DNA from: Enterobacter cloacae | GTDB taxonomy: Bacteria; Pseudomonadota; Gammaproteobacteria; Enterobacterales; Enterobacteriaceae | NCBI RefSeq assembly: GCF_013375935.1 | Contig: NZ_CP056117.1 | Location: forward strand, 248,001-312,000 | DNA length: 64,000 bases | Direction: 5' to 3' | In this document: positions 1 to 64,000 of the stretch, piece after piece | Numbering within the stretch: position 1 is the first letter of the stretch | How the letters are laid out: every line of letters starts with the position of its first letter | Position numbers and translations under genes: made by a program | Notes under the pieces: generated by a model | Told to the model about the DNA's origin: nothing | What the model saw: the letters and a program-made list of their open reading frames with translations, nothing else | The model's database searches: none

Positions 1-1311
1 CGCCAGGGGCGCCATATTCTGCGGGTGCTCTACTACCGTCCGATGAAAAATCTGCTGCCCGGCACGGCGCTGCGCCGCTCTGAAACCCACATGGCCCGGC
101 AGATATTCAGCGGCTTGACGAAAATAAATGAGGAAAATGGGGAACTGGAAGCGGATATTGCCCACCACTGGCAGCAGCTGTCCCCGCTGCACTGGCGCTT
201 CTTTTTACGCCCCGGGATCCACTTCCACCACGGACGCGAGCTGGAGATGCGGGACGTCATCGGCTCCCTGGAGCGGGCCCGCACGCTCCCGCTCTATTCG
301 CATATCGCGCGGATCCACTCCCCGACGGCCTGGACGCTGGACATTGAGCTGTCGCAGCCGGACAAATGGCTTCCGTGGCTGCTGGGCTATGTGCCCTCGA
401 TGATCCTGCCCGGCGAGTGGGGATCGCTCAACAATTTTGCCAGCCTGCCGATCGGTACGGGCCCCTACTCCGTTTCGCGCAATAACAATAATCAGCTCAA
501 GATCCGCGCCTTTGATGACTATTTTGGCTATCGGGCGCTGATCGACGAAGTTAACGTCTGGGTATTACCTGATCTTAACGAGGAGCTGAGCGCAGGCCTG
601 ACGCTGGAAGGGCCAACAACAAGCGAAAAGGCTTTCGAAAGTCGCCTGGAAGAGGGGTGTTATTACCTGCTCTTTGATAGCCGCAGCCATCGCGGCGCAA
701 ACCACGACGTTCGCAAGTGGATCAGCCATATTCTGGCCCCTGCTAACCTGATTTATCATGCAGAGGAGCAATACCAGACGTGGTGGTTCCCGGCCTATGG
801 CCTGCTCCCGCGCTGGCACCATGCTCAGCCGGTGCGCAGTGAAAAACCTGCCGGGCTTGAGACCATCACCCTCAGCTATTACCGCGATCACATTGAGCAC
901 CGGTTTATCGCAAGGATCATGAGTAAGCTGCTGGCGGCCGAGGGCGTGACGCTGGCGATACAGGAAGTGGATTATGATGAATGGCACCGCGGTGACGTCG
1001 TCAGCGATATCTGGCTCAACAGCGCAAACTTCACGCTGCCGCTTGATTTCTCACTCTTTTCTCACCTGTATGAAGTGCCGCTCATTCAGCACTGCATCAA
1101 CCGGGACTGGCAGCAGGACGCCGCGCGGTGGCGGGCGGGAGAAATGGATCTGGCCGCCTGGTGTCAGGAGCTGCTGGCCGGGCAGACGATCGTACCGCTG
1201 ATCCACCACTGGCTGCTGATCCAGGGGCAGCGCAGCATGCGCGGCCTGCGGATGAATACCCTGGGCTGGTTTGATTTTAAATCCGCCTGGTTTGCGCCGC
1301 CGGAGCCATAA
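1..1311 (+). CDS. sgrR: SgrR-type transcriptional regulator, 3' part (5' end outside window)
   Basis: The reading frame is open from base 1, so the N-terminus, where family members carry the winged-helix DNA-binding domain, lies outside the window. About 436 codons are visible out of roughly 550 in E. coli SgrR. The visible part is the solute-binding-protein-like domain (SBP_bac_5 type), starting with a conserved [12 protein letters not shown]-like stretch and ending in APPEP. SgrR senses glucose-phosphate stress and activates the small RNA gene sgrS, which in E. coli lies divergently upstream of sgrR and so would be off the left edge. Its position directly before thiBPQ is the same as in E. 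coli. The GTG at 25 is not the true start. Identification is from sequence memory and synteny. Confidence 0.93.
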
Positions 1312-1349
1312 CGCTTTCGTAATATTCACCAAATCATTACAATAGCGCC

Positions 1350-1437
1350 GTTCTCAACGGGGTGCTGCATCACTGATGTGCGCTGAGATAATACCCGTCG
1401 AACCTGATCCGGATAACGCCGGCGAAGGGATTTGAGG
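1350..1437 (+). promoter_or_regulatory. TPP riboswitch (THI element) upstream of thiBPQ
   Basis: The 168-bp gap between sgrR and thiB contains the conserved thiamine pyrophosphate aptamer signatures in the right order: a GGGGTGC-like 5' strand near 1358-1365, CTGAGA at 1383-1388, the ACCTGATC core at 1402-1409, and the closing GCGAAGGGA segment near 1423-1431. It ends about 45 bases before the thiB GTG. TPP binding is expected to repress expression of the transporter. I did not resolve an intrinsic terminator, so control of translation initiation is the more likely mechanism; that last point is inference. Confidence 0.93.
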
Positions 1438-1479
1438 CTGTCTCTCAAAATCCTTTGCCACTCAACCCTGAGGTGCAAA

Positions 1480-2463
1480 GTGTTAAAAAACGTTCTTCCT
1501 CTGCTGGCGCTGTTTGCGCTGCCTGTTTTTGCCAAGCCCGTGCTCACGGTTTACACCTATGACTCTTTCTCCGCCGACTGGGGCCCCGGCCCGGCGGTTA
1601 AAAAAGCCTTTGAGGCCGACTGCGGCTGCGAGCTGAAGTTCGTGGCGCTGGAAGATGGCGTGTCGCTGCTTAACCGTCTGCGCATGGAAGGGAAAAACAG
1701 CAAAGCCGACGTGGTGCTCGGGCTGGATAACAACCTGCTGGAAGCCGCCACGCAAACCCGATTGTTTGCTAAAAGCGGCGTTGCGGCAGAGGCCGTTAAG
1801 GTGCCTGGCGGCTGGAAAAACGAGACCTTCGTTCCCTTTGATTACGGCTACTTTGCTTTCGTCTACGACAAAAACAAGCTGAAAAACCCGCCGAAAAGCC
1901 TGAAAGAGCTGGTCGAAAGCGACCAGAAATGGCGCGTAATTTATGAAGATCCGCGTACCAGCACCCCGGGCCTTGGCCTGCTGCTGTGGATGCAAAAGGT
2001 CTACGGGGATAAAACGGCGGAAGCGTGGCAGAAGCTGGCCGCCAAAACCGTGACCGTCACCAAAGGCTGGAGCGAGGCCTACGGCCTGTTCCTGAAAGGG
2101 GAAAGCGATCTTGTACTGAGCTACACCACCTCCCCGGCCTACCACATTATTGCCGAGAAGAAAGACAATTACGCTGCCGCGAACTTTGCTGAAGGGCATT
2201 ATCTGCAGGTGGAAGTGGCGGCGCGCACCGCCGCCAGCAAACAGCCGGAGCTGGCCGAAAAATTCCTGAAATTTATGGTTTCACCGGCATTCCAGAACGC
2301 CATTCCGACAGGCAACTGGATGTACCCGGTGACTGACGTTGCGCTGCCGCCGGGCTTTGAGCAGCTGAACAAACCGCAAACCTCGCTGGAGTTTACGCCG
2401 CAGCAGGTTGCTGCCCAGCGCGCCGCATGGATAAGTGAATGGCAACGCGCCGTCAGCCGCTGA
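1480..2463 (+). CDS. thiB: Thiamine/TPP ABC transporter periplasmic binding protein
   Basis: Periplasmic solute-binding protein that captures thiamine, TMP and TPP for the ThiPQ permease. I chose the GTG at 1480, giving 327 residues, the same length as E. coli ThiB. An upstream ATG at 1432 would place the start inside the riboswitch. The protein starts with a short signal peptide (LKNVLPLLALFALPVFA, cleavage near residue 18) followed by KPVLTVYTYDSF, the mature N-terminus typical of the family. The body is collinear with E. coli ThiB to the [10 protein letters not shown] end. The gene is first in thiBPQ; its last 25 bases overlap thiP. Regulation by the TPP riboswitch at 1350-1437 is expected. 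Confidence 0.96.
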   Translation: MLKNVLPLLALFALPVFAKPVLTVYTYDSFSADWGPGPAVKKAFEADCGCELKFVALEDGVSLLNRLRMEGKNSKADVVLGLDNNLLEAATQTRLFAKSGVAAEAVKVPGGWKNETFVPFDYGYFAFVYDKNKLKNPPKSLKELVESDQKWRVIYEDPRTSTPGLGLLLWMQKVYGDKTAEAWQKLAAKTVTVTKGWSEAYGLFLKGESDLVLSYTTSPAYHIIAEKKDNYAAANFAEGHYLQVEVAARTAASKQPELAEKFLKFMVSPAFQNAIPTGNWMYPVTDVALPPGFEQLNKPQTSLEFTPQQVAAQRAAWISEWQRAVSR

Positions 2464-4049
2464 TCGCCGGCTGGTTACTCCCGGGACTGCTCGCCGCCAT
2501 GCTGATGGTGGCGGTCAGCCTGGGCGCATTCCTTGCGCTGTGGTTTAACGCGCCGGAGAGCGATCTGCTCGCGCTCTGGCACGACGGCTATCTCTGGCAC
2601 GTTATCCGCTTCTCCTTCTGGCAGGCGTTTATCTCCGCGCTGCTGTCGACGATCCCGGCAATTTTTCTCGCCCGCGCCCTGTATCGACGGCGTTTTCCCG
2701 GCAGGCAGGCCCTGCTGCGCCTGTGCGCCATGACGCTGATCCTCCCCGTGCTGGTCGCGGTGTTTGGCATCCTGAGCGTTTACGGCAGGCAGGGCTGGCT
2801 GGCATCCCTGTTCAGCCTGCTTGGCCTGGAGTGGACCTTCTCTCCCTACGGGCTGCAGGGCATTCTGCTGGCGCACGTTTTCTTCAACATGCCGATGGCA
2901 ACGCGCCTCTTTTTGCAGGCCCTGGAAAACATTCCCGGCGAGCAGCGCCAGATTGCCGCCCAGCTCGGCATGCGCGGCTGGTCGTTCTTCCGCTTTGTCG
3001 AATGGCCCTGGCTGCGACGCCAGATTGCCCCGGTTGCCGCGCTGATCTTTATGCTCTGCTTCGCCAGCTTTGCGACCGTGCTCTCTCTCGGCGGCGGGCC
3101 GCAGGCCACCACGATTGAGCTGGCTATCTATCAGGCGTTAAGTTACGACTACGATCCTGGCCGCGCCGCGCTGCTGGCCATCGTACAGATGATTTGCTGT
3201 CTGGCGCTGGTGTTATTGAGCCAGCGTCTGAGCAAAGCGATCCCCGCAGGAAGCAATAACATTACCGGCTGGCGCGATCCGCAGGACAGCCTGCACAGCC
3301 GCATCACGGATGTGATGCTGATCGCACTGGCCCTCCTGCTTCTGCTCCCGCCGCTGCTGGCCGTCATCGCTGATGGGCTGAATAGCAATGTGCTGTCGGT
3401 ATTGCAACAGCCTGTCCTGTGGCAGGCTACGTGGACCTCGTTGCGCATCGCGCTGGCAGCCGGGCTGGTCTGCGTGCTCCTGACCATGATGCTGCTCTGG
3501 AGCAGCCGCGAGCTTTATGCGCGCCATGCCCGCAAGGCCGGACACGCGCTGGAGCTGACGGGCATGCTGATTCTGGCAATGCCCGGCATCGTGCTGGCGA
3601 CCGGTTTCTTTTTACTGTTTAACAGCACCATCGGCCTGCCGGAAAGCGCCGACGGGATCGTTATCTTTACCAACGCCCTCATGGCTATCCCGTATGCGCT
3701 TAAGGTGCTGGAAAACCCGATGCGGGATGTGAACAGCCGGTATAGCGTCCTGTGTCAGTCCCTTGGGATAGCAGGCTGGCGGCGTTTGAAGGTGGTCGAG
3801 CTACGCGCCCTGAAGCGCCCGCTCGCCCAGGCGCTGGCCTTCGCCTGCGTGCTGTCGATTGGCGATTTTGGCGCAGTGGCCCTCTTTGGCAACGAAGATT
3901 TCCGCACGCTGCCGTTCTGGCTTTATCAGCAAATTGGCTCTTACCGCAGCCAGGACGGTGCCGTCACGGCGCTGCTGCTGCTGATCCTGTGCTTTGCCTT
4001 ATTTACCGTTATCGAAAAACTTCCGGGGCGTGATGCTAAAACTGACTGA
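2439..4049 (+). CDS. thiP: Thiamine/TPP ABC transporter permease
   Basis: Inner-membrane permease of the thiamine importer. It has 536 residues, the same as E. coli ThiP. It is a duplicated BPD_transp_1 protein with two sets of hydrophobic segments, about residues 10-270 and 290-525. Each half carries an EAA-like loop for contact with the ATPase: in the first half around the [12 protein letters not shown] segment and in the second around [12 protein letters not shown]. The ATG at 2439 lies inside thiB, and the 3' end overlaps thiQ by 17 bases, so the three genes are likely translationally coupled. Confidence 0.95.
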
Positions 4050-4734
4050 TGTAACCTGGCTTTACGAGCACCTGCCTATGCGCTTTACCCTCTCCGTTCG
4101 CCAGGGTGAGCGTATTGCGGTGCTTGGCCCAAGCGGTGCCGGAAAAAGTACCCTGCTCAATTTAATTGCCGGTTTCTTGCAGCCTGCCAGCGGATCGATA
4201 GCGATCGATAATCGTGATTTTACCCACGCCCCTCCGGCTATACGTCCGGTGTCGATGCTGTTTCAGGAAAACAACCTGTTCAATCACCTCACGGTGTGGC
4301 AGAACATCGCGCTGGGGATGGATCCGGGGCTGAAGCTCAATACCGCGCAGCGGCAGAAGCTGGGAGCAATCGCTGAACAAATGGGCCTGTCCTCGCTTGT
4401 CGACAGGCTGCCCGGCGAACTCTCCGGCGGCCAGCGCCAGCGGGTGGCGCTGGCGCGTTGCCTGGTGCGCGAACGGCCGCTGCTGCTGCTCGACGAACCT
4501 TTCTCGGCGCTCGACCCGGCCCTGCGCCAGGAGATGCTCTCGCTGGTGGAGGAGGTTTGCCAGCGCCAGCAGATTGCGATGCTGATGGTCTCGCACAGCA
4601 TTGAGGATGCCGCGCGCATCGCGCCGCGATCGGTGGTGATCGCGGAGGGACGGATTTTGTGGGATGGAGAAACAGAAGAACTTCTGAGTGGTAACACGGG
4701 GGCGTCTTCATTGTTGGGCATTCGTGCGGTCTGA
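4033..4734 (+). CDS. thiQ: Thiamine/TPP ABC transporter ATPase
   Basis: ATP-binding subunit that powers thiamine import with ThiB and ThiP. Walker [10 protein letters not shown] is at residues 32-40, the Q-loop region follows in [10 protein letters not shown], the signature LSGGQ is near residues 130-134, and Walker B LLLLDEP is near 150-156. I chose the ATG at 4033 because it gives [11 protein letters not shown], the family N-terminus, and about 233 residues. An upstream in-frame ATG at 3994 lies deep in thiP. It is the last gene of the operon and converges on yabI. Confidence 0.95.
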
Positions 4735-4748
4735 CGCCCTCACCCTGG

Positions 4749-4769
4749 CCCTCTCCCACGGGGAGAGGG
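4749..4769. terminator. Hairpin between convergent thiQ and yabI
   Basis: A perfect 9-bp inverted repeat, CCCTCTCCC / GGGAGAGGG with a 3-base loop, lies in the 43-bp gap between the converging thiQ and yabI stops. There is no strong T run on either side. It may be a transcript-end hairpin or one copy of a dispersed CCCTCACCC...CCCTCTCCC-type intergenic element. Confidence 0.55.
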
Positions 4770-4777
4770 AAAACTTC

Positions 4778-5545
4778 TTAACGGCTCACCACCTTCAACA
4801 GGATCTCGCCGTACACCGGCATCAGCGGATGGCGAATCAATGCCACCAGCGCCACCACCGCAACGCCCAGCGTCAGCGGCGCCAGCCACATCAGGCGAGC
4901 GCGCGGGAGATAGCGCGTCAGGCGATCGACGCTGGCTTTTGCGCTGCGCCACAGCCGCCAGCAGAGCCAGGCCGCCAGCCAGAGCAGCACCGCCGTTGCC
5001 AGCAGCAGCCACTTAAACTCACCGCTTTGCATACCGTCAGGAATATCAATGGCCGCGCCCGCGAGGATCCCCGGCAGGAAGTAGAACGGCGGCCAGAAGA
5101 CGCAGCCGATGATGTTCGGCACCACGAATTTCGCGACGGGCAGATCCAGCATGCCGGCAACCATCGGCACCAGCGGACGCGTTGGCCCGACAAAACGCCC
5201 CACGAGGATAGTAAACATGCTGTGCTGGTGCAGGGCGTGCTCGGTCTTATCCAGCAGCGCTTTGTGTTTTTTCAAAAACGACCAGCGGTGCAGCGGCTTC
5301 TTAAAGCGCCAGCCCAGCCAGAAGGAGATCCAGTCCCCCAGAAAACAGCCGATCGTACCGGCCAGCCACGCCTGCCAGAAATTGACCTCACCGCTGCCAA
5401 TCAGCGCTCCAAGCCCCGCCATCAGTACGGTGCCGGGCAGGATCAGCCCGACCAGCGCCAGCGATTCGAGAAACGCCACCAGCGTTACCGCGATGAGCGA
5501 ATACATAACGGACTGGGTAATAAAATGTTCCAGCAATGCCTGCAT
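4778..5545 (-). CDS. yabI: DedA-family inner-membrane protein YabI
   Basis: Multi-pass membrane protein of 255 residues (E. coli YabI about 254). The DedA/SNARE-associated domain covers about residues 20-170. Visible landmarks are the ESLALVGLILPG segment near residue 26-37, the GDWISFWLG motif near 70, and the GRFVGPTRPLVPMVAG segment with its conserved arginines, where family members act in envelope lipid (undecaprenyl-phosphate or phospholipid) translocation. A C-terminal extension of two more hydrophobic segments distinguishes YabI from the shorter DedA proteins. The gene follows araC on the same strand, as in E. coli. Its precise substrate is not deducible here. Confidence 0.92.
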   Translation of the reverse strand: MQALLEHFITQSVMYSLIAVTLVAFLESLALVGLILPGTVLMAGLGALIGSGEVNFWQAWLAGTIGCFLGDWISFWLGWRFKKPLHRWSFLKKHKALLDKTEHALHQHSMFTILVGRFVGPTRPLVPMVAGMLDLPVAKFVVPNIIGCVFWPPFYFLPGILAGAAIDIPDGMQSGEFKWLLLATAVLLWLAAWLCWRLWRSAKASVDRLTRYLPRARLMWLAPLTLGVAVVALVALIRHPLMPVYGEILLKVVSR

Positions 5546-5673
5546 AACTATTCCGGTCAGAAAACGAATCAGCGATTCTGCTTAGCGCCCTGCACCGCGT
5601 CAAGGCAACAATTGTCTGAATAGTTTACAGGGTGCTTTCTGAGTTCACCTGTATGTTTAGCTTTTTTTACCGA

Positions 5674-6519
5674 TTATTCACATCCAGCGCGAAATTCACT
5701 GGGGCTGGCGCCAGTGCATTTTTTAAATACGCGGGAAAAATAGAGCTGATCTTCAAAGCCCACGTTGCGCCCGACGGTAGCAATAGGCATTCGGGTGGTG
5801 CTGAGCAGCAGTTTCGCCTGGCTGATGCGCTGATCCTCACGCCAGCTCAGCACGCTGACGCCAAGCTGCTGGCGAAACAGATGCGACAGGCGTGACGGCG
5901 ACAGGCAGACGTGCTGGGCGACGCTGGCGATATCAAACTGGCTGTCCGCCAGGTGGTCGCTGATGTACTGGCAGGCGTCACGCACGCGGTTGTCCAGCGG
6001 CGGGTTAAGCGACTCGTTGATGGCCTCCATGCGCCGCAGCAGCACCTGCTCCAGCAGGTTAATGGCCAGCAGTTCGGCATAGCGCCCGCCCGCCTGCCCC
6101 GCCTCTATAATCTGCGCGAAAAGTTCACGGAACTGTGCCAGATGCGCTTCATCCGGACGATAAAAGCCGGTATGGGCGAAAATGGCCGGCCACGACAGCC
6201 ACTCCTGCCAGTAGGCGCGCGGACGGAAATAGACCCACTGGTGATACCACTCTTTGGCGTCCGGGTGACGTCCGTAGTGGTGGATCTCCCCGGGGGGAAA
6301 CAGCAGCATATCGCCGGGACGGCAGACGAATTGCCGATCGCCGTTTTTGATCACCCCCTCCCCGCGTACGGTAAGGTTCAAAATATACCCTTTCATGCCG
6401 AGCGGTCGATCGACGTAAAAATCGAGATAACCCTCGGCCTCAATTGGCGTCAGCCCCGCCACCAGATGGGCGTTAAATGAGTAGCCCGGCAGTAAGGGAT
6501 CGTTTTGCGGTTCGGCCAT
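5674..6519 (-). CDS. araC: Arabinose operon regulator AraC
   Basis: Dual activator and repressor of araBAD that loops DNA without arabinose and activates with it. The ATG at 6519 gives [15 protein letters not shown], the known N-terminal arm, and 281 residues. E. coli AraC is about 292; the protein here stops at SEFRAGCE, lacking the variable tail, as I recall for Salmonella AraC. The cupin-like arabinose-binding and dimerisation domain occupies about residues 15-165, with two AraC-type helix-turn-helix motifs at about 195-275. An in-frame ATG at 6555 is disfavoured because it falls in the araO2 region of the leader. The gene is divergent from araB and shares the 6520-6856 control region. Confidence 0.96.
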
Positions 6520-6546
6520 AGATTCAGTTCTCCCAAGGGTCCTGAA

Positions 6547-6564
6547 GGAAACCAATTGTCCATA
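6547..6564. promoter_or_regulatory. araO2 operator (distal AraC site)
   Basis: The stretch containing AAACCAATTGTCCATA matches the E. coli araO2 half-site and sits in the araC leader. Its centre is about 211 bp from the centre of araI1 at 6758-6775, the spacing known from E. coli to allow the repression loop. The call rests on remembered site sequence and this spacing. Confidence 0.8.
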
Positions 6565-6693
6565 TCGTTAAAAGCAGTATAAAAAGGGGCCGCGAAAAGA
6601 TCCAAAAAGCATCACGCTTCTTTTACGTCCGCCATGTTTCAGCCTTTTCCCCTGATTTATCTGCCGACAGGGGCAGATAAGCAGTAACAAAAG

Positions 6694-6726
6694 TGTCTAT
6701 AAGTACGGCAGAAATGTCCACATTGA
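6694..6726. promoter_or_regulatory. araO1 operator region
   Basis: The segment starting TGTCTATAAG and ending GTCCACATTGA is very close to the E. coli araO1 pair of AraC half-sites, located between araO2 and the CRP site. In E. coli AraC bound here autoregulates its own transcription. Confidence 0.72.
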
Positions 6727-6728
6727 AT

Positions 6729-6751
6729 ATTTGCACGGCGTCACACTTTCC
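6729..6751. promoter_or_regulatory. CRP-cAMP site of the ara control region
   Basis: TTTGCACGGCGTCACACTTT is close to the E. coli ara CRP site, with a TGCAC half-site and a TCACA half-site separated as in the TGTGA-N6-TCACA consensus. It lies between araO1 and araI, consistent with catabolite control of araBAD and araC. Confidence 0.8.
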
Positions 6752-6757
6752 GTTGCT

Positions 6758-6822
6758 ACAGCAATTTTATCCATAAGATTAGCGGATCCTGCCTGACGAT
6801 TTTTGTCCCCAGTCTCTAATGT
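6758..6822 (+). promoter_or_regulatory. araI1-araI2 and pBAD promoter
   Basis: araI1 (6758-6775, core GCAATTTTATCCATA) and araI2 (6779-6796, core AGCGGATCC) match the E. coli AraC half-sites. The pBAD -35 CTGACG (6793-6798) overlaps I2 and is followed after 18 bp by a -10 TAATGT (6817-6822). The araB ATG at 6857 lies 35 bases after the -10, with TGGAGC as its ribosome-binding site. With arabinose, AraC on I1-I2 would recruit RNA polymerase. Confidence 0.85.
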
Positions 6823-6856
6823 TCTTTCATACCTGTTTTCTGGATGGAGCAACACC

Positions 6857-8566
6857 ATGGCAATTGCAATTGGCCTCGATTTTGGCAGCGACTCGGTTCG
6901 CGCGCTGGCAGTGGACTGTACGACTGGCCAGGAGATAGCAACCAGCGTTGAGTGGTACCCGCGCTGGCAAGAGGGGCGCTACTGCGATGCGCCGAATAAC
7001 CAGTTCCGCCACCACCCGCGTGATTACATTGAATCTATGGAAGCGGCGATGAAAGCCGTGCTGGCTGAACTGACGGATGCCCAGCGGGCCGACGTGGTGG
7101 GGATTGGCGTCGACAGCACCGGTTCAACGCCGGCCCCGGTTGATGCCGAAGGCCGCGTGCTGGCGCTGCGCCCGGAGTTTGCCGACAACCCGAACGCCAT
7201 GTTCGTGCTGTGGAAAGACCATACCGCCGTGGAAGAGGCGGAAGCCATCACCCGCCTGTGCCATGAGCCAGGCCACACCGACTACTCCCGCTACATCGGT
7301 GGGATTTACTCCAGCGAATGGTTCTGGGCCAAGATCCTTCACGTTACCCGCGCGGACGCTTCGGTTGCGCAGGCGGCGGCATCATGGATTGAGCTGTGCG
7401 ACTGGGTGCCTGCCCTGCTCTCCGGCACCACCCGCCCGCAGGATATCCGCCGCGGCCGCTGTAGCGCCGGGCATAAATCCCTGTGGCATGAAAGCTGGGG
7501 CGGCCTGCCTCCAGCCGCGTTCTTCGACGAGCTCGACCCGATTATCAACAAGAACCTGACATATCCGCTGTTTACCGACACCTTCACCGCCGATATTCCG
7601 GTCGGCACGCTCTGCGAAGAGTGGGCAAAGCGCCTCGGCCTGCCGCAAAACGTGGCGATCTCCGGCGGCGCGTTTGACTGCCACATGGGCGCCGTGGGCG
7701 CGGGTGCGCAGCCCAATACGCTGGTGAAAGTGATCGGCACCTCTACATGCGACATTCTGACGGCGGACAAAACGACCGTTGGCGACCGCGCGGTGAAGGG
7801 TATCTGCGGCCAGGTTGACGGCAGCGTGGTGCCGGACTTCATCGGCCTCGAAGCCGGTCAGTCCGCTTTCGGCGACATCTACGCCTGGTTTGGCCGCGTG
7901 CTCGGCTGGCCGCTGGATCGCCTGGCGGCGGCGCATCCCGAGCTGAAAACCCAGATTGACGAGAGCAAAAAACAGCTTCTGCCGCAGCTCACGGAGGCCT
8001 GGGCAAAAAATCCGTCTCTCGATCACCTGCCGGTAGTGCTGGACTGGTTTAACGGTCGCCGCACGCCGTTTGCGAACCAGCGTCTGAAAGGGGTGATTAC
8101 CGACCTCAACCTGGCGACCGACGCGCCGGCGCTGTTTGGTGGCCTGATTGCAGCCACCGCATTCGGCGCGCGCGCCATCATGGAGTGCTTCACCGAACAG
8201 GGCATCGACGTAAACAACGTGATGGCTCTGGGCGGTATCGCCCGTAAAAACCCGGTGATCATGCAGGCCTGCTGCGACGTGCTCAACCGTCCGCTGCAGA
8301 TTGTGGCCTCCGATCAGTGCTGTGCGCTGGGCGCGGCGATTTTCGCGGCCGTGGCCGCAGGCGTTCATGCCGATATTCCGACCGCGCAACGGCATATGGC
8401 GAGCGCCGTCGAAACCACGCTCCAGCCGCGTGCCGGACAGGCACAACGCTTCGAACAGCTTTATCAGCGCTACCAGCAATGGGCAAAAAGCGCCGAACTT
8501 CACTATCTCCCTGTCGCCGCCCCGGCCAAACGCACCGCGGACACTACGGCAACCCTGACCCATTAA
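6857..8566 (+). CDS. araB: Ribulokinase
   Basis: FGGY-family carbohydrate kinase that phosphorylates L-ribulose to L-ribulose 5-phosphate, step two of arabinose catabolism. The ATG at 6857 gives [20 protein letters not shown], with the phosphate-binding [10 protein letters not shown] loop, and 569 residues (E. coli about 566). An in-frame ATG at 6803 lies inside pBAD and is rejected. N-terminal FGGY domain covers roughly residues 4-285. The C-terminal ATPase domain holds the GGIARKNP segment near residue 459. First gene of araBAD, 10 bases before araA. Confidence 0.96.
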
Positions 8567-8576
8567 GGACACGATG

Positions 8577-10078
8577 ATGACCATTTTTAATAATTATGAA
8601 GTGTGGTTTGTGATTGGCAGCCAGCATCTGTACGGACCGGAAGCGCTACAGCAGGTGACGAAACACGCGGAGCACGTTGTTAACGCCATGAACGCCGAAG
8701 CCAAACTGCCGTGCAAACTGGTGTTAAAGCCGCTGGGGACCACCCCGATGAAATCACCAACATCTGCCGTGACGCCAACTACGACGACAAATGCGCCGGT
8801 CTGGTGGTGTGGCTTCACACCTTCTCACCGGCCAAAATGTGGATCAACGGCCTGGCCATCCTCAACAAGCCGCTGCTGCAGTTCCACACCCAGTTCAATG
8901 CCTCCCTGCCGTGGGACAGCATCGACATGGACTTCATGAACCTGAACCAGACCGCGCACGGCGGCCGCGAATTCGGCTTCATCGGCGCGCGTATGCGTCA
9001 GCAGCATGCGGTCGTGACCGGCCACTGGCAGGACGGTCAGGCGCAGCAGCGTATCGGCGCCTGGATGCGTCAGGCGGTCTCTAAGCAGGATACCCGTCAC
9101 CTTAAAGTGGTGCGTTTCGGCGACAACATGCGTGAAGTTGCCGTAACCGACGGCGACAAAGTGGCCGCGCAGATCAAGTTCGGCTTCTCCGTGAATACCT
9201 GGGCGGTGGGCGACCTGGTGCAGGTGGTGAATGACATCAGCGATGGCGACGTGAACGCGCTGGTAGACGAATACGAAAGCAGCTACCGCCTGACGCCTGC
9301 GGCACAAATTAACGGCGACAAGCGCCAGAACGTGCTGGACGCGGCGCGCATTGAGCTGGGCATGAAGCGCTTCCTGGAACAGGGCGGCTTCCACGCCTTT
9401 ACCACTACCTTTGAAGATCTCCACGGCCTGAAGCAGCTACCGGGCCTGGCGGTACAACGCCTGATGCAGCAGGGCTACGGCTTTGCGGGCGAAGGCGACT
9501 GGAAAACTGCCGCTCTGCTTCGCATCATGAAGGTGATGTCGACCGGTCTGCAGGGCGGCACCTCCTTTATGGAGGACTATACCTACCACTTCGAGAACGG
9601 TAACGATCTGGTGCTCGGCTCGCACATGCTGGAAGTGTGCCCCTCCATCGCGGTTGAAGAGAAGCCGATCCTCGACGTACAGCACCTCGGCATCGGCGGC
9701 AAGGCGGACCCGGCTCGTCTGATCTTCAACACCCGTACCGGCCCGGCCATCAACGCCAGCCTGATCGACCTCGGCGATCGTTTCCGCCTGCTGGTGAACT
9801 GCGTCGATGCGGTTGAAACCCCGCACTCCCTGCCAAAACTGCCGGTCGCGAACGCCCTGTGGAAAGCACAGCCTGACCTGCCAACCGCGTCAGAAGCGTG
9901 GATCGTGGCGGGCGGCGCGCACCACACCGTCTTCAGCCACGCGCTGGATCTTAACGACATGCGTCAGTTCGCCGAGCTGCACGATATCGAGCTGACCGTT
10001 ATCGATAACGATACCCGCCTGCCTGCCTTTAAGGACGCGCTGCGCTGGAACGAAGTCTATTACGGTTCAAAACGTTAA
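8577..10078 (+). pseudogene. araA: L-arabinose isomerase gene with a one-base deletion
   Basis: The intact enzyme converts L-arabinose to L-ribulose. Frame one runs from the ATG at 8577 ([10 protein letters not shown]) and matches AraA up to [10 protein letters not shown]. It then loses homology. AraA sequence resumes in the next frame as [14 protein letters not shown] and continues unbroken to YYGSKR. The jump is at about 8746-8748, where CCCCGATGAA would need one more G (CCG GAT GAA). The whole span is 1502 nt, exactly one base short of the 500-codon E. coli gene. Everything downstream is well conserved, so the lesion is recent or is a sequence error. I prefer the ATG at 8577 to that at 8574 because it lies 7 bases from AAGGA. 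Confidence 0.93.
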
Positions 10079-10087
10079 GTACGGAGA

Positions 10088-10113
10088 GCCCGGCGGCGCA
10101 GCGCTTGCCGGGC
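10088..10113. repeat. REP-like palindrome between araA and araD
   Basis: GCCCGGCGGCGCAGCGC followed by TTGCCGGGC forms a GC-rich imperfect stem of the enterobacterial REP/PU type, placed in the 47-bp araA-araD gap. It lies just upstream of the araD ribosome-binding site GGAGA and may stabilise or segment the araBAD mRNA. Confidence 0.65.
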
Positions 10114-10125
10114 CTGGAGACAGCA

Positions 10126-10821
10126 ATGCTAGAAGATCTTAAACGTCAGGTTCTCGAAGCTAACCTGGCGCTGCCAAAACATAACCTGGTGACGCTTACC
10201 TGGGGGAACGTCAGCGCCGTCGATCGCGAAAAAGGCGTGTTCGTGATCAAGCCTTCGGGCGTGGATTACACGGTGATGACCGCGGAGGATATGGTGGTGG
10301 TCAGCATCGAAACGGGCGAAGTGGTTGAAGGCAACAAAAAGCCCTCCTCCGATACGCCCACGCATCGCCTGCTGTACCGGTCATTCCCGACCATCGGCGG
10401 CATCGTGCATACCCATTCGCGTCACGCCACCATCTGGGCGCAGGCCGGCCAGTCCATTCCGGCTACCGGCACCACCCACGCGGACTACTTTTACGGCACC
10501 ATTCCGTGCACGCGGCTGATGACCGACGCGGAGATCGGCGGCGAGTATGAATGGGAAACCGGCAACGTGATTGTCGAAACTTTCGAAAAACAGGGTATCG
10601 ACGCGGCGCAAATGCCCGGCGTGCTGGTGCACTCCCACGGCCCGTTTGCCTGGGGCAAAAACGCGGAAGATGCGGTGCATAACGCGATAGTGCTGGAAGA
10701 GGTCGCCTATATGGGGATCTTCTGTCGCCAGCTGGCACCGCAGCTGCCGGATATGCAGCAGACCCTGCTGGATAAACACTACCTGCGCAAGCACGGCGCG
10801 AAGGCCTATTACGGGCAATAA
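10126..10821 (+). CDS. araD: L-ribulose-5-phosphate 4-epimerase
   Basis: Class II aldolase-fold zinc enzyme that converts L-ribulose 5-phosphate to D-xylulose 5-phosphate, the last ara step before the pentose phosphate pathway. The ATG at 10126 gives [13 protein letters not shown] and 231 residues, the same as E. coli. Conserved features include the WGNVSAVDR segment near residue 26, the [10 protein letters not shown] zinc ligand region (histidines near 95 and 97), and the third histidine in [12 protein letters not shown] near 171. The upstream ATG at 10105 lies in the REP hairpin. Last gene of araBAD; an intrinsic terminator follows. Confidence 0.96.
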
Positions 10822-10822
10822 A

Positions 10823-10838
10823 CTGTATATAAACCCAG
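10823..10838. promoter_or_regulatory. LexA (SOS) box upstream of polB
   Basis: CTGTATATAAACCCAG has the CTG-N10-CAG arrangement and central AT run of a LexA box, one base after the araD stop codon and 57 bases before the polB start. polB is a known SOS gene in E. coli with a LexA site in the same place. Confidence 0.82.
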
Positions 10839-10850
10839 CATAAAAACGTT

Positions 10851-10880
10851 AACCAGGCTATAATCAGGCCTGGTTTGTTT
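10851..10880 (+). terminator. araBAD terminator overlapping the polB -10 element
   Basis: AACCAGGC (10851-10858) pairs with GCCTGGTT (10868-10875) across a 9-base loop, followed by TGTTTTA. This looks like the end of araBAD transcription. The loop contains TATAAT at 10859-10864, which is the best -10 candidate for polB, so the two signals share the same bases. I see no good -35. Confidence 0.65.
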
Positions 10881-10894
10881 TATGGGATAACGGC

Positions 10895-13252
10895 GTGGCA
10901 CAGGCGCAAGAAGGCTTTTTACTGACCCGACACTGGCGGGATACCCCTCAGGGTACCGAGGTCGCGTTCTGGCTGGCCACGGATAACGGCCCGCTGCACG
11001 TTACCCTGCCGCCCCAGGAGTCCGTGGCGTTTATCCCTGAACACCACGTCGAGAAAGTAAAGCAGCTCCTGCACGGTGAAAACGGCTGGCGCCTTACTCC
11101 CCTTGAGCTGAAAGATTTCCACCGCCAGCCGGTTTATGGCCTCTACTGTCGCGCCCATCGCCAGCTGATGCGCTATGAAAAACTGCTCCGCGAAGCGGGC
11201 GTGACGCTCTATGAAGCCGACATCCGCCCGCCGGAACGTTTTCTGATGGAGCGGTTTATTACCGCTCCCGTCTGGGTCGACGGCGCTGAGCAGAACGGTT
11301 GTCTCGTGAACGCGCGCCTGAAACCTAACCCGCACTATCGCCCGCCGATGAAGTGGGTCTCGCTGGATATCGAAACCACCCGCCACGGTGAACTGTACTG
11401 CATCGGCCTGGAGGGCTGCGGGCAGCGGGTTGTCTATATGCTCGGCCCGCCAAACGGCGACGCGTCTGCGCTGGATTTTCATCTGGAATACGTTACCAGC
11501 CGACCACAGCTGCTGGAGAAGCTTAACCAGTGGTTTGCCGAGCACGACCCGGACGTGCTGATCGGCTGGAACGTGGTGCAGTTTGACCTGCGCGTGCTGC
11601 AAAAGCATGCCGAGCGGTACCGCATTCCCCTGACGTTAGGGCGCGGAAACACGGAGCTGGAGTGGCGTGAGCACGGTTTCAAAAACGGCGTTTTCTTCGC
11701 GCAGGCCAGTGGCCGCCTGATAATCGACGGCATCGAGGCGCTGAAATCCGCCTTCTGGAACTTCTCCTCCTTCTCGCTGGAAGCGGTGGCGCAGGAGCTG
11801 CTTGGTGAAGGTAAATCCATCGATAACCCCTGGGACCGGATGGACGAGATTGAGCGGCGCTTTAACGAGGATAAGCCGGCGCTCGCCACCTACAACCTGA
11901 AGGACTGCGAGCTGGTAACGCAGATTTTCCACAAAACCGAGATCATGCCGTTCCTGCTGGAGCGCGCGACGGTGAACGGTCTGGCTGTCGACAGGCACGG
12001 CGGCTCGGTAGCGGCCTTTAGCCACCTCTATTTTCCACGAATGCACCGTGCGGGCTACGTCGCCCCTAACCTCGGCGACGTGCCGCCGCAGGCCAGCCCC
12101 GGCGGTTACGTGATGGATTCACGGCCCGGGCTGTATGACTCGGTTCTGGTGCTGGACTATAAAAGCCTGTACCCGTCCATTATTCGCACGTTCCTGATCG
12201 ACCCGGTGGGGCTGGTAGAGGGGATGGCGCAGCCAGATGACGCCCACAGCACCGAAGGTTTTCTCGGCGCCCGTTTTTCGCGCGAGAAACACTGCCTGCC
12301 AGAGATCGTGGGAAACATCTGGCACGGCCGCGACGAGGCAAAACGCCACGGCAACAAGCCGCTCTCGCAGGCGCTAAAGATCATTATGAACGCCTTTTAC
12401 GGCGTGCTGGGAACCAGCGCCTGCCGCTTCTTTGATCCTCGCCTGGCGTCATCCATCACCATGCGCGGGCACGACATCATGCGTCAGACCAAAGCGCTGA
12501 TTGAGTCCCGGGGCTATGACGTCATTTACGGCGATACCGACTCCACCTTTGTCTGGCTGAAAGCCGCCCATTCGGAAGACGACGCCGCGCAAATCGGCCG
12601 CGAGCTGGTCGCCTTCGTGAACGGCTGGTGGCGTGAAAATTTGCAAAAAGAGCGGTTAACCAGCGCGTTAGAGCTGGAGTTTGAAACCCATTTCGCCCGT
12701 TTTTTAATGCCCACAATTCGCGGCACCGACCAGGGCAGCAAGAAGCGCTACGCCGGGCTCATTCAGGAGGGCGAAACGCAGCGGATGGTCTTTAAGGGGC
12801 TGGAGACGGTGCGCACCGACTGGACGCCGCTGGCGCAGCAGTTCCAGCAGTCGCTCTACCTGCGGGTATTCCGCAACGAGCCTTACCAGGATTACGTGCG
12901 CGAGACCATCGCCAGCCTGATGGCGGGGGAGCTGGACGATCGGCTGGTCTACCGCAAGCGCCTGCGCCGCCCGCTGGCGGAGTACCAGCGTAACGTGCCG
13001 CCCCACGTGCGCGCCGCGCGGCTGGCAGATGAAGAAAACGTTCGTCGGGGCCGCGCGCCGCAGTATCAGAACCGGGGGAGCATCAAATACGTCTGGACAA
13101 TTAACGGTCCGGAACCGGTTGATTACCAGCAGTCTCCGCTCGATTACGATCACTACCTGACGCGTCAGCTTCAGCCGGTTGCGGAGGGAATATTACCGTT
13201 CATCGACGATGACTTTGCTACACTAGTGACAGGACAACTGGGGCTATTTTGA
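10895..13252 (+). CDS. polB: DNA polymerase II
   Basis: Family-B DNA polymerase induced by SOS, used in replication restart and translesion synthesis. It has 785 residues (E. coli 783) from a GTG at 10895, giving [17 protein letters not shown]. The 3'-5' exonuclease Exo I motif DIET is near residues 158-161. Polymerase motif A is [10 protein letters not shown], motif B lies in [13 protein letters not shown], and motif C is YGDTDSTF. The C-terminus ends in GQLGLF, which resembles the beta-clamp binding peptide of E. coli Pol II. It is preceded by a LexA box at 10823-10838. All catalytic motifs are intact. Confidence 0.96.
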
Positions 13253-13379
13253 CGCGTGACGAAACCGTTGCCATCCAGTACCATAGCGCCCTTTCCATTC
13301 CCGGACCCATTTTTCGATGACCGTCTTTTTTGACGGGGTCGAACTATTGCCTGCAATTAGAGATTAGAGCCGAACAACT

Positions 13380-16286
13380 ATGCCTTTTACACTTGGTCAA
13401 CGCTGGATCAGCGATACAGAAAGCGAACTTGGATTAGGAACCGTCGTTGCCGTTGATGCGCGCATGGTTACCCTCCTTTTCCCTGCTACCGGTGAAAACC
13501 GCCTGTACGCTCGCAATGACTCCCCTGTTACCCGCGTGATGTTCAATCCGGGTGACACCGTGACCAGCCACGACGGCTGGCAACTGAAGGTTGAAGACGT
13601 AAAAGAAGAGAATGGACTGCTCGCCTACATTGGTACTCGTCTTGATACGGATGAAGCCAATGTCGTCCTGCGTGAAGTGCTGCTCGACAGCAAGCTGGTC
13701 TTCAGCAAGCCGCAGGATCGCCTGTTTGCCGGGCAAATCGACCGTATGGACCGCTTCTCCCTGCGCTACCGCGCGCGTAAGTTCCAGAGCGAACAGTACC
13801 GCATGCCGTGGAGCGGACTGCGCGGTCAGCGTACCAGCCTGATCCCACACCAGCTAAACATCGCCCATGACGTGGGCCGTCGCCATGCGCCTCGCGTGCT
13901 GCTGGCTGACGAAGTGGGCCTGGGTAAAACCATCGAAGCAGGCATGATCCTGCACCAGCAGCTGCTCTCTGGCGCTGCCGAGCGCGTGCTGATTGTGGTT
14001 CCAGAAACGCTGCAGCATCAGTGGCTGGTTGAAATGCTGCGCCGCTTCAACCTGCGCTTCTCCCTGTTCGACGATGAGCGCTATGCCGAAGCCCAGCACG
14101 ACGCGGACAACCCGTTTGAAACCGAACAGCTGGTCATCTGCTCGCTGGACTTTGTGCGCCGCAGCAAGCAGCGCCTGGAGCACCTGTGCGACGCCGAATG
14201 GGATCTGATGGTGGTCGATGAAGCGCACCATCTCGTCTGGAGCGAGGACGCGCCGAGCCGTGAATACATGGCGATTGAGCAGCTTGCCGAACGCGTGCCC
14301 GGCGTGCTGCTGCTGACCGCCACGCCGGAGCAGCTGGGGCTGGAGAGCCACTTCGCCCGTCTGCGCCTGCTCGATCCGAACCGTTTCCATGATTTTGAGC
14401 AGTTCGTTGAGGAGCAGCAAAACTACCGTCCGGTTGCGGACGCCGTCGCGCTACTGCTGGCGGGCAATCGTCTCTCTGACGAAGAGCTCAATACCCTGAG
14501 CGACCTGATCGGCGAGCAGGACATCGAGCCGCTGCTTCAGGCTGCAAACAGCGACAGCGATGACGCGGGTTCCGCGCGTAAAGAGCTGATTGACATGCTG
14601 ATGGATCGCCACGGCACCAGCCGCGTGCTGTTCAGAAATACCCGCAACGGCGTAAAAGGGTTCCCGAAACGCGAACTCCACACCATCAAGCTGCCGCTGC
14701 CGACCCAGTATCAGACGGCGATTAAAGTCTCCGGCATCATGGGTGCGCGTAAAACTCAGGAAGAGCGTGCTCGCGACATGCTTTACCCGGAGCAAATTTA
14801 TCAGGAATTTGAAGGCGACACCGGCACCTGGTGGAACTTCGATCCGCGCGTGGAGTGGCTGATGGGCTACCTGACCGCGCATCGTTCCCAGAAGGTGCTG
14901 GTGATCTGCGCCAAAGCCGCCACCGCGCTGCAGCTGGAACAGGTTCTGCGCGAGCGTGAAGGTATTCGCGCAGCCGTGTTCCACGAAGGCATGTCCATTG
15001 TCGAACGCGACCGCGCTGCGGCATGGTTTGGCGAAGAAGACAGCGGCGCACAGGTTCTGCTGTGTTCCGAAATCGGCTCAGAAGGCCGTAACTTCCAGTT
15101 CGCCAGCAATCTGGTGATGTTCGATCTGCCGTTTAACCCGGATCTGCTGGAGCAGCGTATCGGGCGTCTGGATCGTATCGGCCAGGCGCACGATATTCAG
15201 ATCCACGTTCCGTATCTGGAAAAAACCGCCCAGTCCGTTCTGGTTCGCTGGTACCACGAAGGTCTGGATGCGTTTGAGCATACCTGCCCGACGGGCCGCA
15301 CCATTTACGATCGGGTACATACGGATCTGATCGCTTATCTCGCCGCTCCGGAAAACACCGACGGTTTTGATGAGCTGATCAAATCCTGCCGCGAGAAGCA
15401 CGACGCGCTAAAAGCCCAGCTGGAACAGGGCCGCGACCGTCTGCTGGAGATCCACTCCAACGGCGGCGAAAAAGCGCAGCAGCTTGCTGAAAGCATTGAA
15501 GAGCAGGATGACGATACCAGCCTGATTAGCTTCTCCATGAACCTGTTCGACATCGTCGGCATTAACCAGGACGATCGCGGCGAGAACCTGATTGTGTTGA
15601 CCCCGTCCGATCACATGCTGGTTCCGGATTTCCCGGGCCTGCCGGAAGACGGCTGCACCATCACCTTTGAGCGTGATGTGGCGCTGTCCCGCGAAGACGC
15701 ACAGTTCATCACCTGGGAGCATCCGCTGATCCGCAACGGTCTGGATCTGATCCTCTCCGGCGATACCGGCAGCAGCACCATCTCCCTACTGAAGAACAAA
15801 GCGCTGCCGGTGGGGACCCTGCTGGTGGAGCTGATCTACGTTGTGGAAGCTCAGGCGCCGAAACAGCTTCAGCTTAACCGCTTCCTGCCGCCAACGCCGG
15901 TGCGTCTGCTGCTGGATAAAAACGGTACGAATCTGGCCGGTCAGGTGGAGTTTGAAAGCTTTAACCGTCAGCTGAGTGCGGTAAACCGTCACACCGGCAG
16001 CAAGCTGGTGAATGCGGTGCAGCAGGACGTGCATGCCATTCTGCAACTGGGCGAAGCCCAGGCCGAGAAAGCGGCCAGAGCGCTGATCGACGCGGCGCGC
16101 GGCGAAGCCGATGAGAAGCTCTCAGCCGAGCTGTCGCGTCTGGAAGCGCTGAAGGCGGTGAACCCGAACATTCGTGACGATGAACTGGCCGCGATTGAGA
16201 GCAACCGCCAGCAGGTGCTGGAAAGCCTGAATCAGGCGGGATGGCGTCTCGATGCCCTGCGTCTTATCGTTGTGACGCATCAGTAA
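13380..16286 (+). CDS. rapA: RNA polymerase-associated Swi2/Snf2 ATPase RapA (HepA)
   Basis: ATPase that binds RNA polymerase and helps recycle it after transcription. It has 968 residues, exactly as in E. coli. The N-terminal Tudor-like domains cover about residues 1-110. The helicase core has Walker A DEVGLGKT near 176-183, a DEAH box in [10 protein letters not shown] near 279-282, [14 protein letters not shown] (motif III), and motif VI in [11 protein letters not shown] near residue 597. The C-terminal third is the RapA-specific region. The gene is 12 bases upstream of rluA, suggesting cotranscription. Confidence 0.97.
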
Positions 16287-16298
16287 GCGGAGCGCAAG

Positions 16299-16958
16299 AT
16301 GGTAATGGAGCCCTACAATCCCCCGACGGATCCCTGGCTGGTCATTCTCTATCAGGATGAGCACATTATGGTGGTCAACAAGCCGAGCGGCCTGTTGTCC
16401 GTGCCCGGGCGCCTGGATGAGCATAAAGACAGCGTGATGACGCGTATCCAGCGTGATTATCCGCAGGCCGAGTCCGTCCATCGCCTGGATATGGCGACCA
16501 GCGGCGTGATTGTGGTGGCTCTGAATAAGCCGGCGGAATGCGAGCTGAAACGCCAGTTCCGCGAGCGCGAACCGAAAAAGCAGTATGTTGCCCGCGTGTG
16601 GGGACATCCGGCGCAGGCGGAAGGGCTGGTGGATTTGCCGCTGATTTGCGACTGGCCGAACCGGCCTAAGCAGAAGGTGTGTTATGAAACCGGCAAGGCC
16701 GCACAAACCGAGTATGAAGTGCTGGAGTACGTGCCGGATAACACCGCGCGCGTTCTCCTGAAGCCGATTACCGGGCGCTCCCACCAGCTGCGCGTGCATA
16801 TGCTGGCGATGGGACACCCTATTCTGGGCGACAGATTCTATGCGCCGCCGGAAGCGCTGGCCCTCGCGCCGCGCCTGCAGCTGCATGCGCAGACGCTCAC
16901 CATCTCCCACCCCGCGTTTGGCAACGCGATGACGTTTAAAGCCCCGGTAGACTTCTGA
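16299..16958 (+). CDS. rluA: Dual-specificity rRNA/tRNA pseudouridine synthase
   Basis: Makes pseudouridine at 23S rRNA position 746 and at position 32 of some tRNAs (E. coli knowledge). It has 219 residues, as in E. coli. The catalytic aspartate is D64 in the HRLDMATSG motif, with the RSHQLRVHM motif near residue 163 also present. The start used is the ATG at 16299; a second ATG two codons later is possible. It follows rapA at 12 bases and ends at a strong bidirectional terminator facing djlA. Confidence 0.96.
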   Translation: MVMEPYNPPTDPWLVILYQDEHIMVVNKPSGLLSVPGRLDEHKDSVMTRIQRDYPQAESVHRLDMATSGVIVVALNKPAECELKRQFREREPKKQYVARVWGHPAQAEGLVDLPLICDWPNRPKQKVCYETGKAAQTEYEVLEYVPDNTARVLLKPITGRSHQLRVHMLAMGHPILGDRFYAPPEALALAPRLQLHAQTLTISHPAFGNAMTFKAPVDF

Positions 16959-16962
16959 AAAA

Positions 16963-16990
16963 ATGGCCCGACGATGTCGGGCCATTTTTT
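16963..16990. terminator. Bidirectional terminator between rluA and djlA
   Basis: ATGGCCCGAC (16963-16972) and GTCGGGCCAT (16976-16985) form a 10-bp stem with a 3-base loop, flanked by an A run on the left and a T run on the right. It can terminate rluA on the plus strand and djlA on the minus strand. Confidence 0.92.
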
Positions 16991-17806
16991 TTATTTAAAA
17001 CCTTTTTGCTCTTTAATCAGCTCGTAGGCTTTCTGGATTTCCTGCGCTTTCTGTTTCGCCATCTCCATCATCTCTGGCGGTAAGCCTTTCGCCACCAGCT
17101 TGTCCGGATGGTGCTCGCTCATCAGTTTACGATAGGCGCGTTTGATGGTCGTGACATCGTCAGACGGCTTCACGCCGAGCACGTTACAGGCATCTTCCAG
17201 CGTGGGACCACGCTGCGCCTGCTGCCAGCCGCCGCCGGAGGAGTGCTGCTGATATCCACCGCCAAAGTGCGCGCCGCCCTGCATCATGCGCAGGAACTGG
17301 TCGAACTGCATGCGGGATATGCCCAGCTCTTCGGCAATGACGTACAGGACGTCCCGTTCATTCGGATGCAGAGAGCCGTCCGCAAAGGCTGCCTGGATTT
17401 GAATTTCCAGAAACATCCGAATTAAATCAAAACGCCCGAAACAGATGCTACGGAACTGGCGCATTTTTTCACGCAGCGGATAGTTATCCGATTTCCCAAT
17501 CCTGAACGCATTCTGCGCGGCCACGCGTGATTCGCCGTGCAGGTTCATGCGATCCATAAAGACGCTGGCAACCTGAATATCGGCCTCCGTTACGCGTCCT
17601 TTCGATTTGGTTAAGTGCCCCATCACCTCAAAGGTGGTGGAGAAAAAGAGTGACTGGCGCTCGCGCTGGTTGGCAAACCAGGCCATTTTGCGGCTGCGTG
17701 CTTTATCAAACATATGGCCGATAATGAGGCCAAGAACGACGCCCCAGAATCCGGCACCCATAATAATTGCGAACGCAACGCCGATTATTTTACCCCAATA
17801 CTGCAT
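16991..17806 (-). CDS. djlA: Membrane-anchored J-domain protein DjlA
   Basis: DnaK co-chaperone tethered to the inner membrane; in E. coli it affects the Rcs envelope stress pathway. It has 271 residues, as in E. coli. A single glycine-rich transmembrane segment lies at about residues 6-30 ([18 protein letters not shown]), followed by a TerB-like central domain at about 55-180, a Gly/Gln-rich spacer ([11 protein letters not shown]), and a C-terminal J domain with the HPD motif near residue 233. The gene is divergent from lptD. Confidence 0.96.
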
Positions 17807-17889
17807 ATACTCCCCGAATGGTCATGTTCCTGGCCGACGCAACGCCATCATTACAGTGGTCGCGCCACGGTCAATTGAGGGACATCGCC

Positions 17890-17895
17890 TATAAT
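17890..17895 (+). promoter_or_regulatory. Possible -10 element for lptD
   Basis: A perfect TATAAT lies 150 bases upstream of lptD in the 239-bp djlA-lptD gap. No convincing -35 hexamer is placed 16-18 bases before it, and I did not find a clear sigma-E site, although lptD is sigma-E controlled in E. coli. Confidence 0.35.
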
Positions 17896-18045
17896 TTGCA
17901 TTATCATACTCGTCATTCGATAGCGAGCCTAACACTCTGGCGCGCAAACGGGCAGGATTAACGCTGGTACTGCGCTGATGAGTAAGATAGTCTCTGAGCG
18001 TTTGTAAGCCGTAGCCACTGATGACGGAACAATAAAATACAACGT

Positions 18046-20412
18046 ATGAAAAAACGTATCCCCACCCTTCTGGCCACTATGATTGGCACCGCCCTGTATA
18101 GCCAACAGGGGCTCGCAGCCGATCTCGCCTCGCAGTGTATGCTTGGCGTTCCAAGTTACAATCGCCCACTGGTGAAAGGCGATACGAATGACTTACCCGT
18201 CACCATTAATGCCGACAGCGCGAAAGGTAATTATCCAGACAATGCGACCTTTACGGGCAATGTCGATATTAACCAGGGAAACAGCCGACTGCAGGCTGAC
18301 GAAGTGCAACTGCACCAGAAGCAACCTGAAGGTGCTCAGGCGCCCGTTCGTACGGTGGATGCGCTGGGTAATGTGCACTATGACGACAATCAGGTCATCC
18401 TGAAAGGTCCGAAAGCCTGGTCAAATCTGAATACAAAAGATACCAACGTCTGGGAAGGTGATTACCAGATGGTAGGTCGTCAGGGGCGCGGTACCGCAGA
18501 CCTGATGAAGCAGCGTGGTGAAAACCGCTACACCATTCTTGAAAACGGCTCGTTCACCTCCTGTTTGCCTGGGTCAAATACCTGGAGCGTGGTGGGGAGC
18601 GAAGTGATCCACGACCGTGAGGAACAGGTCGCTGAGATCTGGAACGCCCGTTTTAAACTCGGCCCGGTCCCCATTTTCTATAGCCCTTACCTGCAGCTTC
18701 CCGTGGGTGACAAACGTCGTTCAGGCTTCCTGATCCCGAACGCGAAGTACAGCACGTCGAACTACTTTGAGTTCTACCTGCCGCACTACTGGAACATCGC
18801 GCCCAACATGGACGCCACGATCACGCCGCACTATATCCACAAGCGCGGCAATATCATGTGGGAGAACGAGTTCCGCTATCTGACCAAAGCGGGCGCGGGT
18901 CTGATGGAGTTCGATTATCTGCCATCCGATAAAGTGTTCCAGGACGAGCACCCAACCGAAGGCGATAAACACCGCTGGATGTATTACTGGCAGCACGCCG
19001 GGGTGCTGAATCAGGTGTGGCGCTTCAACATTGACTACACCAAAGTCAGCGATCCGTATTACTTCAACGACTTTGACTCTAAATACGGTTCCAGTACCGA
19101 TGGATACGCCACGCAGAAATTCAGCGTGGGCTACGCCATTCAGAACTTTGACGCGACGGTGTCGACCAAGCAGTTCCAGGTGTTTGATACACAATCGCGT
19201 AGTACCTATGGTGCTGAGCCGCAGCTGGACGTGAACTGGTACCAGAACGACGTCGGGCCTTTCGACACGCGCGTTTACGCTCAGGCGGTGCATTTCGTCA
19301 ACACCAACTCGGATATGCCGGAATCAACGCGTCTGCATATTGAGCCGACGATCAACCTGCCATGGTCAAACGACTGGGCGAGCCTGAATACCGAAGCCAA
19401 GCTGATGGCAACCCATTACCAGCAGAAAAATCTGGACTGGTATAACAAACAAAATAAGACCAATCTTGAAGAATCGGTAAACCGTACGCTTCCGCAATTC
19501 AAGATGGACGGTAAGCTGATCTTCGAACGTGATATGGGCCTTCTCGCGGACGGATACACCCAGACGCTTGAGCCGCGCATGCAGTACCTGTACGTGCCTT
19601 ATCGCGATCAGAGCAAAATTCAAAACTACGACTCGTCCTTCCTCCAGTCTGACTACAGCGGCCTGTTCCGCGACCGTACCTACGGCGGGCTTGACCGTAT
19701 TGCATCTGCTAACCAGTTGACGACCGGCGTCACAACCCGCGTTTATGATGATGCTGCCGTTGAACGTTTTAACGTTTCTGTTGGTCAAATCTACTATTTC
19801 ACCGAGTCTCGTACCGGTGATGACGACATAAACTGGGAGAAAGACAACAAAACGGGTTCACTGGTTTGGGCGGGCGATACCTACTGGCGCATGACGGATC
19901 GCTGGGGTCTGCGTGGTGGGGTTCAGTACGATACGCGACTGGACAATATCGCGACGAGCAGTGCCGCTATCGAGTACCGTCGTGATGAAGATCGTATGAT
20001 TCAGTTGACGTATCGTTACGCCAGCCCAGAGTATATCCAGGCGACATTACCTAAAAACAGTAGAGATACAACCTGGAATGCGCCTCAGTATAAGGAAGGT
20101 ATTTCACAGGTAGGTACCGCCGCAAGCTGGCCGATTGCCGATCGTTGGTCAATCGTCGGAGCCTACTACTATGACACGAATGCCCAAAAACCTGCTGACC
20201 AGATGTTAGGTCTGCAATATAACTCCTGCTGTTACGCAGTACGTGTCGGTTACGAACGCAAACTTAACGGCTGGGATACACAAAACAGTCAGGGCAAATA
20301 CGATAACGTGATTGGCTTTAACATCGAGCTGCGCGGCCTGAGTTCTAACTACGGTCTGGGCACGCAGCAGATGCTGCGCTCGAACATTCTGCCATATCGC
20401 AGTTCCTTGTAA
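18046..20412 (+). CDS. lptD: LPS-assembly outer-membrane protein LptD
   Basis: Essential 26-strand beta-barrel that, with LptE, inserts lipopolysaccharide into the outer leaflet. It has 788 residues (E. coli about 784). A signal peptide ends at GLAA (residue 25), and Cys31 follows in SQCMLG. The N-terminal periplasmic beta-jellyroll covers about residues 50-220, and the barrel fills the rest. Four cysteines form the disulfide exchange network: C31, one in SFTSCLPGS near 176, and the pair in NSCCYAV near 728-729. The gene is 53 bases upstream of surA, its folding chaperone, as in E. coli. Confidence 0.97.
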
Positions 20413-20465
20413 TGTGCTTGATTTAAAACGTAATCCGCTTTGCGGTTAATTGAAATGGAAAAAGT

Positions 20466-21752
20466 ATGAAGAACTGGAAAACGCTGCTACTCGGTGTCGC
20501 TATGGTTGCGAATACCAGCTTCGCGGCCCCACAGGTTGTCGATAAAGTCGCGGCCGTGGTTAACAACGGCGTCGTGCTTGAAAGTGACGTTGACGGTTTG
20601 ATGAAATCTGTAAAGCTCAACTCGGGTGAAGCAGGTCAGCAACTTCCGGATGACGCTACGCTGCGCCACCAGATCCTGGAACGTCTGATCATGGATCAGA
20701 TTGTCCTGCAGATGGGCCAAAAAATGGGCGTGAAGATCTCTGACGAGCAGCTCGATCAGGCGATTGCAAACATTGCTAAGCAGAACAACATTACCCTGGA
20801 TCAGATGCGTAGCCGCCTGGCCTATGACGGCATCAGCTACGCCACTTACCGTAATCAGATCCGCAAAGAGATGCTGATTTCCGAAGTGCGTAACAACGAA
20901 GTTCGCCGCCGCGTCACCATCCTGCCTCAGGAAGTGGATGCGCTGGCAAAACAGGTGGGTAATCAGAACGACGCCAGCACCGAGCTGAACCTGAGCCACA
21001 TTCTGATCCCGCTGCCGGAAAACCCAACCTCCGATCAGGCTGCTGAGGCGGAAAGCCAGGCGCGCGCTATCGTGGAGCAGGCGCGCAACGGTGATGACTT
21101 CGGTAAGCTGGCAATCACGTATTCTGCTGACCAGCAGGCGCTGAAAGGCGGCCAGATGGGCTGGGGCCGCATTCAGGAGCTGCCATCCCTGTTTGCTCAG
21201 GCGCTGAGCACGGCGAAGAAAGGCGACATCGTCGGTCCAATCCGTTCCGGTGTTGGCTTCCACATCCTGAAGGTGAACGACCTGCGCGGCCAGAGCCAGA
21301 GCATTTCCGTCACCGAAGTTCACGCACGTCATATCCTGCTTAAGCCATCGCCGATCATGACTGACGATCAGGCCCGTGCGAAGCTGGAGCAGATTGCAGC
21401 TGACATCAGGAGCGGTAAAACCAGCTTTGACAAGGCGGCAAAAGAGTTCTCCCAGGATCCTGGCTCAGCTAACCAGGGCGGCGATCTCGGTTGGGCGGCT
21501 GCCGACATTTACGATCCGGCTTTCCGCGACGCGTTGATGAAGCTGAATAAAGGCCAGATGAGCGCCCCTGTGCACTCCTCCTTCGGCTGGCATCTGATTG
21601 AACTGATGGATACCCGCAACGTGGATAAAACCGATGCGGCGCAGAAAGACCGCGCTTATCGCATGCTGTTTAACCGTAAGTTCTCTGAAGAAGCGGCAAC
21701 CTGGATGCAGGAACAGCGCGCCAGCGCTTATGTGAAAGTGCTGAGCAACTGA
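20466..21752 (+). CDS. surA: Periplasmic chaperone / PPIase SurA
   Basis: Chaperone that delivers unfolded outer-membrane proteins, including LptD, to the BAM complex. It has 428 residues, as in E. coli. A signal peptide ends at NTSFA (residue 20). The chaperone N-domain covers about 21-170, two parvulin PPIC domains cover about 172-273 and 283-382 (each with LSHIL/ARHIL starts), and a C-terminal helix folds back on the N-domain. The stop TGA shares its A with the pdxA ATG, so translation is likely coupled. Confidence 0.97.
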
Positions 21753-22738
21753 TGAAACCGCATCGTGTGGCGATCACCCCCGGCGAACCCGCCGGGATTG
21801 GGCCTGACCTTGTCGTCCAGCTTGCCCAGCGCAGCTGGCCGGTAGAGCTGGTTGTCTGCGCCGATGCAGCACTGTTACAGGACCGGGCAACGTTGCTCGG
21901 TCTGCCCTTAACGCTTATCCCCTACGTCGAAGGCCAACAGCCTGCACCGCAGCAGGCGGGTACCCTCACCCTGCTTTCGGTTCCGCTTCGCGCCCCGGCT
22001 GTTCCCGGTGAGTTAAACCCTGGAAACGGCCACTACGTTGTCGAGACGCTGGCGCGCGCCTGTGACGGCTGTCTGAACGGTGAATTTGCCGCTCTGATCA
22101 CCGGACCGGTGCACAAAGGGGTTATCAACGACGCGGGCATTCCGTTTACCGGGCATACCGAATTTTTCGAAGAGCGCTCGCACAGCCCGAAAGTGGTGAT
22201 GATGCTGGCAACCGAAGAAATGCGCGTAGCCCTGGTGACGACTCACCTGCCCATCAAAGCGATTCCGGACGCCATTACGCCTGAACTTCTGCGCGAAATT
22301 ATTGGGATTTTGCATCACGATTTGCAAACCAAATTCGGCATCCCGCAGCCCCATGTCCTCGTCTGCGGCCTGAATCCGCACGCGGGCGAAGGCGGACATA
22401 TGGGAACCGAAGAGATCGACACCATCATTCCGGTGCTCGAGGAAATGCGGGCGAAGGGAATGAACCTCAGCGGGCCACTGCCTGCCGACACCCTTTTCCA
22501 GCCCAAATACCTGGATAATGCCGACGCCGTGCTCGCGATGTACCACGATCAGGGCCTGCCCGTGCTAAAATACCAGGGCTTTGGCCGCGGTGTGAACATC
22601 ACCCTCGGTTTACCCTTTATTCGAACGTCCGTTGACCACGGTACTGCGCTGGATCTGGCAGGCCGGGGAAAAGCGGATGTCGGCAGTTTTATTACGGCGC
22701 TTAATCTCGCCATCAAAATGATTGTTAATACTCAATGA
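21752..22738 (+). CDS. pdxA: 4-hydroxythreonine-4-phosphate dehydrogenase
   Basis: NAD-dependent, metal-requiring enzyme of the DXP-dependent vitamin B6 pathway. It has 328 residues (E. coli about 329). The conserved start [15 protein letters not shown] is at residues 4-18, and metal-ligand histidines are seen in ITGPVHKG / TGHTEFF and in the MYHDQGLP segment. It overlaps surA by one base and rsmA by four (ATGA), so it belongs to a tight transcription unit. Confidence 0.96.
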
Positions 22739-23556
22739 CTAATCGAGTCCATCAGGGCCACTTAGCCCGTAAACGCTTCGGGCAAAACTTTTTAAACGAT
22801 CAGTTTGTGATCGACAGTATCGTCTCTGCCATTAATCCGCAGAAAGGCCAGGCCATGGTCGAAATCGGCCCGGGTCTTGCCGCGCTGACCGAGCCGGTAG
22901 GCGAACGTCTGGACGAACTGACCGTTATCGAACTCGACCGCGATCTGGCCGCGCGTCTGCAAACGCACCCATTCCTGGGGCCAAAGCTGACGATCTATCA
23001 GCAAGATGCGATGACCATGAACTTTGGCGAACTGTCAGAAAAAATGGGCCAGCCGCTGCGCGTGTTCGGTAACCTGCCGTACAATATCTCCACCCCGCTG
23101 ATGTTCCATCTGTTTAGCTATACTGATGCCATTGCCGACATGCACTTCATGTTGCAAAAAGAGGTCGTTAACCGTCTGGTTGCAGGCCCGAACAGTAAAG
23201 CGTATGGTCGTTTAAGCGTGATGGCGCAGTATTACTGCAACGTGATCCCGGTATTAGAAGTACCGCCTTCCGCGTTTACGCCACCACCAAAAGTGGATTC
23301 TGCGGTTGTGCGCCTGGTGCCGCATAAAACGATGCCGTACCCGGTGAAAGACCTGCGCGTGCTGAGCCGCATCACCACGGAAGCCTTTAACCAGCGCCGG
23401 AAAACGATTCGTAACAGCCTTGGCAATCTGTTTACCGTTGAAGTGTTAGCTGAGTTGGGCATCGACCCGGCAATGCGAGCGGAGAACATTTCCGTAGAGC
23501 AGTACTGCAAGCTGGCTAATTACATCAGCGACAATGCGCCGCCGAAGGAGAGCTAA
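22735..23556 (+). CDS. rsmA: 16S rRNA dimethyladenosine transferase
   Basis: SAM-dependent enzyme (KsgA) that dimethylates the two adjacent adenosines near the 3' end of 16S rRNA during late 30S assembly. It has 273 residues, as in E. coli. Motifs include GQNFLND near residue 16, the SAM-binding [11 protein letters not shown] near 43, and the catalytic NLPYNIST near 113. The ATG at 22735 overlaps the pdxA stop by four bases. apaG follows after 3 bases. Confidence 0.97.
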
Positions 23557-23559
23557 GCC

Positions 23560-23937
23560 ATGATTGATTCGCCCCGCGTCTGTGTTCAGGTTCAAAGCGT
23601 CTACATTGAGTCCCAATCCACACCGGATGAAGAACGTTTTGTCTTTGCTTATACCGTAACCATTCGCAATCTGGGGCGGATGCCTGTGCAGCTGCTCGGG
23701 CGCTACTGGCTTATCACCAACGGCAATGGCCGTGAAATTGAAGTCCAGGGCGAAGGTGTGGTCGGTGAACAACCTCATATCGCCCCTGGCGAAGAGTATC
23801 AGTACACCAGCGGCGCGGTGATTGAGACGCCGCTGGGTACCATGCAGGGCCATTACGAAATGGTCGATGCCGACGGTAATGCCTTCCGCATTGCCATTCC
23901 TGTGTTCCGTCTCGCCGTTCCTACACTTATTCATTAA
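23560..23937 (+). CDS. apaG: ApaG domain protein
   Basis: A 125-residue protein, as in E. coli, with the fibronectin-III-like ApaG/DUF525 fold. It shows the family signatures [13 protein letters not shown] near residue 46 and [17 protein letters not shown] near 68-84. Its precise biochemical role is unsettled; related domains occur in an F-box protein and in a polymerase-interacting protein. It lies between rsmA and apaH with gaps of 3 and 4 bases, so it is cotranscribed. Confidence 0.95.
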
Positions 23938-23941
23938 TCTA

Positions 23942-24790
23942 ATGGCTACATATCTGATTGGCGACGTTCACGGTTGCTACGATGAACTGATCGCATTATT
24001 AAAGCAGGTCGACTTTACCCCGGCGCAGGACACGCTCTGGTTAACGGGCGATTTAGTGGCACGCGGCCCCGGCTCCCTCGACGTCCTTCGCTATGTTAAA
24101 TCTCTGGGCGACAGCGTGCGGCTGGTGCTGGGTAACCACGATCTTCATCTGCTTGCCGTTTACGCCGGGATCAGCCGCAATAAGCCGAAAGATCGCGTTA
24201 CCCCTCTGCTGGAGGCGCCGGATGCGGACGAATTGCTTAACTGGCTGCGCCGCCAGCCGCTGCTCCAGATTGATGAAGAGAAAAAGCTGGTGATGGCCCA
24301 TGCCGGCATCACGCCTCAGTGGGATCTTGAGACGGCAAAAATCTGCGCGCGCGACGCTGAAGCGGTTCTGGCGAGCGACTCCTACCCGTTCTTCCTTGAT
24401 GCCATGTACGGCGATATGCCGAACAACTGGAGCGAGGATCTCAGCGGTCTGGCGCGGCTGCGTTTTATCACCAACGCGTTTACGCGGATGCGCTACTGTT
24501 TCCCGAACGGACAGCTGGATATGTATTGCAAAGACACGCCGGAAAATGCGCCTGCGCCGCTTAAGCCGTGGTTTGCCATCCCGGGCCCCGTGGCTGATGA
24601 ATACAGTATTGTGTTCGGGCACTGGGCATCGCTGGAGGGGAAAGGTACGCCGGAAAATATATATGCGCTGGACACCGGATGCTGCTGGGGAGGGGATCTA
24701 ACCTGCTTACGCTGGGAAGATAAACGTTATTTTGTGCAGCCGTCCAACCGACAGCTGGATCTGGGAGAAGGCGAGGCCGTTGCCTCCTGA
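23942..24790 (+). CDS. apaH: Bis(5'-nucleosyl)-tetraphosphatase (symmetrical)
   Basis: Hydrolyses Ap4A to two ADP, and in E. coli also removes Np4 caps from RNA. The ATG at 23942 gives [16 protein letters not shown] and 282 residues (E. coli about 280). The metallophosphatase motifs are GDVHG (residues 7-11), [15 protein letters not shown] and [10 protein letters not shown] farther upstream ATG at 23822 is inside apaG and rejected. It converges on folA. Confidence 0.96.
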
Positions 24791-24800
24791 ATAATCCGCT

Positions 24801-24829
24801 TCCCCTCACCCCAGCCAGGGGTGAGGGGA
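24801..24829. terminator. Hairpin between convergent apaH and folA
   Basis: TCCCCTCACCCC (24801-24812) pairs perfectly with GGGGTGAGGGGA (24818-24829) around a 5-base loop, in the 47-bp gap between the two stop codons. T runs are absent, so a hairpin-only or repeat-type transcript end is likely. The CCCTCACCC sequence resembles the start of the element at 4738-4769. Confidence 0.65.
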
Positions 24830-24837
24830 ACTATCGC

Positions 24838-25355
<518 letters not shown>

Positions 25356-25431
25356 CGGAAAGCTTAATCTTTCGTCGACTGGCGGCAGGGTAAAGAATCA
25401 GAAATTTTTTAATATTGCTGGCAACTCCTCT

Positions 25432-27297
25432 TCACGCAGACGGTTTACTCTCCGGTTCATCGGCAGGATCGCCGGTATGCTTGCCCTCTTCCGTCCCTTG
25501 CCAGCCGTGACGCTGTACCAGCGACAGGTGATTACGATCCTCGTTAATAATTTCCGTCAGCATGGTGCTGGTGCGCTTGAACACCGCCGCACGCTCGGAT
25601 GCCGTACTGCTGGCCATCGCCACCATCTCTTCCACCATGTCAGTATTAAAACGACGGAACAGATCGGCACGTTCACGCGCTTCATACGCGCCAAGCCCCA
25701 GGCTTTCCAGCGCCATGCGGCCAGACTTGAGCGCACCTTCGAAGGTTTCACGCTCTGGCGCGGCCACCCCTGCCTGGCGCAGCTGGATGTAATGATCCAC
25801 ATCGCGCGCGCGCGAGATGATCGTCAGATGCGGGAAGTGCTCTTTGACAAGCTCTACCAGCTGCATGCTGGCCTGCGGATCGTCGATGGCGTTAATCAGC
25901 ACTTCAGCCTTCGCCGCCCCCGCCGACTCGAGCAGGTCGACGCGGGTCGCATCGCCGTAAAAGACCTTCATGTCGAATTTACGCAGCGTATCAACATGGT
26001 CGGGATCGTGATCGAGGATAACCATTTTCACACCGCTGGAGAGCAGTAAACGGCCGGTAATCTGTCCGAAGCGGCCGAAGCCCGCGACAATCACGCGCGG
26101 CTGCTCCTCGTCGATCTCATCGACTTCGCGCTCCTGTTCGCTGCCGGTTTTTTCCAGACGCGTCAGCAGGACCAGCAGGACCGGCGTTGCGGCCATCGAC
26201 AGCGCAACCGCCAGCGTCAGCGCTTTTGCCCATTCCGGATCGAGCACGTTGGCCATCTGCGCGGCACCAAAGACCACGAACGCAAATTCACTCCCCTGCC
26301 CCAGCAGCACGGCAAACCAGCGGCGCTGCGGCTTTGGCACGTTCAACGGGCGAGCAATAAGCCACAGCATACCCATCTTTATGACCAGGAAGCCCACCAG
26401 CAGAATGACGATCCGCAGGGGATGCGTCACCAGCGTACCGAAGTCGATCGACATCCCGACGCCGATGAAAAATAGCCCCAGCAGCAGCCCTTTAAACGGC
26501 TCAATATCGCTTTCCAGCGCATGCCGGTATTCGGAGCTAGCCAGCAACACCCCGGCGAGGAAGGCCCCCATCGCCATCGACAGCCCGGCCTCTTCCAGCA
26601 GCAGGCCAAAGCCAAACACCAGGAATAACGCCACGGCGCTGAACACCTCGCGCAGGCCGGAGCGCGCCACAAAGCGCAGCAGCGGCCGCGTTACGTAACG
26701 CCCCAGCAGAATAACCAGCGCCAGCGCGCCGACCACCTTCAGCGCCGAAAGGGCAAACGCCCCCATCGTCGTCGAGGCGCCGCTGGCTGCCAGCAGCGGG
26801 ATCATCGCCACCAGCGGGATTGCGGCAATATCCTGGAACAGCAGCACGGAGAAGGCGCTACGGCCCATTTGCGTCACCGTCAGGTTACGCTCGTTCATTG
26901 CCTGCATGGCAATCGCCGTTGAGGAGAGCGCCAGCGTCATGCCGATAAGCTCCGCGACTTTCCACTCCATGCCCAGCAGAATGCAGGACCCGCCGAGCAG
27001 CAGACCGCAGGCCAACATTTGCAGAGCACCGCCTCCAAATACCGAGGCGCGCAGTTTCCACAGGCGCTGCGGATCGAGCTCCAGGCCAATCACGAACAGC
27101 ATCAGCACAACGCCAATTTCAGCGAAATGGAGAATCGCTTCTGCATCCGTGACCAGACGAAAACCCCACGGCCCGATGACGCAGCCAGCAATCAGATAGC
27201 CGAGAACCGAGCCCAGCCCCAGGCGTACCGCCACGGGCACAATCAGCGCCGCCGCGCCGAGGTAAATCAGCGCCTGTATTAGCGTATGGCTATCCAT
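25432..27297 (-). CDS. kefC: Glutathione-gated potassium/proton antiporter KefC
   Basis: CPA2-family K+ efflux system held closed by glutathione and opened by glutathione-electrophile adducts. The ATG at 27297 gives [14 protein letters not shown] and 621 residues (E. coli 620). The Na+/H+-exchanger membrane domain with about 12 segments covers residues 5-380. The KTN (TrkA-N) domain begins with a Rossmann motif, [12 protein letters not shown], near 403-414. A C-terminal Glu/Lys-rich tail ([11 protein letters not shown]) follows. The start codon overlaps the end of kefF by 8 bases, so the ancillary subunit and channel are coupled. Confidence 0.96.
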
Positions 27298-27820
27298 GAT
27301 GCGTCTCCTGCCATTCAAGTAAGCGTTGTTTATAATGTCGAGCCTGCGCCTGGAGCGTTTCATCGTCGCAGACAAACGTGCAGTGCATGGCAAAAGGCGG
27401 GAGCCAGTTCAGGCCACAGTAGAGGGCCGTCGCCTGTAGCGGCTGTGCCAGCACGTCAAACCCCGGAAACGCGCCGATAGAAAAATGGCTTTCACCACCG
27501 CCGGTAGTGACCGCCCACATCAGGCTTTTCCCTTTTAGCGCATTGCCGTTATGACCATACGCCCAGCCGTGAGAAAAGACTTTATCGATCCACAGCTTCA
27601 GGAGCGGGGGCACGCTGTACCACTGCATGGGATGCTGCCAGATAATCAGATCGGCACGGGAGAGCGCCTCCTGTTCGGCGGCGACATCGATATTAAAGTC
27701 GGGATAAAGTTGATAGAGGGAACGTATCTCTACGTTATCAAGCGTCCTTACCTGTTCAAGCATCCGTTTATTCGCATGCGAATGGTGCGGATAAGGATGC
27801 GCGTAAATTATTAGAATCAT
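27290..27820 (-). CDS. kefF: KefC ancillary oxidoreductase KefF
   Basis: Flavodoxin-like quinone oxidoreductase needed for full KefC activity. It has 176 residues, as in E. coli. The N-terminal [13 protein letters not shown] phosphate/FMN-binding loop is at residues 2-14. The [19 protein letters not shown] segment near residue 80, with the adjacent GWAYG and TTGGGE loops, is typical of the NQO1/MdaB group. First gene of the kefFC pair. The upstream gap is shared with the divergent autotransporter. Confidence 0.96.
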
Positions 27821-28192
27821 GAATGGGCCTGTCTTCTTCTATTCTTGTAGCAGTGAGTGTAGACAGTTACCTTCCCGACTGAAAGGGGTTAACGAGCGCC
27901 TTAAAGCAAAACGCAATTTTTGGCAATCGACGCCGCCATGCCATTTTGCTGGCGCGAAAGTAAAAAACGACGGACTAAATAAATTCACCCCATAAAATAA
28001 AAACAATAACTCATATAATTAACCGATATTTTTAGATTGTCTTAACTCATTATTTAACAAATCAACCTGTACATAAACCCTTGAAAAATTAATAATTTTA
28101 TGCTCTGTTTTTTGAGCTCACTCTTTAACGCGGTCAATATACATTTTCACCCACGTTACCTGATGTTCCTTCTCACTCAAATGGATGTGTAC
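27821..28192. other. Intergenic region between kefF and the autotransporter gene
   Basis: This 372-bp gap separates two divergent genes, so both promoters should lie here. From about 27960 onward it is clearly richer in A and T than the neighbouring core genes, with runs such as AAATAAAAACAATAA. A TATAAT at 28014-28019 is a possible -10 for the autotransporter, but no good -35 is spaced to it. No gene, RNA or repeat was recognised. Confidence 0.5.
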
Positions 28193-31102
28193 ATGAGCAA
28201 CAAATTCTTCACATTAAATAATACAACCCAAAGTCTTGGGAAGCTATTTCCTGCCTTGTTGATATGCACCCCAGCAGTTGCGTTTTCTGCAACTATTGAA
28301 CAATCAACGTCTGTTCCGCAAACCTTTTCAGACGATGCTGAATACGTTATCAATAAAGACGTCACAATTTCCTCCGCCGGTAGTGAAGCGGCCGTGACCG
28401 TATCAGGTTTTACTGTCACCAAAGCCACTAACCAGGGGAATATTTCCGGTACCGGAAATGGACTCGATATTAATACTGGCGCACAGCATGTTGAAGTGAA
28501 TAACGAGGAAGGTGCCACAATCACCTCCACAACGGGCACTGCCGTTAATATTGAATCCATGCAGGGGGAAATTAACAACAGTGGCAAAATAACTGCTTTT
28601 GAGAATGGTATTTTAGTTAGCGAAAATTCCTCCGCAGTAAATATCACCAACAGTGCCTCTGGGATTATTAAAGGTAAAACGGGACTTAATGCACTTACAG
28701 GCGTAGCCATTAATAATGCGGGTACAATCACTGGTACAGGTGGCGATGGAATAGCCTTGAGTGATGGCAATACTAAAGTCATTAATACTGGTGACGTGCA
28801 GGGCGCTCAGAACGGCATCCATGTAACGGATAATGCAAAAGTAGATATAACCAATAGCAGTTTTATCGGCGGCGGCAATACAGCAGTACTGTTTGCAAGT
28901 AGTAAAAATAACACCCTTGTTCTTAATACTGGCTCCTCCCTGGTCGGTGACGTTATTTCCACAAATTCAACAGGGAACACCCTGACCCTGATCGGCACCG
29001 GTACGGAAGACAGTAACTTCGTTGGGCTGAATGAAGGCGAGGGCTTTGCCAGCGTCAAAATGAACGGTGAGAACTGGACGCTTACGGGCGATCTCGACAT
29101 TATCGGCACCGATGATTCTCTGCAAGTGAATAGCGGTGATTTAACGCTAGCGGGTACCGTCTCTAATAGCGGTAATACCCTGGTTGCAAACGACAGCACG
29201 TTACGATTAGGCGATGGTAAAAATACCGCCAGCCTTAGCGGTGGTCTGGAAAACAACGGTACCGTCATTTTCAATCAGGGCAGCGATTTCTCCTTTGCCA
29301 CCAGCATGACCGGCAGCGGTAACGTAGAGAAAGCGGATTCCAACACCCTGACGCTGACGGGTAACAACAGCTACACAGGAAATACGGTCCTGCACGGCGG
29401 CACCACGCTGGTCTCCGCCGGAGCAACGCTCGGCGTCAAAGGCAGCAACGCCACCGTCACCGTGGAAAACGGTGCAACCTTTGCTACCGCAGGCGAAGTT
29501 AACAACAACGTCGCCGTTCTTACCGGCGGTACGCTGGCAGCGTGGAATGCGATTGCGGGTAACACGACGCTAAGGGATGCCGGATTTGATACGGTGAACG
29601 GCAACGTGACGAACGGCGGCACGCTGCTGCTCAGCGCGGACGATCGTAGCGTTGGTAATGATTTCACGATTAACGGCGACTACACCGGTTCTGACGGCAG
29701 CCAGATTGTGATGAACAGCACTGTGGGTAAAGATGATGCGCCAACCGACCACCTCACCATTACCGGCAGCAGCTTCGGTCAGTCCGGCGTACGCATTACC
29801 AATATTGGTGGCGAAGGCGCGCAAACCGTTAACGGTATGGAAATTGTAAGCGTAGGCGGCAGCTCCGAAGCCCAGCTGACCCTGGCAGCACCGGTTGTTG
29901 CCGGCGCTTATGAATACAACCTTTATCAGCACGACGACGGCAACTGGTACCTGGAATCAAAGGCGACACCTTCTGATGAGCCTTCCGACGGCGGCGATAA
30001 TACCGATGACGGCGGAAATACTGATGATGGCGGCAACGCTGATGGCGGCGGCAATACCGACGATGGTGGAAACACAGACGGCGGTGGCAATACCGATGAT
30101 GGAGGTAATGCTGACGGTGGCGGCAATGCAGATGGCGACAATACCGACAACGGCGGCAGCAATGCCCCGGAAGTGATGGCGCCTGAAGTAGGGGCTTACT
30201 TAGGCAACTACCTTGCCGCACAGAGCATGTTCCTGCATAAGCGCGACGATCGCGACCAGCTTACCTTCCGCAATGAAGACGATCTGAACACCTGGATGTA
30301 CGTTAAGGGTCGCTATCACGAGAACGATGCCGGTGGCGACAAAGTCAGCTACGACACCACGACCACCGTTCTGCAAGTCGGCAGCGATTTCCTGAGCAAG
30401 CCAATGGATAGCGGTATCCTGCATGCCGGCGGCATGTTCGGTGCAGGCCAGGCGAAGACCCACTCGGATGCGAAACACAACGTGCGTGACGCACAGGGTA
30501 AGGTCGATGGCTTCAACGTTGGGCTCTACGCCACCTGGCAGGAAGATCAGAAGTTACGTCTGGGCAGCTACATTGATACCTGGGCCGCCTACAGCTGGTA
30601 CAACAACAAAGTGACCAGCAACCGCAACGATGAAGACTACAACAGCGAAGGTTTTGCCGCGTCTGTTGAGGTCGGCCACGCGTGGATTATCCCGTCTGAA
30701 AACGAACGTACCTGGAAGATCGAGCCGCAGGCACAGGTGATCTACAGCTATCTCGATCAGGAAAATCACACCGATCGTGACGGCGTACGCGTAACCACGC
30801 TGGACAATGACAGCATCTTTGGTCGTCTGGGTGTTAAATCCAGCTACTTCCAGCAGAAGGACGTTAAGGCGTGGCAGCCATACGTGGCGGTTAACTGGCT
30901 GAAAGGTGCGGGTCAGAACGACCTTGCGTTTAACGGCGAGACCGTCAGCAACGATACGCCGGAAGATCGCGGCCAGTTAGAGCTTGGCGTCACCGGCAAC
31001 CTGAACGAAACGACGACCATCTCCCTGCGCGCCAGCGGCGAGTGGGGTGAAAACAGCTACGCCGCTTACGGCGGTCATATCCTGTTAAACCACCGCTGGT
31101 AA
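28193..31102 (+). CDS. Type V autotransporter with Asp/Gly/Asn-repeat linker
   Basis: A secreted or surface-displayed protein of about 969 residues. An N-terminal signal peptide with a hydrophobic core (KLFPALLICTPAVAFS) would be cleaved near residue 30-33. The passenger (about 34-595) is rich in Asn, Gly, Thr and Ser with repeating INNSGKI/NAGTITGTG-like steps, as in a beta-helix, and has an autotransporter-associated repeat near residues 375-420 (TLTLTGNNSYTGNT). A low-complexity linker (599-657) leads to a beta-barrel (about 695-969) ending in NHRW, as expected for BAM recognition. No catalytic protease motif was seen, so adhesion or aggregation is more likely; that is inference. The ATG at 28193 best fits the signal peptide, but 28181 and 28100 are possible. 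The 5' half uses more A/T codons than neighbours. Confidence 0.85.
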   Translation: MSNKFFTLNNTTQSLGKLFPALLICTPAVAFSATIEQSTSVPQTFSDDAEYVINKDVTISSAGSEAAVTVSGFTVTKATNQGNISGTGNGLDINTGAQHVEVNNEEGATITSTTGTAVNIESMQGEINNSGKITAFENGILVSENSSAVNITNSASGIIKGKTGLNALTGVAINNAGTITGTGGDGIALSDGNTKVINTGDVQGAQNGIHVTDNAKVDITNSSFIGGGNTAVLFASSKNNTLVLNTGSSLVGDVISTNSTGNTLTLIGTGTEDSNFVGLNEGEGFASVKMNGENWTLTGDLDIIGTDDSLQVNSGDLTLAGTVSNSGNTLVANDSTLRLGDGKNTASLSGGLENNGTVIFNQGSDFSFATSMTGSGNVEKADSNTLTLTGNNSYTGNTVLHGGTTLVSAGATLGVKGSNATVTVENGATFATAGEVNNNVAVLTGGTLAAWNAIAGNTTLRDAGFDTVNGNVTNGGTLLLSADDRSVGNDFTINGDYTGSDGSQIVMNSTVGKDDAPTDHLTITGSSFGQSGVRITNIGGEGAQTVNGMEIVSVGGSSEAQLTLAAPVVAGAYEYNLYQHDDGNWYLESKATPSDEPSDGGDNTDDGGNTDDGGNADGGGNTDDGGNTDGGGNTDDGGNADGGGNADGDNTDNGGSNAPEVMAPEVGAYLGNYLAAQSMFLHKRDDRDQLTFRNEDDLNTWMYVKGRYHENDAGGDKVSYDTTTTVLQVGSDFLSKPMDSGILHAGGMFGAGQAKTHSDAKHNVRDAQGKVDGFNVGLYATWQEDQKLRLGSYIDTWAAYSWYNNKVTSNRNDEDYNSEGFAASVEVGHAWIIPSENERTWKIEPQAQVIYSYLDQENHTDRDGVRVTTLDNDSIFGRLGVKSSYFQQKDVKAWQPYVAVNWLKGAGQNDLAFNGETVSNDTPEDRGQLELGVTGNLNETTTISLRASGEWGENSYAAYGGHILLNHRW
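29987..30163 (+). repeat. 18-nt tandem repeat encoding an Asp/Gly/Asn linker
   Basis: Within the autotransporter gene, about ten hexapeptide units of the form DDGGNT, DGGGNT, DDGGNA or DGGGNA follow one another, one unit being one residue short (DGDNT). At DNA level this is a degenerate 18-base repeat in frame. It joins passenger to barrel. Repeat-number changes would keep the frame and alter linker length. The aspartates could bind calcium; that is speculation. Confidence 0.88.
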
Positions 31103-31118
31103 TCTGTCAGCATGAAGC

Positions 31119-31150
31119 AAAAAAGCAGTGGCATTCGCCACTGCTTTTTT
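31119..31150. terminator. Bidirectional terminator after the autotransporter gene
   Basis: A 14-bp stem, AAAAAAGCAGTGGC / GCCACTGCTTTTTT, with an ATTC loop lies between the converging autotransporter and lipoprotein genes, starting 16 bases after the first stop. It has a T run on both strands and abuts the stop codon of the lipoprotein gene. Confidence 0.93.
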
Positions 31151-31384
31151 TTAGTTATCCAGCTCACCCATGGATTTAACCTGGTCACGGTTAATCTGCT
31201 CAGTTTGGCCCGTTTCGGCGTTTTTGTACGACACCAGACCGGTATCGTCATCCACCTGCGGCTTCCCGTCAGTGACAATGGTTTTGCCATCGGTAGTTTT
31301 GACGGCCTGGTTGGACGAACAGCCCGCTACGGTGAACATTGCAGTGGCAGCCAGAACGGAAGCGATCAGTAGTTTATTTTGCAT
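31151..31384 (-). CDS. YgdI/YgdR-type small lipoprotein (DUF903)
   Basis: A 77-residue protein with a lipoprotein signal peptide: basic start MQNK, hydrophobic stretch LLIASVLAATAMFTV, and the lipobox VAGC at residues 19-22, with Cys22 as the lipidation site. Ser follows at +2, predicting an outer-membrane location. The mature part (TTDGKTIVTDGKPQVDDDTGLVSY) has the small SH3-like DUF903 fold with the QINRDQVKSM ending typical of YgdI and YgdR. Function of the family is unknown. The gene stands alone between the autotransporter and carB, with the shared terminator at its 3' end. Confidence 0.88.
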   Translation of the reverse strand: MQNKLLIASVLAATAMFTVAGCSSNQAVKTTDGKTIVTDGKPQVDDDTGLVSYKNAETGQTEQINRDQVKSMGELDN

Positions 31385-31490
31385 GGTGTTTTCCCCTGCT
31401 CTCAGTTGAATTTCGTTATCGACCTAACCATTTTAGGCTAACTGACTGAAAGCGGATGAAAAACCAGAAGGTTCCGAAGATGGAAACAGA

Positions 31491-31515
31491 GCCCGGCAAC
31501 CGAACGGTGCCGGGC
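31491..31515 (-). terminator. Hairpin downstream of carB
   Basis: GCCCGGCA (31491-31498) and TGCCGGGC (31508-31515) form an 8-bp GC-rich stem 8 bases past the carB stop, read on the minus strand. The following minus-strand sequence TCTGTTTCCATC is only moderately T-rich, so efficiency is uncertain. Confidence 0.6.
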
Positions 31516-31523
31516 AATTTGTC

Positions 31524-34500
31524 TTACTTGTTAATCTGGGCGTGCATTTCCTGCACCGAAATGACCTTCTCGGTGGCATCCGCATTCAGCGCCATGGCCG
31601 TTGCGAAACCGCCGTTCAGGGTGGTGTCGTAATGCACTTTGTACTGCAGCGCGCTGCGGCGAATCAGCTTGGAGTCTTCAATCGCCTGGCGGCCCGCGGT
31701 GGTGTTGATGATGTAGGTGTATTCGCCATTCTTGATGCGGTCCTGAATGTGCGGACGACCTTCATGCACCTTGTTAACCAGACGCGGGTTGATTCCCGCT
31801 TCGCCCAGCACAATCGCCGTACCGTGGGTTGCATCCAGCTCGAAGCCCTGTTTCAGCAGCTTGGCGGCCAGGTCAACCACGCGCTCTTTATCGCCTTCGC
31901 GAACGGAGAGCAGCGCACGGCCCGATTTTCTCATGGTGGAGCTACTGCCCAGCTGCGCCTTGGCGAACGCTTCTGCGAAGGTGCGGCCTACGCCCATCAC
32001 TTCCCCGGTAGAGCGCATTTCTGGCCCCAGCAGCGGGTCAACGCCCGGGAATTTGTTGAACGGCAGCACCACTTCTTTCACCGAGTAGTACGGCGGGATG
32101 ATTTCTTTGGTCACGCCCTGCTGAGCCAGCGTCTGGCCCGCCATCACGCGCGCCGCCACCTTGGCCAGCGGAATGCCGGTTGCTTTGGAGACGAACGGAA
32201 CGGTACGCGCCGCGCGCGGGTTCACTTCGATCAGGTAGACTTCGTTATCTTTCACCGCAAACTGGACGTTCATCAGACCACGAACCTGCAGCTCAAAGGC
32301 CAGCTTCTGCACCTGCTGGCGCATCACGTCCTGAATTTCCTGGCTCAGGGTGTACGCTGGCAGAGAACATGCAGAGTCACCGGAGTGAACGCCCGCCTGC
32401 TCGATATGCTCCATGATGCCGCCAATCAGCACCATTTCGCCGTCGCAGATGGCGTCAACGTCCACTTCAACCGCGTCGTCGAGGAAACGGTCAAGCAGAA
32501 CCGGCGCATCGTTGGAGACGCTTACCGCCGTCTGGAAGTAGCGGCGCAGGTCGGCTTCGTCATAGACAATTTCCATCGCGCGGCCGCCCAGCACGTAGGA
32601 AGGACGTACCACCAGCGGGTAACCAATCTCTTTCGCCTTCTCAACGGCCATTTCAATGGCCGTTACGGTGGCGTTCGCCGGCTGCTTCAGCTTCAGACGG
32701 TCAACCGCCTGCTGGAAACGCTCGCGGTCTTCCGCACGGTCAATGGCATCCGGGCTGGTACCGATAACCGGCACGCCTGCCGCTTCCAGCGCGCGCGCCA
32801 GCTTCAGCGGAGTCTGGCCGCCGTACTGCACGATAACGCCTTTCGGCTTCTCGATGCGCACGATTTCCAGCACGTCTTCCAGGGTTACCGGCTCGAAGTA
32901 GAGGCGGTCAGACGTGTCGTAGTCGGTAGATACGGTTTCCGGGTTACAGTTGACCATAATGGTCTCGTAACCGTCTTCGCGCAGCGCCAGCGAGGCGTGT
33001 ACGCAGCAGTAGTCGAACTCAATGCCCTGGCCGATACGGTTTGGACCGCCGCCCAGCACCATAATCTTGTCGCGGTCGACGGAAGGGTTCGCTTCGCACT
33101 CTTCTTCATAGGTGGAGTACATGTAGGCGGTGTCGGTGGAGAACTCAGCCGCACAGGTATCCACGCGCTTGTAAACCGGGTGCAGGTCATACTGGTCGCG
33201 CAGCTTGCGGATTTCCGCTTCACGCACGCCCGCCAGCTTAGCCAGACGCGCGTCGGCGAAGCCTTTACGCTTCAGAACGCGCAGGAAGTCAGCGTCCAGG
33301 CCGTTGATGCCCAGCTCCGCGACTTTCTCTTCCAGACGCACCAGCTCTTCAATCTGCACCAGGAACCAGCGGTCGATGTTGGTCAGGTTGAATACGCCGT
33401 CGACGGACAGACCCGCGCGGAAGGCATCGGCGATGTACCAGATACGCTCTGCGCCCGCGTCTTTCAGCTCGCGGCGAATTTTGGTCAGCGCTTCCGGGTC
33501 GTCCAGGCTGACTTTCGGATCGAAGCCGGTCGCGCCCACTTCGAGGCCGCGCAGCGCTTTCTGCAGGGATTCCTGCTGCGTGCGGCCAATCGCCATGACT
33601 TCACCCACGGACTTCATCTGGGTGGTCAGACGGTCGTTCGCGCCTGCGAACTTCTCGAAGTTGAAGCGTGGAATTTTGGTCACAACGTAGTCGATGGACG
33701 GTTCGAAGGACGCAGGCGTGCGGCCACCGGTGATGTCGTTCATCAGCTCGTCGAGGGTGTAACCGACCGCCAGTTTCGCCGCCACTTTCGCAATCGGGAA
33801 GCCGGTCGCTTTGGAGGCCAGCGCGGAGGAGCGGGACACGCGCGGGTTCATTTCGATAACAATCAGACGGCCGGTTTTCGGGTTCACCGAGAACTGCACG
33901 TTAGAGCCACCGGTTTCTACGCCGATTTCACGCAGTACCGCCATCGAGGCGTTACGCATGATTTGATACTCTTTGTCGGTCAGCGTTTGCGCTGGCGCAA
34001 CGGTGATGGAGTCGCCGGTGTGGATCCCCATCGCATCGAAGTTTTCGATGGAGCAGACGATGATGCAGTTGTCGTTTTTATCACGCACCACCTCCATCTC
34101 GTACTCTTTCCAGCCAATCAGCGATTCATCAATCAGCAGCTCTTTGGTTGGGGAGAGATCCAGCCCGCGCTCGCAAATCTCTTCGAACTCTTCGCGGTTG
34201 TAGGCGATACCGCCGCCGGTGCCGCCCATGGTAAAGGAAGGACGGATGATGCACGGATAGCCAACTTCAGCCGCAACGGCCAGCGCTTCTTCCATGTTGT
34301 GCGCGATGCCGGAACGCGCGGTGTCGAGGCCGATTTTTTTCATCGCCACGTCGAAGCGGCGGCGGTCTTCTGCTTTATCAATCGCGTCGGCGGTTGCACC
34401 AATCATGGTCACGCCGAACTCTTCCAGCACGCCCTGACGCTCCAGCTCCAGCGCACAGTTCAGCGCCGTCTGGCCGCCCATGGTCGGCAGCACCGCGTCC

Positions 34501-34748
34501 GGACGCTCTTTCTCAATGATTTTACGCACCACTTCCCAGTGAATTGGCTCGATGTAGGTCGCATCGGCCATTTCCGGGTCGGTCATGATGGTCGCCGGGT
34601 TAGAGTTGACCAGGATAACGCGGCAACCCTCTTCACGCAGAGCTTTACACGCCTGCGCGCCGGAGTAGTCAAATTCACAGGCCTGGCCGATGACAATTGG
34701 GCCAGCGCCAAGGATCAGGATGCTTTTTATGTCTGTACGTTTTGGCAT
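31524..34748 (-). CDS. carB: Carbamoyl-phosphate synthase large subunit
   Basis: Makes carbamoyl phosphate from bicarbonate, ATP and ammonia for pyrimidine and arginine synthesis. It has 1074 residues (E. coli 1073). The two homologous ATP-grasp halves are visible, beginning [16 protein letters not shown] at residue 1 and again near residue 555 at [14 protein letters not shown]. An oligomerisation segment lies between them, and a C-terminal allosteric domain (about 936-1074), which binds UMP and ornithine in E. coli, ends the protein. It follows carA after 18 bases in one operon. Confidence 0.97.
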
Positions 34749-34766
34749 GGTCTTTTCGGCTCCTGA

Positions 34767-35915
34767 TTATTTAGCGGTCTTACGGTATTGCTCGATAAGT
34801 TCGATAAAGTGATCGAACAGCGGCGCGGCGTCGTGCGGGCCCGGGCTGGCTTCCGGGTGGCCCTGGAAGCTGAACGCTGGCTTATCGGTACGATGAATAC
34901 CCTGCAGGGTGCCATCGAACAGCGATTTGTGCGTTACGCGCAGGGTTGCCGGCATTGACGCTTCGTCTACGGCGAAACCGTGGTTCTGCGCAGTAATCAT
35001 CACCGTGTTGTTGTCGATATCTTTAACCGGGTGGTTGCCACCGTGGTGGCCGAACTTCATCTTGAGGGTATTCGCACCGCTAGCCAGCGCCAGCAGCTGA
35101 TGGCCGAGGCAGATGCCGAATACCGGAATATCGGTTTCGAGGAAGGACTTGATGGCGGCGATGGCGTAATCGCACGGTGCCGGATCGCCAGGACCGTTTG
35201 AGAGGAAAATGCCGTCCGGGTTAATCTTCAGCACGTCTTCAGCGGACGTTTGCGCCGGCACCACCGTCAGGCGGCAGCCGCGGTCAACCAGCATGCGCAG
35301 GATGTTGCGCTTGGCACCGAAATCGTAGGCCACCACGTGGAACGGCAGCTCGCTCTCTTTTTTCGCTTCCGGCAGGTCGCCTTCCAGCGTCCAGCTCCCC
35401 TGCGTCCAGCTGTAGGCTTCCGCCGTGGTCACTTCTTTCGCCAGGTCCATGCCGTTCAGGCCAGGGAAGGCTTTCGCTTTTTCCAGCGCCAGCGTCGCAT
35501 CGAGGTTATCACCCGCGATGATGCAGCCGTTCTGGGCACCCTTCTCGCGCAGCAGACGCGTTAACTTACGGGTATCGATATCGGCAATCGCCACGATGTT
35601 ATGGCGCTTCAGCCAGGAAGAGAGATCTTCGGTATTGCGGAAGTTGCTGGCAATCAGCGGCAGGTCGCGAATGACCAGACCCTGCGCGTGTACCTGAGAA
35701 GATTCGTCGTCAGCAGCATTGGTGCCGACATTGCCGATATGAGGATAAGTAAGAGTAACGATTTGGCGAGAATAGGAAGGATCAGTGAGGATTTCTTGAT
35801 AACCGGTCATTGAAGTATTGAAAACGACTTCCCCAACCGCCGAACCCGTTGCCCCTATGGCCCGACCGATAAACTGGGTTCCGTCTTCCAGAACCAATAG
35901 CGCTGACTTAATCAA
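34767..35915 (-). CDS. carA: Carbamoyl-phosphate synthase small subunit
   Basis: Glutaminase subunit that supplies ammonia to CarB through a tunnel. I chose the TTG at 35915, which lies 5 bases from a GGAGG ribosome-binding site and gives [15 protein letters not shown] and 382 residues, as in E. coli, where the same rare start is used. An ATG 27 bases upstream (35942) overlaps an ARG box and lacks a good ribosome-binding site. The class I glutamine amidotransferase triad is visible: Cys in [12 protein letters not shown] near residue 269, with His and Glu in the [13 protein letters not shown] segment near 353-355. The operon is expected to be controlled by ArgR, PurR and pyrimidines. Confidence 0.95.
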
Positions 35916-35926
35916 AACACCCTCCA

Positions 35927-35962
35927 GAGAATATTCACTCACTTTATTTGCATATTAATGCA
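35927..35962 (-). promoter_or_regulatory. Tandem ARG boxes at the carAB promoter
   Basis: Two palindromes lie just upstream of carA: AGAGAATATTCACT near 35926-35939 and TGCATATTAATGCA at 35949-35962. Their centres are about 22 bp apart, the layout of paired ArgR sites, and the sequence is close to the E. coli car P2 region. ArgR with arginine should repress from here. Confidence 0.75.
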
Positions 35963-36134
35963 TAACCACGTCATGAATCAATGCAAATGTGTTGCCAGCG
36001 GATTTTTGGCAAACGGCGGCATTCTGGGGATTTGCCAGGTAAAAGTCAACTCAAAACGGCTTTTTTGCTTATTCTTTTGCAGCCCTGGCTGCTGAAATAC
36101 GTTTTAACGGGCAAAAAGATCATGCAAATCATTC

Positions 36135-36150
36135 TGGAAAACGCTTGCGC
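36135..36150. promoter_or_regulatory. Possible PurR box upstream of carAB
   Basis: TGGAAAACGCTTGCGC resembles the PurR consensus ACGCAAACGTTTGCGT in its centre and right arm, with mismatches on the left. E. coli carAB has a PurR site in its upstream control region, which makes this plausible. The position relative to P1 could not be checked. Confidence 0.4.
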
Positions 36151-36295
36151 GGCAGATTTAATGAGATTTTTGAAATGAGAGCACTAAAAAGTGGACCAGA
36201 TGGTCAAAATTTACATTCATTTCACACAAAAGGGAGGGAAGATTGAAGCTTATAGCGATTATGTGATTTATTTCATACCAAAATGATAAAATAAG

Positions 36296-36316
36296 AGGGC
36301 AATAAATTATTGCCCT
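36296..36316 (-). terminator. Terminator downstream of dapB
   Basis: AGGGCAAT (36296-36303) and ATTGCCCT (36309-36316) form an 8-bp stem with a 5-base loop, 53 bases past the dapB stop. Read on the minus strand it is followed by CTTATTTTATCATTTTGG, a T-rich tail. Confidence 0.68.
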
Positions 36317-36369
36317 ATGCAATCAATACATTACGACTGCAATAACCACATCACGATGGGTAATAATGC

Positions 36370-37206
<837 letters not shown>

Positions 37207-37304
37207 TTAAAATGATGTAAACCGTTTTCAGATTAACCAGCCTTCGCAAAGGGTGCCACTGAAAACGCCAATAATTAGAATTTAATGATAAACAGGGAGA
37301 GATA

Positions 37305-37664
37305 TCAGTGAAAGACATGATCGTCAGCGAAAACCGCATGATTCCCGCACCACCAGCCGCTGTGCTGGCTGATACGGTGAACGTGCCCCTGGCTGCGAAC
37401 CGGCTCATCGCCGAGCGTGCCTGCGACACAGGTAACCACGCCAAACAGCAGCATCCGCTTTTCGAGCTCCGGCCTGTCCGCCAGGCGCGCCACGTCCATC
37501 GCGATGGCATACACCTGCTCTGGCCCTTCGCAGTCCGGATTGCGCAGCGACGGGCGGATCTGATCCAGCGTTCGGATCTCCGGCATTGGGCCAGTGACGT
37601 CGCCTCCGTAGTAAAAGCCCAACGGCTGATGTGTGATGGTTATATCCAGCCCAACGTTAAGCAT
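37305..37664 (-). pseudogene. Truncated cupin-type glucose-6-phosphate isomerase
   Basis: The 119-codon frame begins normally, with an ATG at 37664 preceded by GGGAGG. It matches the cupin-fold (archaeal-type) phosphoglucose isomerase family: GLDITITHQPLGFYYG, RPSLRNPDCEGPEQVYAIAMD, then EPVRSQGHVH and SQHSGW. The homology stops there, about residue 105, and 14 unrelated codons lead to a stop. Full-length relatives are about 190 residues or more. The lost part holds two of the four usual metal ligands (a Glu after HxH and a later His), so the product should be inactive. Neither other frame restores the missing cupin strands, so this looks like a deletion rather than a simple frameshift. It could instead be an expressed short variant. 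Confidence 0.75.
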
Positions 37665-37743
37665 GGCTGACCTCCCGTACCTGGAGGTGACGTTCAGAGG
37701 CTAACAGGTGGTATGCGGTAAGTAGAATAATGTGAGGATTCAT
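37657..37743 (-). CDS. Possible 28-residue small protein overlapping the isomerase start
   Basis: A short frame with ATG at 37743 is preceded by GGAG at a 7-base spacing. The product begins MNPHIILLTAYHLLAS, a hydrophobic run followed by a charged tail. Its stop overlaps the isomerase ATG by 8 bases, the arrangement expected for translational coupling. I do not recognise it. It could be a real small protein, a coupling leader or chance. Confidence 0.35.
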   Translation of the reverse strand: MNPHIILLTAYHLLASERHLQVREVSHA

Positions 37744-37843
37744 GTTTATCTCCGGCCCGAGGAGAACAACACGACAAGCTTACCAGATTTACCGCTTCTC
37801 CTCCTGTGAAGCCTCCCGCTCTGTCGGGTTAATCACACTCCGG

Positions 37844-38485
37844 CTACGCCTGCTCGTTGAGGGCGTAAGTGACCACCAGCTGTCCTTTTTTTATTTTCAT
37901 CCCCGAGATCTGCATTTCACCGATTTCCGCCAGCTGGGTAACGTGCGTTCCGCCGCACGAGTAGGCCGGAAGATCGCCGAAGCGCACCGTGCGTCTGCCC
38001 GCTTCCGTTTCGGTATAACAACGCAGATTGTCGGCCTTCCAGCCGTTGATGAGGGCGATCAGGGAGCCGGCATCAGGCACTGAGGCCTGCTGCTCCCTGG
38101 CCGTAAAGGTAATCCGGCCTTCACCCGACCAGTGGTGGGCTTTAACCGGTTACCAGCCAAATCGCTCGCCGGCATAACCAATCAAATGGCCCGCGCTGTG
38201 CCAGCGGGAGTGACGCACGCGCGCGCTTTTATCGACCTGAATCTCCACCTCCCCTGGCGCCAGCGGTTTAGCCAGAATATGAACGAGCTGCTCCCCCCGC
38301 AGGCTCACGCTCTCCACGGCGATCCCCGCGATTAAGCCCCGATCCGCCGGCTGCCCTCCTCCCTGCGGATGGAAAAGGGTTTGATCCAGCTCGACGGCGT
38401 AGCGGCCATCAGCTTCTTCAGTGCAGCGGATCGCCTTCACCCGGGCTTCTGTCGCGTCACTGGCGTAATAAAGTCGTTCTGTCAT
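37844..38485 (-). pseudogene. Alanyl-tRNA editing (AlaX-like) protein gene interrupted by one stop codon
   Basis: Read through, the frame encodes 213 codons from the ATG at 38485. The product resembles stand-alone AlaRS editing-domain proteins (tRNA_SAD family) that hydrolyse mischarged Ser- or Gly-tRNA(Ala). The N-terminal LDQTLFHPQGGGQPADRG stretch and the first zinc motif HSAGH (residues 96-100) lie before a TAA at codon 112 (38150-38152). The second zinc motif CGGTH and a family-like C-terminus lie after it in the same frame. GGCTGG-TAA-CCG suggests a CAA to TAA change. Both halves are otherwise intact. The downstream half could be restarted at a GTG (38080). Divergent from the LysR gene. 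Confidence 0.82.
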
Positions 38486-38577
38486 GGTTGTTCTCCTCTG
38501 TACCCTGACAGTATATTCATCACTTACGCATAGATAATCTGCCTTTCAAACAATGCACTCTTGCGTGGTATGCACAA
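38486..38577. promoter_or_regulatory. Divergent promoter region between the AlaX-like and LysR genes
   Basis: This 92-bp gap lies between divergent start codons. On the minus strand TATACT at 38510-38515 is a plausible -10 for the AlaX-like gene. TGCA repeats at 38552-38555 and 38569-38572 enclose a 13-base spacer, close to the LysR start, and could be part of a LysR-family site. Both are weak calls. Confidence 0.3.
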
Positions 38578-39480
38578 ATGAAACCTGCACTGCTTCCCGA
38601 TCTCGCCACCTTCGTTTCCATCGTTGAACACGGTAATTTTTCAACCGCGGCCCGCATTGCGGGCGCGACTCCCTCGGCGATCAGCCGCTGTGTTTCACGC
38701 CTGGAAAAGGAGATGGGATGTAAGTTACTGAACCGCACCACGCGCAAGCTGGCACTTACCGAAACCGGAAAATCCGTTTATGAACATGCGCTGGAGATGC
38801 TGGAAGCAGCACAGCAGGCATTAGATTCCGGCAGCAGTCTGCAAACCATCGCGCAGGGAAAGCTCACACTGAGCGTGCCGAAAGCGGTGGGAAGGTTTGT
38901 GATCCATCCGCTGATACCCGCCTTTCTGGAGCGCTATCCGCAAATAGACGTCTGCCTGCGCCTGGAAGATCGCTACATGGATCTGATCGATGATGGTGTC
39001 GATCTGGCCTTACGGATCACCAACTCACCTTCTCCAGGCCTGTACGGAAAACCGCTGATGCCGGTAAGCCATATTATTTGCGCTACGCCAGAATACCTTC
39101 GTCGCGCGGGCACGCCTCAGCATCCGCAGGACCTCCTGGCGCATAGCTGTATTTCGCTCGGTGAAACCCCGGCCGATTCACGCTGGAAATTTACGCTGCA
39201 GGGGAAAACGGAGGTGGTACAGACGCACGGCCGCTACGCGGCTAACCACACGGGCGTGCGGCTTGACGCGGTTAAACGTCATGTTGGTATCGGAAGCTTA
39301 CCGCTGTTTACGGCGCGTGAGGCGCTTGAAAATGGGGAAATTGTGCAGGTTCTGCCGGAGTGGAATTTCATCGACAGCTATTCAGGTGAGCTATGGCTGC
39401 TGTGGACGCGTAACAAGCATATGCCAGCCAGAATGCGGGCTATGATTAACTATCTGAATGAAAAAATGCCAGTCACCTGA
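38578..39480 (+). CDS. LysR-family transcriptional regulator
   Basis: A 300-residue regulator. The winged helix-turn-helix occupies residues 5-64, with the characteristic FSTAARIAGATPSAISRCVSRLE helix pair, and the effector-binding LysR_substrate domain covers about 90-295. The type is close to the YafC/DsdC-like group with a KPLMPVSHIICATPEYL segment, which does not fix the ligand. It is divergent from the AlaX-like gene, and LysR proteins often control the divergent neighbour, so that gene is its likely target. Its stop codon lies inside the loop of the following terminator. No rihC gene, which fills this place in E. coli K-12, is present. Confidence 0.88.
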   Translation: MKPALLPDLATFVSIVEHGNFSTAARIAGATPSAISRCVSRLEKEMGCKLLNRTTRKLALTETGKSVYEHALEMLEAAQQALDSGSSLQTIAQGKLTLSVPKAVGRFVIHPLIPAFLERYPQIDVCLRLEDRYMDLIDDGVDLALRITNSPSPGLYGKPLMPVSHIICATPEYLRRAGTPQHPQDLLAHSCISLGETPADSRWKFTLQGKTEVVQTHGRYAANHTGVRLDAVKRHVGIGSLPLFTAREALENGEIVQVLPEWNFIDSYSGELWLLWTRNKHMPARMRAMINYLNEKMPVT

Positions 39481-39495
39481 TGACTGGCATTTTTT
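39461..39495. terminator. Bidirectional terminator between the LysR gene and ispH
   Basis: AAAAAATGCCAGTCA (39461-39475) pairs perfectly with TGACTGGCATTTTTT (39481-39495) around a 5-base loop holding the LysR stop codon. It has T runs on both strands and ends 5 bases before the ispH stop. Confidence 0.93.
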
Positions 39496-39500
39496 AAAGC

Positions 39501-40451
39501 TTATTCTACTTCACGCGCGTCGATACGCAGCTCTTTCGGGACTTCGAAGACAATATTCTCTTCCCGGCCTTCCAGCGGAACGGCTTCACCACCGCCCAGC
39601 TCCTGCAGGCGGACAATCACGTTCTGCACGAGGATATCCGGCGCGGAAGCCCCGGCGGTGACGCCAACGCAGGCCGCGTTTTTCACCCACGCTTCCTGGA
39701 TGTCCGTCGCGTCGTCGATCAGGAACGCCGCCTTGCCCATCCGCTGTGCCAGCTCGGCCAGACGGTTGGAGTTAGAGGAGTTTTTTGAGCCGACCACCAG
39801 CACCACGTCGGCCTGTTCAGCCAGTGCACGCACCGCTTCCTGACGGTTAGTGGTTGCGTAGCAGATATCATCTTTACGCGGCCCGACGATTTTCGGGAAA
39901 CGCTGGCGCAGCGCGTCAATCACGTCCGACGTATCATCAACCGAAAGCGTGGTCTGCGTCATGAACGACAGGCGGCCTTCGTTTTTCACGTTGAGCGTCA
40001 GGACATCTTCCGGCGATTCAACCAGGTACATCCCCCCTTCCGGGTTGCTGTACTGGCCCATCGTGCCCTCGACTTCCGGGTGACCGGCGTGACCAATCAG
40101 GATCGACTCTTCACCACGACGGCTGGCGCGCGCCACTTCCATATGCACTTTGGTCACCAGCGGACAGGTAGCGTCGAATACGGTCAGATCGCGGCTTTTG
40201 GCTTCGTTACGCACTGCCTGTGACACGCCGTGCGCGGAGAAGATCAGAATAGCGCCGTCCGGCACTTCGCTGATTTGCTCGATGAAGATCGCCCCGCGCT
40301 CGCGCAGGCTGTCGACCACGTAGCGGTTATGCACCACTTCATGACGCACGTAAATCGGCGCGCCGTAAATCTCCAGCGCGTTTTCAACAATGCTGATAGC
40401 GCGGTCTACACCGGCGCAGAAGCCGCGCGGGTTAGCCAACAGGATCTGCAT
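39501..40451 (-). CDS. ispH: 4-hydroxy-3-methylbut-2-enyl diphosphate reductase
   Basis: Iron-sulfur enzyme for the last step of the MEP isoprenoid pathway, forming IPP and DMAPP. It has 316 residues, as in E. coli. Cluster cysteines are Cys12 ([13 protein letters not shown]), the one in [12 protein letters not shown] near 96, and that in [14 protein letters not shown] near 197. The E126-type catalytic region follows GHPEVEGT. It directly follows fkpB with one base between, within the ribF-ileS-lspA-fkpB-ispH run. Confidence 0.97.
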
Positions 40452-40452
40452 T

Positions 40453-40902
40453 TCAGGCCTCCAGTGCCGGATCGATCTCCAGCACTTCTACATCAAAATG
40501 AACGGTACGCCCGGCAAGCGGATGGTTGAAGTCAACGGTAATCGAGTCGCCGTTGATTTCGCGGATCACGCCAGGCATTTCGCTGCCGTCCATAGCGGTG
40601 AAGAGCATAATCGCCCCGATTTCCGGTTCGCCCGCGTCCATAAACTCACGGCGCGAAAAGTACTGAATCAGGTCCGGGCTTGGTACGCCGAATGCCGCAT
40701 CCGGCTCCAGCGAGAACGCCTTTTTTTCACCCTCTTTCAGGCCGAGAAGCTGTTGCTCCAGCCCTTCAGAGAGGGAGGTGTCGCCCAGGCGAAACAGCGC
40801 GGGTTTACCGTTGTTGCGGGTGGACTCAGCAGTGGAGCCATCGTCCAGCTTCAGCGTGAAGTGAACGAGGAGTGCGCTGTTGCTCTGTACGGATTTAGAC
40901 AT
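40453..40902 (-). CDS. fkpB: FKBP-type peptidyl-prolyl isomerase FkpB (SlpA)
   Basis: A 149-residue SlyD-like isomerase, the same length as E. coli FkpB. The FKBP domain is split by the insert-in-flap domain, as in Sly[17 protein letters not shown] at the start, the flap near residues 70-120, and the closing strand [17 protein letters not shown]. Unlike SlyD there is no metal-binding His/Cys tail. A BIME-type repeat separates it from lspA. Confidence 0.95.
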
Positions 40903-40923
40903 GCAAATTGCTCGCTGGTTTTC

Positions 40924-40991
40924 GCCCGGCGGCGCTACGCTTGCCTGGTCTGCGATAACCGCAGGCCGGTGCAGGCGAAGCGCCGCCGGGC
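40924..40991. repeat. BIME-type REP pair between fkpB and lspA
   Basis: GCCCGGCGGCGCT (40924-40936) and its exact reverse complement AGCGCCGCCGGGC (40979-40991) face each other across 42 bases in the 96-bp gap. Each arm is the conserved head of an enterobacterial REP, so this is an inverted REP pair. It may act in mRNA stability or gyrase binding. Confidence 0.85.
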
Positions 40992-40998
40992 AGGTTTG

Positions 40999-41498
40999 TT
41001 ACGCCTGCTCTTTCGCCGCCGGTTTAGGCAAGAAGCCTTCCAGCACGATTAACGCCGCACCGATACAAATTGCGCTATCGGCGAGGTTAAAGGTCGCGAA
41101 GTGCCAGTTGCCGACGTAGAAGTCGATCATGTCGACCACAAAGCCGTGCCACAGGCGGTCAAACAGGTTGCCCAGTGCGCCACCAATGATCAGCGCATAG
41201 GCGATATTATTCAGCTTTTGTGTTACCTTCGAGCGGTACATCAGCACCGCCAGCACGACGCAGATACCCATTGCGATACCTGCGAAGAACCAGCGCTGCC
41301 AGCCACCGCTGTCAGCAAGGAAACTAAACGCCGCGCCGTAGTTACGTGCATAGTGCAGGTTAAGCGACGGGAACAGCGGGACCGTATCCCCCAGAGCGAA
41401 ATTCTGGAGGATCAGGAACTTGCTGCCCAGATCGATAATCAGCACCACCACAACCAGCCACAGCCAGCGCAGTCCTGTTGAACAGAGAGTTTTACTCA

Positions 41499-41499
<1 letters not shown>
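40999..41499 (-). CDS. lspA: Lipoprotein signal peptidase (signal peptidase II)
   Basis: Inner-membrane aspartyl protease that removes signal peptides from diacylglyceryl-prolipoproteins. It has 166 residues (E. coli 164). Four transmembrane segments are seen. The catalytic aspartates lie in the [19 protein letters not shown] motif near residues 120-140, and the conserved NYGAAFSFL is near 53-61. The ATG overlaps the ileS stop by one base, as in E. coli. Confidence 0.97.
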
Positions 41500-44315
<2,816 letters not shown>

Positions 44316-44360
44316 CAGATTCTCGGTTCCGTATTTATCACGTAGGCAGTTAAGCCGGTT

Positions 44361-45287
44361 CTAAAGCCCAAAAAACTCGCGGGCCGTTAATTCATCTCGC
44401 GCGATTTGCGCCTTAAGTTCATCCAGCGAAGCGAATCGCTGCTCGTTGCGTATTTTTTTACGCAGTATCACATCTATATGGCGACCGTAGAGGTCCATTA
44501 CAACGTCCAGCAGGTGTACTTCTAACTGTTGACGTACACCGGCAACCGTTGGACGTGTGCCAATGTTGGCGACACCGTAGAAAGGCTTATCGCCCAGTCC
44601 TGCCACTTCCACCGCATACACCCCTTTCACCGGGGAGACCTGACGGCGCAGCGGTATATTCGCCGTCGGGAAACCTATCGTGCGGCCCAGCGCATCGCCA
44701 TGAACCACACGGCCTGAAATCGTGAACGGATGGCCCAGCAGCGTTTCTGCCGTATCCAGTTCATCATTCGCCAGCGCCTGGCGTACCGCCGTGCTGCTGA
44801 CGCGAACGCCGCCCTCGCAGAAGGTCATCGTACTGGTGACGTCAAACCCGTACTCCAGGCCAGCCTTCTGTAATAACAAGAAATCGCCCTGACGACCAGC
44901 GCCAAAGCGGAAATCATCGCCCACGGCGAGAAACTGCACGCCAAGCTGTCTGACCAGCAGGTCGCTGACAAAGTTTTGTGCGGTCAGTGCGGCAAAGCGA
45001 CGATCGAATCGTACGCACAGGACGTAGTCCACACCTGACTCTGCCAGATAGCGTAACTTCTCGCGCAGACGGGTCAGGCGTGCGGGTGATTTTTCGCCTG
45101 CAAACAGCTCCAGCGGCTGCGGTTCGAAAATCATCACCACGACGGGCAGGCCACGCGCCTCGCCTTCTTTACGCAATCCCTGCAGCAGCGCCTGATGCCC
45201 ACGATGCACGCCGTCGAAATTACCAATGGTCAGCACGCACCCGTGCGGGGCTTGACTGAGATTATGTATGCCGCGTATCAGCTTCAT
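44361..45287 (-). CDS. ribF: Bifunctional riboflavin kinase / FAD synthetase
   Basis: Makes FMN and FAD from riboflavin. It has 308 residues; E. coli RibF has about 313, and the product here stops at REFFGL, lacking the short KPA-type tail, with one residue fewer near residue 14. The N-terminal FAD synthetase (nucleotidyltransferase) domain carries TIGNFDGVHRGHQ near residue 21 and ISSTAVRQAL-like VSSTAVRQAL near 160. The C-terminal riboflavin kinase domain has GRTIGFPTANI near 203. It is divergent from rpsT and upstream of ileS. Confidence 0.96.
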   Translation of the reverse strand: MKLIRGIHNLSQAPHGCVLTIGNFDGVHRGHQALLQGLRKEGEARGLPVVVMIFEPQPLELFAGEKSPARLTRLREKLRYLAESGVDYVLCVRFDRRFAALTAQNFVSDLLVRQLGVQFLAVGDDFRFGAGRQGDFLLLQKAGLEYGFDVTSTMTFCEGGVRVSSTAVRQALANDELDTAETLLGHPFTISGRVVHGDALGRTIGFPTANIPLRRQVSPVKGVYAVEVAGLGDKPFYGVANIGTRPTVAGVRQQLEVHLLDVVMDLYGRHIDVILRKKIRNEQRFASLDELKAQIARDELTAREFFGL

Positions 45288-45539
45288 GACTGGCTCAAGA
45301 CAGTGAAAATCGCCAAAGTATACCTTGTACAGCGGTTAAGGTTAACCGGCGATTGTTCACGCTAAACAGAAAGCCGTATGATTTCATCGCGCTGACCTTT
45401 CACAGCAAAAAAATCTGCCCGCGAACTGCGATTTTTACGCCGAAAAGCTGTATTCACGAACGACAAGCTGGTAGAATCCTGCGCCATCACTACGTAACGT
45501 AGCGTCGCCATATTAACGGCGCTTATTTGCACAAATCCA
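45288..45539. other. ribF-rpsT divergent intergenic region (ribF-proximal part)
   Basis: The 328-bp gap between divergent ribF and rpsT must carry the ribF promoter and the rpsT promoters. Only the proximal rpsT promoter at 45540-45568 was placed with confidence. A minus-strand 76-codon frame here (45362-45592) has no recognisable features and is not called. Confidence 0.5.
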
Positions 45540-45568
45540 TTGACAAAAGAAGGTATAGAGGGCATATT
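45540..45568 (+). promoter_or_regulatory. Proximal rpsT promoter
   Basis: A consensus -35 TTGACA at 45540-45545 is followed after 17 bp by CATATT at 45563-45568. The flanking sequence (AAAGAAGG..., GGGCATATTCCTCGGCC) is nearly the same as the E. coli rpsT P2 promoter. The rpsT start lies 48 bases after the -10. Confidence 0.82.
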
Positions 45569-45594
45569 CCTCGGCCTTTGAATTGTCCACATAG

Positions 45595-45879
<285 letters not shown>

Positions 45880-45907
45880 TCGCTACTTGTTGTTGCTTGT
45901 TTGAAAG

Positions 45908-45931
45908 AACCCGCTTAACGCGGGTTTTTTT
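45908..45931 (+). terminator. Intrinsic terminator of rpsT
   Basis: AACCCGC (45908-45914) and GCGGGTT (45920-45926) form a stem with a 5-base loop, followed by a run of T to 45931. The left arm's A-rich flank is weak, so it acts mainly on the plus strand. Confidence 0.9.
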
Positions 45932-45937
45932 ATGTCT

Positions 45938-46840
45938 TCAGAACGCCGGCGGCGTAAACAGCGACGAGTAGTCACGGTTGCAGATACGCTGCACCGCAGG
46001 ATGCTGAATCATCCTTTCGGCGAATATGGCGTGATACTCCTCCATCACGTTATCCACTCTGCCAATCTCCGTAATTTTATCGTCTGAATAGAGATCGTGC
46101 GCGTACAGCGTCGGGGCAACGAAGATAGCGTTGTGCGCCTCGCCGAAGGCTTTCATCAGCGCGGCATCGTCGAACTCGCCGAGGATTTCCACGTTCAGCC
46201 CCTGCGAGTTAAACCAGTTCAGCAGCTTACGTCCGAGCATGGAGCGTCTTCCCGGCACCAGCAGGCGGCGCTCTTCCAGGCAGGCCGGGAACGGTTTTTC
46301 CGGCGGCGGATTAATGCACCAGAAGCTGACGCCGCACTCGCCAATTTTCACCGAGAACAGCCCTTCCTGCTGCGTGGAGTCGATCGGGCAGTCCGAGATA
46401 ATCATATCCAGCTTGTGCTGGCTCAGCTGTTCCAGCAGCATCTCGTGAGTGGATTCGAAGCAGCGCAGATGAATCTGCTCATCTTCCACTACCGCCGCAT
46501 CCAGCACGCCGCTTACCAGCCGTTTTGACAGCGCATCCGCCACGCCCACGTCAAACAGCAGGTTGGACTCTTTGCGGTAGTTGACGATATCCAGCATCTC
46601 CTGGCTTAGGGTGAACATTTTGTCCGCGTAGCGGAAAACCAGCTCGCCCAGCTCGCTCGGCTCAATCCCGCGCCCTTTCCGCTTGAACAGTTTTCCCTGC
46701 AGGCGCTCTTCCAGGGCCTTGATTTGCCCGGTGATGGTCTGCGGCGTCAGGTAGAGCGCCTCAGCGGCTCCCACGACGGATCCCTGCTTGTAGACATGCC
46801 AGAAGTAGTAGAGATGGTTGTAGTTCAAATGAGACATCAC
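45938..46840 (-). CDS. nhaR: LysR-family activator of nhaA
   Basis: Sodium-responsive activator of nhaA. It has 300 residues from a GTG at 46840, 7 bases after GGGAG; the next codon is ATG (46837), which is an equally possible start. E. coli NhaR has about 301. The winged helix-turn-helix lies at residues 7-65 ([25 protein letters not shown]), and the substrate domain follows to the C-terminus FTPPAF. It lies directly downstream of nhaA on the same strand, separated by a hairpin, as in E. coli. Confidence 0.95.
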
Positions 46841-46863
46841 GTTTTCACTCCCTGATAGCCGAT

Positions 46864-46887
46864 CGGGAGAAGGCTTCCCTTCTCCCG
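46864..46887 (-). terminator. Hairpin in the nhaA-nhaR gap
   Basis: CGGGAGAAGG (46864-46873) and CCTTCTCCCG (46878-46887) form a perfect 10-bp stem with a 4-base loop, 7 bases after the nhaA stop. No T run follows. It may attenuate read-through into nhaR or stabilise the nhaA message end. Confidence 0.6.
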
Positions 46888-46894
46888 GCTCCCG

Positions 46895-48070
46895 TTATGC
46901 CCGGACAGCCTGTCCGGACAGCTTAACCTTCAATAAGGTATAACCCACCACCGCGGCCAGTAACGACCCGATAAGAATGCCCAGCTTCGCCCAGACGATA
47001 AGCTCGGGCGCGTTTGCGCCAAACGCCAGCGTCGAGATAAAGATCGACATGGTAAATCCAATACCGCACAGCACGCCGACCGCCATAATCTGACTAAACG
47101 AGGTCCCGTTTGGCAATGACGCCAGCTTCAGCTTCAGCGCCAGCCAGCAGAACAGGCTGATCCCCAGCGGCTTGCCGATAAACAGCCCGGCAATAATACC
47201 CAGCGGCAGCACGGAGGTGAGCCCCTCCAGCGTAACCCCGCCAAGGGAAACGCCCGCGTTGGCAAACGCAAACAGCGGCAGGATCATAAAGCCAACCCAC
47301 GGGTGAAGCACGTGTTCCAGCTGTCCGGCAGGTGATTTGCCATCCTGCTCCTTCAGCGGGATAAAGAAACCAACGATGACGCCGGCCAGCGTGGCGTGCA
47401 CGCCGGATTTCAGCACCGCCGTCCACAGCACCATGCCCACCAGAATATAGATACCGGTGCGTCGGACGTTAAAGATGTTCATCAGCGCCAGCGCCGCAAT
47501 CGCCACTGCCGCCACGCTCAGCGACAGAATCGACAGCTCGCTGGTGTAGAACAGCGCGATAATCACGATAGCGCCCAGGTCATCGATGATCGCCAGCGCC
47601 ATCAGGAAAATTTTGAGTGCTGCGGGGACGCGGCTTCCGAGCAAGGCCAGCACCCCAAGGGCAAACGCGATATCCGTTGCAGCCGGGATCGCCCAGCCGT
47701 CACGCGCAATCGGATCCTGCCAGGCAAACGCGAGGAACAGCAGCGCCGGCACCACCATCCCGCCAATCGCAGCGATCACCGGAAACGCCGCCCGCTGACG
47801 GCTGGCAAGCGAGCCAATCACCAGCTCACGTTTGACCTCCAGCCCCACCAGCAGGAAGAACACCGCCATCAGCGCATCGTTGATCCACAGCAGCATGTTC
47901 TTGTTAATCTCCAGCGGCCCGACCTTAAGCTCGACGGGGGTTTCCAGAAATGCGTGATAGAGATCGCGAGTCATGCCCATGTTGGCAAGCAACATGGCGG
48001 CCGCAGCAGCGATTATCAGGATAACGCCGCCGGATGCCTCACTGCTAAAGAAACGGTGTAGTAATTTCAC
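46895..48070 (-). CDS. nhaA: Sodium/proton antiporter NhaA
   Basis: Electrogenic antiporter exporting one Na+ or Li+ for two H+, important at alkaline pH. I chose the GTG at 48070, giving [15 protein letters not shown] and 391 residues (E. coli 388, also GTG-started). Twelve transmembrane segments are expected. The transport-site aspartates are present in [10 protein letters not shown] near 163-164, and the ATDIAFALG motif lies near residue 132. An in-frame ATG at 48127 would add 19 residues not seen in the family. It is followed by nhaR, its activator. Confidence 0.96.
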
Positions 48071-48190
48071 GTTAATTCTCTCTTTTACAACAATACCTCG
48101 ATAAAACCATAATATCAGCGCAAACAAATCGGTAAAAACAGATTAATATTGAAGATAAACTCAGTTTAACCGAGCATTTAATACAGAAAT

Positions 48191-48219
48191 AAAAAAGCCC
48201 GGAATCGCTTCCGGGCTTT
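48191..48219 (-). terminator. Intrinsic terminator of dnaKJ
   Basis: AAAGCCCGGAA and TTCCGGGCTTT form an 11-bp stem with a TCGC loop (48194-48219), 25 bases after the dnaJ stop on the minus strand. The minus-strand side ends in a six-base T run. Confidence 0.92.
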
Positions 48220-48243
48220 AAAGGATAGTAACCAGCTGGCGGT

Positions 48244-49389
48244 TTAGCGGGTCAAATCGTCGAAGAATTTTTTGACGCCATCGAAGAAGCTTTTGGAGCG
48301 TGGGCTGTTTTTCTCGCCCGTTGGGCCGCCAAAGCTCTCCTGTAGCTCTTTCAGCAGCTGTTTCTGCTTGTCATTCAGGCCGACCGGCGTTTCCACCACC
48401 ACGCGGCATAGCAGGTCGCCCTGCGCGCCACCGCGAACGGATTTAACGCCTTTGCCGCGCATGCGGAACAGCTTGCCGGTCTGCGTTTCACCAGGCACTT
48501 TCAGGTTCACGCGCCCGTCCAGCGTCGGCACTTCGATTTCGCCGCCCAGCGCCGCCATCGCAAAGTTGATCGGCACTTCGCAGTACAGGTTGTTACCTTC
48601 ACGCTCGAAAATGGCGTGCTGTTTCACCTGTACCTGAACGTACAGATCGCCTGCCGGTGCGCCGTGCTCGCCGGCTTCACCCTCGCCTGCCAGGCGGATG
48701 CGGTCGCCCGTATCAACGCCTGCCGGGATCTTAACGGACAGGGTTTTGGTTTTCTCAACGCGACCGTGACCGTGACACTTGTTGCACGGATCTTTAATCA
48801 GCGTACCGCGACCATGACAGTGTGGACAGGCCTGCTGTACCGCGAAGAAGCCCTGGCGCATCTGCACCTGACCGGAACCGTGACAGGTTGGACAGGTCTG
48901 TGGCTGAGTCCCCGCTTTCGCGCCGCTGCCGTGGCAAACGTCACACTCTTCCAGCGTCGGGATACGGATCTCTTTGGTGACGCCACGAACCGCTTCTTCC
49001 AGCGTCAGCTCCATGTTGTAGCGCAGGTCTGCGCCGCGCGCCGCGCGCTGACGACCACGGCCGCCGCCGAAGATGTCGCCGAATACATCACCAAATATAT
49101 CGCTGAAATCAGCGCCGCCACCGAAGCCGCCGCCACCAAATCCACCGCCGCCCATGCCGCCCTGTTCAAAGGCTGCGTGACCGTACTGGTCATAGGCCGC
49201 ACGTTTTTGTGAATCGGTCAGGACTTCGTAGGCTTCTTTAATTTCTTTAAATTTAGCTTCAGCCTCTTTATCACCCTGATTGCGGTCCGGGTGATACTTC
49301 ATGGCCAGGCGCTTATATGCCTTTTTGATTTCACGCTCTTCCGCAGTTTTCGGAACGCCTAAAATCTCGTAATAGTCTTGCTTTGCCAT
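48244..49389 (-). CDS. dnaJ: Hsp40 chaperone DnaJ
   Basis: Co-chaperone that delivers clients to DnaK and stimulates its ATPase. The ATG at 49389 gives [14 protein letters not shown] and 381 residues (E. coli 376). The J domain covers residues 4-70 with HPD in YHPDRNQGD near 33-35. A Gly/Phe region ([16 protein letters not shown]) is slightly longer than in E. coli. The zinc domain has four CxxCxGxG repeats: [24 protein letters not shown] and CNKCHGHG. A substrate-binding C-terminal domain follows. It is downstream of dnaK with an 87-base gap. Confidence 0.97.
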
Positions 49390-49417
49390 TGGTTTTTTTA
49401 AGCCCCTTAACATGCGA

Positions 49418-49450
49418 GCACGGGCGTGGAGAGTTCTCCTACGCCCGTGC
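49418..49450. other. Strong hairpin in the dnaK-dnaJ gap
   Basis: GCACGGGCGT (49418-49427) pairs with ACGCCCGTGC (49441-49450), extended inside by GGAGA with TCTCC. It lies between dnaK and dnaJ. A comparable stem exists in E. coli, where a small RNA (tpke11) has been reported from this gap. It may tune dnaJ expression relative to dnaK. The RNA itself is not claimed here. Confidence 0.6.
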
Positions 49451-49476
49451 CGATTAATTACCCTGCATCAGGGCGA

Positions 49477-51390
49477 TTATTTTTTATCTTTCACTTCTTC
49501 GAACTCAGCGTCGACAACGTCGTCGTCTTTCGCGTTGTTCTGGGAAGCATCAGCGCCCGCCTGCTGCTGTGCGTGCTGCTGCTGAGCGATTTCCATCAGC
49601 TTCTGAGAAACCTGTGCCAGCTCCTGCATCTTCGCTTCGATATCCGCTTTGTCTTCGCCTTTCAGAGACGTTTCCAGCGCGCTCAGTGCAGTTTCGATAG
49701 CCGTTTTGTCTTCCGCTGGCAGTTTATCGCCCGCTTCCTCAACCTGCTTACGGGTGCTGTGCAGCAGATGGTCACCCTGGTTACGGGCCTGAACCAGCTC
49801 TTCGAACTTACGGTCGGATTCCGCGTTAGCTTCGGCATCACGAACCATTTTTTCGATTTCCGCTTCGTTCAGGCCAGAAGATGCCTTGATGGTGATCTTC
49901 TGCTCTTTACCGCTGTTTTTGTCTTTCGCAGACACGTGCAGGATACCGTCAGCATCGATGTCGAAGGTCACTTCGATCTGAGGCATGCCGCGCGGTGCCG
50001 GGTTGATACCGTCCAGGTTGAACTGACCCAGAGATTTGTTATCCGCCGCACGCTTACGCTCACCCTGAATCACATGGATGGTTACCGCAGACTGGTTGTC
50101 TTCAGCGGTAGAGAACACCTGGCTGTGTTTCGTTGGGATAGTGGTGTTTTTGTTGATGAGCGGAGTCATCACACCGCCCATGGTTTCGATACCCAGAGAC
50201 AGCGGGGTAACGTCCAGCAGCAGTACGTCTTTCACTTCACCCGTCAGTACACCCCCCTGAACCGCAGCACCGATAGCAACCGCTTCGTCCGGGTTCACGT
50301 CTTTACGCGGCTCTTTGCCAAAGAATTCAGCTACTTTCTTCTGAACCATTGGCATACGGGTCTGACCACCTACCAGGATAACGTCCTGAATATCAGACAC
50401 GGACAGGCCAGCGTCCTGCAGTGCAACTTTCAGCGGCTCGATGGAACGGTTAACCAGGTCTTCTACCAGGCTTTCCAGTTTCGCACGGGTCACTTTAATG
50501 TTCATGTGTTTCGGACCGGTCGCGTCTGCGGTGATGTACGGCAGGTTCACGTCGGTCTGCTGAGCGGAAGACAGTTCGATCTTCGCTTTCTCAGCCGCTT
50601 CTTTCAGGCGCTGCATGGCCAGCGGGTCGTTACGCAGGTCAATGCCCTGATCTTTCTTGAACTCGTCAACGAGGTAGTTGATCAGACGAGTATCGAAGTC
50701 TTCACCACCCAGGTGGGTATCACCGTTGGTTGCCAGAACTTCGAAGGTTTTTTCGCCGTCAACGTCGTCGATTTCGATAATAGAGATATCGAAAGTACCA
50801 CCACCCAGGTCGTAAACCGCGATAGTACGGTTGCCAACTTCTTTATCCAGACCGTAAGCCAGTGCAGCGGCGGTTGGTTCGTTGATGATACGTTTTACTT
50901 CCAGACCTGCGATACGGCCAGCATCTTTGGTTGCCTGACGCTGAGCATCGTTGAAGTAGGCTGGAACGGTGATAACAGCTTCAGTTACCGGCTCACCCAG
51001 GTAATCTTCCGCGGTTTTCTTCATTTTTTTCAGCACCTCAGCAGAAATCTGCGGCGGTGCAGTTTTGGTGCCTTTCACATCAAGCCATGCATCGCCGTTA
51101 TCTGCTGCGATGATTTTGTAAGGCATGATAGAAACGTCACGCTGAACTTCTTCGTCCTGGAAGCGGCGGCCAATCAGGCGTTTGATCGCAAACAGGGTGT
51201 TTTGCGGGTTTGTCACTGCCTGACGTTTAGCCGGCTGACCAACCAGAGTTTCACCATCCTGGGTATAAGCAATGATAGAAGGCGTGGTGCGATCGCCCTC
51301 GGCGTTCTCCAGCACACGTGCAGTAGTGCCATCCATAATCGCTACACAAGAGTTGGTAGTACCCAGGTCGATACCAATAATTTTACCCAT
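49477..51390 (-). CDS. dnaK: Hsp70 chaperone DnaK
   Basis: Central Hsp70 chaperone and regulator of sigma-32 level. It has 637 residues (E. coli 638). The N-terminal ATPase domain (1-383) shows [12 protein letters not shown], the phosphate loop in [12 protein letters not shown], and VGGQTRMP. The substrate domain starts after the [13 protein letters not shown] linker near residue 389, and a helical lid follows with the EEVKDKK end. The heat-shock promoter lies at 51512-51544. Confidence 0.98.
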
Positions 51391-51511
51391 CTAAACGTCT
51401 CCACTAAAAATTCAGTCAACATGTGGTTGTGTACCTGTAATAAGGGCAGAACGTGCTTTTTCAACTGCCCAGATTTGATTTTTTTCAGGTCCACACACTG
51501 CGGTTGCTTAC

Positions 51512-51544
51512 AAGATGGGGTCGCAACGTCATCCATCAAGGGGG
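51512..51544 (-). promoter_or_regulatory. Sigma-32 heat-shock promoter of dnaKJ
   Basis: On the minus strand CCCCCTTGATG (51534-51544) is followed by CCCCATCTT at 51512-51520, matching the E. coli dnaK P1 heat-shock promoter in both elements. It lies about 120 bases upstream of the dnaK start. Confidence 0.88.
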
Positions 51545-51684
51545 AGACATAAAAAAATTTTAATTTCACCCTGATGAGATCATAGACGGCGTCGATGCCG
51601 CCCATTATGATGCCGCGCCCCGTCAGGGAGAATTGACGCGGGTTTAACCATTTCACCATTTTGATGATGATTTTTTGAGGACTT

Positions 51685-52251
51685 ATGGGCAACACTAAGT
51701 TGGCTAATCCGGCTCCGCTGGGCCTGATGGGTTTTGGCATGACCACCATTCTGCTGAACCTGCACAATATCGGGATGTTCCCGATGGACGGCATTATCCT
51801 GGCGATGGGCATTTTTTACGGCGGTATCGCACAAATCTTCGCGGGGCTGCTGGAATATAAGAAAGGCAATACCTTCGGCTTAACCGCCTTCACCTCTTAC
51901 GGTTCGTTCTGGCTGACCCTGGTCGCGATTCTGCTGATGCCAAAAATGGGCCTGGCGGATGCGGCAAACGCCCACTTCCTGGGCGTATACCTGGGCCTGT
52001 GGGGCGTGTTCACCCTGTTCATGTTCTTCGGCACGTTAAAAGGCAACCGCGCGCTCCAGTTCGTCTTCCTGAGCCTGACCGTACTGTTCGCCCTGCTGGC
52101 AGTTGGCCACCTGGCGGATAACGAAGGCATCGTTCACGTTGCCGGCTGGATTGGCCTGGTTTGCGGCGCAAGCGCTATCTACCTGGCAATGGGTGAAGTG
52201 CTGAACGAGCAGTTCGGCCGCACCATTTTACCGATTGGTGAAAAACACTGA
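51685..52251 (+). CDS. satP: Acetate/succinate-proton symporter SatP (YaaH)
   Basis: GPR1/FUN34/YaaH-family membrane protein of 188 residues, as in E. coli, with six hydrophobic segments and the family motif NPAPLGLMGFG at residues 8-18. It imports acetate and succinate with protons. It is divergent from dnaK. Its last 24 bases overlap the 3' end of the convergent MHS transporter gene. Confidence 0.95.
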   Translation: MGNTKLANPAPLGLMGFGMTTILLNLHNIGMFPMDGIILAMGIFYGGIAQIFAGLLEYKKGNTFGLTAFTSYGSFWLTLVAILLMPKMGLADAANAHFLGVYLGLWGVFTLFMFFGTLKGNRALQFVFLSLTVLFALLAVGHLADNEGIVHVAGWIGLVCGASAIYLAMGEVLNEQFGRTILPIGEKH

Positions 52252-53551
52252 TCCCTCTGTCGTGTCCGCCTCGCGGGCACGACATCCCTCTGACTGGCGC
52301 AGCCAAATCCCCAATACCAGCCCCATCAGCGATAACGCCAGCACGTACCAGGCAGGCGCCAGGGGTGACACGCCCATCAGTACCGTGACCACAATCGGCG
52401 TCAGCCCGCCAAAAATGGCATACGAGACGTTATAAGAGAAAGAGATCCCGGTGAAGCGAACCTCAGGCGGAAACGCGCGCACCATCACGTACGGTACGGC
52501 GCCCACCACGCCCACGCACAGCCCCACGATGCCGTACAGCATGAACAGCTGTTCAGGATGGCTGCCCGCAAGATGGTAGAACGCCCAGCTCGACGCGGCC
52601 AGCAGCAGGCTGCCGACAATAAAGGTCACGCTGGCCCCGAAACGATCCGCCGCCAGCCCGGCGGCCAGACAGCCAAAACAGAGCATAACGGTGGCGATAC
52701 TGTTCGCCTGTAGCGTCACGGCAGGGGCGAAGCCGTACTGCTTTTGCAGCCAGACCGGCGACATTAAAATCACCACCACGATACCCGCCGACAGCAGCCA
52801 GGTCAGCAGCATCGACACCACCACCGCTTTTTTATGCCGCACCACCACCGTCTTCACCGGCAGCTCCCGGGCCAGCGCCTTGCGCTGCTGCATTTCCAGG
52901 AATATCGGCGTCTCCTGCAGCCAGCGGCGCAGATACATTGCCACCAGGCCAAACACCCCGCCCAGCAGGAACGGAATACGCCAGCCCCAGTCGTGAACGG
53001 CCTGCTGCGTCATGCTGGTATTGATGATGGTTGCGACCACGGAGCCAAGCAGGATCCCAATCGTCAGCCCTGCGGTCAGGGTTCCGCAAGCAATACCGAT
53101 GCGGCGCGCAGGGACGTGCTCGGCGACAAACACCCAGGCGCCCGGCACTTCTCCGCCAATCGCCGCCCCCCTGAAGAATACGCATCAGCAGCAGCAATAG
53201 CGGGGCGATAATGCCCATTGAGTCATAGGTCGGCAGCAGGCCAATGGCCAGCGTCGGCACGGCCATCAGCAGGATACTGAGGGTAAACATCTTCTTACGC
53301 CCCACCAGATCGCCGAAGTGCGCCATCACAATACCGCCCAGCGGGCGCGCCAGGTACCCGGCGGCGAAAATGCCGAAGGTTTGCACCTGGCGCAGCCATT
53401 CCGGTATGTCCGCCGGGAAGAACAGTGCTCCCACCACGGCGGCGAAGAAGACGAAGATGATGAAGTCGTAAAACTCCAGCGCGCCGCCCAGGGCGGCGAG
53501 CGTAAGGGTTTTGTAGTCCTGGCGATTCAGAGGTCGGGTGTTATGTGGCAT
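52228..53551 (-). pseudogene. MHS-type major facilitator transporter gene with a +1 frameshift
   Basis: The N-terminal frame (start ATG 53551) encodes a typical metabolite/H+ symporter start: TLAALGGALEFYDFIIFVFF, then GYLARPLGGIVMAHFGDLVGRKKMF, the MHS signature. After RILQG it shifts. The rest, GGEVPGAWVFVAEHVP through the C-terminus, lies in the next frame. The shift falls in a run of six C on the plus strand (53166-53171); five would restore RILQGAAIGGEVPGAW and a 440-residue protein. Both halves are fully conserved. The substrate is unknown; relatives carry shikimate, proline/betaine, citrate or alpha-ketoglutarate. E. coli K-12 has other genes here. Confidence 0.9.
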
Positions 53552-53673
53552 AGCGAACCATTGTGCATGTATTGTGGATTATTTTTTACAGTAATCGTAA
53601 AGAAAAAATTACTATATCGTAAATCCATTTACACGCTACTGCGGCTGGCGCTAATGTCACATTTTAGTTAACT

Positions 53674-54261
53674 TCAGGAGATTGTCTCGCGGCGAGCGCT
53701 TTTAGGGCGAAATGCTGCTACCACCTTGTCGTCCGTTTCCACGTACGGCCCGTCGAGCAACTGTATACAATACGGTACACTCGCGAATATACCGTGAACA
53801 ATGACGCTGCCATCCTCGGCTTTTAACCCTTCCAGCGTCTCTTTGATCGACTTCGGCTGCCCCGGCAGGTTCAGGATCAGAGCCTGCTTGCGGATCACCC
53901 CGACCTGGCGGGAAAGAATTGCCGTCGGGACAAAGTGTAGACCGATCTGCCGCATCTGTTCACCGAAGCCCGGCATTTCACGGTCGGCGATTGCCAGCGT
54001 TGCGTCCGGCGTCACGTCGCGGCGCGCGGGGCCGGTTCCGCCGGTCGTCAGCACGAGGTGACAGCTCATCTCATCCACCAGCTCACACAGGGTCTGCTCG
54101 ATGATCGGCTGCTCGTCGGGGATCAGGCGAGTCTGGATCTCGAACGGGGTGGTCAGTGCGCTGCGCAGCCATTCTTCGAGAGCAGGGATGCCTTTATCCT
54201 GATAAACACCGCTGGAGGCGCGGTCAGAAATCGACACCAGGCCGATGCGTAAGGTATTCAT
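53674..54261 (-). CDS. mog: Molybdopterin adenylyltransferase Mog
   Basis: Adenylates molybdopterin for molybdate insertion during molybdenum cofactor synthesis. The ATG at 54261 gives MNTLRIGLVSISDRAS and 195 residues, as in E. coli. The MoCF domain shows LTTGGTGPARRDVTPDAT near residues 73-90 and NLPGQPKSIKETL near 144. The upstream in-frame ATG at 54276 would add five residues. It lies between talB and the MHS gene. Confidence 0.95.
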   Translation of the reverse strand: MNTLRIGLVSISDRASSGVYQDKGIPALEEWLRSALTTPFEIQTRLIPDEQPIIEQTLCELVDEMSCHLVLTTGGTGPARRDVTPDATLAIADREMPGFGEQMRQIGLHFVPTAILSRQVGVIRKQALILNLPGQPKSIKETLEGLKAEDGSVIVHGIFASVPYCIQLLDGPYVETDDKVVAAFRPKSARRETIS

Positions 54262-54341
54262 ATCCAATTCATCCAAAAAGTACTGATTAACGGGAATGAT
54301 ACACGCAGAGAGGAATTTCAGACAGAGGCGGAGGGAGAAGA

Positions 54342-54367
54342 CGCGTGACCGGCAGCCCGGTCACGCG
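54342..54367 (-). terminator. Hairpin downstream of talB
   Basis: CGCGTGACCGG (54342-54352) and CCGGTCACGCG (54357-54367) form a perfect 11-bp stem with a 4-base loop, 6 bases after the talB stop. The minus-strand tail TCTTCTCCCTCC is only partly T-rich, so it may terminate weakly. Confidence 0.72.
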
Positions 54368-54373
54368 GAATGA

Positions 54374-55327
54374 TTACAGCAGGTCGCCGATCATTTTTTC
54401 CAGTTTTTCCTGGTCGACAGCAAACTTACGGATACCGTCCGCCAGTTTGTCTACCGCCATTGGATCCTGGTTGTGCTGCCACAGGAACTCGGATTCGGTG
54501 ATGCGCTCAGGACGCGCCTTCACTTCGCCGGTGTAGGACAGCTTGCGCTCGATAGCACCTTCGCTTTCCGCCAGCTCTTTCAGCAGAGCAGGGGCGATGG
54601 TCAGGCGGTCGCAGCCCGCCAGCTCGATGATTTCACCGACGTTACGGAAGCTTGCGCCCATAACAACGGTTTCATAGCCGTGCTGCTTGTAGTATTCGTA
54701 GATTTCAGTTACGGAAATCACGCCCGGATCTTCAGACGCAGCGTACTCTTTCTTGTCGGTGTTGGCTTTGTACCAGTCCAGAATACGGCCCACGAACGGA
54801 GAAATCAGGTATACGCCTGCTTCAGCACACGCACGCGCCTGCGCGAAGGAGAACAGCAGGGTCAGGTTACAGTTGATGCCTTCTTTTTCCAGCTGCTCAG
54901 CAGCGCGAATGCCCTGCCAGGTAGAGGCCAGTTTGATCAGGATGCGGTCGTTGCTGATGCCAGCATCGTTGTACAGTTTGATCAGACGTTTTGCTTTGGC
55001 GATAGAGGCTTCGGTGTCGTAGGACAGACGTGCGTCTACTTCGGTAGAGATACGGCCAGGAACGAGTTTCAGGATTTCCAGACCGATGTTCACTGCCAGT
55101 TTGTCAGTGGCATCCACAACCTGCTGCGCGCGGTCATTGCTCTGTGCTTTCGCCCAGGTCACCGCCTCGTCGATCAGTTTGCGATACTCAGGGATCTGCG
55201 CAGCGTTAAGGATCAGAGAAGGGTTGGTTGTGGCATCCTGCGGCTGGTACAGCTTCATTGCCGCGATATCTCCGGTGTCAGCGACGACAGTGGTGAACTG
55301 ACGAAGGGAGGTCAATTTATCCGTCAT
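54374..55327 (-). CDS. talB: Transaldolase B
   Basis: Transfers a three-carbon unit between sedoheptulose 7-phosphate and glyceraldehyde 3-phosphate in the pentose phosphate pathway. It has 317 residues, as in E. coli. The Schiff-base lysine is in [10 protein letters not shown] near residue 132. The N-terminal [10 protein letters not shown] lies near 31-40. Its product path connects with the araBAD end product xylulose 5-phosphate. Monocistronic by layout. Confidence 0.96.
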
Positions 55328-55589
55328 GATAGTGTTTCTCTTTTAACGTTCCCTGGATAATTCACACTACCGACAGCTTGCCAGCAGCGGAAAAATGACA
55401 GGTTTACTTGTTAGGGGGATGTAACCGGTCTGCCCTGATGATAACACGAGTGAGAGGCAGCGCAACCGCAGACAGTGCGCTTAGGCAGAGTATGATAAAC
55501 TCAGAATATTAACAGGCTGCTAAGTAACGGCATGCCCAATCAGTGGTAGCGCTTACATATTCACGTTGGCATCAACAAGAGGGACGTTA

Positions 55590-57020
55590 GTGCCTGATTT
55601 CTTTTTCTTTATCAATGAAGTTCTCTGGGGTTCGATAATGATATACCTGCTTTCAGGAGCAGGTATCTGGTTTACGTGGCGCAGCGGGCTGATTCAGTTT
55701 CGCTATATCCGCAAGTTTGGCAGAAGTCTGAAAAACAGCGTCACTCCACAACCGGGCGGTCTGACCTCCTTTCAGGCGCTCTGTACCAGCCTCGCCGCCC
55801 GCGTCGGTAGCGGTAATCTTGCCGGCGTAGCGCTGGCAATCGGCGCCGGCGGCCCGGGCGCGGTATTCTGGATGTGGGTCACGGCCATCATCGGCATGGC
55901 CACCTCCTTTGCCGAGTGCTCGCTTGCGCAGCTCTACAAAGAAAAGGACGACAGCGGTCAGTTTCGCGGCGGCCCCGCCTGGTACATGGCTCGCGGGCTG
56001 GGAATGCGCTGGATGGGCGTCCTGTTCTCGATCTTTTTGCTGATTGCCTACGGCCTTATATTCAACACCGTACAGGCAAACTCCGTCGCCCACGCGCTGC
56101 GCTTTGCCTTCAACTGTCCCGAGTGGTTGACGGGCGGCGCGCTTGCCCTTCTCACCCTGCTGACCATTGTGACCGGGCTGAAAGGGGTTGCCCGCCTGAT
56201 GCAGTGGCTGGTTCCCGTTATGGCGCTGCTGTGGGTGTCCACCAGCCTGCTGGTGTGCGCGATCCATATCGATGAGGTGCCCAACGTCATCGCCACCATC
56301 TTCAAAAGCGCGTTCGGCTGGCGCGAAGCGGCCTCCGGCGCGCTGGGCTACACCATTAGCCAGGCGCTCACGGCGGGCTTTCAGCGGGGGATGTTCTCAA
56401 ACGAAGCGGGAATGGGCTCCACGCCGAACGCTGCCGCCACGGCCGCATCCTGGCCTCCGCACCCCGCCGCGCAGGGCATTGTGCAGATGATTGGCGTCTT
56501 CACGGACACGATTGTTATCTGCTCCGCCAGCGCGATGATAATGCTGCTGGCCGATGCCGTTGAGCAACCGTCCGGCACGGCCGGCATTCACTGGGTACAA
56601 CAGGCGCTGGTCAGCCACGTCGGCGGATGGGGCGCGGGCCTTGTCGCGCTCGTGCTGGGGCTTTTTGCCTTCAGCTCCATTGCGGTGAACTATATCTATG
56701 CCGAAAACAACCTTATCTTCCTGAACGTCAATTCCCGCGTTAGCCGCACTGTACTTCGCGCGGGGGTGCTGGTAATGGTGATCGTCGGCTCCATGCTCAG
56801 CATGCCGATGGTCTGGCAGCTGGCGGACGTCATCATGGCGCTGATGGCCATCACCAACCTGACGGCAATCTTGCTCCTGTCGCCCGTTGTGACGCTCATC
56901 GCGCGCGATTATCTTCGCCAGCGCAAGCTCGGCGTTCCGCCCGTCTTTGATGCCTCGCGCTATCCCGAAATTGAGTCGCAACTCGCTCCCGGCACCTGGG
57001 ATGATTTGCCGCGGCAATAA
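55590..57020 (+). CDS. yaaJ: AGCS-family sodium:alanine/glycine symporter YaaJ
   Basis: Predicted Na+-coupled amino acid importer with about ten or eleven membrane segments. I chose the GTG at 55590 (VPDFFFFINEVLWG), giving 476 residues, as in E. coli. An ATG at 55566 would add eight. The family signature GGLTSFQALCTSLAARVGSGNLAGVA lies near residues 58-80, and GMGSTPNAAATAA near 275. The substrate is inferred from the AGCS family; specificity is not established here. It is divergent from talB and upstream of yaaA. Confidence 0.93.
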   Translation: MPDFFFFINEVLWGSIMIYLLSGAGIWFTWRSGLIQFRYIRKFGRSLKNSVTPQPGGLTSFQALCTSLAARVGSGNLAGVALAIGAGGPGAVFWMWVTAIIGMATSFAECSLAQLYKEKDDSGQFRGGPAWYMARGLGMRWMGVLFSIFLLIAYGLIFNTVQANSVAHALRFAFNCPEWLTGGALALLTLLTIVTGLKGVARLMQWLVPVMALLWVSTSLLVCAIHIDEVPNVIATIFKSAFGWREAASGALGYTISQALTAGFQRGMFSNEAGMGSTPNAAATAASWPPHPAAQGIVQMIGVFTDTIVICSASAMIMLLADAVEQPSGTAGIHWVQQALVSHVGGWGAGLVALVLGLFAFSSIAVNYIYAENNLIFLNVNSRVSRTVLRAGVLVMVIVGSMLSMPMVWQLADVIMALMAITNLTAILLLSPVVTLIARDYLRQRKLGVPPVFDASRYPEIESQLAPGTWDDLPRQ

Positions 57021-57086
57021 CAGCTATCGATCAATTCAGGGCGATTTTTTGTTAAAGTCGCTCTAAATTTCCTGCAAGGACTGGAT

Positions 57087-57860
57087 ATGCTGATTCTGAT
57101 TTCACCTGCAAAAACGCTCGACTACCAGAGCCCGCTCGCCACCGAGCGTTATACCCAGCCGGAACTGCTGGATTATTCACAACAGCTGATCCGCGAGGCG
57201 CGTAAGCTGTCCGCCCCGCAGATCGCCTCGCTGATGGGCATCAGCGATAAACTTGCAGACCTGAACGCCACCCGCTTCCATGAGTGGCAGCCGGACTTCA
57301 CGCCGGCCAACGCCCGCCAGGCGCTGCTGGCCTTCAAAGGTGACGTGTATACCGGCCTGCAGGCAGAAACGTTTAGCGAAGCGGACTTCGATTTTGCCCA
57401 GCAGCATCTGCGCATGCTGTCCGGCCTGTACGGCGTGCTGCGCCCGCTGGATCTGATGCAGCCGTATCGTCTGGAGATGGGCATCCGCCTCGAAAACGCC
57501 AAAGGCAAGGATCTGTATCATTTCTGGGGCGATATCATCACCGGGACGCTTAACGCGGCGCTCCAGGCTCAGGGCGATAACGTGGTGATTAATCTGGCCT
57601 CCGATGAGTACTTCAAATCGGTGAAGCCGAAAAAGCTGAATGCGGACATTATCAAGCCGGTGTTCCTCGACGAGAAGAACGGCAAATTCAAAGTCATCAG
57701 CTTCTACGCCAAAAAAGCGCGCGGCCTGATGAGCCGCTACATCATTCAAAACCGCCTGACGAAGCCGGAGCAGCTTACCGGATTCAACAGCGAAGGCTAT
57801 TTCTTTGATGAAGCATCGTCAGGGAAAAACGAGCTGGTGTTTAAGCGCCACGAGCAGTAA
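57087..57860 (+). CDS. yaaA: Peroxide stress protein YaaA (DUF328)
   Basis: A 257-residue cytoplasmic protein (E. coli about 258) that in E. coli is OxyR-induced and limits free iron and DNA damage under hydrogen peroxide. It begins [16 protein letters not shown], the family signature, with [18 protein letters not shown] near residue 89 and [12 protein letters not shown] near 167. It is 66 bases downstream of yaaJ. I did not identify an OxyR site. A strong terminator follows. Confidence 0.95.
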
Positions 57861-57864
57861 AACC

Positions 57865-57888
57865 AAACCCCGCCAGCTGGCGGGGTTT
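57865..57888. terminator. Bidirectional terminator between yaaA and the DUF2502 gene
   Basis: AAACCCCGCC (57865-57874) pairs with GGCGGGGTTT (57879-57888) around an AGCT loop, between convergent genes and 5 bases after the yaaA stop. T runs are short on both sides. Confidence 0.85.
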
Positions 57889-57891
57889 GCA

Positions 57892-58179
57892 TTAATGGTG
57901 TTTGCGGTCCGGCCCCGGACGACGCTCGTCATGACGGTGATGGTCGTGACGGTCGCGACGTTCATCGTGCGGACGCCAGCGGTTATCGCGCCAGTCATAG
58001 TGTGCCTTCCACCAGTCATGGTCGCACCAGCGGCCGCCATCCCAGTAGTGCCCGCTATTGTCCCGATCGCCAATCTGCAGTTTTACCGCAGGCACGAGGG
58101 TGATCTCGGCTGCCTGCACCGCCATGGGAACGGCCAGCATCAGTGAAAGCGCGATGAGTGCAGGTTTCAGTGTAGACAT
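57892..58179 (-). CDS. DUF2502 small secreted protein (YpeC-like)
   Basis: A 95-residue protein from the ATG at 58179, which lies 7 bases from AAGGAG. A signal peptide ([20 protein letters not shown]) is cleaved after about residue 22, leaving [17 protein letters not shown] and a Tyr/Trp segment ([14 protein letters not shown]) typical of DUF2502. The C-terminal half is dense in His, Arg and Asp, suggesting metal or nucleic-acid contact, but no function is known. The longer frame starting at 58416 is rejected because it lacks a signal peptide and has no homology upstream of this start. Confidence 0.88.
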
Positions 58180-58337
58180 CGATGACTCCTTATTCTTTTT
58201 GCCCAGCGTGGGCCGATGTAAGGAGAGTACGTGAAGGGAACGGGGGATGTTATTCTCTGCAATCCTAAACGCTAAGTGACCGCATTTATTGGGAATTTCT
58301 GCTTTTTTCCTGCTTATTTCCTCCTTAATTTCTTCAC

Positions 58338-58372
58338 AAAAAAAAAGCCGGGTAGCGCTGCGCTTGCCCGGC
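58338..58372 (-). terminator. Terminator of the thr operon (REP-like stem)
   Basis: Read on the minus strand, GCCGGGCAAGCGC and GCGCTACCCGGC form a GC-rich stem (58347-58372), and nine T follow (58338-58346). It is 55 bases after the thrC stop. The stem resembles a REP head, and the T run makes it a strong intrinsic terminator. Confidence 0.88.
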
Positions 58373-58426
58373 CTCTGTTCAGAGCTGATGTGGATCGGGT
58401 CAGGCGTAGCCGCCACCCAACAAAAA

Positions 58427-59713
58427 TTATCCGCGCGTCATCATCAGCTTACGCAGCGCCGCGAAATCTGCCGGCAGCTCATGGGAGAGTAGCGGCAGGT
58501 CGGCGCGCTCGGCCAGCTCTTTTGGCAGCGGCAGCGTTTCGCCCAGAATAGCTTCCACGCTCTCTTTGAACTTGGCAGGATGCGCCGTGCCGAGGAACAG
58601 GCCATACTCCCCCGGTTGAAGACTGTCGCGCAGCGCACGGTAGGCAATCGCCGCGTGCGGCTCAGAGGTATAGCCCACCGCCTTCAGCTCGCGCATGGTC
58701 GCTTTAGTGGTTTCGTCCGTCACTGCCGCATAGCCGAGGTCGCTCAGGCGCCAGATCTTGCGGCGGAAGAGTTCTTCCACGCGCGGCCAGTTGTTTGGCT
58801 GTGACACATCCATCGCGTTGGAGAGCGTCGCCTGGGTGGCGTTTGGCGCCCACTTACCGTCCTTCAGGAAGCGCGGCACGGTGTCGTTGGCGTTGGTGGC
58901 GGCGATAAAGCGCTTCACCGGCAGACCGAGCGATTTCGCCAGCAGGCCCGCCGTCAGGTCACCGAAGTTACCGCTTGGCACGGAAACCACCAGCTGATTG
59001 CGCGCCTCCTGCGGAAGCTGGGCCACCGCCTCGAAGTAGTAGCAGATCTGCGCCAGCAGGCGGCTGATGTTGATGGAGTTGGCGGAGTTCAGCCCCAGCG
59101 CTGCCTTCAGCTCTTCATCATCGAAGGCCTGCTTCACCAGCGCCTGGCAGGCATCGAAGTCACCGTCGATCGCCACGGTTTCAATGTTGCCGCCGAGCGT
59201 GCAGAACAGTTTTTCCTGCAGAGGGCTGATTTTGCCTTTCGGATAGAGGATCACCACGCGCACGTTTTTCAGGCCGTAGAACGCATGGGCGACCGCCGCA
59301 CCGGTATCGCCGGAGGTTGCGGTCAGGATGGTCACCGGTTTGTCGCCGCTGATGTGGGTCAGCATCTGCGCCATAAAGCGACCGCCGAAGTCTTTGAACG
59401 CCAGCGTAGGGCCGTGGAACAGCTCCAGGCAGCCGACGTCCGGCTCCACCTGCTTAACCGGAGCCGGGAAAGCAAACGCCGCACGCACGCGCTCTTCCAG
59501 CAGCTCCTGTGGGATTTCATCCCCGATAAACGCGGAGAGAATTTTGGTGCTGCGGGTGACAAAGTCCTGCTTCAGCAGCTCGTCAATGTCGGTCAGCTGA
59601 AATTCCGGCAGGTCATGGGGGAAAAACAGCCCCTGATTTTTGCCCAGCCCCTGAGTCACCGCCTGCGCGAAGCTGACCTGCTCGTTATGATCTTTAAGGT
59701 TGTAGAGTTTCAT
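58427..59713 (-). CDS. thrC: Threonine synthase
   Basis: PLP enzyme that converts O-phosphohomoserine to threonine. It has 428 residues, as in E. coli. The PLP lysine is in [14 protein letters not shown] near residue 107, and the phosphate loop [12 protein letters not shown] lies near 244-255. [14 protein letters not shown] lies near 130-143. It is last in thrABC, 3 bases after thrB. Confidence 0.97.
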
Positions 59714-59716
59714 TCG

Positions 59717-60646
59717 TTATCCCAGTACTCGTGCGCCAGCCGTGTCCAGACGGCAAATATGAACAAAGCCTTCCTGATTTTGCAGGTAGTGTTTAGAGAG
59801 CCAGTCCGCCACGCGCTGCGCGGTGTCTGGCTTGTCGCATAAGGCAAACAGCGTCGGGCCGGAGCCAGAGATGCCGCACGCCTGCGCGCCGATATCCATA
59901 GACGCCTGTCGCGCCTCGTTAAAGCCGGGCAGCAGCTTAGTGCGGTACGGCTCGGCAATAACGTCTTTCATCAGCTTCGCCGCCAGCTGCGGCTGACGGG
60001 TATAGCAGGCGTGGATAAAGCCCGCCAGATGACGGCCGTGGGCAATGCAGTCCTGACGACGATACTGCGCGGGCAGGATCGCGCGCGCTTCGGCGGTAGA
60101 AACTTTAATTCCCGGATAGGCCAGCACCCACAGCCACTCATCAAACCCTGGCACCTGCTGGCTGATGATGCCATTTTCTTCGATCATCAGCTGCATGCCG
60201 CCGAGGAAGCAGGGGGCGACGTTATCATAATGAATGCTGCCGGAGATGCGCCCTTCCAGCTCGCCCATCAGCGCCAGCAGGCGGCTGTTATTTAACGGCT
60301 TGCCGCAATGCTCGTTCATCGCCACCAGCGCGGCGACCACCGAGCAGGCGCTGGAGCCCAGCCCGGAGCCAATCGGCATGCTTTTTTCCAGCGTCATGGT
60401 CACCGGCACGCTTTTGCCGATCTCCTGACAAAAGCGCTCCCAGCACTGATAAACGATGTTCTCGCGCGGGTCAGACGGCAGCTTGCTGGCGAAGCGGCCC
60501 ACGTTATTCAGGCTGAAGCTGTCTGCCGCTTCCACCGTAACCGTATCGCCCAGCAGCGAACCATCAACCGGCGTCACCGCCGCGCCCAGCACGTCAAACC
60601 CAACGCTCATGTTAGCGCTGGAAGCCGGGGCATAAACTTTGACCAT
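59717..60646 (-). CDS. thrB: Homoserine kinase
   Basis: GHMP-family kinase forming O-phosphohomoserine. It has 309 residues (E. coli 310). The ATP-binding glycine-rich loop is [12 protein letters not shown] near residue 91-102, and the N-terminal [17 protein letters not shown] is conserved. Start ATG at 60646, one base after the thrA stop region, so coupling with thrA is likely. Confidence 0.97.
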
Positions 60647-60647
60647 G

Positions 60648-63110
60648 TTAAACTCCTAACTTCCATGACAGGGTACGCAGCAGATCGGCAAACACGCCCG
60701 CCGCCGTCACATCATTCCCTGCACCATAGCCGCGAAGCACCAGCGGCAGTGGTTGATAATAGTGGCTGTAAAACGCCAGCGCGTTCTCGCCGTTTTTCAC
60801 CTTGTACAGCGGATCGTTGCCGTCCACTTCGGCAATCTTCACGCGGCACACGCCATCTTCCTCAATGTTGCCAACATAGCGCAATACCTTACCGTCATCA
60901 CGGGCTTTCGCAACGCGAGCGGCAAAGGCGTCGTCCAGCTGAGGGAGTTTCGCCATAAAGGCATCAACGTCCCCGCTGCCGTCAAACTCCGCCGGCAGTA
61001 CCGGTTCAATCACAATGTCCGACAGCTCCAGCTCGCGGCCGGTTTCGCGCACCAGGATCAGCAGCTTGCGCGCCACGTCCATGCCGGAGAGATCGTCACG
61101 CGGGTCCGGCTCGGTGTAGCCCAGCTCGCGCGCGGCGCGGGTGGCCTCCGACAGGCTCATGCCTTCATCAAGCTTGCCGAAGATAAACGACAGGGAGCCG
61201 GAGAGAATGCCGGAGAATCGCTGCAGTTCGTCGCCCGCGTTCAGCAGGTTTTGCAGGTTCTCGATGACCGGCAGACCCGCGCCCACGTTGGTGTCGTACA
61301 GGAACTTGCGGCGGGACTTGCTCGCCGCCAGGCGCAGCTGGTGATAGTAATCCATCGACGAGGTGTTGGCCTTTTTGTTCGGCGTTACCACGTGGAACCC
61401 TTCGCGCAGGAAGTCCGCGTACTGATCGGCAACCGCCTGGCTGGAGGTACAGTCGACGATCACCGGGTTAAGCAGGTGATACTCTTTCACCAGCCGGATC
61501 AGGCGGCCCAGGTTGAACGGCTCTTTTGCCTCTTCCAGCTCCGCCTGCCAGTTTTCCAGGTTAAGGCCATGAACGTTAGTCAGCAAAGCCCTGGAGTTAG
61601 CGATACCGCAGACGCGCAGATCGATATGTTTCTTCTTAAGCCACTCCTGCTGGCGCTTCACCTGCTCCAGCAGCGCGCCGCCGACGCCGCCGACGCCAAC
61701 CAGGAACAGCTCGATCACCTGATCGGTGTTGAACAGCATCTGGTGAACCACGCGTACGCCGGTGGTGGCATCATCGTTATTCACAACCACGGAAATTGAA
61801 CGCTCAGACGAGCCCTGCGCAATCGCCACGATATTAATATTGGCCCGCGCCAGCGCGGCAAAGAATTTGGCAGAAATACCGCGCAGGGTGCGCATGCCGT
61901 CGCCAACGACGGAGATCACGGCCAGACGCTCCTGAATGGAGAGCGGCTCCAGCAGCTCCTCTTTCAGCTCAAGGTAGAACTCTTCTTCCAGCGCGCGGCG
62001 GGCGCGCAGGCAGTCGCCCTGCGGCACGCAGAAGCTGATGCTGTATTCGGAAGAGGACTGGGTGATCAGCACGACGGAAATGCCGTTGCGGGACATGGCG
62101 GCAAACACGCGGGCTGCCATGCCGACCATGCCCTTCATCCCGGGGCCGGAGACGCTGAACATCGCCATATTGTTCAGGTTAGAAATGCCTTTCACCGGCA
62201 GGCCATCTTCATCCGAGCTGGCGCCAATCAGCGTGCCCGGCGCCTGCGGGTTACCGGTATTTTTAATCAGGCAAGGGATCTGGAACTGGGCAATCGGAGA
62301 GATGGTACGCGGGTGAAGCACTTTAGCGCCGAAGTAAGAAAGCTCCATCGCTTCCTGATACGACATCGACTTCAGCAGCCTGGCGTCCGGCACCTGACGC
62401 GGGTCACAGGTATAAACGCCGTCGACGTCGGTCCAGATCTCACAGCAGTCTGCGCGTAAGCAGGCCGCCAGTACGGCAGCAGAGTAATCGGAGCCGTTAC
62501 GGCCCAGCACCACCAGCTCGCCCTTCTCGTTTCCGGCGGTGAAGCCCGCCATCAGGATCATATGGTCAGACGGAATTTTGCTCGCGACAATGCGGCGAGT
62601 CGACTCGGCAATGTCGACGGTGGATTCGAGGTAGTGGCCGACCGCCAGCAGTTTTTCAACGGGATCGATTACGGTCACGCCGTGTCCGCGCGCTTCCAGC
62701 ACGCCCGCCATAATGGCGATAGAGAGTTTTTCACCCCGGCAGATCAGCGCCGCGTTGATGCTGTCCGGGCACTGGCCCAGCAGGCTGATACCGTGCAGGA
62801 CGTGTTTGATCTGGGCAAATTCATGTTCAACGGTGGTTTTCAGCTGCGCCAGCGGGAAGCCTGGCTGAGCGTCTGCCAGCCCCTGCAGCAGTTCTGCAAA
62901 AATACGCTCGGCGTCGCTGATGTTCGGAAGTGCACCCTGGCCACCGATGGTTTTTTCAATCATCGCCACCAGGTGGTTCGTGATTTTGGCCGGGGCAGAG
63001 AGCACGGTGGCAACCTGCCCCTGCCTGGCGTTACTTTCCAGGATATCGGCAACGCGCAGAAAACGCTCTGCATTTGCCACTGACGTACCGCCGAACTTCA
63101 ACACTCGCAT
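60648..63110 (-). CDS. thrA: Bifunctional aspartokinase I / homoserine dehydrogenase I
   Basis: Catalyses the first and third steps of threonine synthesis and is inhibited by threonine. The ATG at 63110 gives [15 protein letters not shown] and 820 residues, as in E. coli. The aspartokinase domain covers about 1-285, with the [19 protein letters not shown] region near 200. ACT regulatory domains cover about 310-460. The homoserine dehydrogenase domain covers about 465-820, with the [13 protein letters not shown] nucleotide loop. An upstream frame starting at 63152 lies in the attenuator and is rejected. Confidence 0.97.
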
Positions 63111-63139
63111 GGGTTCTACCTCATTTCCTTTAGCCGAAA

Positions 63140-63172
63140 AAAAAGCCCGCACTGTTCAGGTGCGGGCTTTTT
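63140..63172 (-). terminator. thr operon attenuator
   Basis: Between thrL and thrA a stem of AAAAAGCCCGCAC / GTGCGGGCTTTTT (63140-63152 and 63160-63172) with a 7-base loop is followed on the minus strand by a T run. It is the expected intrinsic attenuator, read through when thrL translation stalls. Confidence 0.93.
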
Positions 63173-63191
63173 TCTGTTTTTCCTGTACGCG

Positions 63192-63260
63192 TCAGCCCGC
63201 ATCGTTACCTGTGGTAATGATGATGGTTGTGGTAATGGTGGTGATGCTGATGCGTTTCAT
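63192..63260 (-). CDS. thrL: thr operon leader peptide
   Basis: A 22-codon frame with ATG at 63260 encodes a peptide that starts MKRISITTITTT and ends GNDAG. Seven codons are Thr and six are Ile, the amino acids sensed by the thr attenuator. It ends 82 bases before thrA, with the attenuator between. E. coli thrL has 21 codons with about eight Thr and four Ile. It is too short for the usual ORF cut-off. Confidence 0.94.
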   Translation of the reverse strand: MKRISITTITTTIIITTGNDAG

Positions 63261-63309
63261 GGATGTTGTGTACTCTGTCATTATTATCTGTCTGTGCTGT
63301 ATTCTTTTA

Positions 63310-63338
63310 GGGTTAAAGGATCGGGCACCTTAAGTCAA
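63310..63338 (-). promoter_or_regulatory. thr operon promoter
   Basis: On the minus strand, TTGACT (63333-63338) and TAACCC (63310-63315) are 17 bases apart, as in the E. coli thr promoter, which has TTGACT and TAACCA. The downstream GCACAGACAGATAA and ACAGAGTACACAACATCC leader also matches E. coli. The -10 is poor by consensus. Confidence 0.7.
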
Positions 63339-63471
63339 TGAATTTTTAATTCGATCACAGTTTGGGACGTTCTCACGTCCCGCTGCGCGCAGATTTATTT
63401 TCATCGGAATAACCCAGATGCAACCCTAGACATCAGCACGATCGGCCATAATAAAAACCTATGACACTATT

Positions 63472-64000
63472 TTACTCGGCCAATTTTTTTTCAATATCAT
63501 GCAGCAATCGGTGCAACATTGCCGTGTCGCGCTGTTCAAGTCGGCCTAATCGCTGCTGCAGCCAGTCCACCAGTTTTTGATCGTCCGCTACGCCCAGCTG
63601 CCCAAGCAGGTTTTCCACGCGCGCGCGCAGCGCAGCCAGCTGGTTTTCATCCGTTGCCGTCACTGGCGGCTGAGAAATTTGTATTAAGGATGCCAATTGA
63701 TAGCAATAGACCATAACCGCCTGCCCGAGATTTAGCGACGGATAATCCGCCACCATTGGCGCGCCCGTCAGCACGTCAGCCAGCGCCAGCTCATCGTTGG
63801 TCAGCCCGGAATCTTCGCGGCCAAAAACCAGCGCCGCTTTCTCCAGCCACTGGCTTTTCTCGCTCAGCATCGGCACCAGCTCGGCGGGCGTGGCGTAGTA
63901 ATGAAACTTCGCCCGGCTGCGTGCGGTCGTGGCGACGGTAAAAGAAATATCGTGCAGCGCGTCGGCGAGCGTAGCGTAAGTGGTTATATTATCGAGAATA
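63472..64000 (-). CDS. yjtD: tRNA/rRNA methyltransferase family protein YjtD (LasT), 3' part
   Basis: The frame is open to the window edge, so the N-terminus is missing. About 176 of roughly 228 residues are seen. The visible SPOUT methyltransferase part shows LVFGREDSGLTNDEL and YPSLNLGQAVMVYCYQL, motifs shared with TrmJ and TrmL, so it belongs to the SpoU group. The E. coli counterpart, named yjtD or lasT, also lies just upstream of thrL. The in-frame ATG at 63876 is internal. The substrate is not certain. Confidence 0.85.
   Translation of the reverse strand, partial: ILDNITTYATLADALHDISFTVATTARSRAKFHYYATPAELVPMLSEKSQWLEKAALVFGREDSGLTNDELALADVLTGAPMVADYPSLNLGQAVMVYCYQLASLIQISQPPVTATDENQLAALRARVENLLGQLGVADDQKLVDWLQQRLGRLEQRDTAMLHRLLHDIEKKLAE

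Follow-up and report, generated by a model that had tools for sequence, protein, structure and literature searches.

The window analysed here, a stretch of 64,000 nucleotides (positions 248001–312000 of a single-contig Enterobacter cloacae genome of 4.9 Mb), carries on its minus strand a gene resembling those for AlaX-type tRNA-editing proteins, whose reading frame is interrupted by one TAA codon. The locus raises the question of whether the strain has recently lost this gene by mutation, whether the stop is an error of the assembled sequence, or whether a working product is still made in spite of it.

The interrupted frame and its family

Reading of the minus strand confirmed the TAA noticed in the initial annotation as codon 112 of a frame of 213 codons (Table 1). 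As had also been described, an HxxxH motif (HSAGH) lies before the stop and a CxxxH motif (CGGTH) behind it, and the GTG proposed as a restart codon does open an ORF. From what is known of the family, HSAGH presumably supplies the first two zinc ligands and CGGTH the other two. All four metal ligands are encoded in the window gene, yet the TAA separates them, whereas one chain holds all four in the intact relatives aligned. A search of the strain's own genome found no second copy of alaX.

Table 1. Features of the alaX locus (coordinates are those of the window)
Feature	Position	Strand	Details
AlaX-like gene, read-through frame	38485..37844	-	213 codons; ATG at 38485, TAG at 37846..37844
In-frame TAA, codon 112 (lesion)	38152..38150	-	from reading of the sequence
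5' part of the AlaX-like gene	38150..38485	-	111 codons and TAA; GGGQ motif and HSAGH
3' part, same frame	37844..38149	-	KAHHW.GEGRITF and CGGTH; TAG at end
HSAGH, residues 96–100	38186..38200	-	H96 and H100 invariant in 30/30 aligned rows
CGGTH, residues 177–181	37943..37957	-	C177 and H181 invariant in 30/30 aligned rows
ORF from GTG 38080, possible restart	37844..38080	-	78 codons, open frame
LysR-type regulator gene, divergent	38578..39480	+	300 codons, open frame
Intergenic region of the divergent pair	38486..38577		Shine-Dalgarno-like GAGGAG before alaX; intact in the window
GPI-type (cupin) isomerase gene, truncated remnant	37305..37664	-	runs on into the sequence beyond the deletion
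Deletion junction	37352..37357		about 5.95 kb lost; alignments to the two sides overlap here

The read-through protein narrowly passes the threshold of PF07973 (24.3 bits against a cut-off of 24), with a match at residues 165–201, behind the stop; through this family it is homologous to the second additional domain of alanyl- and threonyl-tRNA synthetases (AlaRS and ThrRS). Sequence comparison with the PDB revealed matches to AlaX-M chains (9iuw; E-value, 2.3e-16) and to AlaRS chains, and intact copies from the genus align over the full length, the best with 84% identity. Since PF07973, the AlaX-M structures and the full-length genus copies all match, the frame is more than a chance opening. 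The AlphaFold model of the read-through protein, based on an alignment of 30 rows, has a mean pLDDT of 91, and AlaX-M structures are among its best matches (TM-score, 0.77 to 9iuw and 0.76 to 2e1b). The score against the NCBIfam AlaXM equivalog model NF040865 is 72 bits, below the cut-off of 300, and the gene is therefore named AlaX-M-like and is not filed as an equivalog; TIGR00344 gave 59 bits over two stretches, also below its cut-off. Judged by its sequence, the window gene is a stand-alone AlaX-like gene, related to the editing domain of AlaRS.

The 30-row alignment comprises sequences from enterobacteria, Serratia, Pseudomonas and one Sutterella MAG. The GGGQ block and the four ligands (H96, H100, C177 and H181) are invariant throughout, as are K115, H118 and F127 (30/30 rows). 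Two of the columns that 90% or more of the other 29 rows share are changed in the window gene, P120 being replaced by Ser and R156 by Cys; Ser at 120 also occurs at locus L046, and Cys at 156 in genomes G005 and G009. AlaXp proteins are described in PMC11295145 as hydrolysing Ser- and Gly-tRNA(Ala), an activity that they share with the editing domain of AlaRS. A narrow literature search found no activity test of the enterobacterial AlaX-M-like branch.

Codon 112 in relatives and selection on the frame

An alaX match was detected in 18 of the 61 genomes of the genus. With the window copy, the frame-broken copy of G001 and the distant copy of G017 set aside, 15 genus copies remained for the count at column 112, where Glu occurs in seven, Lys in three, Gln and Arg in two each, and Phe in one. 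Among the best 80 of 536 loci from a collection of species, the residue is Gln in 33, Met in 19, Arg in 17, His and Leu in four each, and Lys, Glu and Thr in one each; four of these 80 loci (L022, L023, L024 and the frame-broken L070) belong to genus members that were also in the genus search. The initial annotation had noted that a CAA (Gln) would give a continuous protein and advised looking for the Gln codon in relatives. The column proved variable, and the two closest copies carry Glu, so that the assignment of Gln is not upheld by the closest relatives. The same TAA was looked for as well, and a stop at codon 112 was found in 0/15 full-length genus copies and in 0/80 of the best 80 of 536 loci.

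Several apparent stops in other copies were considered and set aside. Those reported in G002, G003 and G055 are the natural ends of the genes, at residue 211, and the stops in G134 and G092, both full-length matches from a family-wide draw, likewise lie behind residue 210. In that draw 77 of 246 genomes gave a match, many of them short and weak and situated inside frames of about 880 codons, which were taken for AlaRS; one weak partial match with a single TAA, in G172, has 34% identity. The copy of G001 contains several stops, yet this genome has a split carA, a poor dapB match and a completeness of 78%, and the copy was therefore left out as an independent case of pseudogene formation. A megablast search found no near DNA matches in E. 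coli genomes and plasmids.

These comparisons bear on the two ways in which the gene might still yield a working product. One is readthrough of the stop, giving some full-length enzyme. The conserved frame after the stop is the one observation in its favour, against which stands that, of the three stop codons, TAA usually permits the least readthrough. A stop conserved together with a selected extension, the pattern of a readthrough gene, occurs in 0/15 genus copies and 0/80 of the best 80 of 536 loci (four genomes being common to both sets). Because the stop is present in no relative examined, this option of the initial annotation is unsupported, and we consider it highly improbable. The other is that two halves are made separately and reassemble, the second being started at the GTG, which is present with its open frame. 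Such a C-terminal part would be without residues 112–135, including the invariant K115, H118 and F127, and all 15 full-length copies from the genus are in one piece. Split copies elsewhere are frame-broken (G001, G088 and G221; genome completeness 78, 49 and 91%, respectively) and look like damage or error. Separate halves, also suggested at the outset, are less probable still, and readthrough and split function taken together are very unlikely to account for the gene.

Selection was examined with a codon model of 15 genus sequences, which omitted codon 112, G001 for its broken frame, and the more distant G017 and G047. On the window branch omega is 0.146, against 0.224 elsewhere, and the two values are not significantly different (2dlnL, 1.65); within this branch, omega is 0.123 before the stop and 0.184 after it. 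An omega of 1 on the window branch was rejected both for the entire gene (2dlnL, 35.3) and for the C-terminal part (2dlnL, 12.2). The frame behind the stop thus still carries the signature of purifying selection, which argues for a very young lesion. When a neutral share was allowed at the end of the branch, values of 0.10 and 0.15 cost the whole gene 1.36 and 2.27 in lnL, respectively; a neutral share above about 10–15% fits clearly worse, which again indicates a young stop. The C-terminal part alone bounds the age loosely, a neutral share of 0.30 costing 1.50 in lnL. In total, this branch model of 15 sequences, with its loose bound for the C-terminal part, detected no relaxed selection after the lesion. 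A very young stop would show no relaxation, and neither would a sequence error or a product that is still in use.

Accuracy of the assembly and fate of the gene

The main rival explanation is that the strain has an intact gene and the TAA arose in sequencing or assembly, because the assembly shows indels at G/C runs elsewhere. In the window, the L-arabinose isomerase gene araA (8577–10075) and an MFS transporter gene (52291–53628) each contain a one-base frameshift at or beside a G/C run. These two frameshifts are likely assembly errors and possibly real. Outside the window, frameshifts at or beside G runs were found in the same genome in a CLC-type chloride channel gene (L183, near 19520) and in a D-Ala-D-Ala ligase gene (L187, near 13920), the family of both being taken from the copy in G044.

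A survey of lesions compared 464 kb of the window genome (G000) with G044, the longest of overlapping ORFs being kept. In the forward direction, 200 ORFs with a good match gave three entries with frameshifts, three with stops and seven partial matches. In the opposite direction, 203 G000 ORFs compared with G044 gave no frameshift entries, three stop entries and nine partial matches. The survey passed araA as intact, its longer piece covering just over 90%, and an antisense ORF masked alaX. With araA included there are four frameshifts in all, each of one or two bases and at or beside G/C runs, and they look like homopolymer errors in the assembly. Of the three forward stop entries, one reflects an over-extended start of kefC and two look by eye like antisense ORFs. 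Within the window, the regions of ribF, kefC and djlA (the last named by eye) had initially seemed to be stopped as well; ribF ends naturally a few codons early, and the stops of kefC and djlA lie within over-extended starts.

The frameshifts, their absence from the reverse comparison and the fully selected look of the frame behind the alaX stop are what a base error would lead one to expect. Against it, the other lesions are indels, while that of alaX is a substitution situated in no long run; the three stop entries among the 200 ORFs of the window genome were judged not to be real nonsense codons; and the genome is a single contig with a completeness of 100 and a contamination of 0.19. On balance, an error at codon 112 seems unlikely, though it is to be taken seriously.

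The better explanation, and probably the correct one, is a recent inactivating nonsense mutation, private among the genomes examined, in a dispensable gene, which makes alaX a pseudogene at its first stage. The initial annotation had named a single recent nonsense mutation among its options, and the evidence fits it well: the stop occurs in the window genome only, both flanks still carry signs of purifying selection, and the start region is intact. As far as the sequence indicates, transcription and the start of translation should still be possible, with the intergenic region, the Shine-Dalgarno-like site and the ATG all unharmed. Translation would then end after 111 codons, where one of the core strands in the predicted fold begins (residue 111), leaving a product without the CxxxH half of its metal site, for which the fold and the motifs predict a loss of activity and stability.

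Two circumstances would let the cell tolerate such a loss, namely an intact AlaRS that carries an editing domain of its own and the optional nature of alaX within the genus. AlaRS of this genome is encoded by a frame of 881 codons that scores 1172 bits and contains the tRNA_SAD domain; with AlaRS editing in place, the cell should be able to do without the stand-alone factor. In the genus alaX is dispensable, 43 of the 61 genomes being without any match.

The LysR partner and the dapB–ispH interval

Divergently to alaX lies a gene for a LysR-type regulator. Blocks of the intergenic region between the two are conserved from the Enterobacter group to Pseudomonas in an alignment of 16 sequences, and are kept in the window. 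Among the best 80 of 536 loci (L022–L101), which span Enterobacteriaceae, Serratia and Pseudomonas, a homologue of the window lysR was found in 78, the exceptions being L044 and L091, and in 77 of the 80 it is transcribed divergently from alaX, at a distance of no more than 200 bp; at L046 the lysR match is partial and further off. In the genus, the intervals of 54 of the 60 other genomes were covered, matches below 40% identity being ignored: lysR and alaX are both present in 14 and both absent from 40. The 40 had been picked for having no alaX in the genus search (39) or a distant one elsewhere (G017), so that the new fact there is the absence of lysR. The 77 divergent pairs among the best 80 loci, together with the joint presence or absence in 14 and 40 intervals, point to a regulated editing module.

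A tentative and fuller reading, which we put forward as possible, is that the LysR protein, encoded divergently, acts on a conserved operator to control an AlaX-type deacylase and senses the amino acid or analogue behind the mischarging; the pair would have stayed together over a range that extends from enterobacteria to Pseudomonas and would be acquired or lost jointly beside dapB–ispH, and the window would present the first step of a loss, with the deacylase stopped and the regulator and operator still standing. In the open-licence text of PMC, we found no literature joining AlaX or alanyl-tRNA editing with LysR, and none joining AlaX with a pseudogene.

The initial annotation held that nothing else looks damaged. 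This is true of the remaining alaX frame and fails for its surroundings, where the adjoining cluster has been deleted. The deletion removed the rest of the isomerase gene, the genes for mannose-type PTS IIA, IIB, IIC and IID, a manA-like gene and a LacI-type regulator gene. The isomerase fragment before the junction is identical to the G044 protein at 97 of 104 residues; the remnant itself has no Pfam hits, and its family (PF06560) was taken from the intact relative. In seven relatives (G005, G044, G021, G009, G029, G035 and G012) the whole cluster lies between lysR–alaX and dapB and comprises the GPI-type isomerase, mannose/sorbose-type PTS IID, IIC, IIB and IIA, the manA-like gene (named by eye, with no Pfam hit) and the LacI-type regulator. 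In seven others (G002, G003, G055, G052, G006, G042 and G001) alaX adjoins dapB directly. Of the 40 intervals that yielded no alaX and no lysR, 11 contain the isomerase/PTS cluster.

The dapB–ispH interval (L102–L115 and L139–L178) is a hot spot: within a single genus it takes at least four architectures, which differ in the presence of lysR–alaX and of the PTS cluster. From these architectures and the deletion it follows that the window sits at a place of frequent gene gain and loss. A tree of the locus (55 taxa, 2 kb) required ten parsimony changes in the presence of lysR–alaX, a count that comes from one short locus. Elsewhere in the window, an intergenic stretch at 40920–40992, between lspA-like and fkpB-like genes (named by eye), has many matches elsewhere in the genus and is REP-like.

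Taken alone, the stop amounts to a private nonsense allele of an ordinary kind or to an error in one base. Even so, it offers a useful example of the way in which a stand-alone protein of the tRNA-editing type can be dropped by a bacterium whose AlaRS stays intact. The more interesting lead is the conserved LysR–alaX pair, which suggests that editing factors of this type may be expressed in response to particular conditions.

Recent nonsense pseudogenes are a well-known kind of feature in bacterial genomes, and the window gene resembles them in its single private stop, its otherwise intact frame, the dispensability of the gene and the lability of the locus, with no known difference. With the AlaRS editing domain (structures 2zze and 3wqy) it shares a homologous editing core and the metal motifs; unlike AlaRS, the window protein is without an aminoacylation domain, the AlaRS of this genome being a separate intact gene. 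In form it is like AlaX-M of Pyrococcus (9iuw and 2e1b), likewise stand-alone, with a length of about 213 residues, the same fold (TM-score, 0.76–0.77) and the GGGQ, HxxxH and CxxxH motifs, from which the window gene differs in its NCBIfam score (72 bits against a cut-off of 300) and in the TAA that interrupts it.
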